Assembly: GCF_013032445.1 (NCBI RefSeq)
Contig: NZ_WQCA01000012.1
Span: 1 to 64,000 of the forward strand
Direction of reading: 5' to 3'
DNA length: 64,000 nucleotides
From: Ruegeria arenilitoris
GTDB taxonomy: Bacteria; Pseudomonadota; Alphaproteobacteria; Rhodobacterales; Rhodobacteraceae
Shown here: positions 1-64,000 of the stretch, piece after piece
Position numbering within the stretch: the first letter of the stretch is position 1
How the letters are laid out: each line of letters begins with the position of its first letter
Made by a program: the position numbers and the translations under genes
Notes under the pieces: generated by a model
The model's database searches: none
Told to the model about the DNA's origin: nothing
The model's input: only the letters and a program-made list of their open reading frames with translations

Positions 1-222
1 ATAAACCCCTCTGACAAACCCAAAATCAATACACTCAAATTAATCAGGGAGTAAGCACTGTGCGGCCGTAGTTCGCGGCGGGGTATTAGGGCAAGTTTTT
101 GTGGCAACGCGCTGAAAAACAAACCTCGCCAGACACCTTTAAGAATTTTTAGCGGATACAGCATTCTCAACTTTGAGTTGTTGTGATATCAACTGCCCAA
201 GACTTGCTTTAGGAGATTCACG

Positions 223-513
223 ATGATCAGAACTACATTTCTGATTTTGGCTCTTTCGACCACAGGCGCATATGCACAGGATGCTACCGGTGGGGCGGCC
301 GCGGCTCAGACCGGAAGCGGAGCAGGTGCTGGTGCGGGAGCCGGAGGTGCCACTGCAGCAGGTGGGGCAGCGGCGGCAGCTGGCGTGACCGGATTCGTAC
401 CGCTTGTTGTACCCGCGCTTGGCGTTGTTGCGGCCGCTGTTGGCGTGGCAGCTGCAGGCGGCGGTGGTGGCGGTTCGACGAACAGCACAACTAGCACCGT
501 CGGCACCAACTAG
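223..513 (+). CDS. Small secreted Gly/Ala-rich protein, YjbE-like
   Basis: A 96-residue protein starts at an ATG 7 bases after an AGGAG ribosome site. Residues 1-18 form a signal peptide ending AYA. The mature part is almost entirely Gly and Ala, with a hydrophobic stretch near residues 55-80, then a poly-Gly run and a Ser/Thr/Asn tail. The order signal peptide, Ala-rich hydrophobic block, Gly run, Thr/Ser tail is that of enterobacterial YjbE, a small protein encoded with exopolysaccharide functions. The neighbouring gene is a polysaccharide tyrosine kinase on the opposite strand, which supports an exopolysaccharide link. Low complexity makes homology hard to prove, so the function is inferred. 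A strong terminator follows 20 bases after the stop. Confidence 0.7.
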   Translation: MIRTTFLILALSTTGAYAQDATGGAAAAQTGSGAGAGAGAGGATAAGGAAAAAGVTGFVPLVVPALGVVAAAVGVAAAGGGGGGSTNSTTSTVGTN

Positions 514-533
514 GCCATCGGCTTCAGAACAAA

Positions 534-560
534 AAAAGCGCGCTGTTGAGGCGCGCTTTT
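534..560. terminator. Bidirectional intrinsic terminator
   Basis: A 6-bp GCGCGC stem at 538-543 and 551-556 has a 7-base loop, with A's on the left and T's on the right. It can end both the YjbE-like gene on the plus strand and the kinase gene converging from the minus strand. Confidence 0.85.
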
Positions 561-582
561 GTTCGACACCAGACAGTGCATC

Positions 583-2718
583 CTAATTGCTATAGTACGT
601 GTCGGCGTAGTTGCCGTAGGAATAGCCATAATGTTTGGCGCTGCGCGTATTGATCTGGCCCAGCACCAGGCCGGTCAGGCGTTGGTTGTCCGTGTGGAAT
701 AGACGCATCACTTCGGTGACATCCTGTTCAGACGTGTCGTTCCACTTGATGGTCAGAAGTACGGCATCTGCATTTCGTGCAATCAGGCGCGCATCGGACA
801 CCAGAAGCGTGGGAGGCGTGTCGATCAGGATGACGTCATAGAGCTTACGCATATCCTCCAGGAACAGTCGGAACCGCTCCGAGGCAAAAAGGTCCGCCGC
901 ATTGGCCGATGTTTTTTCGCCAGCCAGAATGTCACAGCCTAACAGTGAGTCCTGAAAGATGGCCTCTTGAAGCGTGCTATCCCCGGACAGAACAGACACG
1001 ATTCCCTTTTTCGGTACGCCCTGCAGCTGCGCCGTCATGGTCAGGCGCCGGATATCTCCTTCCACCAGAAGAACTTTTTTCCCGATCCCGACGAAGTTTT
1101 GCGCCAGCGCCAACGCATTCGTCGTCTTGCCTTCGCCCGGCAGAGCTGATGTCAGAACCACAACCTGCGGCGGATGGTCCACATTGGACAGCATCAGTGA
1201 CGTGCGCAGGTTGCGCACCGCCTCGGCGGTAGCAGATGAAGGCTTTTCGGCGAGATACTCCAGAACCTTGCGTCGCTCGCGGGCCGGAAAGATCGGGATC
1301 TGGCCCAATACGCTGTAACCGGTCTTGCGCTCAAGTTCCTGCGCAGACCGATACCCTTTGCGGCGCATTTCGATCAGCAGCACGATACCCGCACCCAACA
1401 TGAGACCCAAAAGGACCGAGAACGCCAGGATCAGAGGCTTTCGGGGCGATGCCGGAGTGCTGGGGATCACGGCGCGCGACAACTGTCGGCTGTCCGCTTT
1501 TTGGATACCTTCTTGCGCCGATGTTTCTTTCAGGCGAGCCAGGAAATACTCGTACAGCAGCCGGACCGCCTCGGCTTCGCGAGCCAGTTGCTGTAGCGTG
1601 ATCAGATCTGCATTCTGCTGTGAAATCTGATGGCCCAGCTCTTCGGACGACCGCGTCAGAGCCTGGACCTGCTGCGTTGCGCGGCGTGCCTCGAGTGCGG
1701 TGCGCGCAACCAGACGCTGGAACGCGGTGTCAAAGGCGTCTTCGCTTGCGGCGGTCTCGTCGATTTGTGCAAACAGGCGTTGCAACTGGGGGTCCTGGCT
1801 GGTTTCGGCCTGCGCCGCGCGTGTATCCGCAGCTCCCAATGCGTCATAACGGGCCTGCGCTGCGACGCGGTTCGCTTCAGCCGACACGCGGCGTTCGCGC
1901 AGGTCTTTCAGTTGCACTTCCTGCACTTGGAGCGCCTCAGGCGAGACCAGCGCTGTCGTTGCATTGAACTCGCTGACCTTCGCCTCAGCGGTCTCCAGTT
2001 CAACCTGCAGGTCGGTCACGCGGTTGGTCAGCCATTCAGTTGCCTGTTCGGTGGCCTCGAACTTCACCTCAATCTGGTTCAATACGTAAAGTTCGACAAT
2101 CGTATCGGCGATAAGGGCGGATTTGCGGGCCGATTCTGTCTCGACCGTCACTTCGAACACTAGGCTTTGTCGCACGTTGCGCACCGAAACCTTCTCGAGC
2201 AGCGCCGATATCACATCGTCTCGGGTCAACTGCTCGACAAGATCTTCTGAGTCCTGCCCGGGGGCGTCCCCGGTGCCAAACATGGACATGAAAAACTGCC
2301 TGGCGCTGGCGATTGCGGATACCGGATGAAGCTCGGCGTTGAACTCTGGATCGGACACTAGGTCCAGCCGGTCAACAACCTTGCCCATCAGGCCACGGGA
2401 CTTCAGCACTTCAAGCTCCGAGTTGATCTCGGCCGTGTCCCCGGCCAATCCGCCCACTACGCTTTGCAGATCGACCACGCTGGCCTGATCTGTTTCCAGC
2501 ATGACTACCGCCGTAGACCGATACAACGGGACAGCCGAAACAAACGCGTAATACGCCCCGATCAAAATGGCGGCAGCGGTGGTCAGGGCAATGATCCACT
2601 TACCCCGCCACAACGTGCCCGCCAAAGCGCCAATATCAATTGAGTCATCTTCCGGCGCATCATCTGGCGTCGACCGGGGCGGTTGGAATTGCGCATCGCG
2701 TATCGGAGTTTGCTTCAT
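583..2718 (-). CDS. Wzc-type polysaccharide co-polymerase and tyrosine autokinase
   Basis: This inner-membrane protein of 711 residues would control chain length and export of exo- or capsular polysaccharide. An N-terminal Wzz domain has a membrane segment near residues 35-55. A long periplasmic coiled-coil/GNVR part follows, then a second membrane segment, then a cytoplasmic BY-kinase domain with Walker A PGEGKTT (about 527-533), Walker A' VLLVEGD (549-555) and Walker B VILIDTPP (629-636). The tail carries the tyrosine cluster expected for autophosphorylation (five tyrosines in about 697-709). The frame stays open upstream to 2859, but those 47 residues look non-coding, and I place the start at the MKQTP methionine, 2718. 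No glycosyltransferases or Wza-like exporter lie inside the window. Confidence 0.9.
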
Positions 2719-3056
2719 ATCTACTAAACAATCCCAAATGCCAAACACACGCAAAACGCGTGTGCCGCTGCTCTCTACACGGTCAATAGGCAAGAATAAA
2801 GGCCCGCACGCCTGATGCGCGCCACTCAAGAAAAACAGGGTATCAAACCGGCAAACCACTACTCTGTTTCATGCAACCGCTGCTTGGCTTAGGTCCTTGG
2901 AGTTCCAGCCAGATTGCAGGCTTCATCCTCGCAGTAGGCGGTTGCCTAAAAAACGCTCTAAGACGCTGCGGTCTGTTCTGGTTCACCATGATGGGCGATG
3001 AAAAAATTGACTGAACAGTAAAAAAATGCTGCCATCCGGCCACACAGGAGAGAGAT
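2719..3056. other. Intergenic region between kinase and nucleoside-transporter operon
   Basis: This stretch of about 340 bases holds the divergent promoters of the flanking genes. An AGGAGAGAG ribosome site precedes the ATG at 3057. I see no RNA gene, convincing small gene or strong repeat here. Open frames across it lack ribosome sites. Confidence 0.5.
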
Positions 3057-4046
3057 ATGACCAAAACAAAATTTACGCGCAGAGTGCTGCTGGCCGCGGT
3101 GGCGGCGGCTTCGACATTGTATTCCGCCGGGCTGGCGGCGGCTGAAACGGTCAAGGTTGCGGCAATTTACACGCTGCCGGTGGAACAGCAATGGATCAGC
3201 CGTATCCACAAAGCCCTGAATACAGCGGCTGAGCGAGGCGACATTGAATATGTGTTCTCGGAAAATGTCGCCAACACAGATTATGAACGCGTCATGCGTG
3301 AATATGCCGAACAGGGCGCGCAGCTGATCGTGGGTGAGGTGTTCGGTCTGGAACGCGCCGCTCGCAAGGTGGCCAAGGACTATCCCGAAACTGCCTTTCT
3401 GATGGGCTCGTCCTTTGGTCCGGTGGCGCCCAATTTCTCGGTTTTTGACAACTGGATTCACGAGCCTTCCTACCTGACCGGAATGGTGGCTGGCGCCGCG
3501 ACGGAATCGAATGTGATCGGCATGGTCGGCGGCTATGCCATCCCCGAGGTCAACCGCCTGATGAACGCCTTCATGGACGGCGCGCGTGAGGTGAACCCGG
3601 ATGTCACCTTCCTCGTGACCTTCATCGACAGTTGGTATGACCCGCCCAAGGCCAAGGAAAGCGCCATCGCGATGATGGATGCGGGGGCGGACATCATGTA
3701 TGCGGAACGCTTTGGCGTGTCGGATGCGGCGGTCGAACGCGGCGTGAAGGCCGTGGGTAACGTCATCGACACGTCGGGGGACTATCCCGGCACGATCATG
3801 GCCTCGGCCCTTTGGCATATGGAACCGACCATCGACAAGGCGATCGCCAATGTCGCGGGTGGCTCGTTCGAGGCTGCGGATTACGGCCAGTACAGCTTTA
3901 TGGGCTATGGCGGCGGATCGATGGTTCTGGATGAGGAACTGGTTCCGGCTGATGTGCTCGAAGCGGTAAATGCGCGTCAGGCCGAGATTCTGGACGGGCT
4001 GTTCCGCGTGAATGTCAACGACGACCGGCCGGTCTCGGACAACTGA
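3057..4046 (+). CDS. BMP-family ABC transporter substrate-binding protein (nucleoside-type)
   Basis: This periplasmic binding protein of 329 residues has a signal peptide ending near residue 29 (AGLAAAE). The rest is the PnrA/BMP fold, with the family's typical stretches YTLPVEQQW near the mature N-terminus and YGGGSMVL near the end. BMP-type proteins with this transporter architecture bind purine nucleosides or related nucleobase compounds. It heads an operon with a double ATPase, two permeases and a cytosine deaminase, so a pyrimidine or nucleoside ligand is a reasonable inference. A strong hairpin separates it from the ATPase gene and would favour higher expression of the binding protein. 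Confidence 0.92.
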   Translation: MTKTKFTRRVLLAAVAAASTLYSAGLAAAETVKVAAIYTLPVEQQWISRIHKALNTAAERGDIEYVFSENVANTDYERVMREYAEQGAQLIVGEVFGLERAARKVAKDYPETAFLMGSSFGPVAPNFSVFDNWIHEPSYLTGMVAGAATESNVIGMVGGYAIPEVNRLMNAFMDGAREVNPDVTFLVTFIDSWYDPPKAKESAIAMMDAGADIMYAERFGVSDAAVERGVKAVGNVIDTSGDYPGTIMASALWHMEPTIDKAIANVAGGSFEAADYGQYSFMGYGGGSMVLDEELVPADVLEAVNARQAEILDGLFRVNVNDDRPVSDN

Positions 4047-4053
4047 TCGTGCT

Positions 4054-4077
4054 CGGGCCGGTTTCTGCACCGGCCCG
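4054..4077 (+). promoter_or_regulatory. Intercistronic hairpin (processing or partial termination)
   Basis: A perfect 9-bp stem, CGGGCCGGT with ACCGGCCCG, has a 6-base loop and starts 7 bases after the binding-protein stop. Only a short CTTTG follows, so it is probably an mRNA 3'-end stabiliser or leaky terminator rather than a full stop. The ATPase start codon lies 9 bases downstream. Confidence 0.75.
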
Positions 4078-4085
4078 CTTTGCCA

Positions 4086-5597
4086 ATGACCACAGTTCTC
4101 AAGCTCAACGGGCTGAGCAAGCATTTCGGCCCGGTTATCGCCAATGACGATGTCAGCCTGACCCTGAACAAGGGAGAGGTTCTGGCCTTGCTGGGCGAAA
4201 ACGGCGCGGGCAAGACCACGCTGATGAATATGCTGTTTGGGCATTATTTGCCCGATTCAGGGTCTATTGATGTCGCCGATGAGGCGGGTGTTCTACAGCC
4301 GATGCCGCTGGGCCATCCGCAGGTGGCCTTGGCGGCGGGCGTCGGCATGGTGCACCAGCATTTCACCCTGGCCGAGAATATCTCGGCTTTGGACAATATC
4401 ACCCTGGGGGCCGAACCCCTGTTGGCCCTGCGTCGCAACCGGCGCGCGGCACGGCATAAAGTTGAAGAGATCATCGTCCAAAGCGGCCTGACTGCGCCGC
4501 TGGATACGCCGGTGGGGCGGCTGTCGGTGGGGGAACGTCAGAGGGTCGAAATCCTCAAGGCGCTGTATCGACAGGCCCGCATTCTGGTGTTGGACGAACC
4601 CACCGCTGTTCTCACCCCGCAAGAGGCTGATACGCTGTTCGAAAACATCCGCATGATGACGGCCGAGGGGCTGTCGGTCATTTTCATCAGCCATAAACTG
4701 CGCGAGGTTCTGGCCTTCTCCGACCGCATCGCCGTTCTGCGCCACGGTAAGAAAGTAGGTGAGATGGCGACGTCTGAGGCCGATGAGAAATCCATCGCCC
4801 GGATGATGGTCGGGGCGGACACACCGGAACTGGCGGGCACTGCGATGGCACCGGGTGCGCCGGTACTGACACTGTCGGGTGTGTCGGTTGCAGGTCGGTC
4901 CAAGCGAGATACGCTCAGCGGCGTAGATCTGACGGTGCACGCGCATGAAATCCTCGGGATTGCAGGGGTGTCTGGTAATGGGCAAAGCGGTTTGGCCAAT
5001 GTGATCTCAGGTCTGACACGGCCTGAACAGGGTCTAATCAAGGTGAAAGAGGTGGAAATTAACACACCCACCCCTTCGGCCATGGTACGGGCGGGCGTTG
5101 GCCGCATTCCCGAAGACCGCCACCACGAAGGCATCGTTGGTGCGATGAGCGTGGCCGAGAACATGATCATCGAACGGCTGGATGATGGTGACGTGCAATC
5201 GCGCGGGCTTCTGCGGCGAGAAGCGATTCAGGGCAATGCCGAACGGTTGGCCAAGGCTTACGACGTGCGCGGGCCGGGTGTGGATGCTGCGGCACGTTTG
5301 TTGTCCGGAGGCAATATCCAAAAGCTCATTCTGGCGCGTGTGTTCGACCGGTTGCCAAGCCTGATTTTGGCGAACCAACCCACCCGCGGTTTGGACATGG
5401 GCGCCGCGGCCGAGGTCGGGCGACGATTGCTTGAGGCGCGAGCGCGTGGTGCAGGAGTAGTGCTGATTTCTGAGGACCTCGACGAAATTCTGGGCCTAGC
5501 CGACCGGATTGTGGTGATCCGCGACGGCGAGCTACACGAGGCCCCCAGCCGCGACCGGGAACAGATCGGGCTGATGATGGCAGGAGAACCGGCATGA
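4086..5597 (+). CDS. ABC transporter ATP-binding protein, double NBD (nucleoside/sugar type)
   Basis: This cytoplasmic ATPase of 503 residues has two nucleotide-binding domains, as in RbsA/NupA-type importers. The first half has Walker A GENGAGKTT, signature LSVGERQR and Walker B LVLDEPTAVL. The second half has the degenerate P-loop GVSGNGQSG usual in this family, signature LSGGNIQK and Walker B-like LILANQPTRGLD. I chose the ATG at 4086 over a TTG two codons upstream. The end overlaps the next permease gene by 4 bases, showing translational coupling. Confidence 0.93.
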   Translation: MTTVLKLNGLSKHFGPVIANDDVSLTLNKGEVLALLGENGAGKTTLMNMLFGHYLPDSGSIDVADEAGVLQPMPLGHPQVALAAGVGMVHQHFTLAENISALDNITLGAEPLLALRRNRRAARHKVEEIIVQSGLTAPLDTPVGRLSVGERQRVEILKALYRQARILVLDEPTAVLTPQEADTLFENIRMMTAEGLSVIFISHKLREVLAFSDRIAVLRHGKKVGEMATSEADEKSIARMMVGADTPELAGTAMAPGAPVLTLSGVSVAGRSKRDTLSGVDLTVHAHEILGIAGVSGNGQSGLANVISGLTRPEQGLIKVKEVEINTPTPSAMVRAGVGRIPEDRHHEGIVGAMSVAENMIIERLDDGDVQSRGLLRREAIQGNAERLAKAYDVRGPGVDAAARLLSGGNIQKLILARVFDRLPSLILANQPTRGLDMGAAAEVGRRLLEARARGAGVVLISEDLDEILGLADRIVVIRDGELHEAPSRDREQIGLMMAGEPA

Positions 5598-6667
5598 TCC
5601 GCATCGAACCGCGCCAAACACAGTCACGTGCCTTTACTCTGGGCGTTCCGATCCTGTCTGCCGTGATCGCTTTGGGCTTTGCTGCCATTCCCCTGCTGGC
5701 TGCCGGGGCCAATCCAATTGCAGCTTATGCCGAGATGTTTCGCGGTGTGTTTGGTTCCGTTTTTGCCTTCTCCGAGGTGCTGACCCGCGCCACTCCGTTG
5801 ATCTTTACCGGGCTTGCCGCCGCTTTGGCCTTTCGCGCCAAGCTGTGGAATATCGGAGCTGAGGGGCAGCTTTATCTTGGGGCAATGGCTGCTGTGGCCA
5901 TCGGGTCCGGGGCGCTGGATGTATCTGGTATCCTGCTACTGCCATTGATCGTCGTGCTGGGCGCAGCGGCGGGGGCTGCGGGGATGGTCGCGCCTACTTA
6001 CCTGAAAACACGCTTTGGCGCGGATGAAGTGGTGACCACGCTGCTGCTTAACTTCATCATCCTGATCTTTGTGCAGATGATGCTTGAAGGCCCGTTGCAG
6101 GACCCGATGAGTCTGGGCTGGCCGCAATCGGCGCCGATTCTGGATCAGGGGATGCTGCCGCCGTTATTGGAACGGATGCGGGTGCATTCCGGGCTGATTT
6201 TGGCCCTGATTTTGGCCGGAGTGGCCCAGTTCATGCTGGCGCGCTCGGTCTGGGGGTTTAGGTTGCGGGCGGTGGGAGAGAACGCCGCCGCCGCACGCCA
6301 TGCAGGGATCAACGTGAATCGGTCGCTGTTCGGAGTAGCCGCCCTGTCAGGTGGTTTGGCTGGTTTGGCGGGCGTCAGCGAGGTTGCGGGATTGAAGGGC
6401 TATCTGACCGCCGACCTTTCACCCGGCTTTGGCTACACCGGCATTGTTGTGGCGATGCTGGCCGGGTTGTCACCAGTGGGCGTGGTCATCGCGGCGCTGT
6501 TCATCGCCTCGGTCTTCGTGGGCGCTGACAGTATGAGCCGCGCGATGGGCGTATCCTCGTTCCTTGCTGATCTGGTGGTGTCGGTTTCCCTATTGTGTGT
6601 TCTGGTCGGCGGGTTCTTTGCCCGCTATCGGATCGTCCGGGCCAGCACCTCGAGGGCGGCGTCATGA
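5594..6667 (+). CDS. ABC transporter permease, first subunit (BMP/nucleoside importer)
   Basis: This polytopic inner-membrane protein has 357 residues. It belongs to the branched-chain/ribose-type permease family, with the conserved stretch LWNIGAEGQLYLGA near residues 84-97 and AARHAGINV in the cytoplasmic loop that contacts the ATPase. It starts at an ATG inside an ATGA overlap with the ATPase gene and ends in another ATGA overlap with the second permease, so the three are one translation unit. It should pair with that permease as a heterodimer. Confidence 0.92.
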   Translation: MIRIEPRQTQSRAFTLGVPILSAVIALGFAAIPLLAAGANPIAAYAEMFRGVFGSVFAFSEVLTRATPLIFTGLAAALAFRAKLWNIGAEGQLYLGAMAAVAIGSGALDVSGILLLPLIVVLGAAAGAAGMVAPTYLKTRFGADEVVTTLLLNFIILIFVQMMLEGPLQDPMSLGWPQSAPILDQGMLPPLLERMRVHSGLILALILAGVAQFMLARSVWGFRLRAVGENAAAARHAGINVNRSLFGVAALSGGLAGLAGVSEVAGLKGYLTADLSPGFGYTGIVVAMLAGLSPVGVVIAALFIASVFVGADSMSRAMGVSSFLADLVVSVSLLCVLVGGFFARYRIVRASTSRAAS

Positions 6668-7608
6668 TGGATATTCTCAACATCCTGCTGTCAGAGAGTT
6701 TCTGGGCCGCCTCCCTGCGCATCGCGACACCGCTGATCTTCGGCGTTCTGGGCGCGTTGATCTGCGAACGGGCGGGGGTGCTGAACCTCGGGATCGAGGG
6801 GATTTTCGTCGTCGGCGCCATGTGTGGCTGGATGGCAGTCTGGCTGGGTGCGGGTCTTTGGGGCGGGGTGCTGGTTGCAGCCCTGGCCGGAGCGTTCTTT
6901 GGTCTGCTACACGCAATCCTGACAGTGCCATTGGGGCTGTCTCAGCACGTCTCGGGGCTGGGGATCACGCTGTTTGCCACCTCGGTCAGTTACTACACCT
7001 ATCGTACGGCGCTGCCGAATGTGTCCTCACCGCCTCGGATCGAGCCCTTCCAGCCGCTGGATCTGCCGGTCCTGTCAGAATTGCCCTTTTTAGGATCTGT
7101 TTTATTCCAGCAAACCGCCCTGACATGGCTGGCGCTGCTTCTGGTCGCGGTGGTCTGGTACGTGATGAACCGCACCGCTTTGGGCGTGGCGATCAAGGCC
7201 GTTGGAGACAATCCGGACAGTGTCGATGCGCAGGGTCTGTCGGTCTATGGGCTGCGCATCGGAGCTATCGTTGCGGGCTCGGCCCTGATGGCACTGGGCG
7301 GAGCCTTTCTGACCATGAGCGCCTTTGACGCGTTTTTCTTCGGCATGGTCAACGGGCGCGGCTGGGTCTGTATCGCGCTGGTGATCTTTGCCAGCTGGCG
7401 CCCGGGCAAGGCGCTGTTGGGCGCGCTGCTGTTCGGAGCTTTCGATGCGCTGCAGGTGCGTCTGCAGACCGAGATGGGCGCGCTGGTGCCCGGTCAGGTG
7501 TTCCTGATGGCGCCCTATATCCTGTCGATCATCGCGCTTGTCGTTGCCGCGCGGTCGGCGGATTATCCGCGCGCATTGCTAACCCCCTGGTTCAAAGGCC
7601 AACGATAG
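6664..7608 (+). CDS. ABC transporter permease, second subunit (BMP/nucleoside importer)
   Basis: This protein of 314 residues is made of repeated hydrophobic segments with the family stretch GVLNLGIEGIFVVGA near the N-terminus, which matches the LWNIGAEGQ element of its partner. The start is the ATG in the ATGA overlap at 6664. An upstream extension to 6595 in this frame runs inside the previous gene and is not credible. The deaminase gene begins 9 bases after the stop, so it is in the same operon. Confidence 0.92.
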   Translation: MMDILNILLSESFWAASLRIATPLIFGVLGALICERAGVLNLGIEGIFVVGAMCGWMAVWLGAGLWGGVLVAALAGAFFGLLHAILTVPLGLSQHVSGLGITLFATSVSYYTYRTALPNVSSPPRIEPFQPLDLPVLSELPFLGSVLFQQTALTWLALLLVAVVWYVMNRTALGVAIKAVGDNPDSVDAQGLSVYGLRIGAIVAGSALMALGGAFLTMSAFDAFFFGMVNGRGWVCIALVIFASWRPGKALLGALLFGAFDALQVRLQTEMGALVPGQVFLMAPYILSIIALVVAARSADYPRALLTPWFKGQR

Positions 7609-7616
7609 GAGCCGCC

Positions 7617-8900
7617 ATGTTCGATCTGATCGTCAAGAATGCCACTCTGCCCGATGGCCAGACCGGCGTGGATATCGCCTGCGCAGATGGAAGGATCGCC
7701 GCCATCGAGCCCGGGATCTCTGCCGAAGCGGGTGAGGTGATCGACGCCGAGGGGCAACTGGTTTCACCGCCCTTTGTCGATCCGCATTTCCATATGGATG
7801 CGACCCTGTCGTTGGGCACGCCGCGGATGAATGTCTCGGGCACGTTGCTGGAAGGGATTGCCCTGTGGGGAGAGTTGAAGCCGATCCAAACGGTCGAAGA
7901 CATCGTCGCCCGCGCCCTGCGGTACTGCGAATTGGCGGTGGCCAAAGGCATCGGTGCGATCCGCAGCCATGTGGACACTTGCGATGACGAACTGAAGGGC
8001 GTGCAAGCGCTGTTGCAGGTGCGCGAGCAGGTGAAGGACTACCTTGATCTACAACTGGTCGCCTTCCCGCAGGACGGTGTTCTGCGCGACCCGACAGCGA
8101 TGGCGAACACGATCCGGGCGCTGGATATGGGCGTGGATGTGGTGGGTGGTATCCCGCATTTCGAACGCACCATGGCGGACGGGGCCGAATCCGTGCGCCT
8201 GTTGTGCGAGATCGCCGCCGAGCGCGGGCTGATGGTCGATATGCATTGTGACGAAAGTGACGACCCGCAAAGCCGCCATATCGAAACCCTTGCCTACGAA
8301 ACCCAGCGTTTGGGTCTGAATGGCCGGGTTGCCGGGTCACATCTGACCTCGATGCATTCCATGGATAATTATTATGTCTCGAAGCTGATCCCGCTGATGG
8401 TCGAGGCTGAGGTGCACGCGATCCCGAACCCGCTGATCAACATCATGCTGCAAGGGCGTCACGACACCTATCCCAAACGCCGCGGCCAAACCCGTGTGCG
8501 TGAGCTGCGCGATGCCGGGATCACCGTGGGGTTCGGCTCGGATTGCATGATGGATCCGTGGTATTCGCTGGGTAAGGCCGACATGCTGGATGTGGCCTTC
8601 ATGGGGTTGCATGTGGGGCAACTGTCCAGCCGCGCCGATATGGCGTGGTGTTTCGATGCGGTCACTGAAAACTCGGCCAGGATCATGGGGTTGGAGGGGT
8701 ACGGTGTCGCCAAAGGCTGTGCGGCGAATTTCGTGCTGCTGCAGGCCAGCGATCGGATCGAGGCGATCCGGCTGCGCGCCCACCGGCTGGCCGTGGTCCG
8801 CAAGGGGCGGGTGATTGCGCGATCAAACCCGGTCACCTGTGACCTGACCCTGCCCACGGGGCAAAAAACACTGGACGAAGCGTGGGTGCCGTTTGCCTGA
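7617..8900 (+). CDS. codA: Cytosine deaminase-like amidohydrolase
   Basis: A metal-dependent amidohydrolase of 427 residues, the usual CodA length. The two metal-binding histidines are in DPHFHMDATLS (about residues 56-66), and further metal or catalytic positions are in RSHVDTCD, HCDESDD, SHLTSMHS and GFGSDCMMDPW. That set is typical of cytosine/isocytosine/creatinine deaminases of this family. It would convert cytosine or a related aminopyrimidine to uracil plus ammonia in the cytoplasm. It is the last gene of the importer operon, with an AGGAG site 4 bases before the ATG, so transport and deamination of a pyrimidine are probably coupled. The exact substrate is not fixed by sequence. Confidence 0.88.
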   Translation: MFDLIVKNATLPDGQTGVDIACADGRIAAIEPGISAEAGEVIDAEGQLVSPPFVDPHFHMDATLSLGTPRMNVSGTLLEGIALWGELKPIQTVEDIVARALRYCELAVAKGIGAIRSHVDTCDDELKGVQALLQVREQVKDYLDLQLVAFPQDGVLRDPTAMANTIRALDMGVDVVGGIPHFERTMADGAESVRLLCEIAAERGLMVDMHCDESDDPQSRHIETLAYETQRLGLNGRVAGSHLTSMHSMDNYYVSKLIPLMVEAEVHAIPNPLINIMLQGRHDTYPKRRGQTRVRELRDAGITVGFGSDCMMDPWYSLGKADMLDVAFMGLHVGQLSSRADMAWCFDAVTENSARIMGLEGYGVAKGCAANFVLLQASDRIEAIRLRAHRLAVVRKGRVIARSNPVTCDLTLPTGQKTLDEAWVPFA

Positions 8901-8958
8901 TTCAGGTCCGGTGCTCCGGGTTTCCCTTGGGTCGCCGCGCTTATGTTCAATCTATTGT

Positions 8959-8993
8959 TGCAACCATCAAAATGATCTGGATGATCGGTTGCA
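8959..8993. promoter_or_regulatory. Inverted repeat upstream of peptide-importer operon
   Basis: Arms TGCAACC (8959-8965) and GGTTGCA (8987-8993) are separated by 21 bases, in the 159-base gap before the binding-protein gene. They could be a regulator site. Nothing else identifies a protein that binds there. Confidence 0.35.
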
Positions 8994-9059
8994 CCACGGC
9001 CGCAAAAAGCGGCTGGCCGTCACAAAGACGGCGCTAACAATAAAACCGGGGAGACTACA

Positions 9060-10640
9060 ATGATCCTAAGAAACCTGATGATTGCTGCCAGCGCTACTGC
9101 GTTGATGGCGGCGGGCGCGTCGGCCGAAACTCTGCGCTGGGCGCGGGCGGGCGACTCGCTGACGCTGGACCCACATGCCCAGAACGAAGGCCCGACCTCG
9201 GCGCTGGCGCACCAGATCATGGAAACGCTGGTGATGCGCGACCATTCCGGCGCGCTGGTGCCCTCGCTGGCCACCGAATGGGCGCCATCCGAGGAAAATC
9301 CGAATATCTGGGTGTTCAAACTGCGCGAAGGCGTGACCTTTCATGATGGCGCCGAGTTCGACAGCGAAGACGTCGTATTCTCGTTGAACCGGGCGATGAC
9401 GCCGGATTCGGATTACAAGGAACTGCTGGCCTCGGTGAAAGAGGTGCGCGCGCCGGACAAGTACACGGTTGAGATCGAAACCGATGGTCCGAACCCGATC
9501 ATGCCTAACAACCTGACCAACATGTTCATGATGGACAAAGGCTGGGCCGAAGCGAACAACGCTGTGAAGGTGCAGGACTATGAAGGCGGCGAGGACACGT
9601 TTGCGGCCAAGAACGCCAACGGCACTGGCCCCTACAAGGTGGTCAGCCGCGAGCCCGATGTGAAAACCGTTCTGGCCCTCAATGAAAATTACTGGGGCAA
9701 GGATGAGTTCCCACTGGCCGTGACCGAAATCATCTATACCCCGATCCAGAACGCAGCCACCCGTGTTGCGGCGCTGCTGTCTGGTGAGGTCGATTTCATT
9801 CAGGACGTCCCCGTGCAGGACCTTGAGCGCGTTGCCAGCGCCGATGGTCTGGATGTGCGCACCGCGCCCCAGAACCGGGTCATCTTCTTTGGCCTGAACA
9901 TGGGCGATGCCGATCTGGCCAACGACAATGTCGATGGCAAGAACCCCTTGTCCGATGTCCGCGTGCGTCAGGCCATGTCCAAGGCGATCAACCGCGATGC
10001 GATCAAGCAAGTCGTGATGCGCGGCCAATCGGCACCGGCGGGCATGATCGCCCCGCCCTTCGTGAACGGCTGGGATGAGGGCATGGACAGCTCCTCGACC
10101 ACTGACATCGAAGGCGCCAAGGCGCTGATGGCCGAGGCTGGATATCCGGACGGATTCACCATCCAGCTCGACTGCCCGAATGACCGCTACATCAATGATG
10201 AGGCGATCTGTCAGGCCGCCGTCGGGATGCTGGCGCAGATCGGGATCACTGTGAATCTGGATGCAAAACCCAAGGCGCAACACTTCCCGCTGATCAACAA
10301 CCTGGAAACCGATTTCTACATGCTGGGCTGGGGTGTTCCGACCTATGACTCGGAATACATCTTCAACTTCCTAGCCCACACCAAGGGTGAGAAATATGGC
10401 TCGTGGAACGGTACCCGCTACAGCAACCCGGAACTGGATGCCAAGATCCAGGGTCTGGCGTCGGAAACCAACCTGCCCGAGCGTGACAAGCAGATCGCTG
10501 AAATCTGGCAGGTGGTTCAGGACGAACAGCTGTACATCCCGATCCACCACCAAGTGCTGAACTGGGGTATGAAGTCCAATGTCGGTACTGTGGTCGAGCC
10601 GGAAGACTCGCCCAAGATCAAGTACTTCACTCTGAACTAA
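9060..10640 (+). CDS. ABC transporter substrate-binding protein, peptide/nickel family (copy 1)
   Basis: This periplasmic DppA/OppA-type (SBP family 5) binding protein has 526 residues and a signal peptide ending at ASA, about residue 21. Typical family stretches are DSLTLDPHAQNEG at the mature N-terminus, FKLREGVTFHDGAEF and VRQAMSKAIN. It is the first of two adjacent paralogues feeding one set of permeases and ATPases. Family 5 proteins bind oligopeptides, dipeptides, opines or other small solutes, and the ligand cannot be read from the sequence. A GGGGAG ribosome site precedes the ATG. Confidence 0.92.
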   Translation: MILRNLMIAASATALMAAGASAETLRWARAGDSLTLDPHAQNEGPTSALAHQIMETLVMRDHSGALVPSLATEWAPSEENPNIWVFKLREGVTFHDGAEFDSEDVVFSLNRAMTPDSDYKELLASVKEVRAPDKYTVEIETDGPNPIMPNNLTNMFMMDKGWAEANNAVKVQDYEGGEDTFAAKNANGTGPYKVVSREPDVKTVLALNENYWGKDEFPLAVTEIIYTPIQNAATRVAALLSGEVDFIQDVPVQDLERVASADGLDVRTAPQNRVIFFGLNMGDADLANDNVDGKNPLSDVRVRQAMSKAINRDAIKQVVMRGQSAPAGMIAPPFVNGWDEGMDSSSTTDIEGAKALMAEAGYPDGFTIQLDCPNDRYINDEAICQAAVGMLAQIGITVNLDAKPKAQHFPLINNLETDFYMLGWGVPTYDSEYIFNFLAHTKGEKYGSWNGTRYSNPELDAKIQGLASETNLPERDKQIAEIWQVVQDEQLYIPIHHQVLNWGMKSNVGTVVEPEDSPKIKYFTLN

Positions 10641-10660
10641 GGCTTTCAGATCAGTGACTT

Positions 10661-10691
10661 GGCAGGGCGTGATCCTCGCGCCCTGCCTTTT
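10661..10691 (+). terminator. Hairpin terminator/attenuator between the two binding-protein genes
   Basis: A 9-bp stem, GGCAGGGCG with CGCCCTGCC, is followed by TTTT, starting 20 bases after the first stop. It probably ends most transcripts and raises copy 1 relative to the genes downstream. Confidence 0.8.
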
Positions 10692-10742
10692 GCGTTATCC
10701 TTCAACATCGCCCCTTTGCGGCAGACACAGTGAGATTTCGCC

Positions 10743-12308
10743 ATGATCCTCAGACACAGCGCCATTGGTCTGGCTATGTTGATCGCCACCGGCACGCAGG
10801 CGGCCGAGTTCACATGGGCCTCGACCACCGATCCGCAGACGATGGACCCGCACGCCGTCAATTCGGCCCCGGTTCTCGGGTTTCTCAATAATGTCTACGA
10901 AGGGCTAGTGCGCCGCGACAAGGACATGCAGGTCGAACCGGCCCTTGCCGTTAGTTGGGAGAGCATAGGCGACGGCGAGGGCTGGCGATTCAAACTGCGT
11001 GAGGGCGTGACCTTTCATGACGGCAGTACATTTGATGCGCAGGACGTGTTGTTCAGCTATCAGCGTGCCTCGGGCGAGGCTGCAGACACCCGCAGCTGGT
11101 TTGCGCCAATCAGCGAAGTGATCGTGGTCGATGATTATACCGTCGATTTCATGACCACCGCGCCGAACCCGCTGTTTCCGTCCTCCATTGCCAACTGGAT
11201 GATCATGGATCAGGGCTGGACCGAGGCGAATGATGCTACAGTCCCCGACAAGGAAACCGGCAACTATGCCACGCTCAACGCCAATGGCACCGGCGCGTTC
11301 AAGGTCACCGCGCGCGAGCCGGGTTTGCGGACTGTGTTAGAGCCGCATATCGGCTGGTGGGACGAGGCCGAACACAACATCACCAGCGCTGAGTTCAACC
11401 CGATCCAGAACCCCGCCACCGCCGTTGCCGCGCTGTTGTCGGGGGATGTGCACATGATCAACCCGGTGCCGATTCAGGATGTGGCGCGCCTGCAAGGCAA
11501 CGGCGACGTGAACGTCATTCAGGGCATCGAAGCGCGCGTGATCATGCTGGGCTTTGATCATCAGGCCGAGGCGCTGAAATACACCAATGACGCGGGTGAA
11601 CCGAACCCGTTCCGTGACCCGCGCGTGCGCAAGGCCGTGGCGCAAGCTGTGAATGTGGACGCCATTCTGGCCACCATCATGCGCGGCAATGCCGAGGCGG
11701 CTTCGCAACTGGTCAGTCCCGCCATGAGCGGCTACTCCGCCACCAACGCCGACCGCCCGGCCTTTGATGTCGAAGCCGCCAAGGCCCTGCTGGTCGAGGC
11801 GGGGTACGCGGATGGCTTTTCCTTCGGTCTGAAATGCCCCAATGACCGCTATCTGAATGATGAAGCTGTGTGTCAGGCCGTGGTCTCTATGCTGGCGCAA
11901 ATCGGGCTTACCGCAGAACTGGATGCCATGCCGGTCCGCAACTATTGGCCCGAGCTGCGCGAAGGCAATTACGACATGTACCTGCTGGGCTGGAGCCCCG
12001 GTACGTTTGACGCCGAACACCCGGTGCGGTTCCTTGTGGCCACACCGAATGAGGAAAAGAAGCTGGGCAGCTGGAACTTCGGCGGCTTTTCAAACGCGCG
12101 CGTGGATGAGCTGTTGCCGATGGTTCAATCCGAACTGGATGAAACCAAACGGCAGGCCATGCTGGATGAGGTGGCGCAGATCATTCAGGACGAACAGGTC
12201 TATGTCCCGATGTACGTGCAGCCCCTTGTCTGGGGTACGCGCAGCAATGTCGACCTGACACAACGGCCGGACAACTTCTTTCTGCTGCGCTGGGTGACGG
12301 TGAACTAA
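10743..12308 (+). CDS. ABC transporter substrate-binding protein, peptide/nickel family (copy 2)
   Basis: A second family 5 binding protein of 521 residues, with a signal peptide ending near residue 20 (GTQAAE). It parallels copy 1 throughout: TTDPQTMDPHAVN, FKLREGVTFHDGSTF, IMDQGWTEAND, CPNDRYLNDEAVCQA, LLGWSPGTFDAEH. The two are clearly a gene duplication with divergence, which suggests two ligands or ligand ranges for one transporter. The permease gene follows after 83 bases containing an inverted repeat. Confidence 0.92.
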   Translation: MILRHSAIGLAMLIATGTQAAEFTWASTTDPQTMDPHAVNSAPVLGFLNNVYEGLVRRDKDMQVEPALAVSWESIGDGEGWRFKLREGVTFHDGSTFDAQDVLFSYQRASGEAADTRSWFAPISEVIVVDDYTVDFMTTAPNPLFPSSIANWMIMDQGWTEANDATVPDKETGNYATLNANGTGAFKVTAREPGLRTVLEPHIGWWDEAEHNITSAEFNPIQNPATAVAALLSGDVHMINPVPIQDVARLQGNGDVNVIQGIEARVIMLGFDHQAEALKYTNDAGEPNPFRDPRVRKAVAQAVNVDAILATIMRGNAEAASQLVSPAMSGYSATNADRPAFDVEAAKALLVEAGYADGFSFGLKCPNDRYLNDEAVCQAVVSMLAQIGLTAELDAMPVRNYWPELREGNYDMYLLGWSPGTFDAEHPVRFLVATPNEEKKLGSWNFGGFSNARVDELLPMVQSELDETKRQAMLDEVAQIIQDEQVYVPMYVQPLVWGTRSNVDLTQRPDNFFLLRWVTVN

Positions 12309-12339
12309 CGGAACGTCGCGTCTGTCTGTTAGCGATAGC

Positions 12340-12355
12340 TTGACCATCTGGTCAA
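12340..12355. promoter_or_regulatory. Perfect inverted repeat before permease gene
   Basis: TTGACCA-TC-TGGTCAA is a perfect palindrome with a 2-base centre, 36 bases before the permease start. The shape suits a dimeric repressor operator. The loop is too small for a normal hairpin terminator. Confidence 0.45.
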
Positions 12356-12391
12356 AGCCAGCCTAGAGAGACCGATCAACGAGGGAAACGA

Positions 12392-13369
12392 ATGTTCGCA
12401 TATATCGTCCGAAGGATGTTCCAATCCGTGATCGTGCTGCTGGTCGTGGGTCTGGTGGCCTTTTCGATGTTCCGCTTTGTCGGTGATCCGATCGACAACA
12501 TGCTGGGGCAGGAACGCACACAGGCCGACATTGATCGGCTGCGCACCGAACTGGGATTGGATCAACCCTTTCCAGTGCAGTATTTCAAGTTCCTCAAAGG
12601 CGCGGTTCAGGGCGATTTTGGCGTCTCGTACCGTCAGGGGCGGCCCGTCTCGACGATCCTGATCGAACGTGCGCCTGCCACGCTCGAGCTGGCCTTTGTT
12701 TCGGGCTTTCTGGCCATCACCATGGGCATTGCGCTGGGCGTGTTTACGGCGATCCGACGACAAGGGATCGCCGCGAATGTGATCATGACCGTGTCGCTGC
12801 TAGGGGTGTCGCTGCCGACCTTCCTGATCGGGATTTTGCTGATCTATGTGTTTTCCATCGAATTGGGTTGGCTACCCAGCTTTGGCCGAGGGGAGACGGT
12901 GAAGATCGGCAACTGGTCCACCGGGTTCCTGACGGCATCGGGGCTGAAGGCGCTGATCCTGCCGGCGATCACACTGGGTCTGTATCAGATGACGCTGATC
13001 ATGCGGTTGGTGCGGTCAGAAATGCTCGAAGTGATGCGCGCCGACTATGTCCGCTTTGCCCGCGCCCGAGGGCTGTCGGACCGGGTGATCAATTTCCGCC
13101 ACGCCCTGAAAAACACACTGGTGCCGGTGATTACGATCACCGGTCTGCAATTGGGCTCGATCATCGCCTTCGCCATCATCACCGAGACGGTGTTCCAGTG
13201 GCCCGGCGTCGGTCTGCTGTTCATCAACGCGATCCAGTTTGTTGATATCCCCGTCATGGCCGCTTATCTGATGCTGATCTCGGTCATGTTCGTGACGATC
13301 AACCTGATTGTCGATCTGCTTTACTATGCCATTGACCCGCGCATGCGTGTCGACGCGAGGGCCACATGA
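12392..13369 (+). CDS. ABC transporter permease, DppB type
   Basis: This inner-membrane permease of 325 residues has about six membrane segments and the binding-protein-dependent transport signature in the last cytoplasmic loop: MRADYVRFARARGLSDR followed by VINFRHALKN. The N-terminus, with YIVRRMFQSVIVLLVVG, is the usual DppB start. The stop overlaps the DppC-type gene by 4 bases (ATGA). An in-frame GAGGGAAACGA precedes the ATG. Confidence 0.93.
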   Translation: MFAYIVRRMFQSVIVLLVVGLVAFSMFRFVGDPIDNMLGQERTQADIDRLRTELGLDQPFPVQYFKFLKGAVQGDFGVSYRQGRPVSTILIERAPATLELAFVSGFLAITMGIALGVFTAIRRQGIAANVIMTVSLLGVSLPTFLIGILLIYVFSIELGWLPSFGRGETVKIGNWSTGFLTASGLKALILPAITLGLYQMTLIMRLVRSEMLEVMRADYVRFARARGLSDRVINFRHALKNTLVPVITITGLQLGSIIAFAIITETVFQWPGVGLLFINAIQFVDIPVMAAYLMLISVMFVTINLIVDLLYYAIDPRMRVDARAT

Positions 13370-14316
13370 CCGATACTATCGAAACCCCGCCGTCCGCGCC
13401 CAAATCGCGTTTCGCCAAGTTCTGGGACAGCGATTTTGCGTGGTCGTTCCGGCATTCTCCGGTGGCCATGGTGGCATCGCTTGTGGTGGTTATCCTTGTG
13501 CTGGCCGCCATCTTTGCCCCGCTGATCGCGCCCTATAATCCGTTCGACCCGGCGACGCTGAACCTGATGAACGGGTTTACGCCTCCCGGCACGCCGAACG
13601 CCTTCACGCAGGAAACCTTCTTGCTGGGCACAGACGATCAGGGCCGCGACGTGTTCTCGACCATCCTGTATGGCTTGCGCATTTCACTGTTCGTGGGGGC
13701 CTCAGCGGTGTTGCTGGCGATGATCATCGGGGTGATCCTTGGCCTCATGGCCGCCTATTATGGTGGTTGGATTGAGACCCTAATCATGCGGATTGCCGAT
13801 GTGCAGCTGACCTTTCCGGCCATACTGGTCGCCATGCTGATCTTCGGCATCGCCAAGGGGGTGACGCCGCCGGAATACCGCAATGCGATGGCAATTTATG
13901 TGTTGATCATCGCGATTGCCCTGTCCGACTGGGTGCAGTTCGCCCGTGTCGTGCGCGGTGCGGCACTGGTGGAAAAGAACAAAGAATACGTTCAGGCCGC
14001 TCGTCTGATCGGACGCGGGTCTATCCCGATAATGTTCCGTCACATCCTGCCCAACGTGCTCAGCCCGGTTCTGGTGATCGCCACCATTTCCTTGGCGCTG
14101 GCGATCATTGCTGAGGCGACGTTGAGTTTCCTCGGCGTCGGGGCGCCTCCGACCCAACCTTCGCTGGGCACGCTGATCCGCATCGGGCAGGGCTTCCTGT
14201 TCTCGGGCGAGTGGTGGATCCTGTTCTTCCCGGCCTGCACCCTTCTGGCGCTGGCCCTGTCTGTGAACCTGCTGGGCGACTGGCTGCGCGATGCGCTGAA
14301 CCCCAAGCTGCGGTGA
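13366..14316 (+). CDS. ABC transporter permease, DppC type
   Basis: This partner permease has 316 residues. It has an N-terminal cytoplasmic tail, a first membrane segment near residues 33-55, the typical FLLGTDDQGRDVFS stretch before the core membrane domain, and the EAA loop EYVQAARLIGRGS. It forms the channel with the preceding DppB-type subunit. The overlapping start and the 4-base gap to the ATPase gene show one operon. Confidence 0.93.
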   Translation: MTDTIETPPSAPKSRFAKFWDSDFAWSFRHSPVAMVASLVVVILVLAAIFAPLIAPYNPFDPATLNLMNGFTPPGTPNAFTQETFLLGTDDQGRDVFSTILYGLRISLFVGASAVLLAMIIGVILGLMAAYYGGWIETLIMRIADVQLTFPAILVAMLIFGIAKGVTPPEYRNAMAIYVLIIAIALSDWVQFARVVRGAALVEKNKEYVQAARLIGRGSIPIMFRHILPNVLSPVLVIATISLALAIIAEATLSFLGVGAPPTQPSLGTLIRIGQGFLFSGEWWILFFPACTLLALALSVNLLGDWLRDALNPKLR

Positions 14317-14320
14317 TTTC

Positions 14321-16030
14321 ATGAGCCTTCTGACGATCAATGACCTAACGGTCGAATTCCCGACCCGCCGCAAACTGTTCACCGCTGTGGACCATGTGGA
14401 CCTGTCGGTGGAACCCGGCGAAATCCACGGGCTGGTGGGTGAATCCGGCGCCGGCAAATCCACCATCGGTTCCGCCATCATGGGGCTGCTGGACCGCCCC
14501 GGCCGCATTGCCAGCGGCACCATCCGGCTGAGCGGCGATCAGATCAGCGGACTCGACGCCGAGGCGATGCGCGGTCTGCGCGGCAAGAAGATCTCGATGA
14601 TCTTTCAGGACCCGCTGACCTCGCTGAACCCTCTGTTCACCGTGCGTGAGCAGTTGGTTGAGACGATTCAAGCCCATCTGGGCGGGTCCGAGGCCGAGGC
14701 CAGCAAGCGTGCGCGTGACCTGATCGACCGCGTCGGCATCCCCGATCCGGACACGAGGCTGGACCAATACCCGCACCAATTCTCGGGCGGGATGCGGCAG
14801 CGTGTGGTGATTGCGCTGGCGCTGTGTACCGAACCGGACGTGATCATCGCGGATGAGCCGACCACGGCGCTGGATGTCTCGGTGCAGGCGCAGATTCTGG
14901 ACCTGATCAAGGAGTTGGCGCGCGAACGGCAGGTGGGCGTCATTCTGATCACCCACGATATGGGGGTGATCGCCGATACCACCGACAAGGTGACGGTGAT
15001 GTATGCGGGCAAGGTGGTGGAAACCGGCCCCACGTCTCAGGTCATGGGCCAGCCCAGCCACGAATACACCAAGTCCCTGATCGCCGCCGTTCCGCGCCCG
15101 ACGTTGAAGCTGCACCGCTTTCCGCAGATCAGCTATGGCGGGCGCGAAACGCGGTTTGCCATCGAGGACATGGCCCGCCATTGGCCCAAGGTGGACAACG
15201 ACACCACCAAACCGGTGTTCGAGATTCGCAACCTGACCAAGAAGTTCCTGCAGCGCAAAGGTTTGCTGCCCTGGGATCGCACTTATTTCACCGCTGTGGA
15301 TGATGTCAGCTTTGACATCCGTGCGGGTGAAGTGTTCGGCGTGGTGGGCGAGTCCGGCTCGGGCAAGTCCACCGTCGCGCGAATGATCGCCGGGCTTTAC
15401 CCGGTGGACGGTGGAACCATCACATTTGAGGGGCAGGTGGTCAGCGATCTGAACAACAAGGCTGCGCTGGATGCCTATCGCAAGAACATCCAGATGATCT
15501 TTCAGGACCCGTATTCCTCGCTCAATCCCCGGATGCGGGTGGACGATATCGTGGCCGAACCGATCCGCCATCACCGGCTGATGGACGGCGCAGATATCAA
15601 GCGCCGTGTGGATGAACTGCTGGATCAGGTCGGACTGGGCCATGAGGCCGGGTTGAAATACCCGCATGAATTCTCGGGCGGTCAACGTCAGCGAATTTCC
15701 ATCGCCCGCGCACTGGCCACGCAGCCGCGTTTCCTGATCTGTGACGAACCGACCAGCGCGCTGGATGTGTCCATTCAGGCGCAGATCCTGAACATACTGA
15801 AGGACCTGCAAGAGCATCTAGGCCTGACCCTGCTGTTCATCAGCCATGACCTGCCCGTGGTGCGCCAGATGTGCGACCGGGTTGCGGTGATGAAACAGGG
15901 CAAGGTGGTCGAGTTGCAGGAGACCAACGCGTTGTTCGCCAACCCCCAGACCGACTATGCCAGCGAATTGCTGCGGCTGATGCCGAGGCTGGACGATCTG
16001 TCGACCGAAGGTCTCAGCGCCGAAGTCTGA
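14321..16030 (+). CDS. ABC transporter ATP-binding protein, fused DppD-DppF type
   Basis: This protein of 569 residues carries both ATPases of the peptide importer in one chain. Domain 1 has GESGAGKST, signature SGGMRQR and DEPTTALDVS. Domain 2 has GESGSGKST, signature SGGQRQR and DEPTSALDVS. Each domain is followed by the oligopeptide-type C-terminal stretch (HEYTKSLIAAVPRP after the first; TDYASELLRLMPR at the end). The fusion resembles GsiA and YejF. It completes a full importer with the two permeases and two binding proteins upstream. Confidence 0.93.
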   Translation: MSLLTINDLTVEFPTRRKLFTAVDHVDLSVEPGEIHGLVGESGAGKSTIGSAIMGLLDRPGRIASGTIRLSGDQISGLDAEAMRGLRGKKISMIFQDPLTSLNPLFTVREQLVETIQAHLGGSEAEASKRARDLIDRVGIPDPDTRLDQYPHQFSGGMRQRVVIALALCTEPDVIIADEPTTALDVSVQAQILDLIKELARERQVGVILITHDMGVIADTTDKVTVMYAGKVVETGPTSQVMGQPSHEYTKSLIAAVPRPTLKLHRFPQISYGGRETRFAIEDMARHWPKVDNDTTKPVFEIRNLTKKFLQRKGLLPWDRTYFTAVDDVSFDIRAGEVFGVVGESGSGKSTVARMIAGLYPVDGGTITFEGQVVSDLNNKAALDAYRKNIQMIFQDPYSSLNPRMRVDDIVAEPIRHHRLMDGADIKRRVDELLDQVGLGHEAGLKYPHEFSGGQRQRISIARALATQPRFLICDEPTSALDVSIQAQILNILKDLQEHLGLTLLFISHDLPVVRQMCDRVAVMKQGKVVELQETNALFANPQTDYASELLRLMPRLDDLSTEGLSAEV

Positions 16031-16055
16031 CGCCCTATTTCGGGCATATGGGCGT
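16030..16055 (+). terminator. Weak hairpin after ATPase gene
   Basis: ACGCCC (16030-16035) pairs with GGGCGT (16050-16055) right at the stop codon, with an alternative inner CCC/GGG pairing. There is no T run, so this is only a possible transcript end for the importer operon. Confidence 0.35.
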
Positions 16056-16116
16056 ACATAAACATTAATTTCTCCAGGCATTGCAGACTCAGGTGGGTTT
16101 GGTGTGCTAGGTCTGA

Positions 16117-16143
16117 CTCTGAAGTATGGGGGCTTCAGAGGGG
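16117..16143 (+). promoter_or_regulatory. 5' hairpin overlapping the cyclase ribosome-binding site
   Basis: CTCTGAAG (16117-16124) pairs perfectly with CTTCAGAG (16133-16140) across an 8-base loop. The right arm runs into the ribosome site AGAGGGG (16137-16143), which ends 4 bases before the ATG. Forming the hairpin would hide part of that site, so translation could be kept low or be conditional. Confidence 0.55.
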
Positions 16144-16147
16144 CGAT

Positions 16148-19100
16148 ATGTCTCAGGACCTGAGGGACTGGCTAGGCGCGCTTGGACTTTCCGAATACGC
16201 GCAAGCCTTTTTGGATAACAAGATTGATTTCGCAATTCTGCCCGATCTGACGGGCGAAGACCTGATCGAAATCGGAGTGACCGCCGTCGGAGATCGCCGC
16301 AGGCTGCTGCGCGCGATATCTGAACTTGAGACGGTTGAAGCCGTTCAACCGTACGAACCAGAAGCACCGCTGGAGCCTGCCAAGCGGCAGGTGACTGTGA
16401 TGTTTGCCGATCTTAGCGGCTTTACTCGCCTGACCAGCGAGCTGGACGCTGAGGACATGCACGCGCTGCTGAACGCTTTTTTTTCCAAAGTCGATCACGT
16501 GGTCGAGAAATTCGGCGGCCGGATCGACAAGCATATCGGCGACGCAGTCATGGCCGTGTTCGGCGCGCCGATTTCTCACACCAATGACACCGAGCGAGCG
16601 GCGCGGGCAGCGCTGGAAATTCACGCGGTTCTGCCCAGCCTGAACCCGCCGGTTTCCTGCCATATCGGCATCGCCTCGGGTCAGGTGATCGCCAGCAACA
16701 CCGGCAGTCAGGCGCATACGGAATACACGGTGACTGGCGACGGCGTGAACCTAGCCTCGCGTATCACCGACATGGCCGTGCCGGGCGAAACCTTTGTTTC
16801 ACATGACATTCAGCGTGCGTTAGGGCCGCTTTTCGTCGGTGAGTCCATGGGCAAGAAGGATATCAAGGGGCTGAACGCACCCATCGAGCTGTGGCGTTTG
16901 GATCGTTTGGCACGCAACATCCGGTCGCGCCGGCACCGCTTTGTTGGACGCGAGCGTGAGTTGTCTCTGTTTTCAGCCACGTTCGACCGTTGCCAGCAGC
17001 ATGGCAAGGGCGAGGTTCATATCGTTCTGGGTGAACCCGGGATTGGCAAGACCCACCTATCCGAACAAGTGGCCGAGATGGCCGATGCACTGAATTACTC
17101 GATCCACAACGGCGTCGTGATGGATTTTGGTGCGCGTGAGGGGCACTCGGCCATTCAATCTATTGCCCGCAGTATTCTGGGCCTTGAGGCTGCGGATGAC
17201 GCCACCACTGGCGCGGCGATGGCGCAGGAGGCGGTGGCCAAGGGCTGGGTATCGCCTTCAAATGCCACCCATTTGAACGCACTGCTGGAACTGGAGCAGG
17301 ACCCGGGTCTGGCCGAGGTTTATGCAGTGATGGACAACGCCACCCGCCTGCGGGGTCGGCGGCAGGTTATTGATGAGTTGATCGCCGCACGCAGCCGTGA
17401 AGCGCCGATGCTGATCCAGATCGAGGATATCCACTGGGCCGCGCCGGATATCCTGACGGCCTGCGCCCATATCGCCGCCACCACGCGAGATTTACCCTGC
17501 GTCTTGCTGATGACCAGCCGCGTCGAAGGCGACCCAATCAATCGCGAATGGCAGATGAGCACGGACGGCGCGCTGATTTCAAAACTGGAACTGGCGCCAA
17601 TGGGCGAGGCTCAAGCCCGGCAACTGGTCGAAGAATTCACCGGTATCGATCCCGAGCTTCTGGATGCATGTGTGCAACGCGCCGGGGGTAACCCGCTGTT
17701 TTTGGAGCAGTTACTACGCAATATCGATGTACTGAAACGCGAATCCGTGCCCGGCAGCATCCAGGGGATTGTGCAGTCGCGGCTGGATGCGCTGGATCGG
17801 TCCAGTCGGGCCGCAATTCAGGCGGCCTCGGTGCTGGGGCAGCGGTTCTCGCCCGAGGTGCTGAACTTTGTTCTGGGTGAAGGGCATCTGGATACTTCGA
17901 CGCTGATCCGCTCGGCCCTGATCCGCGAGGCCGGGACTGATCTGATGTTTGCCCACGCACTGATCCGCGACGGGTCTTATGCAACGCTGGTCAAGTCGGA
18001 GCGTGCAAGGCTGCATCGTCAGGCTGCGAAATGGTTCGAAGATCGTGACGCCACCTTGCGGGCGCAGCATCTGGATCGGGCAGGCGCAACCAATGCTGCG
18101 CAGGCCTATCTGGATGCAGCCGAGAACTTGATCCAGGCCTTTCAGTTCGACGATGCCAGCCCGCTGATCGAGCGAGCGCTGGAACTGCCCGCGCCGTCCG
18201 GGGTGCGGTTTGATCTGTACTGTGCGCGGGGTGAGACGCACCGATTGCAGGGGTTATCGGATGACGCCCTGCGCGAATTCAAAGAGGCCGCAGATCTGGC
18301 CGAGACCGATGAGCAGGTTAGCCGGGCCCATATCGGGTTGGCGCAGGCGGCACGGCAGGCCAGCCTGTACAAAGACGCACTGCAAAGCCTCGACACTGCC
18401 GAGATCGCCGCAGAGCGGTGTGGGTCTGAGCGGGACATCGCTCAAATCAATTACGTGCGCGGCAACGTCTATTTCCCGCTGGGCCGGGTCGAAGACGCGC
18501 TTCGAAGCAATGAAAAGGCTCTAACACTGGCCAGAAAGCTGGAATCCGCCCGGTTGGAGGTTGGCGCGCTTAGCGGGTTTGGCGATGCTAATTTCATGAA
18601 CGCAACAATGCAGACCGCCGCCGGGTTCTATACTCAGGCAGTTGAACGGGCGCGTGAAAAGGGGCTGGTGCGAGACTTGGCCGCGAACCTGCACAACCTC
18701 AGCGTAGCACGCAGCTATACCGGCGATGTGGCGCAGGGTAAGCGGGACGCGCAGGAAGCCATAGAGGTTTCCCAGAAGTACTTTGCCTTTGTCCCGGAAT
18801 GCGTGGCGCAGACCTGTCTGGGCGTGGCGCATACGTTTCTGGGCGAACTGGATCAGGCGCTTGAGACCTTCACAGTCTCAGCCGAGATCGCCAACCGCGT
18901 CGGGGCTAAACGGCTTGAGGCGCAGGCGCTGGAGCATTTGGCCCGTACACAGGTCTATGCAGGGCGGTTGGATCAGGCGCGTGAGACAGGCGAGCATGCC
19001 GTTGAGATCGCCTTGGAACACGGTCGCAACTTCGTCGGGCCAAAGGCACTGTCAGCGCTCGCCATGGCGGAAACAGATCCTAATAAGCAGGATCAACACC

Positions 19101-19426
19101 TGAAACTGGGCGCTCAGATCATCGCCGAGGGCTGCGTGGGCCATAGCCATCTGCATTTCTATCCTGATGCCAGCGCTGTCATGTTGGCGCGGCAGGAATG
19201 GGACAGGGCAACGGAATACGCGGATGCGCTGGCCAAATTCACCGCTGAAGAACCCCTGCCAATGGTTGATCTGTCGATTCATCACGCAAAGGTTCTGGCC
19301 GCGTGCGGCGGCTGGGGTATTCCGATGTCCGCGCATGAGGACTTTGACGCGCTGGACACACGGTTCGCCGAGATGGGCGTTACGCAGTCTCTGGTCGGCA
19401 ACTGGACCACGCATGAGAGGAGCTGA
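16148..19426 (+). CDS. SAM-domain class III adenylate/guanylate cyclase with AAA ATPase and TPR regions
   Basis: This multidomain signalling protein has 1092 residues. A SAM-like domain spans about 4-64. A class III cyclase domain spans about 80-250, with metal aspartates D88 (FADLSGF) and D132 (KHIGDAV), K128, and N201/R205 in GDGVNLASR, so it should be catalytically competent. An AAA/NACHT-like ATPase region from about 263 has Walker A GEPGIGKT (295-302). Helical TPR-like repeats fill about 620-1090. The layout matches the SAM-cyclase-ATPase-TPR family, in which ATPase and TPR parts are thought to sense signals or bind partners. No membrane segment is present. The stop codon touches the start of the channel-like gene, so the two are co-translated. 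Confidence 0.9.
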   Translation: MSQDLRDWLGALGLSEYAQAFLDNKIDFAILPDLTGEDLIEIGVTAVGDRRRLLRAISELETVEAVQPYEPEAPLEPAKRQVTVMFADLSGFTRLTSELDAEDMHALLNAFFSKVDHVVEKFGGRIDKHIGDAVMAVFGAPISHTNDTERAARAALEIHAVLPSLNPPVSCHIGIASGQVIASNTGSQAHTEYTVTGDGVNLASRITDMAVPGETFVSHDIQRALGPLFVGESMGKKDIKGLNAPIELWRLDRLARNIRSRRHRFVGRERELSLFSATFDRCQQHGKGEVHIVLGEPGIGKTHLSEQVAEMADALNYSIHNGVVMDFGAREGHSAIQSIARSILGLEAADDATTGAAMAQEAVAKGWVSPSNATHLNALLELEQDPGLAEVYAVMDNATRLRGRRQVIDELIAARSREAPMLIQIEDIHWAAPDILTACAHIAATTRDLPCVLLMTSRVEGDPINREWQMSTDGALISKLELAPMGEAQARQLVEEFTGIDPELLDACVQRAGGNPLFLEQLLRNIDVLKRESVPGSIQGIVQSRLDALDRSSRAAIQAASVLGQRFSPEVLNFVLGEGHLDTSTLIRSALIREAGTDLMFAHALIRDGSYATLVKSERARLHRQAAKWFEDRDATLRAQHLDRAGATNAAQAYLDAAENLIQAFQFDDASPLIERALELPAPSGVRFDLYCARGETHRLQGLSDDALREFKEAADLAETDEQVSRAHIGLAQAARQASLYKDALQSLDTAEIAAERCGSERDIAQINYVRGNVYFPLGRVEDALRSNEKALTLARKLESARLEVGALSGFGDANFMNATMQTAAGFYTQAVERAREKGLVRDLAANLHNLSVARSYTGDVAQGKRDAQEAIEVSQKYFAFVPECVAQTCLGVAHTFLGELDQALETFTVSAEIANRVGAKRLEAQALEHLARTQVYAGRLDQARETGEHAVEIALEHGRNFVGPKALSALAMAETDPNKQDQHLKLGAQIIAEGCVGHSHLHFYPDASAVMLARQEWDRATEYADALAKFTAEEPLPMVDLSIHHAKVLAACGGWGIPMSAHEDFDALDTRFAEMGVTQSLVGNWTTHERS

Positions 19427-20590
19427 ATGAGCATCGAAAAGAAGGTTTGGTGGATTTCCGGTGCCCTGACCTTTGGTCTGGCGGTGCTGCTCTTCAGGCT
19501 TCTGGTCGCGCTGAATCATTTCGAAGGCGACCCGACGCAGCTACCGGATCAGGCTTCGGTCGATGGTTACCTGCAAAAGCTGGGAAATGCGCCCGAATAC
19601 CGAGTGAAGACCGGGATTTTCATCAAATCCTTCAGCTTTGTCGGTGCCAGCGACGTGCACGTCAGCGGCTATATCTGGCAGCACTACGAAGACGGTCGTC
19701 ATGACGCGATCAAACCCGCCGAAGGCGAGGTCGGATTCATCCTGCCCGAAGCCACCGATGCCGCGAGTGGCCTGATCGAAGAGGTCTATCGCATGGAACA
19801 GGACGGATCAGAATTGATCGGATGGTATTTCGAACAAACCCTGCGGCAGAGCTTTGACTACACCAGCTATCCGTTCGACCACAAAACTGTCTGGGTCCGG
19901 TTCTGGCCCGGTGAGTTCGACGTGAATGTTGCTCTAATTCCTGATTTTTCGGCCTACCCTGCCACCGGACCCGAGGACATATTTGGCATCGACCCCCGTA
20001 TCGTCATGGGCACATGGGAGCGGGAGAATACCTATTTCGACTATCGTCTGTCCGACCTGGATACCACGCTGGGCATCGGCGAAAACGAGTTCCAGACCAA
20101 CCTGCCGGAACTTCACTATAACTTCGTCATCAAGCGGAACTTTGGGAATGCTTTCATTGTCCACATGATCCCGTTGATTGTTGTGACGATGCTGCTGTTC
20201 GGCGCAGTGATGACCGTGACCCGCCGCCCCAATCTGGTGGAACGGCACGATTTCAGCACCTCCAGCGTGATCGGCACGTGCTCGGTTCTGTTCTTCGTAA
20301 TCCTGCTGGCCCATGTCCAACTGCGCGAAGGCTTTGCCGGATCGCCGGTGATCTACATGGAATCGTTCTTTTTCCTGATGTATTTCCTGCTGCTGGCTGT
20401 CTCGATCAACACCTACCTGTTCGCGTCCGAGGCGGTGCCCTCGCTGCGGTTCATCCACTTCAAGGACAACCTGTTCCCAAAGGCCGCGTTTTGGCCTTTT
20501 GTCCTGCTGTGTATGGTGGCGATCACGGCCTATAACCTCAGCCTCAAGGCCGACCCCGAGGATGAGACCGTGATCGAGATGCAAAATTAG
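19427..20590 (+). CDS. Pentameric ligand-gated ion channel-like membrane protein
   Basis: A protein of 387 residues with an N-terminal membrane segment (about 9-29), a periplasmic domain rich in beta-type sequence (about 35-240), then four membrane segments (about 241-262, 278-298, 308-331, 353-371). Residues 146-161 contain YPFDHKTVWVRFWP, close to the YPFD element of the Cys-loop/Pro-loop in pentameric ligand-gated channels. The stretch before the first pore-domain helix ends in HMIPLIV, with the proline typical of M1. This is recognition by architecture and short motifs; I cannot test the fold. The extra N-terminal helix is unusual. The gene directly abuts the cyclase gene (TGA then ATG) with GAGAGGAG as ribosome site. 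Its end overlaps the convergent gene by 4 bases. Confidence 0.65.
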   Translation: MSIEKKVWWISGALTFGLAVLLFRLLVALNHFEGDPTQLPDQASVDGYLQKLGNAPEYRVKTGIFIKSFSFVGASDVHVSGYIWQHYEDGRHDAIKPAEGEVGFILPEATDAASGLIEEVYRMEQDGSELIGWYFEQTLRQSFDYTSYPFDHKTVWVRFWPGEFDVNVALIPDFSAYPATGPEDIFGIDPRIVMGTWERENTYFDYRLSDLDTTLGIGENEFQTNLPELHYNFVIKRNFGNAFIVHMIPLIVVTMLLFGAVMTVTRRPNLVERHDFSTSSVIGTCSVLFFVILLAHVQLREGFAGSPVIYMESFFFLMYFLLLAVSINTYLFASEAVPSLRFIHFKDNLFPKAAFWPFVLLCMVAITAYNLSLKADPEDETVIEMQN

Positions 20591-23500
20591 GCCGGAGGCT
20601 GGTAGCCCGGTTTGGGCGTGCCTGTGGCCATATCCAACGTGTATTCCGCAACAATCCCTGATGTGCCCTCTTCCCATTGATCCAGATACTTGGTGGGATG
20701 CGCAATCACATAGGTATAGGCAGGTTTTTTCACGCCGTTGATCAGCACATTGATCCGTTTGCGTACATAGACATTCTCGGGAGAACCGGGGCCGTGATAG
20801 CCTTCCAGTTTGTCCAGCTCCTTCATCCCGCTGGATGAGACGCGATAGACCTCGCCTTTCACGGCTTTGCCGCGGCCTTTCTGGTCGACCAGCGTGGCCA
20901 TGCGGTGCAGGAAGCCGCAGTTCGGGTTGTCGCAATGCGGCTCGTTCGGGACGATCAGAGGCATCCGCTGCCGGGTTATGGCCTCGCCTACGAAATCATC
21001 CAGCACCTCGGTATGGGCATCGTGGTTCGGGAACCCTTTCTTGAGCGAACCGTAGGTGAAGTAGAGATAGGTCTTTTCCCGATCCTCAATCAGATCGTTT
21101 TCGTCCTCTTCCTTTAGTTCGGTCAGGGTATGGGTGTTGGCCCATTCGTCCAGCATCTCAACGATCTCTTCGGCCAGTTTGATGCCCTTGGTGTTGTTGG
21201 GGTTCTGCAGGAAGTGGATGCAGGAACTGGCGTCGATCCCGTCTGCCCCCAGCAGGACTTCCACCATCTCGACCGAGTTGTTCATCACCGCCACATGCAG
21301 GCTGGTAAAGCCGTGGTCATTCGAGGCGTTGACGTTGATGCCGCGATCAATCAGGGCTTGCGCCGCTTCAAGGTCGGGTTTGCCTTGGTCTACCCCGCTC
21401 TCTTTCATCTCACCTTCGCCGCCTGCTGCGTAATGCAGCAACGTGTCGCCATTGTTGTCGTCAACGATATCGATCCCGGCCATGCCGTTGTCGATAGCCT
21501 GGAACACGCGTTCCCATTGCGTGAAACTGTCCGAGGCGGCGGCTTCTTGCGCCCATTTGCAAATATTGTGTTCCTGATCGGCCAGTTCCTCGAAGGCTTC
21601 GTCCAGCACCTCTATGATCTGATCCGGGGTCGCCATCATGCCGATCCCCATCATGCCGTTCGACAGCCGCCCCTTGCGCGGGCCAACCAGATCGATGCCC
21701 AGATCGCGCAGCTTTTCCACGTTCCGCTGGGTGGTGACGTTATTCCACATGTTGGTGTTGCAGGCCGGGCAGAGGATTGCTGGCTTGTTGCGGTACTGCC
21801 ACGCCACAAAGACCGAGGTCAGCAGGTTGTCGGCAATCCCGTTGGCGATCTTGCCCATCGTGTTGCAGGTCACCGGTGCCACGATTACGCAGTCCGCCCA
21901 ATCGCACAGCGCCAGATGTGAGGCGCGTAAGGGCATTCCGAATTCGGTATACCGAAAATTCCACTCGTCATCGTCGCGGTAATAGTCGTGATGCGAGATG
22001 TAGTCGTCGATCTTCTTGGGCCGGGTCTTTTTGATATTCCCGGTTTCTTCCTCGACTTCGATATCGCGAAAGAACTTCTCGGCCGAGACAGAGGGGATGA
22101 GCTTGACGTTGTGACCCGCAGCGGTGATCCGCTTGACCAGATCCGGCACCTTATCTGCTGCTGAGGATCCGCAGGCGCAAAGCAGCACATTACGTTTTTC
22201 ACTTGGGGCGTCGGTCAGGCCGCCTTTGGGGTAACCGAAGATGTTTTTGTCGAGGCTGGGGGACTCATGGCGCAGCAAGACCGGCAGTCCAGCCTCTTTC
22301 ACGCGCATCTGAAAACTGCCGTCCAACACAGCGTCGACAATGTCTTGCCGTCTTCCCATGCATTCGCCCTGGAAAAACAGGTAAGGCGGCTTTTCTTTGC
22401 CGGTCATCACCGTCAGCTGCCGCCGCATCTTCATCACATTCGCCCCGTGGCCTTCGATATCGATCAAGCGCGCTGTGGTGATGCCGATGTTGCCCAGCAT
22501 ACTGCGCAGCATATAGGACCACGGGTCTTCGTCCGCATAGAACAGCACGATCTCGTTTTTCAGAACAATGCGGGCGACGTCGGTCGGATCTTCGGGCGGC
22601 TCCTGTTCTTCGATCACCAGCATTGCCGGGCTTTGGACGTCACGCAGACCACGGAATATGTGACCGCGCGGCGCCTGCCAGACCTGCGAGGTGGCCGGGC
22701 TCATATCCACCACGGTCACAATATCAGTTTGCTCATCGTAAGCGATGCAAAGGCACCAGAACTCTTCTAGCAGTGCGGTCTCGCGATACACGTTCTCGGG
22801 CGGACGGATGACTTCGAACCCCAGAACGCGGTTGAAGTCGATATTGATCATCAAATGGCGATCCTGCTTCACATTCAGGCTGTGAAGTTGATCGCGGAAC
22901 CAGTCCTGGGGGGATTGGGCGCCTCCCCCCTTGCGCTTCGCGTAGCTGTGGAAGGTACTGCCCAGATGTACATCGGGGGATTGGCTGAGATAGCGCTGTG
23001 CCAGCGCGTGCATCTCTTTTGCGGTCGACACCCGGCGGACCGCTTCGGTGAAATCGGTTTGGGTCGCGATCAGCAGCTTGTCTTCATCGACTTGCGCATC
23101 GCCCAGAATTGCAAGGCTTTCGGCCAGCACCCCAAGTGAGTTCATGTTCGGACTTGCCCGCCGGAACAGGTTGCGCCGTTTCTTGGGGTCTTTGGCCAGA
23201 TACCGAGTGCTGTCGACATAGTTGCAGTCCTGCTGCAACGTTTGCAGGTTGGTCTTGACCGCCTCGCGTGCCGAGAACCGCAGGATGCCCCGTGACCGCA
23301 TCGAGGTTCCGTCACGATCCGACATTCCGGCCCAGATGCGATCCACAGTGGTGACCCACAGCTTGCCGTATTTCTCGGGGTGCACATCCATCATATGCAC
23401 CAGTCCGGTGCTGGGGTTGCATTTGGCAATGATAGCAAAATGTCCGCCCGGCATGTTTTCCTTGCCATGGGCGACGCCAACCTGAAAATTGGCCACCAGA

Positions 23501-24213
23501 ATGTCGTTGTTACCGCCCAGACGGTTGGACTCGTCGATCGCTTCTAGCAGCAGCTCAACCGAAGTTGTCGCCTCATCCATGAAATAGGCCTGAACCTGCA
23601 CTTTTTCACGCAACCCCTGCGTTTGAATGAATGTACAGGCAACGTCATAGAGTTCACCCAGCGAGATGCCGTCATTCACCACGAACGACGTTGGCAGACC
23701 ACATTCGCGGAAAATGTCGTTCACCTCGCAGCTGAACCCAAGCGCCGACATGCTGAGCGCCGCCGCAGTGACGCTGCAGCAGTTGATGGGTTGCTGGAAA
23801 TTCTGCAGGTGCACGCTGACCAGATCGCCGAACAACGTGTCGTAGCAGGCCTCGCGGATCTTGGTCGGAATTTCGAACCAGTTATTGCTGGAGAGATAGG
23901 CCAGTTTGGTGCCGGGCGTGGCCAGCGCCTCCAAGCTTACCGGGATGTCAAAAATCTCAAGATGTTCTTCGTAGAAGTAATCGCCCGTGTCCGCAGTGGC
24001 CAGCACCGTACCGTCCTGCCGCAGCTGTACCTCACCCCCAAGCACTACATACATACCCTGCGGGGGCAGAACGGTTTCCTCCATCACTTCAAAGCACTCA
24101 AAATGTGGCCTGATGATTGATGGATCATCCGCTGGCAGGATTTCCTGTATCAATGACCATTCGGGTTCGGTTGGTGTGACGGAAATGGTGTTTTCAATTG
24201 GGTCCTTAGGCAC
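20587..24213 (-). CDS. Multidomain thiol-peptide enzyme: cNMP-like / phytochelatin synthase-like / glutaredoxin-like / flavoprotein decarboxylase-like / ankyrin / gamma-glutamylcyclotransferase-like
   Basis: This protein has 1208 residues. I place the start at a GTG (24213), 7 bases after AGGGGAGA; the open frame goes on 28 codons without a ribosome site. In order: a cNMP-binding-like domain (about 30-125, with GDYFYE for the usual FGE and no conserved Arg). A phytochelatin synthase-like peptidase domain (about 136-320) with triad C145 (PINCCSV), H258 (PGGHFA) and D276 (MMDVHP); the 18-residue His-Asp spacing equals that of plant enzymes. A degenerate second lobe (about 430-535). A glutaredoxin-like fold (553-645) with DPWS for CPYC. 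A flavoprotein decarboxylase-like domain (673-875) with H766 and PACNTNMW. Ankyrin repeats (about 920-1025). A GGCT/AIG2-like domain (1048-1172) with YGSL and E1137 in LDKLEGY. Cytoplasmic. I do not know a named protein with this architecture. Confidence 0.85.
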   Translation of the reverse strand: MPKDPIENTISVTPTEPEWSLIQEILPADDPSIIRPHFECFEVMEETVLPPQGMYVVLGGEVQLRQDGTVLATADTGDYFYEEHLEIFDIPVSLEALATPGTKLAYLSSNNWFEIPTKIREACYDTLFGDLVSVHLQNFQQPINCCSVTAAALSMSALGFSCEVNDIFRECGLPTSFVVNDGISLGELYDVACTFIQTQGLREKVQVQAYFMDEATTSVELLLEAIDESNRLGGNNDILVANFQVGVAHGKENMPGGHFAIIAKCNPSTGLVHMMDVHPEKYGKLWVTTVDRIWAGMSDRDGTSMRSRGILRFSAREAVKTNLQTLQQDCNYVDSTRYLAKDPKKRRNLFRRASPNMNSLGVLAESLAILGDAQVDEDKLLIATQTDFTEAVRRVSTAKEMHALAQRYLSQSPDVHLGSTFHSYAKRKGGGAQSPQDWFRDQLHSLNVKQDRHLMINIDFNRVLGFEVIRPPENVYRETALLEEFWCLCIAYDEQTDIVTVVDMSPATSQVWQAPRGHIFRGLRDVQSPAMLVIEEQEPPEDPTDVARIVLKNEIVLFYADEDPWSYMLRSMLGNIGITTARLIDIEGHGANVMKMRRQLTVMTGKEKPPYLFFQGECMGRRQDIVDAVLDGSFQMRVKEAGLPVLLRHESPSLDKNIFGYPKGGLTDAPSEKRNVLLCACGSSAADKVPDLVKRITAAGHNVKLIPSVSAEKFFRDIEVEEETGNIKKTRPKKIDDYISHHDYYRDDDEWNFRYTEFGMPLRASHLALCDWADCVIVAPVTCNTMGKIANGIADNLLTSVFVAWQYRNKPAILCPACNTNMWNNVTTQRNVEKLRDLGIDLVGPRKGRLSNGMMGIGMMATPDQIIEVLDEAFEELADQEHNICKWAQEAAASDSFTQWERVFQAIDNGMAGIDIVDDNNGDTLLHYAAGGEGEMKESGVDQGKPDLEAAQALIDRGINVNASNDHGFTSLHVAVMNNSVEMVEVLLGADGIDASSCIHFLQNPNNTKGIKLAEEIVEMLDEWANTHTLTELKEEDENDLIEDREKTYLYFTYGSLKKGFPNHDAHTEVLDDFVGEAITRQRMPLIVPNEPHCDNPNCGFLHRMATLVDQKGRGKAVKGEVYRVSSSGMKELDKLEGYHGPGSPENVYVRKRINVLINGVKKPAYTYVIAHPTKYLDQWEEGTSGIVAEYTLDMATGTPKPGYQPPA

Positions 24214-24598
24214 GTCTGTTCTCCCCTGAACTTTGCCGTGAAACACATCAAAGAACCAACGCGGTATTTGGTGCCTGAGTCTGGCTGCAGCGGTCACACG
24301 AAATTTCTTGACCTACCCGACGGGGCATTCTGCGCTGGCCGGGCCGTCAGATCGCTGGCATTTGCGCGAACAAAATAGCCCAATTGGTCATACCGTATCG
24401 CGTTTAGATACAAAAATCACGGATGTTCTTGATTTGACTGCACGAATTAACAAAGGCCAAACCTCAACGTTTTTCTAAGCTTTAGTGTCAGATTTCTGAC
24501 AGCGCCCTCATCATAGGGAAAAGCTATAGTATCTGGAAAAAACGGACTCATGCAAATAGCTGTTGCCTATGCCAATTCCGTGAACAAGGCCGCTAATC
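24214..24598. promoter_or_regulatory. Divergent promoter region with a palindrome and a GntR-like site
   Basis: This 385-base gap lies between the multidomain gene and the transaminase gene. It holds a perfect inverted repeat TGTCAGA-TT-TCTGACA (24486-24501) and, 23 bases further, a TATAGT -10-like box (24525-24530) with no good -35, which suggests activator control of the transaminase gene. Another small dyad, GGT-CAT-ACC (24386-24394) within ATTGGTCATACC, resembles FadR/PdhR-type GntR sites. I see no small gene. Confidence 0.45.
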
Positions 24599-25774
24599 AT
24601 GTCTTCCTTTCCCCGCCCCGAACTCGGAGAGCCCTACCTGCTGACGCCAGGGCCGCTGACGACTTCGTATTCCGTGAAACAGGCGATGCTGTGCGACTGG
24701 GGCAGCTGGGATGGCGATTTTCGCGCAATGACGGCCGAGTTGCGTTCGCGGCTTCTGGATCTGCTGGGCGCCGGTAAAGAAGACTATGACTGCGTGCCCA
24801 TGCAAGGGTCGGGCACCTTCGCGGTCGAGGCGATGCTGAACTCGATGATCCCACCCGACGGCAAGGCACTGGTGCTGGCCAATGGCGCCTATGGCAAACG
24901 CGCGGCGCAGACGCTGGCCTATACCGGGCGCGGACATGTGGTGCTGGACAAGGGTGACTACCTGCCGCCCCTAGGGGCCGAGGTGGCGCAGATACTGGCC
25001 GATGATCCGGCGATCACCCATGTGGTTGCGATCCACTGTGAAACCAGCTCGGGCATCCTGAACCCGCTGCATGAGATTTCTCAGGCCACGGCGGCGGCGG
25101 GACGCAAGCTGCTGATCGACAGCATGTCGGCCTTTGGTGCGATCCCGCTGCAACCAAGTGAGTACTCGTTCGAGGCGCTGGTCTCTTCGGCCAACAAATG
25201 CATCGAAGGCGTGCCGGGCTTTGGCTTTGTTCTGGCCCGCAAGTCGGCGCTGGCCGAAGCGAAAGGCAACTGCCCCTCGCTCAGCCTGGACCTGTACGCG
25301 CAATGGGACGCGATGGAGAAAACCGGCCAGTGGCGCTTTACCCCGCCGACCCATGTGGTTGCGGCCTTTCTGCAGGCGCTGACCGAACATGCCGCCGAAG
25401 GTGGCGTGGCTGGGCGCGGTGCCCGCTATAAGCGCAACCGCGATGTCATGGTGTCGGGGAGGCGTGATCTGGGGTTTGAGACCCTGCTGTCGGATGAATG
25501 GCTGTCGCCGATCATCGTCACCTTCTTCTGCCCGGCAGACCCGAATTTTGACTTTGGGCGGTTCTACGATCTGATGCAAGATCAAGGCTTTATCATCTAT
25601 CCCGGCAAACTGACCGTGGTCGAGAGCTTCCGGGTCGGTTGCATCGGTCGCATGGACGCGGACGTGATGCGCGCCGTGGTCGCCGCTGCGAAACAGGCCT
25701 TGGTCGAGATGAATGTCGCCAGTGCCGCCCCGCCGGCCGAGGCGGTCGCTTCGCGCATGGCGCAGATCGCTTAA
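24599..25774 (+). CDS. phnW: 2-aminoethylphosphonate--pyruvate transaminase-like class V aminotransferase
   Basis: A PLP enzyme of 391 residues. It carries the PhnW hallmarks TPGPLTTSYSVKQAM (16-30), MQGSGTFAVEA (68-78), HCETSSGILNP (146-156) and the PLP lysine K200 in SSANKCIEGVPGFGF. PhnW moves the amino group of 2-aminoethylphosphonate to pyruvate, giving phosphonoacetaldehyde and alanine. No phosphonatase or phosphonoacetaldehyde dehydrogenase of the usual type lies beside it. The next genes belong to lysine/aminoadipate breakdown, so a different omega-amino substrate is possible. The start is the ATG at 24599. Confidence 0.8.
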   Translation: MSSFPRPELGEPYLLTPGPLTTSYSVKQAMLCDWGSWDGDFRAMTAELRSRLLDLLGAGKEDYDCVPMQGSGTFAVEAMLNSMIPPDGKALVLANGAYGKRAAQTLAYTGRGHVVLDKGDYLPPLGAEVAQILADDPAITHVVAIHCETSSGILNPLHEISQATAAAGRKLLIDSMSAFGAIPLQPSEYSFEALVSSANKCIEGVPGFGFVLARKSALAEAKGNCPSLSLDLYAQWDAMEKTGQWRFTPPTHVVAAFLQALTEHAAEGGVAGRGARYKRNRDVMVSGRRDLGFETLLSDEWLSPIIVTFFCPADPNFDFGRFYDLMQDQGFIIYPGKLTVVESFRVGCIGRMDADVMRAVVAAAKQALVEMNVASAAPPAEAVASRMAQIA

Positions 25775-25778
25775 TGCA

Positions 25779-25801
25779 TTTTGACGAAAATATCGTCAAA
25801 A
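25779..25801. promoter_or_regulatory. Perfect palindrome upstream of saccharopine dehydrogenase gene
   Basis: TTTTGACGA (25779-25787) and TCGTCAAAA (25793-25801) flank 5 bases. A further half-site TTTCGTCAAG follows about 25 bases downstream. It starts right after the transaminase stop and lies about 90 bases before the next start, as an operator for a dimeric regulator of lysine catabolism would. The T-rich right side could also let it act as a hairpin. Confidence 0.55.
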
Positions 25802-25893
25802 TGACGTAACTTTCGGCGTTTTCGTCAAGATACCCCCTGCGGATCGAACAGCCCGCGCTTCATACTTTCAATAAACGAAAGAGGAGGCGCGTT

Positions 25894-27000
25894 TTGAGCT
25901 GGAATATTTGTGTCATAGGGGCAGGCAAGATCGGTCAGATGATCGCCAGCCTGCTGCAAGCATCCCCCAACTACTCGGTCACCGTGGCGGATCGCGATCT
26001 GGCCGCTCTGTCGGTGCTGAACAAGCAGGGGATTGCAACTCGGCAAATTGATGTGGGGGATGAGGCGCAACTGGCGCAGGGGCTGGCCGAGTTCGATGCC
26101 GTGATCTCGGCGGCTCCGTTCTTTCTGACGCCCAAGATTGCCAAGGCCGCCAAGACAGCAGGCGCACATTACTTCGACCTGACCGAAGATGTCGCCGCCA
26201 CCAATGCGGTGCGTGAACTGGCCGAGGACAGCAAAACCGCCTTCATGCCGCAATGCGGTCTGGCGCCGGGCTTTGTCGGCATTGCCGGGGCTGCACTAGC
26301 GTCCGAGTTTGACGATCTCGACAGCTTGCATATGCGGGTGGGGGCCTTGCCGCTCTATCCGACCAACGCGCTGAAATACAATCTGACATGGTCCACCGAC
26401 GGGCTGATCAACGAGTATTGCAACCCCTGCGATGCCATCGTGAACGGCGAGCGGGTGAAAACCGCACCTCTGGAAGACTACGAGGTGCTGGGCCATGACG
26501 GGGTGGAGTATGAGTGTTTCAACACCTCGGGCGGGCTGGGCACCTTGCCGGAAACTCTGGAAGGCAAGGCGCGGGCAGTGTCGTACCGCTCAATCCGCTA
26601 TCCCGGCCATTGCGATATCCTGAAGCTGCTGCTCAAGGATCTGGGGCTGGAGCGCCGCCGTGATCTGCTGAAAGACATCTTTGAAACTGCCCTGCCGCGC
26701 ACGGATCAGGATGTGGTTCTGGTTTATTGCACCGCCAAAGGCATGATCGACGGGGCCCTGCGCGAGAAATCCCTGATCAACAAAAGCTTTGCCCGCACCA
26801 TCAACGGGCAGGTCTGGAGCGCCATTCAGGTGACTACCGCCGCGGGCGTTCTGGGCGTGGTTGATCTGATGCGCACGGGGGCTTTGCCCAGCACAGGGTT
26901 TGTCCGGCAGGAGCAGGTGAACTTGCCCGACTTCCTCAACACCGAATTTGGCCGGCTCTATCGCGCCGGTGACGTCACCCAACAGAATAAAGCGGCCTGA
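25894..27000 (+). CDS. Saccharopine dehydrogenase family protein
   Basis: An NAD(P)-dependent oxidoreductase of 368 residues with a Rossmann motif VIGAGKIGQ at residues 7-15 and the saccharopine dehydrogenase C-terminal region ([14 protein letters not shown], then [12 protein letters not shown]). With the antiquitin-type aldehyde dehydrogenase 3 bases downstream, the likely role is splitting saccharopine to glutamate and 2-aminoadipate 6-semialdehyde in lysine degradation. The start is a TTG at 25894, supported by GAGGAGG 6 bases upstream; no ATG fits. A lysine-ketoglutarate reductase is not visible nearby, so the pathway is incomplete in this window. Confidence 0.85.
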
Positions 27001-27003
27001 GAT

Positions 27004-28515
27004 ATGAAAGACATCGTAATGACAGCCCAAACCACTCTCGCAAATCTGGACCTGACCGAGGCGGAGCTGACCGGCGGTACGCTGGCCGTGCGGTCTCCCA
27101 TCGACGGCAACCTGCTGGCTGAAGTGCATGAGACGCCCGACGCCGACATGGATGCTGTCTTTGCCCGCTCCAAAGCGGCTTTTAAAGCATGGCGCACTGT
27201 ACCGGCCCCGCGTCGGGGCGAACTGATCCGTCTGCTGGGCGAGGAACTGCGCGCCGCCAAGGATGATCTGGGCGCGCTGGTCAGCTGGGAGGCGGGCAAG
27301 ATCACCTCGGAAGGCCTCGGCGAAGTTCAAGAGATGATAGACATCTGCGACTTTGCCGTGGGCCTGTCGCGGCAGCTGTATGGCCTGACAATTGCATCCG
27401 AACGCCCCGGCCACCGGATGATGGAGACCTGGCACCCGGCGGGGCCGGTTGGCGTGATTTCGGCCTTCAATTTCCCAGTTGCGGTCTGGTCGTGGAATGC
27501 GGCAATTGCGCTGGTCTGCGGGGACACGGTCATCTGGAAGCCGTCCGAGAAAACCCCGCTGACCGCGATGGCCTGCCAGAAGATCTTCGAACGCGCGTTG
27601 GCCCGGTTTGGCGATGCGCCCGAAGGCTTGTTGCAAACATTGATCGGTGGCGCCGCGCTGGGCGAGGCGTTGGTGGCCAGCGAGGATGTGCCGGTAATCT
27701 CGGCCACAGGTTCGACCCGCATGGGCCGCGCGGTTGCGCCCATCGTGGCACAGCGGTTCGGCAAGTGTATTCTGGAGCTGGGCGGCAACAACGCGATGAT
27801 CGTTGGTCCCTCAGCCGATCTGGAAATGGCGGTGCGGGCGATTGTGTTCTCGGCCGTCGGCACCGCAGGCCAACGCTGCACCACGCTGCGCCGTCTGATC
27901 GTGCATAAATCGATCCGCGCGGAATTGGTGAGTCGTTTGAAAAAGGCTTATGCCGGTCTGCCCATCGGCAATCCACTGATCGAGGGTACGCTGATCGGCC
28001 CGCTGGTGGATGAAGCCTCGGGTGCGGCTATGACAGCGGCCCTGAAAGCGGCTGAAGCTGAGGGTGGTACCGTATTCGGCGGCAACCGGGTAACCGAAGG
28101 TGTGCCCGCCGGCGTCTACATGCAGCCTGCCATCGTCGAGATGCCTGGCCAGACCGCAACAGTGAAGACCGAGACCTTTGCCCCGATCCTCTACGTCATG
28201 GAATACAGTGATTTCGACGAAGCCATCGAGATTCAGAATGACGTGCCGCAGGGCCTGTCGTCTTGCGTGTTCACCCTGAATATGCGCGAGGCCGAGCAAT
28301 TCCTGACCGCAGCCGGGTCCGATTGTGGCATTGCCAACGTTAATATCGGGCCTTCGGGGGCCGAGATCGGCGGTGCCTTTGGGGGCGAGAAGGAAACCGG
28401 TGGCGGGCGCGAAAGCGGATCGGACGCGTGGAAAGCCTATATGCGGCGCCAGACCAACACCGTGAACTACTCGGCCGAGTTGCCGCTGGCGCAAGGCGTC
28501 AAGTTCGACATCTGA
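27004..28515 (+). CDS. Antiquitin-type aldehyde dehydrogenase (aminoadipate-semialdehyde dehydrogenase)
   Basis: A 503-residue ALDH7-type enzyme. Catalytic C292 is in GTAGQRCTTLRR, the general base E258 is in LELGGNNAMIV, and NAD-binding FNFPVAVWSWNAA is near 156-168. These match antiquitin rather than generic ALDH. It would oxidise 2-aminoadipate 6-semialdehyde to 2-aminoadipate, the step after saccharopine dehydrogenase, and the genes are 3 bases apart. ALDH7 enzymes are also tied to osmotic stress. The start may be 27004 or the ATG at 27019; neither has a strong ribosome site. Confidence 0.88.
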   Translation: MKDIVMTAQTTLANLDLTEAELTGGTLAVRSPIDGNLLAEVHETPDADMDAVFARSKAAFKAWRTVPAPRRGELIRLLGEELRAAKDDLGALVSWEAGKITSEGLGEVQEMIDICDFAVGLSRQLYGLTIASERPGHRMMETWHPAGPVGVISAFNFPVAVWSWNAAIALVCGDTVIWKPSEKTPLTAMACQKIFERALARFGDAPEGLLQTLIGGAALGEALVASEDVPVISATGSTRMGRAVAPIVAQRFGKCILELGGNNAMIVGPSADLEMAVRAIVFSAVGTAGQRCTTLRRLIVHKSIRAELVSRLKKAYAGLPIGNPLIEGTLIGPLVDEASGAAMTAALKAAEAEGGTVFGGNRVTEGVPAGVYMQPAIVEMPGQTATVKTETFAPILYVMEYSDFDEAIEIQNDVPQGLSSCVFTLNMREAEQFLTAAGSDCGIANVNIGPSGAEIGGAFGGEKETGGGRESGSDAWKAYMRRQTNTVNYSAELPLAQGVKFDI

Positions 28516-28547
28516 TCAAAGGGCCCGGCGGCAATACCGTCGCCGGG

Positions 28548-30125
28548 TCAATCCGCAAACAGGTAATCCAGCCGCATCACGGCTTGTGCCTTGTCCTGCG
28601 AGACACCCAAAAACTCGGCCAGGGCGGCCTCATTTTCGGCCCTCGGGTTGGTTTCCCGAATCCGCAAATAACCGTCAAAACCAGCCCCCCGGATCAGCTC
28701 GGATTCGTAGGACATCGAGTTGCGCAGCGTCGGCACAAGCCGCGCGACGGTTTCAGTGGGGCTGTTTTCTCCGGCCAGACCTACCCGGCGGGCGTGACCG
28801 ATCAGGTAGTCGTCGGAATACTCACACTCGATCTCAAGAACATGGGTCTTGGCCTGATCGGCGCAGAAATCCTGAATGATGTCCAGATTGGCCGGATCGA
28901 CGCAGATCACCAGCTTGTCGGTGCCGAAATGGTCGAACAACATCCTCACCACCGCGCGCCGGTGGCGCGAACGTTTCTGTAGCGTTGTCTCGATCCCGCC
29001 GAGATCGGGCAAGGGGGTGTTTTCTTCGTTGAACAGGTATTCGACGCAGGGAATATCCGTCTCGGAGGTGATCTGATCGACCAACCGCTTGGCCACATGC
29101 CATTTCTTACAGGCGATCAGGAAAACCTCACGCTCAGGGCCCAGCGTATTCCCAGCCTCCCAGAACCGTTGCCCGAACCGGCGGCCAACGCGGCCGCGCC
29201 CGGTCAGGAAACCATAGAGATTGCGGCCCTCATCCGAGATTTTGAACTCAACCTCTTCGCTTGCGTAAAGCGCGCCCAGCCGTTCTTTCAGTTCATGCGC
29301 TTCGGGGCTGATCTTGCGGGCGAACAGGTAATCCTGCCTCAGCAGCATGTCGTAATGGTCGTTGTAGAAGGTTACCGGCATTCCGTAATCCGAGAACATC
29401 AGAAAGGTCGGGGTGCGATTTTCAATCTCTTCCTTGGGGATCAGGTGGCGGACGAGGGTTTGAAAGAAAGTTTCATCCGGAATCCAGGTGGTCGAGAAAA
29501 AGCGTTTCACATCCGGGCGCTGTTGCAGAAAGTCGAGGATCATCTCGACCGTGCGGCGGCGCAGGCACCACCACTGGCTGCCGATCATGACCTGAATATC
29601 AGCCGGTATCTCGCGGGTCAGGCCAAAGCGTTTTTGCAGATCGTATGAGGTGTAGAACCGTTTGCTTTGGGTGCGTTCGTTGAAGAAGTGGCGATAGATC
29701 AACCGGTCGTCCTTCATGCCGGTCTTGATCCAGTTACTGGCAAAGAAATCGTGGCTTTCGATAAAATCCTTGTCGTTTTCGTCCAGGAACCAATGGGCGT
29801 ATTCGGCCGTTTTGATCGCCATGCAATCGCCGGACAACATGTAGAAATGCGTGGCGCGGGGAAAGGCGTCGACGGCGGCCTGCAGCGCGTTCAGCGTTGC
29901 CTGAACCAATGACCACTCGCCCCAGCCGCATTTGATGCGCTTGGCGGCGAAGGTGACATTCGGGTTGTCCTTCAGGGCCGAGCGAATACGATCATAGGCC
30001 GCCGCATTGGCGCGCGCATCAAAGTGAATGGCCATGCAATCCCCTGCAGCAGTCAGTTGCCCTGCCTGGGCAATGATCGCCTCGGGGTCTTTGTGGCACA
30101 AAAGTATGTAGGCAATCTTTGCCAT
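28548..30125 (-). CDS. GT14-type glycosyltransferase (core-2/xylosyltransferase-like) with extra C-terminal domain
   Basis: A protein of 525 residues. Residues 1 to about 250 look like a core-2/I-branching GlcNAc-transferase or xylosyltransferase domain (GT14): IAYILLCHKDPEA at the N-terminus, HFDARAN, KCGWGEWSLVQATLNAL, HFYMLSGDCMAIK, and SQWWCLRR in the acceptor region. The rest is a separate C-terminal domain of unknown role, found with this catalytic domain in related bacteria. The open frame continues 100 codons upstream, but that stretch lies over the divergent gene, so I use the ATG at 30125. The sulfotransferase gene 142 bases away in the opposite direction suggests a sulfated glycan. 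Confidence 0.8.
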   Translation of the reverse strand: MAKIAYILLCHKDPEAIIAQAGQLTAAGDCMAIHFDARANAAAYDRIRSALKDNPNVTFAAKRIKCGWGEWSLVQATLNALQAAVDAFPRATHFYMLSGDCMAIKTAEYAHWFLDENDKDFIESHDFFASNWIKTGMKDDRLIYRHFFNERTQSKRFYTSYDLQKRFGLTREIPADIQVMIGSQWWCLRRRTVEMILDFLQQRPDVKRFFSTTWIPDETFFQTLVRHLIPKEEIENRTPTFLMFSDYGMPVTFYNDHYDMLLRQDYLFARKISPEAHELKERLGALYASEEVEFKISDEGRNLYGFLTGRGRVGRRFGQRFWEAGNTLGPEREVFLIACKKWHVAKRLVDQITSETDIPCVEYLFNEENTPLPDLGGIETTLQKRSRHRRAVVRMLFDHFGTDKLVICVDPANLDIIQDFCADQAKTHVLEIECEYSDDYLIGHARRVGLAGENSPTETVARLVPTLRNSMSYESELIRGAGFDGYLRIRETNPRAENEAALAEFLGVSQDKAQAVMRLDYLFAD

Positions 30126-30267
30126 TTTCGCTCTGCTTGACCTGTTTCGGCTGGTATCCACCCGTGATACTGAGGATGAGCGATTGAATAAACAGAATAT
30201 TTTTGGTTCTTTGGCTACAAAAGCAGGCGTGTTTAGTGAGTTCTGACCTGTTAAGGAGGCGCAGCAG

Positions 30268-31086
30268 ATGGGTTTTCCCGGTACTTGGATGACCGAAAGC
30301 GAAAGTATGGTGTACCGTGTCGTGCCGAAATGTGCCTGCTCGACCATCGGGCAGATCATGTATTTCTCGGACCATGGGCGGTTCTTTGACGGCGATATCC
30401 ACGACGCAAAAGACGGGTTGCACAAATGGGCGTTCGATCATAGCCAGGACCGTATCACGGGCAATATTCGCAATCATGGGTCTTATTCCTTTACCTGCGT
30501 ACGCAATCCCTACACGCGGATTCTAAGTTCGTTCTTCGATAAGATCTGCGGCATTCAGCGGAACGGAAAACGCTATCGGGGCAATCTGGTTCCGACGTTG
30601 ATCTACAATTACGGAATCGAAGTGGGTGGCGATGACGGCAAAGGTGAGTTCGACCAGATTGCCAGTTTCCGCCGCTTTCTATTATTCGCACGGGATACGA
30701 TCCGCTGGCGCAGGCCGATGGATCCCGACATTCACTGGTCGGCGATGTCAGGCCATGTCTCGACCTTCATTGTAAACGGAGGGCGGTACGACCGGATTTT
30801 CTGGACCGAGAAGTTCAACGACGGGATGCAGGGTGTTCTGGACAATCTCGACACGCCGCACGCGATAAACTTGTCAGATATCCCCCGGTTCAACGAATCC
30901 GAGGGCCACGGTCCCAAGCGCGCCCATCCGGTCGAGGACTACTTCGACGATCTGTCGATGCATCTGGTTTATGAAATCTACAAACAGGATTTCGAGCTGT
31001 TCAAATACGATTTCGAAAACCCGTCAAACAAGATGCCGATTGGCGAAATTGATCTGGAGGAGGTCCACGCCAAACTCGGCGACTGA
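30268..31086 (+). CDS. Carbohydrate-type sulfotransferase
   Basis: A protein of 272 residues of the sulfotransferase family 2/HNK-1-like type. VVPKCACSTIGQ (about 15-26) is the 5'-phosphosulfate loop that binds PAPS, and CVRNPYTRILSSFFDKI (about 76-92) is the 3'-phosphate loop. No signal peptide or membrane anchor is present, unlike animal Golgi enzymes, so it should act in the cytoplasm on a nucleotide- or lipid-linked glycan. AAGGAGG lies just ahead of the ATG. Its divergent neighbour is a GT14 glycosyltransferase. The acceptor is unknown. Confidence 0.8.
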   Translation: MGFPGTWMTESESMVYRVVPKCACSTIGQIMYFSDHGRFFDGDIHDAKDGLHKWAFDHSQDRITGNIRNHGSYSFTCVRNPYTRILSSFFDKICGIQRNGKRYRGNLVPTLIYNYGIEVGGDDGKGEFDQIASFRRFLLFARDTIRWRRPMDPDIHWSAMSGHVSTFIVNGGRYDRIFWTEKFNDGMQGVLDNLDTPHAINLSDIPRFNESEGHGPKRAHPVEDYFDDLSMHLVYEIYKQDFELFKYDFENPSNKMPIGEIDLEEVHAKLGD

Positions 31087-31144
31087 CACTGCCTCAGAGC
31101 GCTCCCGCCCACCGTCAATGTCTCTGACAAGGCATCTCCTCTGG

Positions 31145-31183
31145 TTGGGCCCGGCGCCGCGCAAAGCGCGGCGCCGGGCCCAA
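31145..31183. repeat. Perfect 18-bp stem-loop
   Basis: Arms at 31145-31162 (starts TTGGGCCCGG) and 31166-31183 (ends CCGGGCCCAA) match perfectly around a 3-base AAA loop. The hairpin is nearly all G+C and lies between the sulfotransferase and ilvD ends. Smaller hairpins follow: ATCGGC/GCCGAT (about 31197-31211) and AGCCT/AGGCT (31231-31244). It may end the sulfotransferase transcript without a T run. Confidence 0.75.
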
Positions 31184-31247
31184 AGCCGAACGCGGCATCG
31201 GCATAGCCGATGGTGCGCTTCGGGCGCGGGAGCCTTTCGAGGCTGGA

Positions 31248-31278
31248 AAGAACCGGTCCCGATCTGGAGCCGGTTCTT
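31248..31278 (-). terminator. ilvD terminator
   Basis: AAGAACCGG (31248-31256) and CCGGTTCTT (31270-31278) form a 9-bp stem just after the ilvD stop. On the minus strand it ends in CTTTCC, a modest T run. Confidence 0.65.
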
Positions 31279-31283
31279 GTCGC

Positions 31284-33116
31284 TTAGACCTGACGCACAG
31301 CGCCTTTGGCGGCGCTGGTTGTCAGCTTGGCATAGGCCTTGAGCGCCGTGGATACCTTGCGCTTGCGCGGTTCGGCGGGTTCCCAGCCCTTTTCATCCTG
31401 TTCTTCCCGGCGCGCTGCCAGTTCTTCGTCGGACACGGCCAGATGGATGGAACGGTTAGGAATGTCGATCTCGATCTTGTCGCCCTGGCGCACCAGTCCG
31501 ATTTCACCACCTTCGGCGGCCTCAGGCGAGACGTGGCCGATCGACAGGCCCGAGGTGCCGCCAGAGAAGCGGCCGTCAGTCAGCAAGGCACAAGCTTTGC
31601 CCAGGCCTTTGGATTTCAGATACGAGGTCGGATACAGCATCTCTTGCATCCCCGGCCCTCCGCGCGGGCCTTCATAGCGGATAACCACCACATCGCCGGC
31701 CTCTACTTTGCCGGTCAGGATGTCATTGACCGCCTGATCCTGGCTTTCGCAGACGTAAGCCGTGCCGGTGAAGGTCAGGCTGGCCGGATCGACGCCCGCG
31801 GTTTTCACGATGCAGCCGTCACGCGCGATGTTGCCGAACAGAACCGCCAGACCGCCATCCTGACTGAAGGCGTGTTCCTTGCTGCGGATCACACCGCCTT
31901 CCCGGTCGGTGTCCAGTTCCTTATAGCGGTTCGACTGGCTGAACGCCTGCGTGGTGCGCACGCCACCGGGGGCAGCCTTGAACAGTTCCTGCGCCTTCGG
32001 GTTGTTGGCGATCTTGATGTCCCAGTTGGCAATCGCCTCACCGATGGTGCCGGAGTGAACCGTGCTGCAATCTTCGTGCAGCAAACCGGCACGGCCAAGT
32101 TCACCGAGGATCGAAAAGATGCCGCCGGCACGGTGCACGTCCTCCATGTGCACGTTCTCGGTGTTGGGCGCAACTTTGCACAGACACGGCACCTTGCGGC
32201 TGAGGCGGTCCATGTCGGACATGGTGAAATGCACCTCGCCCTCATGCGCGATGGCCAACAGGTGCAGGACGGTGTTGGTTGACCCGCCCATGGCGATATC
32301 CAGGCTCATGGCGTTTTCAAACGCCTCAAAGGTGGCGATTTCACGCGGCAGGAAGCCCTTTTCGTTCAAGTCATAGTGGCGTTTGGTGATCTCAACGATG
32401 CGGCGACCGGCCTCAAGGAACAGTTCTTTGCGGTCTGCGTGCGTTGCCAGAGTTGAACCGTTGCCCGGCAGTGCCAGACCCAGCGCCTCGGCCAGACAGT
32501 TCATTGAGTTGGCGGTGAACATGCCAGAGCACGAACCACAGGTGGGGCAGGCGTTCTCTTCTATATGTTTCACCTGTTCATCGGTGTAATGATCGTCGGC
32601 GGCAGCGACCATCGCGTCGACGAGGTCGATTTTCTTGACGTCCAGATCCTCGATGTCGATCTTGCCGGCTTCCATCGGCCCGCCCGAGACAAAGATCGCC
32701 GGGATGTTCAGGCGCATCGCCGCCATCAACATGCCCGGTGTGATCTTGTCGCAGTTCGAGATGCAGACCATCGCGTCTGCGCAATGCGCGTTGACCATGT
32801 ATTCCACAGAATCCGCGATCACCTCACGTGAGGGCAGTGAATACAGCATCCCGTCGTGGCCCATGGCGATGCCGTCATCCACAGCGATGGTGTTGAATTC
32901 CTTGGCCACACCACCTGCGGCCTCAACCTCGCGTGCAACCATCTGGCCCAGATCCTTCAGGTGCACGTGACCCGGCACGAACTGGGTGAACGAGTTGACG
33001 ATGGCGATGATCGGCTTGCCGAAATCGCTTTCGGTCATGCCTGTGGCGCGCCACAGGCCACGGGCACCGGCCATGTTGCGGCCATGGGTGGAGGTTCTGG
33101 ATCGGTACATTGGCAT
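31284..33116 (-). CDS. ilvD: Dihydroxy-acid dehydratase
   Basis: An enzyme of 610 residues for branched-chain amino acid synthesis, converting 2,3-dihydroxy acids to 2-oxo acids (valine/isoleucine pathway; also the leucine precursor). Iron-sulfur cysteines are in [10 protein letters not shown] and [18 protein letters not shown], and the C-terminal catalytic stretch is [18 protein letters not shown]. Length and N-terminus ([16 protein letters not shown]) are standard. It is transcribed away from an XRE-cupin regulator across a duplicated palindrome, which points to that regulator as a possible controller. leuB, leuC and leuD lie 8-15 kb away. Confidence 0.96.
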
Positions 33117-33158
33117 GATGCTGTTTCCCTTTTGCCCCGGTTGCGATATGCGGGGTGC

Positions 33159-33199
33159 GTACGTTATAGCGCACGTACCACATGTGCGCTATAACGCAC
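33159..33199. promoter_or_regulatory. Duplicated palindromic operator between ilvD and XRE-cupin gene
   Basis: Two near-identical 16-base palindromes lie head to head: GTACGTTATAGCGCAC (33159-33174) and GTGCGCTATAACGCAC (33184-33199), centres 25 bases apart. Their inner 13 bases (33162-33174, 33184-33196) are exact reverse complements. Each contains a TATAAC box, oriented toward ilvD in the first copy and toward the regulator gene in the second. This fits divergent promoters shut by one dimeric repressor. Confidence 0.75.
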
Positions 33200-33223
33200 A
33201 AGGGGATTCGAAAGACGATTGAT

Positions 33224-33787
33224 ATGGCACCGGACGATATAACGCTGAAACTACGGGATGTACGGGCGGCCTCGGGGCTGAGCCTGTCGAAGGTGGCCGA
33301 GATGACCGGCGTCAGCAAAGCCATGCTGGGCCAGATCGAGCGCGGCGAATCCAGCCCGACCATCGCGACGCTGTGGAAGATCGCCAAAGGGTTTCAGTTG
33401 CCGCTGAGCGCGCTAATCGGCTCGACGGCGTTGCGTGATACGGCAGCGCCGGACGTGTTCCGCACCGTGACCTTTCCCGGCAGCATTGAGGTCAAGATCG
33501 TCTTTCCCTTTGACCCCGCCCTGCGCGCCGAGACCTTCCACGTCGATCTAGCACCGAACCAGAGCCACGAATCCGCCGCCCATGCCACTGGCGTAACTGA
33601 AGAGGTCTTCGTCCTGAACGGATCGCTCGAGATTCTGCGGGACGGCAAATGGGTGCCGTTGCAGGCCGGGCAGGGGTTGCGGTTTGCAGCGGACTTGCCG
33701 CATGGCTATCGCGCCGGTGAACAGGGGGCCGCGTTTCTGAACATGCACCATTATGCGCAGCTTGATGCGTTGGCCGCGATCGGCTGA
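33224..33787 (+). CDS. XRE-family transcriptional regulator with cupin domain
   Basis: A protein of 187 residues. The N-terminal helix-turn-helix (about 8-65) includes LSKVAEMTGVSKAMLGQIER, and the C-terminal cupin sensor (about 105-180) includes ATGVTEEVFVLNGSLEIL and GYRAGEQGA. Such regulators sense small metabolites through the cupin barrel. I place the start at ATG 33224; an earlier ATG in frame at 33182 falls inside the operator. The duplicated palindrome just upstream is the obvious autoregulatory site and could also control ilvD. Confidence 0.85.
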   Translation: MAPDDITLKLRDVRAASGLSLSKVAEMTGVSKAMLGQIERGESSPTIATLWKIAKGFQLPLSALIGSTALRDTAAPDVFRTVTFPGSIEVKIVFPFDPALRAETFHVDLAPNQSHESAAHATGVTEEVFVLNGSLEILRDGKWVPLQAGQGLRFAADLPHGYRAGEQGAAFLNMHHYAQLDALAAIG

Positions 33788-33817
33788 ACACCAATCCAAA
33801 AAAGCCCGAGGGACAAC

Positions 33818-34087
33818 ATGGCCGCTTTTCTTGAAACTCTGACGCTGGCGGATGCCGTCGGCTCGTTCGGTGCGCTGGTTGTTGTGGCTGCGTATTTCGC
33901 CACTCAGATGCGGATGATGAATTCGGACGATCTGGCGTTTCCGGTGCTGAATTTGGCGGGGTCGATCCTGATCGTCTATTCATTGCTTCAGAACTTCAAT
34001 CTGGCCTCAATGTTGATTGAATCCTTCTGGATTCTGATCAGCATGATCGGGATCGTTCAGTTTTTCCGCCTCAGACGCGCGCGCTAG
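33818..34087 (+). CDS. Small CBU_0592-type membrane protein
   Basis: This protein of 89 residues has three hydrophobic helices (about 10-29, 41-60, 64-82) and a basic RLRRAR tail. It matches the short membrane proteins annotated as the CBU_0592 family, whose function is unknown. It lies 30 bases after the XRE-cupin gene on the same strand and may be co-transcribed. Confidence 0.75.
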   Translation: MAAFLETLTLADAVGSFGALVVVAAYFATQMRMMNSDDLAFPVLNLAGSILIVYSLLQNFNLASMLIESFWILISMIGIVQFFRLRRAR

Positions 34088-34167
34088 GCGGACAACGCCC
34101 CTTCCAGCCTTGAACCCCAATGCGAGCGCGTATAGGGACAAAACAAGCTCGCTTAGGGGAGGCTTTG

Positions 34168-35022
34168 ATGCAGGACGATCCGAAAACCCTCGTTTCAACC
34201 GAATGGCTTGCCGCCCATATCAAGGACCCGGATCTGCGGATTCTGGACGGGTCGTGGTATTTGCCGCAGCAGGGGCGCGACGCCAAGGCGGAATACGACG
34301 AGGCGCATATTCCCGGCGCCCGGTTCTTCGACATAGATGAGATTTCCGACAGGCGGTCTGATCTGCCGCATATGGCGCCTCCGGTCGAAAAGTTCATGTC
34401 GCGCTTGCGGGCGATGGGTGTGGGCGATGGCCATCAGGTCGTGGTCTATGACGGTGCCGGTCTGATGTCGGCCGCGCGGGTCTGGTGGCTGTTCCGGCTG
34501 ATGGGGCAAGAAAACGTGGCCGTTCTGGACGGCGGTTTCCCCAAATGGCAGGCCGAGGGCCGCGAGATCGAGGATCTGCCGCCCGTTATCCGCGACCGTC
34601 ACATGACGGTGCGCGTACAGAACCATCTGGTGCGCGACGTGACGCAGGTGTCGTCTGCTGCCAAGCTGGCCGATCACGAGATCATCGACGCCCGATCGGC
34701 AGCCCGGTTTGCCGGGGCCGAGGCGGAACCGCGCGAAGGATTGCGCTCGGGCCATATTCCGGGTTCGCGCAACGTGCCCTTTGGCACTCTGCTGAACAAA
34801 AACGGCACGATGAAATCGCCTGACGAATGCCGTGCCGTGTTCGAGACCGCAGGCGTGGACCTGTCGAAGCCCGCCATCACCTCTTGTGGGTCGGGCGTGA
34901 CCGCTGCGATCCTTAGCCTAGCGTTGGAACGCTTGGGCAAGAAAGATCATTCGCTTTATGACGGCTCCTGGGCTGAATGGGGTGCTTTCCCGACCCTGCC
35001 CGTCGCAACCGGAGAGAACTGA
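34168..35022 (+). CDS. sseA: 3-mercaptopyruvate sulfurtransferase
   Basis: A two-domain rhodanese of 284 residues. The catalytic Cys is C240 in SCGSGVTA; the CGSGVT loop marks mercaptopyruvate rather than thiosulfate sulfurtransferases. It moves sulfur from 3-mercaptopyruvate to thiol acceptors or cyanide. The start is ATG 34168 behind GGGGAGG. An upstream in-frame ATG at 34120 has no ribosome site. The stop overlaps the aminotransferase start by one base (TGATG), so the two are translated together; the aminotransferase could supply mercaptopyruvate from cysteine. Confidence 0.93.
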   Translation: MQDDPKTLVSTEWLAAHIKDPDLRILDGSWYLPQQGRDAKAEYDEAHIPGARFFDIDEISDRRSDLPHMAPPVEKFMSRLRAMGVGDGHQVVVYDGAGLMSAARVWWLFRLMGQENVAVLDGGFPKWQAEGREIEDLPPVIRDRHMTVRVQNHLVRDVTQVSSAAKLADHEIIDARSAARFAGAEAEPREGLRSGHIPGSRNVPFGTLLNKNGTMKSPDECRAVFETAGVDLSKPAITSCGSGVTAAILSLALERLGKKDHSLYDGSWAEWGAFPTLPVATGEN

Positions 35023-36206
35023 TGTTCGAAAACCTCAAACCGCAGCCCGCCGACAAGATCCTGGCGCTGATGCAGGCGTACCGCGAAGACCCGCGTGATC
35101 AGAAAATCGACCTGGGTGTTGGCGTCTACAAGAACGCCGAGGGCGTGACGCCCGTGATGCGCGCGGTTAAGGCCGCCGAAAAACGCATTCTCGAAGAGCA
35201 GGAAACCAAGGCCTATACCGGTCTGGCTGGTGACCCTGCCTATGCCGATGCAATGATCAGCCTGATCCTTGGCGACGCGGTGCCACGCGCGAACATTGCC
35301 GCCGTGGCGACCCCCGGCGGCACCGGCGCGTGTCGGCAAGCGTTCGAGATGATCCGCATGGCCAACCCGTCGGCACGCGTGTTCGTGTCGAACCCCACAT
35401 GGCCGAACCATCTGTCGATCCTGAACTATCTGGGGATGGAGACGGTTCAGTACCGTTACTTCGATGGTGAGACCCGAGGCGTCGATTTCGACGGCATGGT
35501 CGCGGACCTGAAAACCGCCAAAGCGGGCGACGTGGTGCTGCTACACGGCTGCTGCCACAACCCGACCGGCGCCAACCTGAACTTGGTGCAGTGGCAAGAG
35601 GTTGTGAACATCATCAACGAGCTGGGCCTCGTGGCGATGATCGACATTGCCTATCAGGGTTTTGGCGACGGACTGGAAGAAGACGCGCAGGCGACCCGTC
35701 TGGTGGCCTCGTCAGTCAAACGCTGCCTGATCGCAGCGTCGTGCTCGAAGAACTTCGGCGTTTACCGTGAGCGCACCGGCCTGCTGATGGCGATCAGCGA
35801 TGATGCGGCGCAAACGGCTCTGAATCAGGCGACGCTGGCGTTTCTGAACCGCCAGAACTATTCGTTCCCGCCGGACCATGGCGCGCGGGTTGTGACCACG
35901 ATCCTGACCGACGACGCCCTGCGCGCCGACTGGGCGGCCGAGTTGGAAGAGGTCCGCCTGTCGATGCTGGGCCTGCGCCAGCAGCTGTCGGACGAGTTGC
36001 AGCGCCTGAGCGGGTCGGACCGTTTCAGCTTCATCGCCCAACACCGCGGCATGTTCTCGCGTCTGGGCGCGGCACCGGAGCTGGTCGAGAAACTGCGCGC
36101 AGATCACGGCATCTACATGGTCGGCGACAGCCGCCTGAACATCGCGGGCCTCAACGCCAACACCGTGCCTATCCTTGCTAAGGCGATTATTGACGTCGGC
36201 GTCTGA
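35022..36206 (+). CDS. Aromatic/aspartate aminotransferase (class I)
   Basis: A PLP aminotransferase of 394 residues of the AspC/TyrB type: MFENLKPQPADKILALM at the N-terminus, DLGVGVYKNAEG, LLHGCCHNPTGANL and the PLP lysine in AASCSKNFGVYRERTG. It interconverts aspartate or aromatic amino acids with their 2-oxo acids, and members also accept cysteine. One-base overlap with sseA supports a link to mercaptopyruvate. Substrate preference is not fixed by sequence. Confidence 0.92.
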   Translation: MFENLKPQPADKILALMQAYREDPRDQKIDLGVGVYKNAEGVTPVMRAVKAAEKRILEEQETKAYTGLAGDPAYADAMISLILGDAVPRANIAAVATPGGTGACRQAFEMIRMANPSARVFVSNPTWPNHLSILNYLGMETVQYRYFDGETRGVDFDGMVADLKTAKAGDVVLLHGCCHNPTGANLNLVQWQEVVNIINELGLVAMIDIAYQGFGDGLEEDAQATRLVASSVKRCLIAASCSKNFGVYRERTGLLMAISDDAAQTALNQATLAFLNRQNYSFPPDHGARVVTTILTDDALRADWAAELEEVRLSMLGLRQQLSDELQRLSGSDRFSFIAQHRGMFSRLGAAPELVEKLRADHGIYMVGDSRLNIAGLNANTVPILAKAIIDVGV

Positions 36207-36226
36207 GCCAGCCATCTGCGAATGAC

Positions 36227-36256
36227 AAAAGCCGCGCAGCACAGCGCGGCTTTTTT
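36227..36256 (+). terminator. Terminator after aminotransferase gene
   Basis: GCCGCGC (36231-36237) and GCGCGGC (36244-36250) form a 7-bp stem with a 6-base loop, followed by TTTTTT. An A run in front lets it extend further. Confidence 0.92.
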
Positions 36257-36289
36257 GTTTGCCCTGTTCAAAAGACCCCGCCGAAAAGA

Positions 36290-36315
36290 AAAAGCCGGGC
36301 GCGAACGCCCGGCCT
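36290..36315 (-). terminator. amtB terminator
   Basis: GCCGGGCG (36294-36301) pairs with CGCCCGGC (36306-36313), loop CGAA, just after the amtB stop. On the minus strand a T-rich stretch follows. Confidence 0.85.
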
Positions 36316-36335
36316 TCGAGTGGTTATCTCAGGTC

Positions 36336-37649
36336 TTAGCCCTTGGAGAACTCGGGGTAAGCTTCCATACCCAGTTCTGCCATGTCGAGGCCGTTGATTT
36401 CGTCCTCTTCGCTGACACGGATGCCAAGGGTGGCTTTCAGGATGATCCACAGAACCAGAGCGCCGATAAAGGTGAAGACACCGTATGCGATGATACCGGT
36501 CAGCTGTGTGATCAGGTTTGCTTCGCCGTAGAAGATCACGGCGATGGTGCCCCAGATGCCTGCGAACAGGTGAACCGGGATCGCACCAACAACGTCGTCG
36601 ATCTTGAACTTGTCCAGCATCGGAACCGCGAAGACCACGATGATACCGCCCACAGCACCGATCCACAGCGCACCGAACAGGGTCGGGGCCAGAGGTTCGG
36701 CAGTGATCGAAACCAGACCGGCCAGCGCGCCGTTCAGGACCATGGTAAGGTCAGGCTTCTTGTACAGAAGTTGGGTCAGGATCAGGGCTGCGATGGCACC
36801 CGAAGCTGCGGCCATGTTGGTGTTGGCAAAGATGCGCGAGACGTCCGATACATCACCCACGGTGCCCATCGCCAGTTGCGAGCCACCGTTGAAGCCGAAC
36901 CAACCCAGCCACAGGATGAACGTACCCAGAGTTGCGAGTGCCAGGTTCGAACCGGGCATCGGGTGTACTTTGCCCTCTTTGGTGTACTTGCCGATACGCG
37001 GGCCAAGGATGATGACACCTGCCAGAGCAGCCCAGCCACCGACCGAGTGTACAACGGTCGAGCCGGCGAAGTCGGAAAAGCCCATGGCGTCCAGCCAGCC
37101 GCCGCCCCATTTCCACGAACCCGAAATCGGATACATGATACCGGTTAGTACGACGACAAAGATCAGGAAGGGCCACAGTTTGATACGTTCGGCCACGGCA
37201 CCGGACACGATGGACGCGGTTGCCGCCACGAAGACCAGTTGGAAGAAGAAGTCCGAACCGATCGACGCGTAATCCAGCGCGGCGTCTGCGGGTGCAACAC
37301 CCACTGCATCAAGCACGGTCGGGCCGCCAATGGCAAAGAAACCATTGAAGTCGCCCGGATACATCGTGTTGAAGCCAACCAGCCAGTACATGATTGCGGC
37401 AATGGAAAACAGCGCGATGTTCTTGATCATCTGCATGGCAACGTTCTTGGAACGCACCAGGCCGCCTTCCAGCATGGCAAAGCCTGCCGCCATGAAGAAG
37501 ACGAGGAAACCTGCCATCAGGAACAGCAGCGTGGTAAAGATATACTGGGTGTGCAATGCGGCTTCGCCAGCGGCGGCCTCTTGCGCAAGACCCATCTGCG
37601 GCAGCGCGACAATCGCGGTGGCAGGGATGAGAGATTTCATCAGGTTCAT
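36336..37649 (-). CDS. amtB: Ammonium transporter
   Basis: An Amt-family channel of 437 residues with a signal peptide (ending near residue 23, GLAQE) and eleven membrane helices. Typical stretches are FFMAAGFAMLEGGLVRSKN, VGGWAALAGVIILGPRIGKY and PVHLFAGIWGT near the second pore histidine. I start it at ATG 37649, after GAGGACTGACA; 30 further upstream codons are not credible. It lies 34 bases downstream of glnK, the usual pairing, in which GlnK plugs the channel when nitrogen is plentiful. Confidence 0.96.
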   Translation of the reverse strand: MNLMKSLIPATAIVALPQMGLAQEAAAGEAALHTQYIFTTLLFLMAGFLVFFMAAGFAMLEGGLVRSKNVAMQMIKNIALFSIAAIMYWLVGFNTMYPGDFNGFFAIGGPTVLDAVGVAPADAALDYASIGSDFFFQLVFVAATASIVSGAVAERIKLWPFLIFVVVLTGIMYPISGSWKWGGGWLDAMGFSDFAGSTVVHSVGGWAALAGVIILGPRIGKYTKEGKVHPMPGSNLALATLGTFILWLGWFGFNGGSQLAMGTVGDVSDVSRIFANTNMAAASGAIAALILTQLLYKKPDLTMVLNGALAGLVSITAEPLAPTLFGALWIGAVGGIIVVFAVPMLDKFKIDDVVGAIPVHLFAGIWGTIAVIFYGEANLITQLTGIIAYGVFTFIGALVLWIILKATLGIRVSEEDEINGLDMAELGMEAYPEFSKG

Positions 37650-37683
37650 TGTCAGTCCTCGAATGATAGTGAGTGGGCGCGCG

Positions 37684-38022
37684 TTACAGCGCCTCTTCGT
37701 TCGTTTCCCCGGTCCGCACGCGCAGGGCCTGCTCGACATCGAGAACGAAAATCTTGCCGTCGCCGATCTTGCCGGTTTTGGCGGTTTTGGTGATGGTTTC
37801 GACGATCTGGTCGACCATCGCGGCAGGAACCACGATCTCGAGCTTGATCTTGGGTACGAAATTCACGGCGTATTCGGCGCCGCGATAAATTTCCGTGTGA
37901 CCGGATTGCGAGCCGAAGCCCTTGATTTCGGTCACCATCATGCCGCGCACGCCTGCCTCGGTCAGTGCCTCGCGCACCTCCTCGAGCTTGAACGGCTTGA
38001 TTGTCGCAATGATCAGTTTCAC
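37684..38022 (-). CDS. glnK: Nitrogen regulatory protein PII
   Basis: A PII signal protein of the standard 112 residues. The T-loop contains GHTEIYRGAEYAVNF with the uridylylation tyrosine. The N-terminus is VKLIIATIKPFKLEEV, starting with a GTG at 38022 behind GAGGGGAAG; this start gives the canonical length, whereas the open frame to 38145 adds 41 unlikely residues. It regulates AmtB and nitrogen enzymes according to 2-oxoglutarate and ATP/ADP. Confidence 0.95.
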   Translation of the reverse strand: MKLIIATIKPFKLEEVREALTEAGVRGMMVTEIKGFGSQSGHTEIYRGAEYAVNFVPKIKLEIVVPAAMVDQIVETITKTAKTGKIGDGKIFVLDVEQALRVRTGETNEEAL

Positions 38023-38140
38023 GTTCTTCCCCTCTGCTTCCCCGGTCTGCCCGGCCTGTTTGCACCTGCAGAAAAAAGCGCGCCTGCGTCGTGTAAGGAA
38101 CGGTCTGAGCGACGAAACGCTGGGGAAAATAGTGGCAAGG

Positions 38141-38158
38141 TGCACAATTTTTGCACAA
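38141..38158. promoter_or_regulatory. Direct repeat TGCACAA upstream of glnK
   Basis: TGCACAA occurs at 38141-38147 and again at 38152-38158, an 11-base period (one helical turn), about 120 bases before the glnK start. It shares TGCAC with NtrC sites but lacks their inverted arrangement. I found no convincing sigma-54 -24/-12 pair. Confidence 0.3.
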
Positions 38159-38280
38159 ACCGCGTGAGGTGATCAAAAATTAGGCAGTTTGAGAAGGGCG
38201 GCTTCCGGAAATTCAGACCTCTACTTCACCGTTGTGTCAGGGTATGGTGCCTCAAAATGATAACCGGGCAGAGTTTGAGC

Positions 38281-40470
38281 ATGACTGAGTCCAGGCGCCG
38301 AAAGGCACCGCTTGTCGCGGACAAGAGATACCCGTCGAAAGGGCGCAAACCCACGGCGACCAAGCGGGCTGCAAAGCCCGCTGGAAAGAAGGCGACCGCG
38401 CGCAAGACGACGACCCGCAGGACGACCCGAAAGAAGACGCGCCGGAAGTCCGGTGGAAACGGAGGCGGCGGGTTCTTCCGTCGGCTGTTCCGCTGGATTT
38501 GGCGGCTGATCTGGGGGGTTACGTGGCGCGTGGGCGCGGTGGTTGCCATGCTGCTGGCGCTGGCGGTAGGGGTTGTCTACACCTCGTTGCCCGACGTGGA
38601 TGCCTTGCTGGACGGCCGGGCGCGGGGCTCGGTCACGTTGCTGGACCGCGATGGCAAGGTCTTTGCCTGGCGCGGGGATCAGTTCGGCGGGGTGATCACC
38701 GCCGACACCGTCTCACCCCATCTGAAAAATGCTGTGGTCGCCACCGAGGACAAGCGATTCTATCGCCATTTCGGTGTCAGCCCCCGGGGCGTCGCCAGTG
38801 CGGTTCGAATCAACCTCAGCGAAGGGCGCGGGCCGCTGTCGGGCCATGGTGGGTCGACCATTACGCAACAAACCGCCAAGCTGCTGTGTCTGGGCGTGCC
38901 GTACGTGCCCAGCGAGTGGGAGTCCGAGGCCGCGTATGAGTCCGATTGCCGTCAGGGATCGCTGTGGCGCAAGGCCAAGGAAGCGGTCTATGCAATGGCG
39001 ATGGAGGTGAAATACTCCAAGGACGAGATCCTGACCATCTATCTGAACCGCGCCTTCCTCGGCGCGGGCGCTCGTGGGTTCGAGGCCGCGAGCCAGCGTT
39101 ACTTTGGTATTTCAGCGGCCGAGGTGTCGCCATCGCAAGCGGCGATGCTGGCGGGTTTGCTGGTTGCACCTACACGCTATGCTCCCACGAATAATCTGCA
39201 GCGCTCACAGGACCGGGCGCAGTTGGTGGTTGGGCTGATGGAGGCTCAGGGCTATCTGACGGCCTCGCAGGCCAGCAATGCGCGCAGCAACCCGGCGCAG
39301 TTGTCCGAAGCAGCTGCGGCGCGGGCTGGCGGCTATTTTGCCGATTGGGTGATCACCGAGCTGCCCAGCTATTTTGGCACCGATACCACGGATGACGTGG
39401 TGATCCGCACCACGCTGGACCAGCGCCTGCAGAAATCGGCGGAAGAGGCGCTGAAGTACATCTTTCAGGAAAAGGTGCGCGAAGGCTCCAAGGCGCAGGC
39501 CGCGATTGTTGTGATGTCGGCGGACGGGGCGGTGCGGGCCATGGTCGGCGGGCGCAAGACACGTGTGTCGGGCGCGTTCAACCGCGCCACACAGGCGTTG
39601 CGGCAGACGGGATCGTCCTTCAAGCCCTTCGTCTATGCCACAGCGCTGGAGCTTGGCCATTCACCACTGGATACGGTGGTGGATGAGCCCTATTGCGTCA
39701 ACATTCCCGGGTCGGGCCAGTGGTGCCCCAAGAACTATACTCACAAGTTCTATGGTCGGGTGACGTTGGCGGATGCGCTGAAGAACTCGTTGAACATCCC
39801 TGCCGTGAAAGTGGCCGAATTTGTCGGGCTGGACAATGTACGCACCGTGGCCAGCGAGTTCGGCATTGAAAGCAACCTCGCCGAAGGCCCGGCGCTGGCG
39901 CTGGGCGCGTCGGAAAGTACTCTGATCGAGATGACCGGGGCTTATGCGGGTATCCTGAACGGTGGCTCGGCTGTGGAACCTTATGGCCTGTCCGAACTGA
40001 AACTGCTGGGCGATGAGACTCCGGTGATCGTGACAAGCTCCGGCATTGGTGAGCGGGTGATCAACGACAAGGCCGCCAAGCAGCTGACATGGATGATGGA
40101 GCGCGTGGTGTCCGAGGGCACGGGCGGGCGCGCCAAGCTGCCGGGATGGCAGGTGGCGGGCAAGACCGGCACCACTCAGGCGGCGCGGGATGCGTGGTTT
40201 ATCGGTTTTACCGCGGATTACGTAACGGGTGTCTGGATGGGGTATGATGACAACACGCCGCTGTCCGGTGTGACCGGCGGTGGTTTGCCTGCGGAGATTT
40301 GGAAAGAAACAATGCTGCGTGTGACCGAGGGGATGACGCCCACGCCATTGCCGATGCTTGCCCCCGATCCGCCGGTTCAGACGGCGCAGCCGCGGCAACA
40401 GCGCCAAAGACAGCAGACCGGTCTGGACAAGGCGATCAACAACCTGCTGAACAATATCTTCGGAAATTAA
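38281..40470 (+). CDS. Bifunctional penicillin-binding protein, class A (PBP1A-like)
   Basis: A peptidoglycan synthase of about 729 residues. A very basic Lys/Arg/Thr-rich cytoplasmic tail (about 1-65) precedes one membrane helix. The glycosyltransferase domain has EDKRFYRHFGVSPRG and GGSTITQQTAKLLCLG. The transpeptidase domain has SSFK (catalytic Ser), KNSLN as SxN, and KTGTTQ. The C-terminus is rich in Pro and Gln. I chose ATG 38281; an ATG at 38257 is possible. The highly basic tail is longer than in Escherichia coli PBP1a. Confidence 0.92.
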   Translation: MTESRRRKAPLVADKRYPSKGRKPTATKRAAKPAGKKATARKTTTRRTTRKKTRRKSGGNGGGGFFRRLFRWIWRLIWGVTWRVGAVVAMLLALAVGVVYTSLPDVDALLDGRARGSVTLLDRDGKVFAWRGDQFGGVITADTVSPHLKNAVVATEDKRFYRHFGVSPRGVASAVRINLSEGRGPLSGHGGSTITQQTAKLLCLGVPYVPSEWESEAAYESDCRQGSLWRKAKEAVYAMAMEVKYSKDEILTIYLNRAFLGAGARGFEAASQRYFGISAAEVSPSQAAMLAGLLVAPTRYAPTNNLQRSQDRAQLVVGLMEAQGYLTASQASNARSNPAQLSEAAAARAGGYFADWVITELPSYFGTDTTDDVVIRTTLDQRLQKSAEEALKYIFQEKVREGSKAQAAIVVMSADGAVRAMVGGRKTRVSGAFNRATQALRQTGSSFKPFVYATALELGHSPLDTVVDEPYCVNIPGSGQWCPKNYTHKFYGRVTLADALKNSLNIPAVKVAEFVGLDNVRTVASEFGIESNLAEGPALALGASESTLIEMTGAYAGILNGGSAVEPYGLSELKLLGDETPVIVTSSGIGERVINDKAAKQLTWMMERVVSEGTGGRAKLPGWQVAGKTGTTQAARDAWFIGFTADYVTGVWMGYDDNTPLSGVTGGGLPAEIWKETMLRVTEGMTPTPLPMLAPDPPVQTAQPRQQRQRQQTGLDKAINNLLNNIFGN

Positions 40471-40479
40471 GGCCACAAA

Positions 40480-40508
40480 AAAAGGCGGTGCACCGGGCAC
40501 CGCCTTTT
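40480..40508. terminator. Bidirectional terminator between PBP gene and leuB
   Basis: GGCGGTGC (40484-40491) and GCACCGCC (40497-40504) form an 8-bp stem flanked by AAAA and TTTT, so it can end both convergent genes. Confidence 0.92.
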
Positions 40509-40529
40509 ACTTTGGAATGTCAGACCCGA

Positions 40530-41633
40530 TCAGAGGCTCTCGTCCAGAGCCGCCAGAATTGCGTCACCCATTTCGGTGGTCGAGACCGGCTGAACCCCTT
40601 CTTCGGCCAGCAGGTCGCCGGTCCGGACGCCATCTGCCAGAACCTTCTCAATTGCGGCTTCCAGACGGTCGGCCTCGGCGCCCTGATCAAAGCTGTAGCG
40701 CAGCGCCATGGCGAAGCTGAGGATACAGGCGATCGGGTTGGCCTTGCCCTGACCGGCGATATCCGGGGCAGAGCCGTGAACCGGTTCGTACATCGCCTTG
40801 GGGCGGCCATTGGCCATCGGGGCACCCAGGCTGGCCGACGGTAGCATGCCCAGCGAGCCAGTCAGCATCGCGGCACAATCCGACAGGATGTCGCCGAACA
40901 GGTTATCGGTGACGATAACGTCGAACTGCTTGGGTGCGCGCACCAGCTGCATCGCGCCGTTGTCGGCATACATATGGGTCACTTCGACCTCGGGGTAATC
41001 CTGAGCGACACGGTCCACGACCTCGCGCCAGAGGATACCGGCCTCCATCACGTTGGCCTTTTCCATCGAGCACAGCTTTTTGTTCCGGCGCATCGCCAGT
41101 TCAAAGGCGGAACGCGCGGCGCGTTCGATCTCGGATTCGGTGTAACGCTGGGTGTTGATGCCCACACGCTCGTTGCCTTCTTCGAAAATGCCACGCGGCT
41201 CGCCGAAATAAACGCCCGAGGTCAGCTCGCGCACGATCATGATGTCCAGACCGGCAACGATATCCTTTTTCAGCGATGAGAAATCGGCCAGCGCGTCAAA
41301 GCACTGGGCCGGGCGCAGGTTGGAATACAGGTCCATTTCCTTGCGCAGACGCAGCAGGCCGCGCTCGGGCTTTACACTGAAGTCCAGATCGTCGTATTTC
41401 GGGCCGCCCACGGCACCCAGCAGAACCGCGTCGACCTCTTGCGCCTTGGCCATGGTTTCATCCGACAGGGGCTTGCCATGCGCGTCATAGGCGGCACCGC
41501 CGACCAGATCTTCGCTCACGTCAAAGTGAAGGCCACGCTTTTCGCCGAACCAATCGATTACGCGGCGCACTTCGGCCATAACTTCGGGGCCAATTCCGTC
41601 TCCGGGCAGGATGAGGAGCGAAGGGTTGGACAT
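40530..41633 (-). CDS. leuB: 3-isopropylmalate dehydrogenase
   Basis: A leucine-pathway enzyme of 367 residues that oxidatively decarboxylates 3-isopropylmalate using [15 protein letters not shown] is at the N-terminus, [11 protein letters not shown] and [10 protein letters not shown] bind substrate and metal, and [15 protein letters not shown] is the family signature. The start is ATG 41633 with GGAG upstream. It is separated from leuC and leuD by unrelated genes, all on the same strand. Confidence 0.96.
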
Positions 41634-41724
41634 GAAGGGTCTCCTTGCGTTTCGTCGCAATCGCCCTAGCGTCTGAGCGGCATCGGGTCAATGAGACGAA
41701 CCCGTCAAATCACGAGGAAAACAC

Positions 41725-42252
41725 ATGTTGATACCGGGAAATCCCGCTCCTGCGCTGAAAATCGAAACCGTGGGTGGCGGATCTTTCGATCTGGACGTCG
41801 ACAAGGGCGAAAATGGGACGTTGGTGATTCAGTATCGCGGACTGCACTGCCCGATCTGCATTAAGCAGATGACCGAGGTCGAAGAAACGCTGGATGACTT
41901 TGCCGCGCTGGGCGTTGAAGTGATCATGATCACCACTGACACCGGCGAACGTGCAGCGGAAACTGCCCAGAAAGCTGGGGTATCGCGACTGCGTGTCGGT
42001 CACAGCTTGCCATTGGCTGCCGCGCGAGAGGACTGGGGCCTGAACATCTCGACCAAACGCGAAGGCAGCGCTGAACCGGACCTGTTCGCCGAACCCGGCC
42101 ATTTTTACATCGTGCCTGACCGGACGCTTTATTACGCGTGGCAGCAGACAACGCCATTTGGCCGTCCGGCTATGTCAGATATCGCGGGGGGTCTGAAATT
42201 CACGCTGGGCAACAATTACCCTGCGCGTGGCACCTATACCGGACCGCTATAG
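41725..42252 (+). CDS. AhpC/TSA-type peroxiredoxin-like protein
   Basis: A thioredoxin-fold protein of 175 residues with a CxxC, C42 and C45, in RGLHCPICIKQM, placed where peroxiredoxins carry the peroxidatic Cys. GHFYIVPDRTLYYAW follows further on. It probably reduces peroxides or disulfides in the cytoplasm, as no signal peptide is seen. It converges with the LysR gene with a 3-base gap. Confidence 0.82.
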   Translation: MLIPGNPAPALKIETVGGGSFDLDVDKGENGTLVIQYRGLHCPICIKQMTEVEETLDDFAALGVEVIMITTDTGERAAETAQKAGVSRLRVGHSLPLAAAREDWGLNISTKREGSAEPDLFAEPGHFYIVPDRTLYYAWQQTTPFGRPAMSDIAGGLKFTLGNNYPARGTYTGPL

Positions 42253-42255
42253 AGT

Positions 42256-43149
42256 CTAAAGAGCGGCTTTCAGGCCTTCGGCCAGCAAATCCCAGACCCG
42301 GCGGATGCGCGGGGTCTGACGCATCGCTTGAGGGGCCGCCAGCCAAACGGGAAGGGGCTCAATCTCGACATCCAAGTCCAACACTTCGACATCCGGGTCA
42401 GCCTCGGCCACCTGAATCTGTGAAAATCCGATGCCGCACCCTGCCCGGATCAACTGCCAATAGGCACTTTGTAGATCGCACCTTGTGGCAAAGCTGTCTT
42501 TGCTTGCAGGCCATCCACGTTTCTGCATCCTGTTGATAATGTGTTCATTGGCGTCAAAGCCGACCAGATCGTGATCGAACAGGTCCTCGGGTCGCCGCGG
42601 GCGACCGGCGCGATCCAGATAAACCTGCGCGGCACAGAAGCACAGGTTCACATCCCCCAGATAGCGCGAGATGATGTCCATCTGCGCGGGGCGGTACATG
42701 CGCACCGCGATATCAGCCTCGCGGTACAGCAGGTTCTCGGTGGCGTCCGTTGCGACCAGTTCAAGCTGGATTGCCGGTTCCAACGCGCGAATCTGCGAGA
42801 GTATCGGAGGCAGCAGATGATGTGACGCAAAGACCGAAGCCGTGATGCGCACCGATCCTTCCAGTTGCTGAGACTGACCCGCCGCCGCTAGACTGAATGA
42901 GTTCATGGCCGAATGCATCTGCTGTGCCATCGGCAAGAGTTGTGTGCCCACTTCGCTTAGTTTGAGACCACGGGCGTGGCGGTCAAACAGGGAGACGCCC
43001 AGTTCATCTTCGAGCGCATGAATCTGGCGTCCCAGCGTTGGCTGGCTGCGATCCAGCTGCCGGGCCGCAGCCGACAGTGACCCGGTTTCGGCTACTGCGA
43101 GAAAACTCTGAATGAGGGACCAGTCAGCGTGGGTGAGAGATTTATCCAT
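42256..43149 (-). CDS. LysR-family transcriptional regulator
   Basis: A regulator of 297 residues. The N-terminal winged helix has FLAVAETGSLSAAARQLDRSQPTLGRQI at about 16-43, and the substrate-binding domain starts near residue 90. The target is not obvious: neighbours are the convergent peroxiredoxin-like gene and, upstream on the same strand, an endonuclease-like gene. A small inverted repeat ATTCA-GAAA-TGAAT (43148-43161) covers its start codon and may be autoregulatory. Confidence 0.9.
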   Translation of the reverse strand: MDKSLTHADWSLIQSFLAVAETGSLSAAARQLDRSQPTLGRQIHALEDELGVSLFDRHARGLKLSEVGTQLLPMAQQMHSAMNSFSLAAAGQSQQLEGSVRITASVFASHHLLPPILSQIRALEPAIQLELVATDATENLLYREADIAVRMYRPAQMDIISRYLGDVNLCFCAAQVYLDRAGRPRRPEDLFDHDLVGFDANEHIINRMQKRGWPASKDSFATRCDLQSAYWQLIRAGCGIGFSQIQVAEADPDVEVLDLDVEIEPLPVWLAAPQAMRQTPRIRRVWDLLAEGLKAAL

Positions 43150-43206
43150 TCAGAAATGAATACACTTTCTGATGGCCCCGGCAATTCCCCAGGCGAACTG
43201 AATGGA

Positions 43207-44250
43207 TCAGTTTGTTGGCTGGGCTGGTGAGGTTACATCGACCCAGACCAGCCGGTGTCTGCTGGCTTGCTCGGCTGTTGTGCGCAGAGGCGTATCCGGT
43301 GCGGGCCAGAACACACCCGATCCAGTGACTTGCAGATCGGCTGAAGGCAACACGTAATCCACCCGCATTTCACCCACGGCTTTCCACTCCACGGTGGTCA
43401 GTGCGCCCGACACGTCAGTAGGACGGGGGTCTTGCAGGCGGGGATCCGACAACAGTGCCCGGATCGCTTCCCTGCGCCCCTCCCCACGTTCGGGGTCCAG
43501 ATTGGCATCCCCGGCGATCACAAACGGGCCGTCTGGCCTGCGCCCTATCTCGCCTTCCAGAACGGAGGACCAGAGGCGAATTTCGTCGCGGTTACGCAGC
43601 CCGTTACGATCTTCGGGGCCGTCGAACACCGGCGGGGCGGCATGGAACGTCATCAGATCCAGTACGCCGATGGGCGTGTCCACTGGTACGATCCAATGAG
43701 CCACGGCGGACAGACGCTGGATGTTATAGGCCTCTTCCGAAGGGAAAGGGCCATCGTCCGTGACTGGCAACTGCGCGCCGGGCAGGTCGCGCCACAGCAG
43801 GTTGGTGAAGTCCTGCACGCCTTCAAGTTGAATCGGATACCGCGACAGCACCGCAAGCCCGCCCTGGCCGGTGAACCTGCCCCAACCTTGGGCATCGGCC
43901 GGGCCATGCGTTAGTCCGTCCCCGTTCAGATCCAAAGAGGTTTCGAGCCCCGCATTGGGCTGCGCGGCAAAGTGATAGGGGTAATTCAAACCTTGGGCGT
44001 ACAGCAGATCGGTCAATGCGGTCAGGGCCTCAGCGTTCAGGTCCCAGTCGATACTCTGAAGGGTCACGATATCCGGGCGCGCGGCCACCAGCACGTCGAC
44101 AACAGCCTGCACCTGCGCGTCGCCGCGCCTTATGTCGCGCAGCAGAAGGCCTGGCCCGTCGCGGCTGAGTTCTGTGTTAAAAGAGGCGACACGTACCACC
44201 TGCGCCTGTGCCATTACCGGCACTAGCAGCAGCAGTAGGGCGCGGATCAT
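43207..44250 (-). CDS. Secreted endonuclease/exonuclease/phosphatase-family protein
   Basis: A protein of 347 residues with a clear signal peptide (MIRALLLLLVPVMAQAQ) and the EEP fold: RVASFNTELS at the start, a metal glutamate region in TLQSIDWDLNAEALT, FVIAGDANLDPERGEG and MRVDYVLPSADL near the end. The family hydrolyses phosphodiesters or phosphomonoesters, and export suggests nucleic acid or phospholipid scavenging. It overlaps the upstream membrane-protein gene by 4 bases (ATGA). Confidence 0.85.
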   Translation of the reverse strand: MIRALLLLLVPVMAQAQVVRVASFNTELSRDGPGLLLRDIRRGDAQVQAVVDVLVAARPDIVTLQSIDWDLNAEALTALTDLLYAQGLNYPYHFAAQPNAGLETSLDLNGDGLTHGPADAQGWGRFTGQGGLAVLSRYPIQLEGVQDFTNLLWRDLPGAQLPVTDDGPFPSEEAYNIQRLSAVAHWIVPVDTPIGVLDLMTFHAAPPVFDGPEDRNGLRNRDEIRLWSSVLEGEIGRRPDGPFVIAGDANLDPERGEGRREAIRALLSDPRLQDPRPTDVSGALTTVEWKAVGEMRVDYVLPSADLQVTGSGVFWPAPDTPLRTTAEQASRHRLVWVDVTSPAQPTN

Positions 44251-45131
44251 GCAGCTTGCGTGGACTCGGTCGTAGAATAAGCGCGGCGCTTTTCAACGAT
44301 CAGATTGGCGATGCGTAGAGTTGCCATGCCGCGCATGATCATACTGGCAGGCAGGAAGGCCCAAGCGCTCATGGTCCAGATCAGAGTCTGAGGGTTGCTC
44401 AGCGAGATCGGGCTGGCATAGTCAGTTAAAATCTTGATCAAGGCCGGGATCAGAAAGGGCAGCAGCACCCCGATCGAGATGTTCAGCCTTCCGTCCCGTT
44501 GCAGGCGGGTAACGACGTCTCCGCCCTTGGTGGGGTCGAACAGTGGCAGGTTGGTCCAGACGTTGAACGCACCGTTGGCCGTCGGCCAGCCACGCAGCTT
44601 TACCGCATAGGCAAAGCTGGCGATGGTCACCAGCGCCGCGACATAAGCCACGCTGGCCGCAATTCGCACAAGTTCTACCAGTGATGGGCCGGCATCTGCG
44701 GGCAGCATCAACACAACCAGCCGGACCGGGGAATACGGAAAGTCGACCACATTGGCGACACCAAGACCCAACGCATAGAAAGCCGAGGTCAGACCAGTGG
44801 GCAGGTAAGCGTTTTTGCAGATCAGTGTCAGGAACGTGACCATCGTCATCAGCCCGACAAACCGCAGTCGGTTCACAGGCGGTGCGTCGCGAAACTCGAT
44901 AAAGCTGGGAAAGGCTGAGTTGTATTCGGCAAAAGTCAAAAAGAATGCGAGAATGGCGAGAAAGACGACAATCTCGGTGCCATTCGTTGACGATACGGGC
45001 AAGTACAACGCGGGGGTCAGCACCATAAGTGCGACCAATATTCCCCGAATCGCCGCCCCTGTTGTGCGCGCAATCACTATCCGAACCCTTTCAAACTGGA
45101 TTAGCCGATTCTTCGCCGACCTCAATTCCAA
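44247..45131 (-). CDS. Multi-pass membrane protein of unknown function
   Basis: I do not recognise this protein of 294 residues. It has a basic cytoplasmic N-terminus and about six or seven hydrophobic segments (near 28-46, 55-70, 93-110, 118-140, 150-178, 215-235, 250-270). The last part, RGMATLRIANLIVEKRR, is basic. It is co-translated with the secreted EEP-family protein through an ATGA overlap, so the two may act together at the envelope. I assign no function. Confidence 0.75.
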   Translation of the reverse strand: MELRSAKNRLIQFERVRIVIARTTGAAIRGILVALMVLTPALYLPVSSTNGTEIVVFLAILAFFLTFAEYNSAFPSFIEFRDAPPVNRLRFVGLMTMVTFLTLICKNAYLPTGLTSAFYALGLGVANVVDFPYSPVRLVVLMLPADAGPSLVELVRIAASVAYVAALVTIASFAYAVKLRGWPTANGAFNVWTNLPLFDPTKGGDVVTRLQRDGRLNISIGVLLPFLIPALIKILTDYASPISLSNPQTLIWTMSAWAFLPASMIMRGMATLRIANLIVEKRRAYSTTESTQAA

Positions 45132-45437
45132 CTTGTGCCTGCCGCGAGTGTTGCAGCAGATGCCATTATCACCAACGTTTTACTTGGTGGGTTGCCTGTT
45201 GCCACCAACTTTGGCGATAAGCGGCATTTCGCTCAAGCCATGGCGCAGAAAACACGTCATTTCGGGCAAAATGATGGCGCAACTGGTGCGCGAATGCATC
45301 ATTTTGGACGCAAATCCGGCGTGTGTATCAATGTGACACCTACATGTTGTGTTTTATTGAATTGCAACCCCAAGAATGCGAGCGGGGCCGCCTTGGCGAC
45401 CCCGTAAAGTTGTGCCTTCACAGATTCGTCAGCAGAA
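45132..45437. other. Intergenic region with leuD terminator
   Basis: This gap of about 300 bases holds the promoter region of the membrane-protein gene. A hairpin near leuD (GGGGCCGCC at 45384-45392 with GGCGACCCC at 45395-45403, one mismatch) may end leuD transcripts on the minus strand. A 90-codon plus-strand frame here (45135-45407) has no ribosome site and no recognisable product. Confidence 0.5.
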
Positions 45438-46043
45438 TCACACCCACGGACGGGCCTGGCTGGCGTGATCCTCGAACTTGTCGATGTGATGGTCTTTTTC
45501 CATGGTCAGGCCGATATCGTCCAGACCGTTCAGCAGGCAGTGCTTGCGGTGCGGGTCGATGTCAAACTCGATCACGACGCCATCCGAAGTTGTGATCTGC
45601 TGATCTTCCAGATGCACGGTCATGCGGGCGTTTTCACCCTTATGCGCGTCATCCATGAGGACTGCGTGATGCTCTTCTGCAACCACGATCGGCAGGATGC
45701 CGTTCTTGAAGCAGTTGTTGAAGAAGATGTCGGCAAAGCTGGTTGAGATTACAACCTTGATGCCGAAATCCTTGATCGCCCACGGCGCGTGTTCGCGCGA
45801 CGAACCGCAGCCGAAATTGTCGCCGGCCACCAGAATCTCGGTCTGGCGATAGGCGGGTTTGTTCAGGACGAACTCTTCGTTCTCCTGCCCGTCATCGTGA
45901 TAGCGCATCTCATCAAACAGCACGACGCCAAGGCCGGACCGTTTGATGGTCTTCAGGTGCACTTTCGGGATGATCATATCGGTGTCGATATTGATCAGCG
46001 GCATTGGGGCGGCCACCCCGTGGACTTTTTCAAACTTTTCCAT
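45438..46043 (-). CDS. leuD: 3-isopropylmalate dehydratase small subunit
   Basis: A subunit of 201 residues of isopropylmalate isomerase, pairing with LeuC to convert 2- to 3-isopropylmalate. The swivel-domain signature [17 protein letters not shown] and [12 protein letters not shown] are present. GCAGGAG precedes the ATG. It lies downstream of a DUF308 gene that separates it from leuC. Confidence 0.96.
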
Positions 46044-46085
46044 GTCTACACTCCTGCGGGGTAGGGCCGCGCCCGTGCCTCGCGT

Positions 46086-46631
46086 TTAAGCTTCTTTCGT
46101 TTCGTCTTTAGGTGCGTTCCTGACGAAGAACGCCATGAAGACCAGTCCGAACCCGTTGAACAGCATCTCAATGCCAAGGAAGATCCCCAGAATGCTGAGC
46201 AGTGCCTGAGGTTCGCTTCCTACATACGTCCAGATGATCCCTGCGAGGATGATCGACAAGATGCCTGAGATCATCGTGGGCCAGAAAAACTGCGTTCCGC
46301 GCATCTGGAACGACAGAAAGACCCGCGCGATGCCGCCTGCCATGAACAGGATCAGCATCACCGTCGCAAGGGTCAGGGTTCCCTGCAGCGGGTGATCCAG
46401 AAAGGACCAACCCAGAAACAGCATCACCACACCCATGATGAGTGACAGAATCTTGTTGCCGGTTCCTTCGACAGTGAAGCCGCCGACAACCTGCAAAGTG
46501 CCGGCAATCAGCAGCAACACTCCGGTTACCACCGTCACCGCAATCGATGCTGCAATGGCATTGCCCAGCGCAAAGACGCCAAATGCTATCGACAGCAGCC
46601 CCAGTAGGAGCCATTTGATCCAGTCACTCAT
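46086..46631 (-). CDS. HdeD-like (DUF308) membrane protein
   Basis: A protein of 181 residues with six membrane helices in three repeated pairs, as in HdeD, an acid-stress membrane protein. Typical stretches are LLGLLSIAFGVFAL and GILSIILAGIIW. The function is poorly known. It sits between leuC and leuD on the same strand, with 37- and 42-base gaps, so it is probably co-transcribed with them. Confidence 0.85.
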   Translation of the reverse strand: MSDWIKWLLLGLLSIAFGVFALGNAIAASIAVTVVTGVLLLIAGTLQVVGGFTVEGTGNKILSLIMGVVMLFLGWSFLDHPLQGTLTLATVMLILFMAGGIARVFLSFQMRGTQFFWPTMISGILSIILAGIIWTYVGSEPQALLSILGIFLGIEMLFNGFGLVFMAFFVRNAPKDETKEA

Positions 46632-46668
46632 GTCTTCAATCCCTCAAATATCTAGATATGAGGGGACC

Positions 46669-48072
46669 TTACATCAACTCACGGACGTCTGTCAGCCGTC
46701 CTGTGATTGCCGCTGCGGCAGCCATTGCAGGGCTCAGCAAGTGGGTGCGTCCGCCGCGGCCCTGGCGGCCTTCGAAGTTTCGGTTCGAGGTCGCGGCACA
46801 GCGCTCGCCCGGCTGCAACTGGTCAGGGTTCATCGCCAGACACATCGAGCATCCCGCCAGACGCCATTCGAAACCGGCCTCTTTGAAGATGTCCGCCAGA
46901 CCTTCTTCCTCGGCCTGAGCGCGAACCAGACCCGAACCGGGCACGACCATGGCGCGCATACCGTCCTTGATCTTTTTACCCTTCAGGATTTCAGCGGCGG
47001 CACGCAGGTCTTCAATACGACCGTTGGTGCACGAACCGATGAATACGGTGTCGATTTCCACATCGCTCAGTTTCTGACCAGCTTCCAGCCCCATGTATTC
47101 AATCGAACGGCGAGCCGCATCGACCTTGCCGCCTTCGAAATCCTCAGGCTGAGGAACGGTAGCGGTGATCGGCAGCACGTCTTCGGGGCTGGTGCCCCAG
47201 GTCACGACCGGCGCGATATCTTCGCCGCGCAGAGTGATGACCTTGTCGAAATGCGCGCCTTCATCGGTGAAGAGCGTTTTCCACCAGTCCATTGCCGCTT
47301 CCCACTGTGCGCCTTTCGGGGCGTGTGGGCGGCCTTTGACATATTCATAAGTGGTCTCGTCCGGCGCGATCAGACCCGCGCGGGCGCCGCCTTCGATTGC
47401 CATGTTGCAGACGGTCATGCGGCCTTCCATCGACAGGTCGCGGATCGCTTCGCCGCAATACTCGATAACATAGCCGGTGCCGCCGGCGGTGCCGGTCTCA
47501 CCGATAACGGCCAGAGTGATATCCTTGGCGGTCACGCCCGGCTGCAGTTTGCCGGTGATTTCCACCTTCATGTTCTTGGATTTCTTCTGGATCAGGGTCT
47601 GAGTGGCCAGAACATGCTCAACCTCAGATGTACCAATGCCATGGGCCAAAGCACCAAACGCGCCGTGGGTGGCGGTGTGGCTGTCGCCGCAAACAACGGT
47701 CATGCCGGGCAGGGTCCAGCCTTGCTCGGGGCCGACGATGTGCACGATGCCCTGACGGACGTCATGCACCGGATAGTAATGAATGCCGAAATCCTTGGCG
47801 TTCTTGTCCAGCGCTTCGACCTGAATACGCGATTCCGGGTTCTCGATCCCGTGCACACGGTCTGCTGTGGTCGGAACATTGTGGTCCGGCACGGCGATGG
47901 TCTTTTCCGGTGCGCGCACCTTGCGGCCCGCCATGCGCAGGCCTTCGAACGCCTGCGGGCTGGTCACTTCGTGAACCAAGTGGCGGTCGATATACAGCAG
48001 GCAGGTGCCATCATCGGCTTCGTGGGCGACATGGGCATCCCAGATCTTGTCATAGAGTGTTTTGGGGGACAT
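46669..48072 (-). CDS. leuC: 3-isopropylmalate dehydratase large subunit
   Basis: The aconitase-like subunit of 467 residues. Iron-sulfur cysteines are in [14 protein letters not shown] and [14 protein letters not shown], and [18 protein letters not shown] binds substrate. The start is ATG 48072 behind GGGAGAGGACC; the frame runs 47 codons further but without a start signal. It begins the leuC-hdeD-leuD cluster. Confidence 0.96.
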
Positions 48073-48115
48073 TGGTCCTCTCCCGTATGTAATGAGAAAT
48101 AGCTGGCGAGGTGGC

Positions 48116-48223
48116 TTAGGCCGCGGATAGGCGGGCCAGAACCGTGCGGGCAGCCCCAAAGAACCGTTCACGCAAACGCGCGCGGTCTTCCAGATTTTGC
48201 TGTTGGGCCACATTGAGTCTCAT
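48116..48223 (-). CDS. Possible small protein upstream of leuC
   Basis: A 35-codon frame reads [20 protein letters not shown] then [15 protein letters not shown], ending 43 bases before leuC. The composition (alternating charged and hydrophobic residues, Arg/Ala rich) looks like an amphipathic helix rather than random frame. It has five leucines but no Leu run, so it is not a classical leu attenuator peptide. No clear ribosome site is seen, so this is tentative. Confidence 0.3.
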
Positions 48224-48313
48224 GCGCACCAGATATATCGGGGTTTGCCGTCAATCAAGGTTCAATCCGGCACCGGGCTTGCATCATCAAGCAACGCTGT
48301 CCAAGCTGGGGTC

Positions 48314-49666
48314 ATGAACCAGGACCTGATCCCCAGCTCGCTGTCGGACCTCTATGACAACATGGTCGCGGGCTTTTCCGTGCAATTTGAAAACCTTGTC
48401 GAACTGATCGTCACACCGGGTTGGCGCCAACATCAGCTGGTGATCATTCTGGGTCTTTGGGTGTTGGCCTATGTCCTGAAACTGACAACGCAAGGCCGTT
48501 GGGAGGCCTGGGCCCGTGCTCGCGAAGGGTGGCCGAAATGGCGGTTGCGGGTTCTGGTACAGCTGATGCAGCGCCTGACGCTGGTCTATTTCGTGGTAAT
48601 GTCCTGGGCGCTATATCTGTTGATGCAGCAGATCACATGGCCCTCGCGCAGTTACATTATCGGGGTTGTGGCGACTTTGGCGCTGGCGTGGCTGGCGATT
48701 GCGCTGGTGGCGCGGCTGGTGCGCAACCGGACCCTGCGGCGCATCTTCAAATGGGCCATGTGGGTCTATGCAACGCTTGTGGCGCTGAACCTGACCGATG
48801 ACGTGGCCGAGTTTCTGGACGGCGTGGCGATTTCCATCGGTGATCTGCACATCTCGGCGCTGGGGATTCTCAAGGCGGTTCTGCTGATCGGCATCCTGCT
48901 GACACTGGCCCGCGTCGGCACCCGCGCCGCCGAGCGGGGTTTGATGCGCAATGACGACATCACCCCGTCGATGCAGGTGCTGCTGGCCAAGGGCATTCAG
49001 GTGCTGCTGTATGGCGCGGTTTTCCTGGCCGCTATCCGCACGTTGGGGTTCGATCTGACCGGGATTGCGCTGCTGTCAGGTGCGATCGGTGTCGGGATCG
49101 GGTTCGGGTTGCAAAAGGTAGTGTCGAACCTGATCTCAGGGATCATCATTCTGATGGACCGGTCGATCAAACCCGGTGACGTGATCTCGCTGGGCGATAC
49201 CTTTGGCTGGATCAATGCGCTGGGCGCGCGTTATGTCTCGGTGGTCACGCGGGACGGACGGGAGTATCTGATCCCGAATGAGGACCTTATCACCAATCAG
49301 GTGGTGAACTGGTCGCATTCGGATAAGTTCGTGCGACTGGATCTGGAGTTCGGCACCAGTTACGACGACGATCCGCACAAGGTCCGGGCAACGGCAATCA
49401 AAGCGGTCAAAACCGTAACGCGGGTGCTGAGCGGCGGCGGTCATGAGCCGGTCTGCCACATCACCGGGTTCGGAGACAGCAGCGTGGATTATGTGCTGCG
49501 CTTCTGGATTAGCGATCCGACCAAAGGGCTGACCAACATTCGGGGTAATGTTTACCTTGCGCTTTGGGATGCCTTTAAGGCCGAAAACATCTCAATCCCC
49601 TTCCCGCAGCGCGAAGTTCGGCTGCTGCCCGACAGCGCAGACGCGCAACAGGTCGCCAAAGAGTGA
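48314..49666 (+). CDS. MscS-type mechanosensitive channel
   Basis: A membrane protein of 450 residues with several N-terminal helices and the MscS core: the pore-lining helix in LSGAIGVGIGFGLQKVVSN, then SGIIILMDRSIKPGDVI and the beta domain with VVTRDGREYLIPNEDL. It would release solutes during osmotic downshock. I chose ATG 48314; the frame is open to 48197 but that part overlaps the leuC upstream region. The ribosome site is weak. Confidence 0.9.
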   Translation: MNQDLIPSSLSDLYDNMVAGFSVQFENLVELIVTPGWRQHQLVIILGLWVLAYVLKLTTQGRWEAWARAREGWPKWRLRVLVQLMQRLTLVYFVVMSWALYLLMQQITWPSRSYIIGVVATLALAWLAIALVARLVRNRTLRRIFKWAMWVYATLVALNLTDDVAEFLDGVAISIGDLHISALGILKAVLLIGILLTLARVGTRAAERGLMRNDDITPSMQVLLAKGIQVLLYGAVFLAAIRTLGFDLTGIALLSGAIGVGIGFGLQKVVSNLISGIIILMDRSIKPGDVISLGDTFGWINALGARYVSVVTRDGREYLIPNEDLITNQVVNWSHSDKFVRLDLEFGTSYDDDPHKVRATAIKAVKTVTRVLSGGGHEPVCHITGFGDSSVDYVLRFWISDPTKGLTNIRGNVYLALWDAFKAENISIPFPQREVRLLPDSADAQQVAKE

Positions 49667-49775
49667 CTCGCCGTGCGTCCCGCCCGGCGGCCTTTCATTG
49701 AAATGTTGCATTCCCCTTGTTACCTTAATAATACCCCTGCGCCGGGGTTTTGGCGGCGCGCAGCAAAGGAGGACT

Positions 49776-49832
49776 ATGTCCTGTCTCTACATACCCAGGC
49801 GGGTTTGCCCGCCGATGACGGAGCCGGTGTAA
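49776..49832 (+). CDS. 18-codon upstream mini-ORF coupled to rsfS
   Basis: An excellent ribosome site, AAAGGAGG, lies 3 bases before an ATG that opens an 18-codon frame (MSCLYIPRRVCPPMTEPV). Its TAA overlaps the rsfS ATG as TAATG. The rsfS start itself has only a modest GGAG. Translation of the mini-ORF probably delivers ribosomes to rsfS. Confidence 0.5.
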   Translation: MSCLYIPRRVCPPMTEPV

Positions 49833-50191
49833 TGGCTCACTCTCAGTCAATCAGCGACAAGCTGCTTGAACGCATCCTTTCCTCACTTTCCGATGACAAG
49901 GCCGAAGACGTCGTGCAGATCAACCTGCAAGGTAAGTCTTCTGTTGCGGATCATATGGTGATTGCCTCGGGTCGGTCGACCCGTCAGGTCGCTGCCATGG
50001 CGGAAAAGCTGACGGATCGAATCAAGCAGGAATTCGGTTTCACCTCGAAGGTCGAAGGCAAGGATGCCGGCGACTGGGTGCTGATCGATACGGGCGATGT
50101 GATCGTCCATATCTTCCGCCCCGAAGTGCGTGAATTCTACCAGCTGGAAAAGATGTGGCTGCCTCAGGGCGGCAGCGCCTCGGCCAACTGA
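49832..50191 (+). CDS. rsfS: Ribosome silencing factor
   Basis: A protein of 119 residues of the RsfS/Iojap family, which binds ribosomal protein L14 and blocks subunit joining when nutrients are low. Typical stretches are KAEDVVQINLQGKSSVADHM, VIASGRSTRQVAAMAEKL and DWVLIDTGDVIVHIF. The start is ATG 49832, coupled to the mini-ORF. rlmH follows after 44 bases, the usual ribosome-linked neighbourhood. Confidence 0.94.
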   Translation: MAHSQSISDKLLERILSSLSDDKAEDVVQINLQGKSSVADHMVIASGRSTRQVAAMAEKLTDRIKQEFGFTSKVEGKDAGDWVLIDTGDVIVHIFRPEVREFYQLEKMWLPQGGSASAN

Positions 50192-50235
50192 GGCGCCATC
50201 CCGACCTGTATTGAGAGGTCGGAGGCGAGAGAGAT

Positions 50236-50706
50236 ATGCGTATCAGCATAGTTGCGGTCGGGCGATTGCGTGCCGGACCGGAGAAGACCCTGCTTGACGA
50301 TTACCTGACCCGATTTGACCGGACCGGCCGTAGCTTGGGCCTTGGTCCTGCGCGGGCGATCGAGGTCGAAGACAAGAAAAACGCTGGCATGGGGGCCGAG
50401 GGTGCGCTGCTGCGCAAGGCGCTGCCCAAGGGTGCGGTGATCTGCACGTTGGATGAGCGTGGGCGGGTGATGTCTTCGCCGGACTTTGCCAAGAAATTGG
50501 GCGGCTGGCGTGATGCCGGGCGGCAAGATCTGGCGCTGATTATTGGCGGAGCCGATGGAATAGACCCTAATCTGCGGGCTGAGGCCGATTTTTCCATTTC
50601 CTTCGGATCGATGGTCTGGCCCCATATGCTGGTCCGTGTGATGCTGGCCGAGCAACTTTACCGGGCCGCAACCATCTTGTCGGGCGGTCCTTATCACCGG
50701 GTCTGA
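50236..50706 (+). CDS. rlmH: 23S rRNA pseudouridine-1915 N3-methyltransferase
   Basis: A SPOUT methyltransferase of 156 residues, the usual RlmH length. The SAM site is in LALIIGGADGID, and the C-terminal knot includes MVWPHMLVRVMLAEQLYRA and GGPYHRV. It methylates pseudouridine 1915 in helix 69 of 23S rRNA. It is placed directly after rsfS, as in many bacteria, with GAGAGAG before its ATG. Confidence 0.95.
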   Translation: MRISIVAVGRLRAGPEKTLLDDYLTRFDRTGRSLGLGPARAIEVEDKKNAGMGAEGALLRKALPKGAVICTLDERGRVMSSPDFAKKLGGWRDAGRQDLALIIGGADGIDPNLRAEADFSISFGSMVWPHMLVRVMLAEQLYRAATILSGGPYHRV

Positions 50707-50707
50707 C

Positions 50708-51193
50708 ATGGCGCAGCTTCTGATCGTTTACCATTCGCGTACCGGCGGGGCTCGGCAGATGGCCGAAGCGGCGGCTGAGGCCGCGCGTGATGAGGCCGAG
50801 ACTATCCTGAAACCCGCCGATCAGGCCGGACCTGACGATCTGCTGGTCGCCGATGGTTATATCTTCTGCGCGCCCGAGAACCTGGCCGCGATTTCGGGTC
50901 TGATGAAAGAGTTTTTCGACCGTTGCTACTATCCGGTGCTGGGCAGGATCGAGGGACGCCCCTATGCCCAGATGGTCTGTGCCGGGTCTGATGGGGAAAA
51001 CGCGGCCCGCCAAATGGCGCGGATCGCGACAGGCTGGCGACTGAAAGAGGTGCAGCCGCCGCTGATCCTCTGCACCCACGCGCAGACGCCCGAGGCTATT
51101 CTGGCTGGAAAGACCATCCCCGACCATCAGCTTGATCAATGCCGTGAAATAGGCGCCGCTTTGGCTGTGGGGCTAAGCCTCGGTGTGTTCTGA
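50708..51193 (+). CDS. Flavodoxin-like/NAD(P)H-dependent oxidoreductase family protein
   Basis: A protein of 161 residues with an FMN-phosphate loop YHSRTGGARQMAEA at residues 8-21 and GYIFCAPENLAAISGLMKEF, which resemble flavodoxin-like reductases. The partner or substrate is unknown. It starts one base after the rlmH stop and so is in the same operon. It converges with the small gene on the other strand, 3 bases away. Confidence 0.8.
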   Translation: MAQLLIVYHSRTGGARQMAEAAAEAARDEAETILKPADQAGPDDLLVADGYIFCAPENLAAISGLMKEFFDRCYYPVLGRIEGRPYAQMVCAGSDGENAARQMARIATGWRLKEVQPPLILCTHAQTPEAILAGKTIPDHQLDQCREIGAALAVGLSLGVF

Positions 51194-51196
51194 GCT

Positions 51197-51544
51197 TCAG
51201 TTCAGATCAACAACCGTGGTGCCTTCGTTCCAGCCATCCACATTGCACCGCGCCTGAACCTGCACTTGCGTGGCGCCCTCGGGGATCGCCACACCACTGA
51301 GTGAGCGGGTAAAGGGCTGCTCGGTCTCATGCGGATGGTGCAAGACGCGCATCCCCAACTCATTGCCGTCCATGTCCAGAACACGCCACCCGTTGGCGTA
51401 GTGGTCCCAGCCGGTGTCCGGATGCCGGATCGTCACGTCGAATCGCCATGTGTCACCACTCTGACGGGCTGAGACATTCTCGATCACGGCAGGATCGGCA
51501 AAGGCGGGTGCAGCCAATACGGCGCTGAGAATCAGATATCGCAT
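51197..51544 (-). CDS. Small periplasmic protein of unknown function
   Basis: A 115-residue protein with a short signal peptide (MRYLILSAVLAAPAFADP). The mature part has beta-type sequence: DTWRFDVTIRHPDTGWDHYANGWRV and GVAIPEGATQVQVQARCNV. I do not recognise the function. An alternative start at 51580 overlaps the upstream stop (TGATG) and adds 12 residues; translational coupling favours it, the signal peptide favours 51544. Confidence 0.75.
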   Translation of the reverse strand: MRYLILSAVLAAPAFADPAVIENVSARQSGDTWRFDVTIRHPDTGWDHYANGWRVLDMDGNELGMRVLHHPHETEQPFTRSLSGVAIPEGATQVQVQARCNVDGWNEGTTVVDLN

Positions 51545-51579
51545 AGGGCGACCATACGGGGGGATGCGCGGCGGCGTCA

Positions 51580-52290
51580 TCACGACTCTGTGTTGGGTGG
51601 CAGGGTCAACAGCACCGACCGGGAATGGGATGCGAATTCGCGCCGGTACAGAACACCCAAAGTGATGACCGTCCCGAGTATCAGGGCAAGCGGCCCCAAT
51701 ATCCACGCCAACGAAGCCAGCGCGAAATAGGTGGCGCGCAAGCCGCGATTGAAGCTGCGTGCGGCGGTGACGCAAATCTCGGCCGCTTGAGCCGCGCGGG
51801 GATAGGCTTGTGGGTCCTCGGGGTCGTTCGGGACCGCGGCCATCAGCACCGCGCAATAGCCAAACAACCGATGCGCCCAGACGTATTTCAGGAATGCGTT
51901 GGCCAGAAACAGGATCACCACCAGAATCTTGATCTCCCACACCAGCGCCGGGGCGCTGCCGATAGCCAGATCGCTGGCGACGCCTGCCAGCCGTTCGGTA
52001 TTCCCCAGCAACGCCAGCCCACCGCCGATGGCAATCATTGTGGTTGACGCAAAGAATGTGCTGCCCTGCCGCATCGCTGCCACGACTTGCGCGTCGAACA
52101 TCCGGGGTTGCCGCGTGACCATCTCGTGCATCCAGCCGCGCCGGAAGTCGTCCATCATCATGGCGACCGATTGCCTGTTCGGCGCCGGATGCTCAATCCG
52201 CCAGCCGATCCACTGCCACGCGCCCAGCAACAGGAGCACGGCAGCATAATCCAGTGTTGAAAACAAAAGGGCGCGGTCGATCCATGTCAT
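51580..52290 (-). CDS. DUF599-family membrane protein
   Basis: A protein of 236 residues with four hydrophobic segments (near 11-28, 80-97, 115-133, 190-215) and the family's MMDDFRRGWMHEMVTRQPRM between the first two. DUF599 proteins have no established function. It is co-transcribed with the small periplasmic protein gene and divergent from glcD. Confidence 0.85.
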   Translation of the reverse strand: MTWIDRALLFSTLDYAAVLLLLGAWQWIGWRIEHPAPNRQSVAMMMDDFRRGWMHEMVTRQPRMFDAQVVAAMRQGSTFFASTTMIAIGGGLALLGNTERLAGVASDLAIGSAPALVWEIKILVVILFLANAFLKYVWAHRLFGYCAVLMAAVPNDPEDPQAYPRAAQAAEICVTAARSFNRGLRATYFALASLAWILGPLALILGTVITLGVLYRREFASHSRSVLLTLPPNTES

Positions 52291-52320
52291 GTCGGCGACA
52301 GTAGGGCCAGAGATAGGAAC

Positions 52321-52357
52321 TTGCCAGATGGGTAAATTGGTAATATTATTTTACCAA
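52321..52357 (+). promoter_or_regulatory. glcDEF promoter with overlapping operator
   Basis: TTGCCA (52321-52326) and TATTAT (52344-52349) form a -35/-10 pair with a 17-base spacer. A perfect inverted repeat TTGGTAA-TATTATT-TTACCAA (52337-52357) covers the -10. The GGT/ACC arms resemble FadR-subfamily GntR operators (the GlcC family). The position fits repression. A GGAGG ribosome site follows at 52360. Confidence 0.7.
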
Positions 52358-52371
52358 ACGGAGGATCAGCG

Positions 52372-53820
52372 ATGGAAATGCCCCGGCCAAACCCCGAAAT
52401 CCTGGCGCGCAAGCAGGCGGTGCTGTCGCGCCTGCTGCAGGTGTTGCCTGCGGACGCCGTGATCCATGATCCGGCTGAGACCCGCGCCTATGAATGTGAC
52501 GCGCTGACCGCCTATCGCTGCCCGCCGATGCTGGCGGTGCTGCCGTCGAATACGCAAGAGGTCTCGGACGTGCTGCGCATCTGCCATGAAGAGGGCGTGC
52601 CGGTGGTGCCGCGCGGCTCGGGAACCTCGCTGGCAGGCGGGGCACTGCCCACTGCGGATTGCGTCATTCTGGGCATTGCCCGGATGAATGAGGTTCTGGA
52701 AACCGATTATGACAATCGCTTCATCCGGGTTCAGACCGGCCGAACCAACCTGAGCGTAACAGGTGCTGTGGAAGAAGAAGATTTTTTTTACGCGCCCGAC
52801 CCGTCCTCGCAATTGGCCTGCGCGATTGCCGGGAATATCGCGATGAACTCGGGCGGGGCGCATTGCCTGAAATATGGTGTGACCACCAACAATCTGCTGG
52901 GCATTAAAATGGTAATGATGGATGGCAGCGTGGTCGAGATCGGCGGCGCGCATCTGGACGCGGGTGGTTTGGACCTGCTGGGGGTCATTTGTGGCTCAGA
53001 AGGGCAATTGGGCGTGGTGACTGAGGCCACGCTGCGTATTCTACGCAAACCTGAAGGCGCTCGGCCGGTTCTGATGGGCTTCGATGACAATGAGGTCGCG
53101 GGGCAATGCGTGTCCGACATCATCAAATCAGGCATCCTGCCGGTTGCGATCGAGTTCATGGACACGCTCTGCATCAGGGCTTGCGAGAACTTCGCCCATG
53201 CAGGCTATCCGGATTGCCACGCGCTGCTGATTGTCGAGGTTGAAGGCTCCGAGGCCGAGATCAACGATCAACTGTCGAAAATCATCGAGATCGCCAAGCG
53301 TCACAATCCGGTGGAACTGCGCGAAAGCCAGTCGGCAGAGGAAAGCGCCAAGATTTGGCTGGGGCGCAAATCGGCTTTTGGCGCGATGGGGCAAATGAAC
53401 GATTACATGTGTCTGGACGGCACGATCCCGGTGTCCTCTCTGCCAGAAGTCCTGCGCCGGATTGGTGAGTTGAGCGAAGAATACGGCCTGCCAGTGGGCA
53501 ACGTGTTCCATGCCGGAGACGGCAATATGCACCCGTTGATCCTGTTTGATGCCAACAAACCCGGTGATCTGGAGAAGTGTGAGGCGTTCGGCGCCGATAT
53601 CCTGAAACTTTGCGTCGATGTGGGCGGTTGCCTGACTGGTGAGCATGGCGTGGGTATCGAAAAGCGCGATCTCATGTCCCATCAATATGCGCCTGCGGAC
53701 CTTGAGGCACAGATGGCCGTGAAGGATGTGTTCGATCCCAAATGGCTGCTGAATCCTGCAAAGGTGTTTCCTTTGGATGCGTCCGAATCCCGTCGGGATG
53801 TACCGGTTGCTGCGAAATAA
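52372..53820 (+). CDS. glcD: Glycolate oxidase subunit GlcD (FAD-linked)
   Basis: A protein of 482 residues with the FAD-binding PCMH domain (VPVVPRGSGTSLAGGALP at about 76-93, then GNIAMNSGGAHCLKYG) and the lactate/glycolate oxidase C-terminal domain with GNVFHAGDGNMHPLI and CLTGEHGVGIEK. It oxidises glycolate to glyoxylate as part of GlcDEF. Glycolate from phytoplankton is a common substrate for marine bacteria. Confidence 0.94.
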   Translation: MEMPRPNPEILARKQAVLSRLLQVLPADAVIHDPAETRAYECDALTAYRCPPMLAVLPSNTQEVSDVLRICHEEGVPVVPRGSGTSLAGGALPTADCVILGIARMNEVLETDYDNRFIRVQTGRTNLSVTGAVEEEDFFYAPDPSSQLACAIAGNIAMNSGGAHCLKYGVTTNNLLGIKMVMMDGSVVEIGGAHLDAGGLDLLGVICGSEGQLGVVTEATLRILRKPEGARPVLMGFDDNEVAGQCVSDIIKSGILPVAIEFMDTLCIRACENFAHAGYPDCHALLIVEVEGSEAEINDQLSKIIEIAKRHNPVELRESQSAEESAKIWLGRKSAFGAMGQMNDYMCLDGTIPVSSLPEVLRRIGELSEEYGLPVGNVFHAGDGNMHPLILFDANKPGDLEKCEAFGADILKLCVDVGGCLTGEHGVGIEKRDLMSHQYAPADLEAQMAVKDVFDPKWLLNPAKVFPLDASESRRDVPVAAK

Positions 53821-53845
53821 CAGGCTCTAACAAAGAAGATTTGCG

Positions 53846-54946
53846 ATGAAACCTGAGACAGAGGCCGAACTGGCCGAGATTGTGGCCGGGCTGACAGAAC
53901 CAGTGCGTATTGTCGGCGGCGGCACGCGTGGAGTGGGCGGGCCGGAGGCCACGCTTGAGACCTCGGGGCTGAGCGGGATTACCCTCTATGAGCCCGGCGC
54001 GTTGACCCTGGTGGCGCAGGCAGGCACGCCCGTGGCCGAAATTGAGGCCGCTTTGGAGGCCGAAGGGCAGCAACTGGCGTTTGAACCGATGGATCATCGC
54101 GGGCTGCTGGGTACCAGCGGGACGCCTTCCATTGGCGGGGTTGTGGCCGCCAATATCTCGGGTCCGCGCCGTATTCAGGCCGGGGCCTGTCGCGACTTCC
54201 TGCTGGGTGTGCGCTATGTCGATGGTATGGGTCAGGTCATTAAGAATGGCGGTCGGGTGATGAAAAACGTGACCGGCTATGATCTGGTCAAGCTGATGGC
54301 CGGGTCATGGGGCGCGCTTGGGGTTCTGACCGAGGTATCGCTGAAGGTGTTGCCCAAGCCCGAAGCCGTTGCGACCCTTGCTGTTCAGGTCGCGGATGCC
54401 GAGGAAGCGGTTCAGGCCTTGTCCACCGCGCTGAAATCTCCGTTCGAGGTCAGCGGGGCCGCGTTTGACCCGCAGGACGGGCGGGCGTTGTTGCGGGTTG
54501 AGGGGTTTTCGGATTCGGTCGCTTACCGGGCAGAACAGCTGAAAACCACGCTATCGGGATTTGGTGAGATTACCGAGGTCTCGGAACCCACTGAGTTGTG
54601 GCGGGGTCTGCGTGATGTCAGGCCATTTCACGGGCAGGAAGGTGATGTCTGGCGGATTTCGGTCAAGCCCACCGATGCGCCGGATATCGTGACCCGGCTT
54701 GAGACGGATCAGACCCTGTTGGATTGGGGTGGAGGTCTGATCTGGGCGCGCGTTCCCGAAGGCACCGATCTGCGCGCTCGGCTGGGCGGGTTCAACGGAC
54801 ATGCGACGCTGGTGCGCGGGGATGCGGAAACTGCTGATGCCTTGGGTCGGTTTCAGCCTGAATCCGGGGAAGTACAGGCTCTAACGCAGGGGTTACGGCA
54901 GCGTTTCGATCCGCGCGGTGTCTTTAATCCGGGGTTGATGGGGTAA
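53846..54946 (+). CDS. glcE: Glycolate oxidase subunit GlcE
   Basis: A protein of 366 residues with an FAD-binding domain parallel to GlcD but shorter: RIVGGGTRGVG near residue 20, GGVVAANISGPRR and GRVMKNVTGYDLVKLMAGSW. It is the second flavin subunit of the complex. It lies 25 bases after glcD and 4 before glcF. Confidence 0.94.
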   Translation: MKPETEAELAEIVAGLTEPVRIVGGGTRGVGGPEATLETSGLSGITLYEPGALTLVAQAGTPVAEIEAALEAEGQQLAFEPMDHRGLLGTSGTPSIGGVVAANISGPRRIQAGACRDFLLGVRYVDGMGQVIKNGGRVMKNVTGYDLVKLMAGSWGALGVLTEVSLKVLPKPEAVATLAVQVADAEEAVQALSTALKSPFEVSGAAFDPQDGRALLRVEGFSDSVAYRAEQLKTTLSGFGEITEVSEPTELWRGLRDVRPFHGQEGDVWRISVKPTDAPDIVTRLETDQTLLDWGGGLIWARVPEGTDLRARLGGFNGHATLVRGDAETADALGRFQPESGEVQALTQGLRQRFDPRGVFNPGLMG

Positions 54947-54950
54947 GTCG

Positions 54951-56267
54951 ATGCAGACGACATTCACGGAAAAGCAGCTGCAAGATCCGGCAATACAACG
55001 TTCTAATGAAATCCTGCGCAGTTGTGTGCATTGCGGGTTCTGTACCGCCACCTGCCCGACCTATCAGGTGCTGGGGGATGAGCTCGACAGCCCGCGCGGG
55101 CGCATCTATTTGATCAAGGACATGCTGGAAAACGAACGTGTGCCTGATGAGAAAACCGTCAAGCATATCGACCGCTGCCTGTCCTGTCTGGCCTGTATGA
55201 CAACCTGCCCCTCGGGCGTGCACTACATGCATCTGGTCGACCACGCGCGGGAATATATCGAGGCCAACTACAAACGCCCCTTCACCGATCGCGCCTTGCG
55301 CTGGGTACTGGCGCAGATTCTGCCTTATCCAATGCGGTTCCGTTGGGCGCTGATCGGGGCAAAGCTGGGCCGCCCGTTCCGGTTCCTGATGCCTGATGCA
55401 AGGCTGCGGGCGATGCTGGACATGGCACCGAAACATATCCCTCCGGTCAGTCGCAATGACGACCCGCAGAGTTTTGCGCCCAAGGAGCCACGTACCAAGC
55501 GCGTGGCGCTGATGACAGGCTGTGCGCAAAAGGCGCTGAACACCGATATCAACGACGCGACGATCCGCCTGCTCACCCGGTTGGGGTGCGAAGTTGTAGT
55601 GGCTGAGGGCGCCGGGTGTTGTGGCGCGCTGACCCATCACATGGGTAAGGTGCAGGACAGTCACAAAGCGGCTGAGGCCAATATCAGAGCCTGGGTGGCA
55701 GAGATGAATGGCGAGAGCCTGGACGCCATCGTCATCAACACCTCGGGCTGCGGCACCACCGTGAAGGACTATGGCCATATGTTCCGGAACGATCCGCTGG
55801 CCGAAGATGCGGCAAGGGTGTCGGGCATTGCCATGGATATCAGCGAGTTGCTGATGCAGCTCAGCCTGCCTGAAGCCGCGAAAAAGGACATGGTCGTCGC
55901 CTATCACGCAGCCTGTTCTCTACAGCACGGGCAAAAAATCAAAACCTATCCGAAGGACTTGCTGAAAAGGGCAGGTTTCACCGTGTTAGAGCCTGTAGAC
56001 AGCCATCTGTGCTGCGGCAGCGCGGGGACATACAACCTGATGCAGCCTGAAATCTCAGGCCAGTTGAAGCAGCGCAAGGTCAGAACACTTGAGGCCAAGA
56101 AACCCGACGTAATCGCTGCGGGCAATATCGGATGCATGATGCAGATCGGGTCTGGCACAGATATTCCCGTTCTGCACACTGTTGAGCTGTTGGATTGGGC
56201 GACCGGCGGCCCCGAACCGAGGGCCCTGCAAACCGGCCGCACGCCAGAGGTTCCGATCCTCAGGTAA
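54951..56267 (+). CDS. glcF: Glycolate oxidase iron-sulfur subunit GlcF
   Basis: A protein of 438 residues with two 4Fe-4S ferredoxin motifs, CVHCGFCTATCP (about 24-35) and CLSCLACMTTCP (about 76-87), followed by two CCG domains (GAGCCGALTHHMG and HLCCGSAGTYNL). It passes electrons from the flavin subunits to the respiratory chain. Confidence 0.95.
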   Translation: MQTTFTEKQLQDPAIQRSNEILRSCVHCGFCTATCPTYQVLGDELDSPRGRIYLIKDMLENERVPDEKTVKHIDRCLSCLACMTTCPSGVHYMHLVDHAREYIEANYKRPFTDRALRWVLAQILPYPMRFRWALIGAKLGRPFRFLMPDARLRAMLDMAPKHIPPVSRNDDPQSFAPKEPRTKRVALMTGCAQKALNTDINDATIRLLTRLGCEVVVAEGAGCCGALTHHMGKVQDSHKAAEANIRAWVAEMNGESLDAIVINTSGCGTTVKDYGHMFRNDPLAEDAARVSGIAMDISELLMQLSLPEAAKKDMVVAYHAACSLQHGQKIKTYPKDLLKRAGFTVLEPVDSHLCCGSAGTYNLMQPEISGQLKQRKVRTLEAKKPDVIAAGNIGCMMQIGSGTDIPVLHTVELLDWATGGPEPRALQTGRTPEVPILR

Positions 56268-56274
56268 GCGCGGA

Positions 56275-56292
56275 TGATGCAGCGGTGCATCA
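56275..56292 (+). terminator. Short hairpin after glcF
   Basis: TGATGCA and TGCATCA (7-bp stem, loop GCGG) start 8 bases after the glcF stop. Only GGTTTC follows, so the strength is uncertain. Confidence 0.5.
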
Positions 56293-56385
56293 GGTTTCGC
56301 GGGAAAGCGTAGCCGACGCAACCGCCCTATTTTCGCCCCACCAGGGCCGTAGGAAGGTAAGCTGACAGCAACGTCGGAGAACCGT

Positions 56386-57177
56386 TTGCGAAATTGGATC
56401 AAGGCAATCGCGCTGGCACTGATGCCGATGGCCGCCGTGGCGCAGGACAGTGGGCTGAAAAGCCTGGACACCACCGATGCCGGGCGGGCGTGGATGGCTG
56501 TGGGACGTCTGAACATCAACGGCATGGGCTTCTGCACAGGCACTTTGATTTCGCCAACATTGGTTCTGACCGCAGCCCATTGCCTGTTTGATAAGGCGAC
56601 AGGTAAACGGATCGATCTTTCCGAGGTCGAGTTTCTTGCGGCCTGGCGTTTGGGGCGTGCTTCGGCCTATAGAGCCGCCCGGCAAGCAGTGATTCATCCA
56701 GACTATCTGTACAACAGAAATACTCCGACGGCGCGGATAGGTAGTGACATCGCCCTGATCGAACTGTGGCAGCCCATTCGCAACACTACCGTAATTCCCT
56801 TTGAAACCGGTGATCGCCCGCGCAGGGGGGCCGAAGTGGGCGTGGTTTCCTACGCACAGGACCGGTCCGAGGCACCGGCGCTGCAAGAGGTCTGTTCGGT
56901 CATGACCCGTCAGTCCGATGTTTTGGTTATGTCTTGCGACGTCGAGTACGGCTCATCCGGTGCGCCAGTCTTCTCCTTTGATGGAGACCGCCCACGTATC
57001 GTGTCCGTGGTGGCCGCCAAGGCTGAATTTAACGGTCAACGCGTCGCTGTGGGTACAACGGTAGAGGGATCTCTGAACCTGTTGCACGCGGAATTGCTTG
57101 CCGGTCGCGGATTCCGCGCCGCTACGCCCACAGGCACAACCCAAAGGAATATTGGTGCGAGATTCATTAAGCCATGA
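56386..57177 (+). CDS. Secreted trypsin-like serine protease (copy 1)
   Basis: A chymotrypsin-fold protease of 263 residues with a signal peptide ending AVAQ (about residue 20). The triad is H65 (TAAHC), D121 (SDIAL) and S191 (GSSGAP, where trypsins have GDSGGP). The start is TTG 56386, 6 bases after GGAGA. The C-terminus ends GARFIKP, echoed in the next protein. The end overlaps copy 2 by 4 bases. Confidence 0.88.
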   Translation: MRNWIKAIALALMPMAAVAQDSGLKSLDTTDAGRAWMAVGRLNINGMGFCTGTLISPTLVLTAAHCLFDKATGKRIDLSEVEFLAAWRLGRASAYRAARQAVIHPDYLYNRNTPTARIGSDIALIELWQPIRNTTVIPFETGDRPRRGAEVGVVSYAQDRSEAPALQEVCSVMTRQSDVLVMSCDVEYGSSGAPVFSFDGDRPRIVSVVAAKAEFNGQRVAVGTTVEGSLNLLHAELLAGRGFRAATPTGTTQRNIGARFIKP

Positions 57178-57989
57178 ACAAAATTCTAGTATGCGCCCTT
57201 TTATGTTTATCGGTTTTTGCAACCCAATCTCACGCGCAAGCCAACAAACGCAAACTGACGGACCGCGAGGATCTGTACGGCTGGGAAGCCATCGGTCGTC
57301 TGGACACAGGTAAGCAAGGATTCTGCACAGCAACCTTAATTGCGCAGGATCTGGTTCTGACAGCTGCCCATTGTGCGATCGAAAATAAAACGGGCAGGCC
57401 TTATGAGCCTGAAGACGTGACGTTCCGGGCCGGGCTGAGCAACGGTAAATCGCTGGCAGATCGCAAGGTCGCTCAGATCGCGATTCACCCCGAATACCTC
57501 AAACACCCCGAGCTTTCGGCCGCAGGGGTCCGAGCGGATGTCGCCCTGATGCGGCTTGAACAGCCCATTCCCTATTCCGTGGCCAATCCCTTTGCCCTGC
57601 ACAGCGGGCGCGTGGCCGGGAACGAGGTCAGCATCGCCTCATACGGGCGTGGCCGGTCCGAAGCGATCACTCGGGAACGGTCCTGTCGCATTTTGGATCG
57701 GCGGCAGGGGCTGATCACCTTTAACTGTGACATTACCTTTGGTTCGTCTGGCTCTGCCTTGCTGGCCCGGAATGGTCCGCGTTGGCAGATACTGTCGGTT
57801 GTTTCTGCCGTTGGAACCAATGGACGGCAGAAGGTTGGATTCGGCATGGAACTTGCTGGAATCGTTGCCGATCTCAAGGCTGATCTGCGTCGTGATGCGC
57901 CAAAACCCAAGGCTTCGATCCGACGGCTGCAGGTGGGGTCGGGCAAGTCCAGTTCGGGTGCGAAATTCATCTCTTCTGGTGGGTCTTGA
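57174..57989 (+). CDS. Secreted trypsin-like serine protease (copy 2)
   Basis: A paralogue of 271 residues with a signal peptide (ending SHAQ, about residue 22). The triad is H66 (TAAHC), D122 (ADVAL) and S192 (GSSGSA). A Lys/Arg/Ser-rich C-terminal tail of about 40 residues ends in GAKFISSGGS. The stop codon lies inside the -35 box of the downstream heat-shock promoter. Confidence 0.88.
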   Translation: MNKILVCALLCLSVFATQSHAQANKRKLTDREDLYGWEAIGRLDTGKQGFCTATLIAQDLVLTAAHCAIENKTGRPYEPEDVTFRAGLSNGKSLADRKVAQIAIHPEYLKHPELSAAGVRADVALMRLEQPIPYSVANPFALHSGRVAGNEVSIASYGRGRSEAITRERSCRILDRRQGLITFNCDITFGSSGSALLARNGPRWQILSVVSAVGTNGRQKVGFGMELAGIVADLKADLRRDAPKPKASIRRLQVGSGKSSSGAKFISSGGS

Positions 57990-58013
57990 ACTCGGTCAAA
58001 ATGCTCCCCATGT
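57985..58013 (+). promoter_or_regulatory. RpoH (sigma-32)-type heat-shock promoter
   Basis: CTTGAA (57985-57990) and CCCCATGT (58006-58013) match the sigma-32 consensus with a 15-base spacer. The promoter is about 100 bases before hsp20 and its -35 overlaps the protease stop codon. Confidence 0.85.
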
Positions 58014-58111
58014 GATTTGTACCGGGTCGCCGCAAACGGGGCCCGGCATACTGAACCGCCCGTCCGAACGGAGGGCAAAACACAGATCGCTCAGACATGA
58101 GGATATGACAC

Positions 58112-58579
58112 ATGCGTACTTTTGATTTTGCACCGCTGCACCGCGCCACCATTGGTTTCGACCAGATCGCCGACATGATGGACCGCGTTTTGACCAATGA
58201 CGTGGCTCAGCCCAGCTACCCGCCATATAACATCGAAAAAACCGATGCCGACACCTATCGCATCTCGGTCGCTGTCGCCGGTTTTGCCGAGGATGACCTG
58301 TCGGTCGAAGTGAAGGAAAACGCTCTGATCGTCGCCGGCAAGAAAGCCGCCGAGGATAAAGAGCGCAGCTACCTGCACCGTGGCATCGCCACCCGCGCGT
58401 TCGAGCGCCGCTTTGCGCTGGCCGACCACGTGCGCGTCACCGGCGCCAGCCATGAAAATGGCATGCTGAACATCGACCTGAAGCGCGAAGTGCCCGAGGC
58501 GCTGAAACCGCGCCGGATCGAGATTTCTTCGGCCAAGGCCATCGAAAAGGACGTGGTCGACGCCAAAGCTGTGAACTAA
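58112..58579 (+). CDS. Small heat-shock protein, Hsp20 family
   Basis: An IbpA-type chaperone of 155 residues that holds unfolded proteins. The alpha-crystallin domain spans about 38-135 (YNIEKTDADTYRISVAVAGF, VAGKKA, FERRFALADHVRVTGASHEN GMLNI). The upstream RpoH promoter and downstream terminator make it a separate heat-shock unit. Confidence 0.95.
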   Translation: MRTFDFAPLHRATIGFDQIADMMDRVLTNDVAQPSYPPYNIEKTDADTYRISVAVAGFAEDDLSVEVKENALIVAGKKAAEDKERSYLHRGIATRAFERRFALADHVRVTGASHENGMLNIDLKREVPEALKPRRIEISSAKAIEKDVVDAKAVN

Positions 58580-58631
58580 GGCCGTTGACCTTTCGGCGAT
58601 GGTCCCGCCTCTCGGGATAATCGCAGACTGC

Positions 58632-58667
58632 ACGCCCCGCGCACCTCCAGGCGCGGGGCGTTGTTTT
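58632..58667 (+). terminator. hsp20 terminator
   Basis: ACGCCCCGCGC (58632-58642) and GCGCGGGGCGT (58651-58661) form a perfect 11-bp stem followed by TGTTTT. Confidence 0.9.
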
Positions 58668-58793
58668 GTAAAGCCGGAAATCCTGATCGAAGGTCGCCGT
58701 CGATCAATTTGCGATTAGAAGACAGACCGTGCTTGGTGGTCAGAAAATGCCAGTTCGTTGCACAGGCCAATCAAAAAAAGATGCCGGAAAAGC

Positions 58794-59135
58794 TTATTCA
58801 ATCACCCAAACAAGCGGCCCATTGGCTCCCGTGACGGTAACGCTTTCTTCTCCCAGAACTGTTTCCTGACAAACCTGACCCTGGTCAGCAAGAGGCGATG
58901 GCGGGTTAAGTGTACGGCACCATTGACCGCCTATGATTTCCCAGGCCCCGCTAAATGTATTGCCGTTTTTAGTCGTGCCGGTGAACGTACCGTCTTCCAA
59001 TACGTCTATGACCGTACCACCGTTCGATATCGTTTTACCGGCAAGAGCTGCAACAAGCGGATCCTCGACACCGGTATCTGTGCACGCGCTGAAACCAAGT
59101 AAGGCGGTAGGCGCAAGAATACTGATAAACTTCAT
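58794..59135 (-). CDS. Small lipoprotein-like secreted protein
   Basis: A protein of 113 residues. The N-terminus MKFISILAPTALLGFSAC looks like a lipoprotein signal with C18 as lipidation site, though the lipobox is imperfect. The mature part (DVLEDGTFTGTTKNGNTFSG, GGQWCRTLNPP) resembles small beta-rich proteins. AAGGGGGAAC precedes the ATG; an extension to 59192 is not supported. The function is unknown. Confidence 0.7.
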   Translation of the reverse strand: MKFISILAPTALLGFSACTDTGVEDPLVAALAGKTISNGGTVIDVLEDGTFTGTTKNGNTFSGAWEIIGGQWCRTLNPPSPLADQGQVCQETVLGEESVTVTGANGPLVWVIE

Positions 59136-59248
59136 AAGTTCCCCCTTAAAAAAAGTGCATCTAGGAAACTCTGCACCATAGGTTCGAGTCAAGGCTCCAT
59201 GGTTTTGTGGGCTTTGCAGGGGGAAGGTTGATTAAACCGGATCGAAAC

Positions 59249-59285
59249 AAACTGCCCCGCACTTTGTCATGCGGGACAGTTTTTT
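59249..59285 (-). terminator. Terminator of the phytase-like gene
   Basis: AACTG-C-CCCGCA (59249-59260 region) pairs with TGCGGG-A-CAGTT, and an A/T-rich flank on each side fits termination on the minus strand, 8 bases after the gene's stop. Confidence 0.75.
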
Positions 59286-59292
59286 GTGTGGA

Positions 59293-61476
59293 TCAATTCC
59301 CAGCCGTCACTGACCCGATCGACCAGAACATCGTCTCGCCCGAGGCATCGTCGACGCCGTCATTGTCGGTCATCACGAACGCCTCGCCCGAGGGCGGGAT
59401 GGCCAGACCTTCGATCTTGTCCAGAACGTAACCGCCGGTCGAAGTCAGGTCAGGCAGCAGGTCACGAACCTCTTGCTTGCTGACCACGGGCAGGTCTCCG
59501 CCCAGCGGGGCCGGAGTCATTTCGGACAGTGGGATGCGGTAGATCTTCTTGGTCACCGCGCGGTGGTCGTGCTGGTTGTCGCGCTCGATGACATAGACAT
59601 GATCCCCGAAGGCCACGATTTCCGACAGGCCAACCCAGCCCGTGTCCGGGTCCGCCTTGGGATAGTGGACGGCGCCCCATTCCTTTGTGTCCAGGTTGTA
59701 GGCGACCAGTTTCACGTGGTTTTCCGGGTCGTCTTTCCATTCGCGCTGAACGGCCATCCACAGCGTGTCGCCGACCTTGGTGATGCCCTCAAAACCAAAG
59801 CGTTTCTCAACAGCCATCAGTTCCGGCGGCAGGCCGATCTCGCCCTTGCGGTCTTTGATCATGCCGTCAGCCGAGACGTGATAGATCGCGTGCGGGATGA
59901 CGCGGTCGGTGCGGCCTTCGGAGGCGACGTAGAAGCCACCCTCGCCGTCCAGCGTTATGCCCTCAAGGTCCAGCTTCTGCGCCGGGTTGCCGTCTTGGCG
60001 GTGGATGCGGATCACGTCGACGATACGGGCGGGGGTTTGGCTGGGGTCGATCTTGAAGATCGAGGGCTGGAAGCCGTAGAAGCTGTCATTGACCGCGTAG
60101 ATCATGCCGTCTTCGTCAGCGACCAGACCGGACAGAGCACCCCATCCGATCAGTTCATCTGCGCCTTCCGACGTCAAATGCGGGTAGGCGGCGGGGGCGT
60201 TCTGATACTCGAAGATCGAGACATGCGCCCGCGGGCCGCCATCTTCGATCAGGTCTTTTTCGTTGGCCGACACAAGCAGGTTGCGCTCGGGGATCGCCAC
60301 ATGGCCTTCCGGCCCAACACCCGAGGGCAACAGTTGCTTCAGCACCGGGTTGGCCGGATCGGTGGCGTCATAGACACCCACGACCGAAGCGCGCTCGGCC
60401 CCCACAAAGATCATGGGTGTGCCGCCAAAGGTGGCTGCGGTCACGCTTTCAGGCTCGACCCCTTTGCTGTCCGATCGTTTGTCGGGGTAGTGGCCGATCT
60501 GGATGATGGCTTTCTCGAAATCGGTGCCGTTTTCGTAAACAACGGTGCCGTCCTTGTGGAAGATCGTCCAACCACGTGAGCCGCCCTCGTAGTCGCCTTC
60601 GTTGGCGGTGGCGAAGTGGTTGTCATCGATCCATTTCACCGCGTCCGGTTCGCGCAGGCGGCCCGGCTGGCTTTCGGTGAAGATCAGCGCGCCGCGTTCA
60701 TCGGTGGCGTCGATGCCCTCCAGATCCACGCTGCCCGCCGAGAAATGGCTGATCACGGTGCCGCTCTTGTCGACAACCGCGATGTGGTTGTTCTCTTGCA
60801 GAGTGATGACGGTTTCGCCCAGACCGTTGATGTCTACGAACTCGGGTTCGGGGTCGGTTGGGGCGACTTCGGCTAGACCGGTCAGCGAGGCCATGGTCAT
60901 GCCCGCGCAATCCAGCGCGCCATCTTTCAGCGGAACCAGAGCCAGCGACCCGGCGGGCAGTTGTGGGATGATGCCGTCGTTCAGGTCTTCATCACGTTCG
61001 TTTTCAATCGCCACAGCGACAAAGCTGCCATCGGGTGCAATGGCAACGCTGTCGGGCTGGCCGCCCAGATCGCAAGCGCTGGTCTCCGCTTTACCCGCGA
61101 TATCGACCGAAATCAGCTTGCCCGACGGTTCAGTGTAGCTTTCGGACGTGTTCACGCCCACAAAGGCCATCGCGCCAACGATCCCAACCGAGGTCGGTTC
61201 ACCACCTACATCCATCGCGCCCAAAGGCGACGGGTTCGCAGGATCGGTTATATCGACCATACCGATCACACCCAGCGGGCTGTCGGTGTAAACCAGCGTC
61301 ATACCATCCGCGGTGGCCGCGATGATCTCGGGCGAGGTTTCGCGGGTGGTATCAGCCCCATCGGCCATGTTTTTGACGACCGGGAAGGACGCAATTCGGT
61401 TGAAATTCATCTCTGCCACGGCCTGACCGGCGGTCAGGGCAAGGGCAGATGTCAGGCAGACAAAGCGCGATGACAT
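59293..61476 (-). CDS. Secreted phytase-like esterase family protein with beta-propeller region
   Basis: A protein of 727 residues with a signal peptide (ending AVAE, about 22). The first 400 residues are beta-propeller-like (choice-of-anchor I type: VDITDPANPSPLGAMDVGG, VYDATDPANPVLKQLLPSG). The last 300 match the esterase-like phytase family (LDLEGITLDGEGGFYVASEG, RFGFEGITKVGDTLW, LDKIEGLAIPPSGEAFVMTD). It probably releases phosphate from organic esters outside the cell. A Pho-box-like array lies upstream. Confidence 0.85.
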   Translation of the reverse strand: MSSRFVCLTSALALTAGQAVAEMNFNRIASFPVVKNMADGADTTRETSPEIIAATADGMTLVYTDSPLGVIGMVDITDPANPSPLGAMDVGGEPTSVGIVGAMAFVGVNTSESYTEPSGKLISVDIAGKAETSACDLGGQPDSVAIAPDGSFVAVAIENERDEDLNDGIIPQLPAGSLALVPLKDGALDCAGMTMASLTGLAEVAPTDPEPEFVDINGLGETVITLQENNHIAVVDKSGTVISHFSAGSVDLEGIDATDERGALIFTESQPGRLREPDAVKWIDDNHFATANEGDYEGGSRGWTIFHKDGTVVYENGTDFEKAIIQIGHYPDKRSDSKGVEPESVTAATFGGTPMIFVGAERASVVGVYDATDPANPVLKQLLPSGVGPEGHVAIPERNLLVSANEKDLIEDGGPRAHVSIFEYQNAPAAYPHLTSEGADELIGWGALSGLVADEDGMIYAVNDSFYGFQPSIFKIDPSQTPARIVDVIRIHRQDGNPAQKLDLEGITLDGEGGFYVASEGRTDRVIPHAIYHVSADGMIKDRKGEIGLPPELMAVEKRFGFEGITKVGDTLWMAVQREWKDDPENHVKLVAYNLDTKEWGAVHYPKADPDTGWVGLSEIVAFGDHVYVIERDNQHDHRAVTKKIYRIPLSEMTPAPLGGDLPVVSKQEVRDLLPDLTSTGGYVLDKIEGLAIPPSGEAFVMTDNDGVDDASGETMFWSIGSVTAGN

Positions 61477-61535
61477 CGGTAGGTATCCCCCTTTACTTGG
61501 ATGTCAGAGGGATGACCGCCGTTCATTGCGCTTTT

Positions 61536-61564
61536 GTGACAGTTAGGATTCAGTTTGGTGACAA
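61536..61564 (-). promoter_or_regulatory. Pho-box-like triple repeat
   Basis: On the minus strand: TTGTCAC-CAAA-CTGAATC-CTAA-CTGTCAC, three 7-base units each separated by 4 bases (11-base period). The outer units match the CTGTCAT-type PhoB half-site and the middle one is degenerate. It is 60 bases upstream of the phytase-like gene start. Confidence 0.65.
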
Positions 61565-61609
61565 GCCCATTAAAGATGACCACCGCACAAAGGCGATGGC
61601 GAGGCCGGA

Positions 61610-63085
61610 TCAGACCGACATGCAGATGTATTTCATCTCAAGGTAGTCTTCCATGCCGTGATGGCTGCCTTCGCGACCTAAGCCGGATTGTTTGACACCG
61701 CCGAACGGCCCAAGCTCGGTCGAGATGATGCCGGTGTTCACACCGACGATTCCATATTCCAGCGCCTCGGCCACTTTGTAGACGCGGCTCAGGTCCTTGG
61801 CGTAGAAATACGAGGCCAGACCAAAGATCGTGTCGTTCGCCATGGAAATCACGTCATCTTCGTCCTCGAATTTGAACAGCGGAGCCAGCGGGCCAAAGGT
61901 TTCGTCCTGCGCCACCATCATGTCCTGAGTCACACCGGTCACGATGGTCGGCTGAAAGAAAGTCCCGCCCAGATCATGCGGAAGACCGCCAGTCAGAACC
62001 GAGCCACCCTTGTCGGTGACATCTTTGATATGCTCTTCGACTTTGGCGACCGCATCGGCGTTAATAAGCGGACCGGTGGTCGTGCCGTCGGTAAGGCCAT
62101 CACCGACTTTCAACGCTTCGACGGCAGCTTTCAGTTTGGCGGCGAAGGCGTCATAAACGCCGGCCTGCACATAGATGCGATTGGCGCAGACGCAGGTCTG
62201 GCCATTGTTGCGGAACTTGCACAGCATCGCGCCTTCGACGGCCGCATCCAGATCGGCGTCGTCGAACACGATGAAGGGCGCGTTGCCACCCAGTTCCATC
62301 GAGCATTTCATCACCTGATCGGCAGCCTGGCGCAGCAGGATGCGCCCCACCTCGGTCGAACCGGTAAAGGTCAGTTTCCGAACGCCGGGGTTTTCGCAGA
62401 ACTCCTTGCCCACTTCGCTGGCCCGCGATGAGGGGACAACGTTGAAGACGCCTGCCGGGATTCCGGCCTTCTCGGCCAGTGCTGCCAGAACCAGAGCAGA
62501 AAGCGGCGTTTCAGCAGCGGGGCGTGCGACAAAAGCACAACCGGCGGCCAGAGCGGGCCCGGCCTTGCGGGTGATCATGGCGTTTGGGAAGTTCCACGGC
62601 GTGATCGAGGCCGCCACACCGATGGGCTGTTTCAGGACGGTAATCCGCTTGTCGCGTTGGTGACCGGGAATGGTCTCGCCATAGACCCGCTTGGCCTCTT
62701 CACCAAAGAACTCGATGAAGGACGCGCCATAGCCGATCTCACCCACTGCCTCGGCCAGCGGCTTGCCCTGCTCGGCGGTCAGGATCTTGCCCAGATCCTC
62801 GGCGTTTTCCATCATCAGATCGAACCAGTGCCGCAGGATCGCTGCGCGTTCCTTACCGGTCAGCTTGGCCCACTCCTTCTGCGCGGCCTCTGCCTGTGCA
62901 ATGGCCCCCGCCACCTGCGTGCGGCTCAGGTCAGCGACCTCGGCCACAACATCGCCCCGAGCCGGGTTGGTCACGGCAAAGGTGCCGTTGTCACCGTCCA
63001 CCCACTGGCCGCCGATATAGGCTTTGGTCACCAGCAGATCGGGGTTTTTCATAATCGATTTCAGGTCGGTTGTTGCATCCAGCAT
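61610..63085 (-). CDS. gabD: Succinate-semialdehyde dehydrogenase
   Basis: An aldehyde dehydrogenase of 491 residues. The catalytic Cys is in NNGQTCVCANR and the Glu in SMELGGNAPFIVFDD; the Cys-Val-Cys context and the C-terminal GIISTELGPFGGVKQSGLGR are those of GabD-type enzymes. It oxidises succinate semialdehyde (from GABA) to succinate with NADP. The start at 63085 follows GGAGG. No GABA transaminase is adjacent. Confidence 0.92.
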   Translation of the reverse strand: MLDATTDLKSIMKNPDLLVTKAYIGGQWVDGDNGTFAVTNPARGDVVAEVADLSRTQVAGAIAQAEAAQKEWAKLTGKERAAILRHWFDLMMENAEDLGKILTAEQGKPLAEAVGEIGYGASFIEFFGEEAKRVYGETIPGHQRDKRITVLKQPIGVAASITPWNFPNAMITRKAGPALAAGCAFVARPAAETPLSALVLAALAEKAGIPAGVFNVVPSSRASEVGKEFCENPGVRKLTFTGSTEVGRILLRQAADQVMKCSMELGGNAPFIVFDDADLDAAVEGAMLCKFRNNGQTCVCANRIYVQAGVYDAFAAKLKAAVEALKVGDGLTDGTTTGPLINADAVAKVEEHIKDVTDKGGSVLTGGLPHDLGGTFFQPTIVTGVTQDMMVAQDETFGPLAPLFKFEDEDDVISMANDTIFGLASYFYAKDLSRVYKVAEALEYGIVGVNTGIISTELGPFGGVKQSGLGREGSHHGMEDYLEMKYICMSV

Positions 63086-63356
63086 GGGTCAGCCTCCGGC
63101 AGGAATTTGGTTCACGCGCACCCAATCAGGTGAGGTTTGGAATGTCTATGTCCACTGTGCCTCGCGGATCAATCCAGATTTGATCAAAAGTACCCTTTGC
63201 ACCTTTTCAAAAGTTCCACGCCTGGTTGTATGAACGCGCTTTCTTTTTCGTGATGAGTTTGCGAAAGTCTGCGTGATTTTTAGACCCAAAGGGATGTAAA
63301 TGAGCGTAACATTCCCTATCTTATTGGGTAATTGAACAAAAAAAGGGATAGTGCAG

Positions 63357-64000
63357 ATGTCGAACCATCAATTTGATGCCTTGATTGAAGAAACACAGGC
63401 AAAAGTGCAGGCAAGCCAGTCGCAGATCGAAAACCTGACCTCGCGGATTGACGCGGCACGGGCCAAGATCGGCACGGCCGAGGCGGATATCGACATCGAA
63501 AATGCCACGCTTGAGGACGTGCACGCCCATACCGAGGTGATGAACGCCAACATCGCCGAGCTGATCATGGGGCTGGACGATGTCACCAACGCGTTTTCCA
63601 AGGATTTCGACGAGATGCGCTCGAAAACCGGGTGGGAGTCGTTTGTTGGCATCTTCTCACGCCGGAAATCGGAATCGATGCGGCAGGAGCGGATGCGCAC
63701 CGCCAATATCGACGACAAGCTGCAGGACCTGATCGCCAAATCCGACGTGATTGTGAAACTGCTGCAAGGGCAGCTGTCCGTGTTGGAAGAACAGCGCGTC
63801 AAGGTCGAGGACAACCTGACCGGCACTCTGGACGACCGCGAGGCCACCGTGGCCGAGCTGGAATCGCTGCGCGCCGAAATTCTGGGCATGGACCCGACGA
63901 TAATCACGCTGGAAAACAAGATCAGCGTCGAACAGGACGCCGCCGCGCGGACCCAGTTGGAAACCGAACTGGCTGAGCTGAACAAGCAATATAACGCCAA
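63357..64000 (+). CDS. Coiled-coil protein, truncated by window end
   Basis: An open frame starts at ATG 63357 (AAGGG about 10 bases upstream) and runs to the window end without a stop, giving 214 residues. The sequence is Glu/Gln/Lys-rich heptad-like coiled coil: QAKVQASQSQIENLTSRI, EEQRVKVEDNLTGTL and the like. A short central segment, KTGWESFVGIFSRRKSES, breaks the heptads. No signal peptide. I do not recognise the family; the missing C-terminus may hold the defining domain. Confidence 0.8.
   Translation, partial: MSNHQFDALIEETQAKVQASQSQIENLTSRIDAARAKIGTAEADIDIENATLEDVHAHTEVMNANIAELIMGLDDVTNAFSKDFDEMRSKTGWESFVGIFSRRKSESMRQERMRTANIDDKLQDLIAKSDVIVKLLQGQLSVLEEQRVKVEDNLTGTLDDREATVAELESLRAEILGMDPTIITLENKISVEQDAAARTQLETELAELNKQYNA

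Follow-up and report, generated by a model that had tools for sequence, protein, structure and literature searches.

A seven-part fusion protein of Ruegeria arenilitoris with a predicted route from glutathione-like peptides to a small thiol

The gene at 20587..24213 on the minus strand of the window, the 64,000-nucleotide stretch of the Ruegeria arenilitoris genome analyzed here, raises the question of whether a single polypeptide could break down a peptide such as glutathione step by step. It encodes 1208 amino acids, from an ATG at 24213 to a stop codon that ends at 20587. A GTG at 24297 is an unlikely alternative start on sequence grounds, because the corresponding frames of two relatives (L001 and L002) reach a stop 7 codons upstream of the conserved Met. 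On the plus strand, the interval 20587-24213 contains 12 stops. The first-pass annotation had described one protein of 1208 residues and named a sequencing error that joined separate genes as what would refute it. An error of this kind can be dismissed: the match lies within one open frame in 38 of 38 related loci, two of which (L032 and L035) are truncated where their contigs begin, and the sequence is selectively constrained, as described below. The fusion is single-copy in the window's genome, where the sole further match is to its flavoprotein part, in a CoaBC-sized frame.

The 38 loci with fusion relatives, 47-91% identical, were identified by a scan of genome contigs. Ruegeria accounts for 26 of them (one still filed as Silicibacter, an older name). 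The remaining 12 are Seohaeicola, Roseovarius, two Rhodobacteraceae MAGs, three Rhodospirillaceae MAGs, two uncultured alphaproteobacteria, one SAR116 single cell and two gammaproteobacterial MAGs (Aestuariirhabdus and Halieaceae). The distribution is patchy: the fusion is found in 17 of 390 whole genomes of the order and in 15 of 25 within the genus, counting the window's own, and a two-lobe profile run across the phylum identified one genome in 398, the window's own. Among viral contigs there were 74 pattern matches, none a relative; the one plasmid record that matched is a CoaBC match. The fusion is under purifying selection. Whole-gene dN/dS is 0.06-0.11 for the 5 pairs computed and does not exceed 0.21 in any of the seven segments, ranging from 0.025-0.045 in the first phytochelatin synthase (PCS) lobe up to 0.21 in the glutaredoxin part, with synonymous sites close to saturation in some segments. 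The domain content is the same across the 30 members scanned, except for one that lacks a Phytochelatin match, and the search for homologues with the same domain order, proposed at first pass, found that order constant in an alignment of 16 sequences (two of them truncated). In a tree of 36 proteins the 2 gammaproteobacterial and 6 Rhodospirillaceae/SAR116-type members group apart from the Rhodobacteraceae with support 1.0.

Profiles and an AlphaFold model of the fusion together identified seven parts, the number given in the text of the first-pass annotation; the six of its title is wrong. The PCS, HFCD, GGACT, glutaredoxin and ankyrin folds were recovered by the profile and structure searches proposed there. 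The same five recur when the predicted structure is compared with known ones; the VIA-align rows each cover a single domain. By profile and structure comparison the three catalytic families do match successive bonds of gamma-Glu-Cys-Gly, as first proposed. Our preferred reading, to which we give an even chance, is that the fusion is an assembly line taking glutathione or a glutathione-like peptide down to a two-carbon aminothiol. We infer, as the first-pass annotation did, that the pathway would be self-contained.

The first PCS-like lobe covers residues 118-318 (23260..23862, minus strand) and matches Pfam Phytochelatin (PF05023) over residues 140-309 (1.5e-9, 37.8 bits against a cut-off of 24.9). 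This match, with structure comparison, upholds the earlier assignment to a phytochelatin synthase-like peptidase. The proposed triad of C145, H258 and D276 stands for its last two members, which are 18 residues apart and present in 44 of 44 aligned sequences. The nucleophile is instead C146, invariant in 14 of 14 aligned rows; C145 is Ser in 2 of 43 sequences. Q140 (43/43) and K281 and Y282 (45/45) are likewise constant where aligned, and D301 and R308 belong to the same lobe. In the AlphaFold model C146 is predicted to begin a helix, in a block of pLDDT 68, with H258 and D276 on adjacent strands as in a papain-like fold. In the first step the lobe would attack gamma-Glu-Cys-Gly through C146, freeing Gly and leaving gamma-Glu-Cys, as the fold and the conserved triad suggest. 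The Arg that handles the second substrate in AtPCS1 (R152) has no counterpart here: A248-H249 occupies that spacing in 44 of 44 sequences, and the alignment contains no conserved Arg within residues 240-257. Substrate handling would therefore differ from that of plant PCS, and the lobe is filed as a PCS-like peptidase rather than a phytochelatin synthase. A phytochelatin synthase or metal-tolerance enzyme with the other domains as regulators is accordingly very improbable, even with the Phytochelatin match in 29 of 30 members, and the catalytic residues of the HFCD and GGACT domains are invariant, so that these parts do not look like passengers. The degenerate second lobe (residues 340-545; 22579..23196, minus strand) retains D503 and has no triad Cys or His. 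The AlphaFold model predicts the same order of 11 main secondary-structure elements as in the first lobe, and hhalign aligns the two with an E value of 0.0043 and a probability of just 7.9; the claim of a second lobe is thus borne out more by secondary structure than by sequence.

The HFCD domain, resembling FMN-dependent cysteine decarboxylases, lies at residues 665-885 (21559..22221, minus strand). The earlier assignment to this family is confirmed by a Pfam Flavoprotein match at 675-869 (9.1e-28), by structure comparison, and by the catalytic His (H766, 49/49) and N-x-x-M motif (N819 and M822, 48/48), the latter within PACNTNMW; model blocks around these motifs have pLDDT 35-69. The coaBC_dfp profile (TIGR00521) scores 119.5 bits, under its cut-off of 219.7. 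HFCD enzymes act on a C-terminal Cys. As the second step, an FMN-binding HFCD domain would decarboxylate the Cys newly exposed by the first, giving gamma-Glu-cysteamine or its enethiol. Which of these results would depend on what replaces the reducing Cys of AtHAL3a (C175); LACG reads LSNG here, and Asn (N852) occupies that place in 48 of 48 sequences. With this Cys missing, the second step may stop at the enethiol. A rather unlikely alternative builds on this point: an HFCD domain like EpiD or the proposed TdaF would leave an enethiol or thioaldehyde, and the protein would make a reactive sulfur donor from glutathione instead of cysteamine. In agreement with this, a crystal structure of the C175S mutant of AtHAL3a contains pantothenoylaminoethenethiol, according to the title of entry 1mvn, and EpiD, TvaF and MrsD are among the HFCD domain matches. 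For tropodithietic acid synthesis, action of TdaF on a sulfur adduct has been proposed in a source (PMC7497051) that also considers reduction to cysteamine. However, two Cys that AtHAL3a lacks at these places, C783 (49/49) and C818 (48/48), are invariant in or beside the HFCD motifs of the fusion family and could stand in for C175, and a scan of nine neighbouring genes in the window showed nothing that resembles a sulfur-accepting biosynthetic cluster.

The last catalytic domain (residues 1040-1200; 20614..21096, minus strand) had been called gamma-glutamylcyclotransferase-like. It is a cyclotransferase by profile, but its nearest relative is GGACT (2e-10) and not GGCT (0.065). The Pfam GGACT match spans residues 1051-1176 (2.1e-14, 54.6 bits against a cut-off of 22.8) and the domain carries a YGSL motif; the catalytic Glu, E1137, is present in 47 of 47 sequences and aligns to E82 of human GGACT. 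An inserted C1094-x4-C1099-x3-H1103 (20905-20934, minus strand), perhaps a metal site to judge from its sequence, is equally invariant (47/47). GGACT acts on gamma-glutamylamines, and the decarboxylated intermediate would therefore suit this domain better than gamma-Glu-Cys itself. Because gamma-Glu-cysteamine is such an amine, decarboxylation would come before cyclotransfer; the order of steps in the preferred assembly line follows from this preference and that of HFCD enzymes. In the third step the domain would cyclise the gamma-Glu, releasing 5-oxoproline and cysteamine or its oxidised form.

The glutaredoxin-like domain (residues 546-645; 22279..22578, minus strand) was correctly recognised as a fold, by profile and structure; Pfam Glutaredoxin matches 10 of 30 members, at best 1.5e-4. 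P610 is retained and DPWS replaces CPYC, with D563, W565 and S566 in 45 of 45 sequences and P564 in 44 of 45. With no active-site Cys, a redox-active glutaredoxin is ruled out. Like the degenerate PCS lobe, this Cys-less domain probably serves to hold or sense glutathione. The ankyrin repeats noted at first pass (approximately residues 886-1012; 21178..21558, minus strand) are verified by a Pfam Ank match above cut-off and by structure comparison. They and the cNMP-binding-type fold at the N terminus (approximately residues 12-117; 23863..24180, minus strand) are probably regulatory or scaffold elements. Pfam cNMP_binding gives only 0.14 for the window's protein, but has hits in 14 of 30 members of the family, the best at 9.4e-7; the fold had been rightly named. 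By profile the domain also resembles PKG/PKA chains; the best value of 1.6e-7 is for a whole chain and adds up a number of weak stretches, which individually give 1.6 to 1.9e4. A phosphate-cassette-like FYEE retains a Glu of the cassette, and the canonical phosphate-binding Arg is missing, with V, M, I or L in its place in all 14 aligned rows that have the domain. Canonical cAMP control through this domain was attractive given the linked cyclase gene described below, but for want of this Arg is not claimed.

We know of no organism in which one polypeptide converts glutathione to cysteamine. Neither this domain combination nor such a route appeared among the literature matches listed by our searches, whose coverage leaves out most subscription journals. 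The parts belong to known families; their combination and the predicted route are, within the range of these searches, undescribed. A split form of the pathway was looked for around the PCS genes in 11 other genomes (398 searched), and no HFCD or GGACT gene was found within 12 kb (7 genomes) or approximately 3.6 kb (4 genomes), by an insensitive check whose family profiles recovered just 5 of those 11 PCS genes; the pathway is thus without support from a split version. If the step order is right, the fusion would represent a compact multi-step catalyst and add a new branch to the sulfur metabolism of ocean bacteria.

The comparison of genes neighbouring the fusion covered those of at least 120 codons. 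Opp/Gsi-type peptide ABC transporter genes lie at 12392-16030 (plus strand), upstream of gene A (see below). In NCBIfam the ATPase scores highest with the glutathione transporter GsiA (575.5 bits, under the cut-off of 1077), and the ATPase cluster is present in 14 of the compared loci. Such a transporter could supply glutathione-like peptides. Upstream of the fusion, at 24599-28515, are a PhnW-type 2-aminoethylphosphonate transaminase, a saccharopine-dehydrogenase-like gene and a piperidine-6-carboxylate dehydrogenase, all variable between genomes. Other enzymes are the neighbours in Rhodospirillaceae/SAR116-type loci, a point that weighs against the preferred reading. A MetE-like protein flanks the fusion in L026 (456-7750) and L031, together with a class I/II aminotransferase and an SDR in L026, and a SAM-methyltransferase-like protein does so in L025 (7020-7844).

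Two further genes, absent from the first-pass annotation, point towards the fusion. Gene A (16148..19426, plus strand; 1092 amino acids) combines a SAM domain, a class III cyclase, an AAA domain and TPR repeats. It abuts gene B (19427..20590, plus strand; 387 amino acids), which is convergent with the fusion, their stops overlapping by 4 bases. A gene of gene A's cluster is found in 31 of 38 fusion loci and a gene B homologue in 30 of 38, counts that come mostly from closely related loci. In distant genomes A can be called orthologous only tentatively, since the A genes of L022, L036 and L060 are just 31-36% identical to the window's A, while a paralogue at C6 in the window's own genome reaches 37%. 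Of three motif patterns that we take to be those of cyclases, the window's A has 3, L022 2, L061 1 and L060 none. With the tree rooted at its midpoint, loci with genes A and B lie on either side of the root; their linkage to the fusion would thus be old, subject to this doubt about A. Gene B is in two frames in L012 (11639-12832) and gene A in L038 (6274-9511), which suggests that these partner genes may be degrading where the fusion keeps its open frame. The best NCBIfam match of gene A, a TOMM-system kinase/cyclase at 143.5 bits (far under the 705.75 cut-off), is consistent with a quite different substrate for the fusion. The PCS lobe would trim the Gly of a glutathione S-conjugate, or cleave a RiPP-like peptide that the ankyrins hold, with the HFCD and GGACT domains completing the product. 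EpiD, MrsD and TvaF, HFCD relatives named in entry titles, have peptides as substrates. HFCD chemistry requires a free thiol, however, which a conjugate lacks, and the GGACT domain has no obvious role on a ribosomal peptide. We regard this reading as improbable, even though PCS proteins are described as processing glutathione S-conjugates (PMC3561135).

The assembly line to cysteamine, our preferred reading, would give gene B a possible ligand. Gene B had no useful match to Pfam or, by sequence, to the PDB, and just its model revealed a channel fold, with a beta-rich outer domain, four TM helices, a loop acid and a pre-TM1 base; at a modest pLDDT of 64.2, this model points to a putative pentameric ligand-gated channel. 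Relatives of gene B (38-43% identical) occur without the fusion in four genomes (L067, L068, L069 and L070, one of the four only 83% complete) out of 8 with a match among 295 searched in the family, so the channel has other settings too. For ELIC, the ligand with the strongest response at low concentration is given as cysteamine, with an EC50 of 0.365 mM (PMC3119659), and by this analogy one might speculate that the predicted product gates the neighbouring channel. However, the ligand domain is expected outside the membrane and the enzyme presumably in the cytosol, and gene B is only approximately 12% identical to ELIC. A small-amine signalling circuit of marine bacteria, in which one polypeptide makes cysteamine, the product opens channel B, and ion flux and the linked cyclase complete the circuit, is a distinctly doubtful extension. 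If true, it would provide a natural source for an agonist of an ELIC-type channel. The linked channel could make natural ligands of bacterial pentameric channels directly testable.

Gene B and the three catalytic parts can be set against characterized systems. Gene B is 8-17% identical to GLIC, ELIC and DeCLIC and differs in its linkage to a cyclase and the fusion. AtPCS1 is described as having the triad, an oxyanion Gln 6 residues before the Cys, and Lys and Tyr 5 and 6 residues beyond the Asp (PMC3855540); the first lobe resembles it in the Cys-His-Asp triad, in Q140 as oxyanion Gln and in K281-Y282 at matching spacing. The nearest solved relative of the lobe is Alr0975/NsPCS, a primitive phytochelatin synthase (peptidase C83) of approximately 21% identity, which serves to convert GSH to gamma-Glu-Cys (PMC12065762). 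The fusion differs from it in adding a degenerate copy of the lobe and five other domains, and in having no conserved Arg before the His. Compared with the gamma-glutamylamine cyclotransferase GGACT (1vkb, 3jub), the last domain is fused and contains the invariant C-x4-C-x3-H insertion. The HFCD domain, 34% identical to AtHal3, shares with AtHAL3a, EpiD and TvaF the active-site His, Asn and Met and a PxxNxxMW-type motif, and is set apart from them by PACN for PAMN, an extra Cys at 783, Asn for the reducing Cys and its place in a seven-domain chain.
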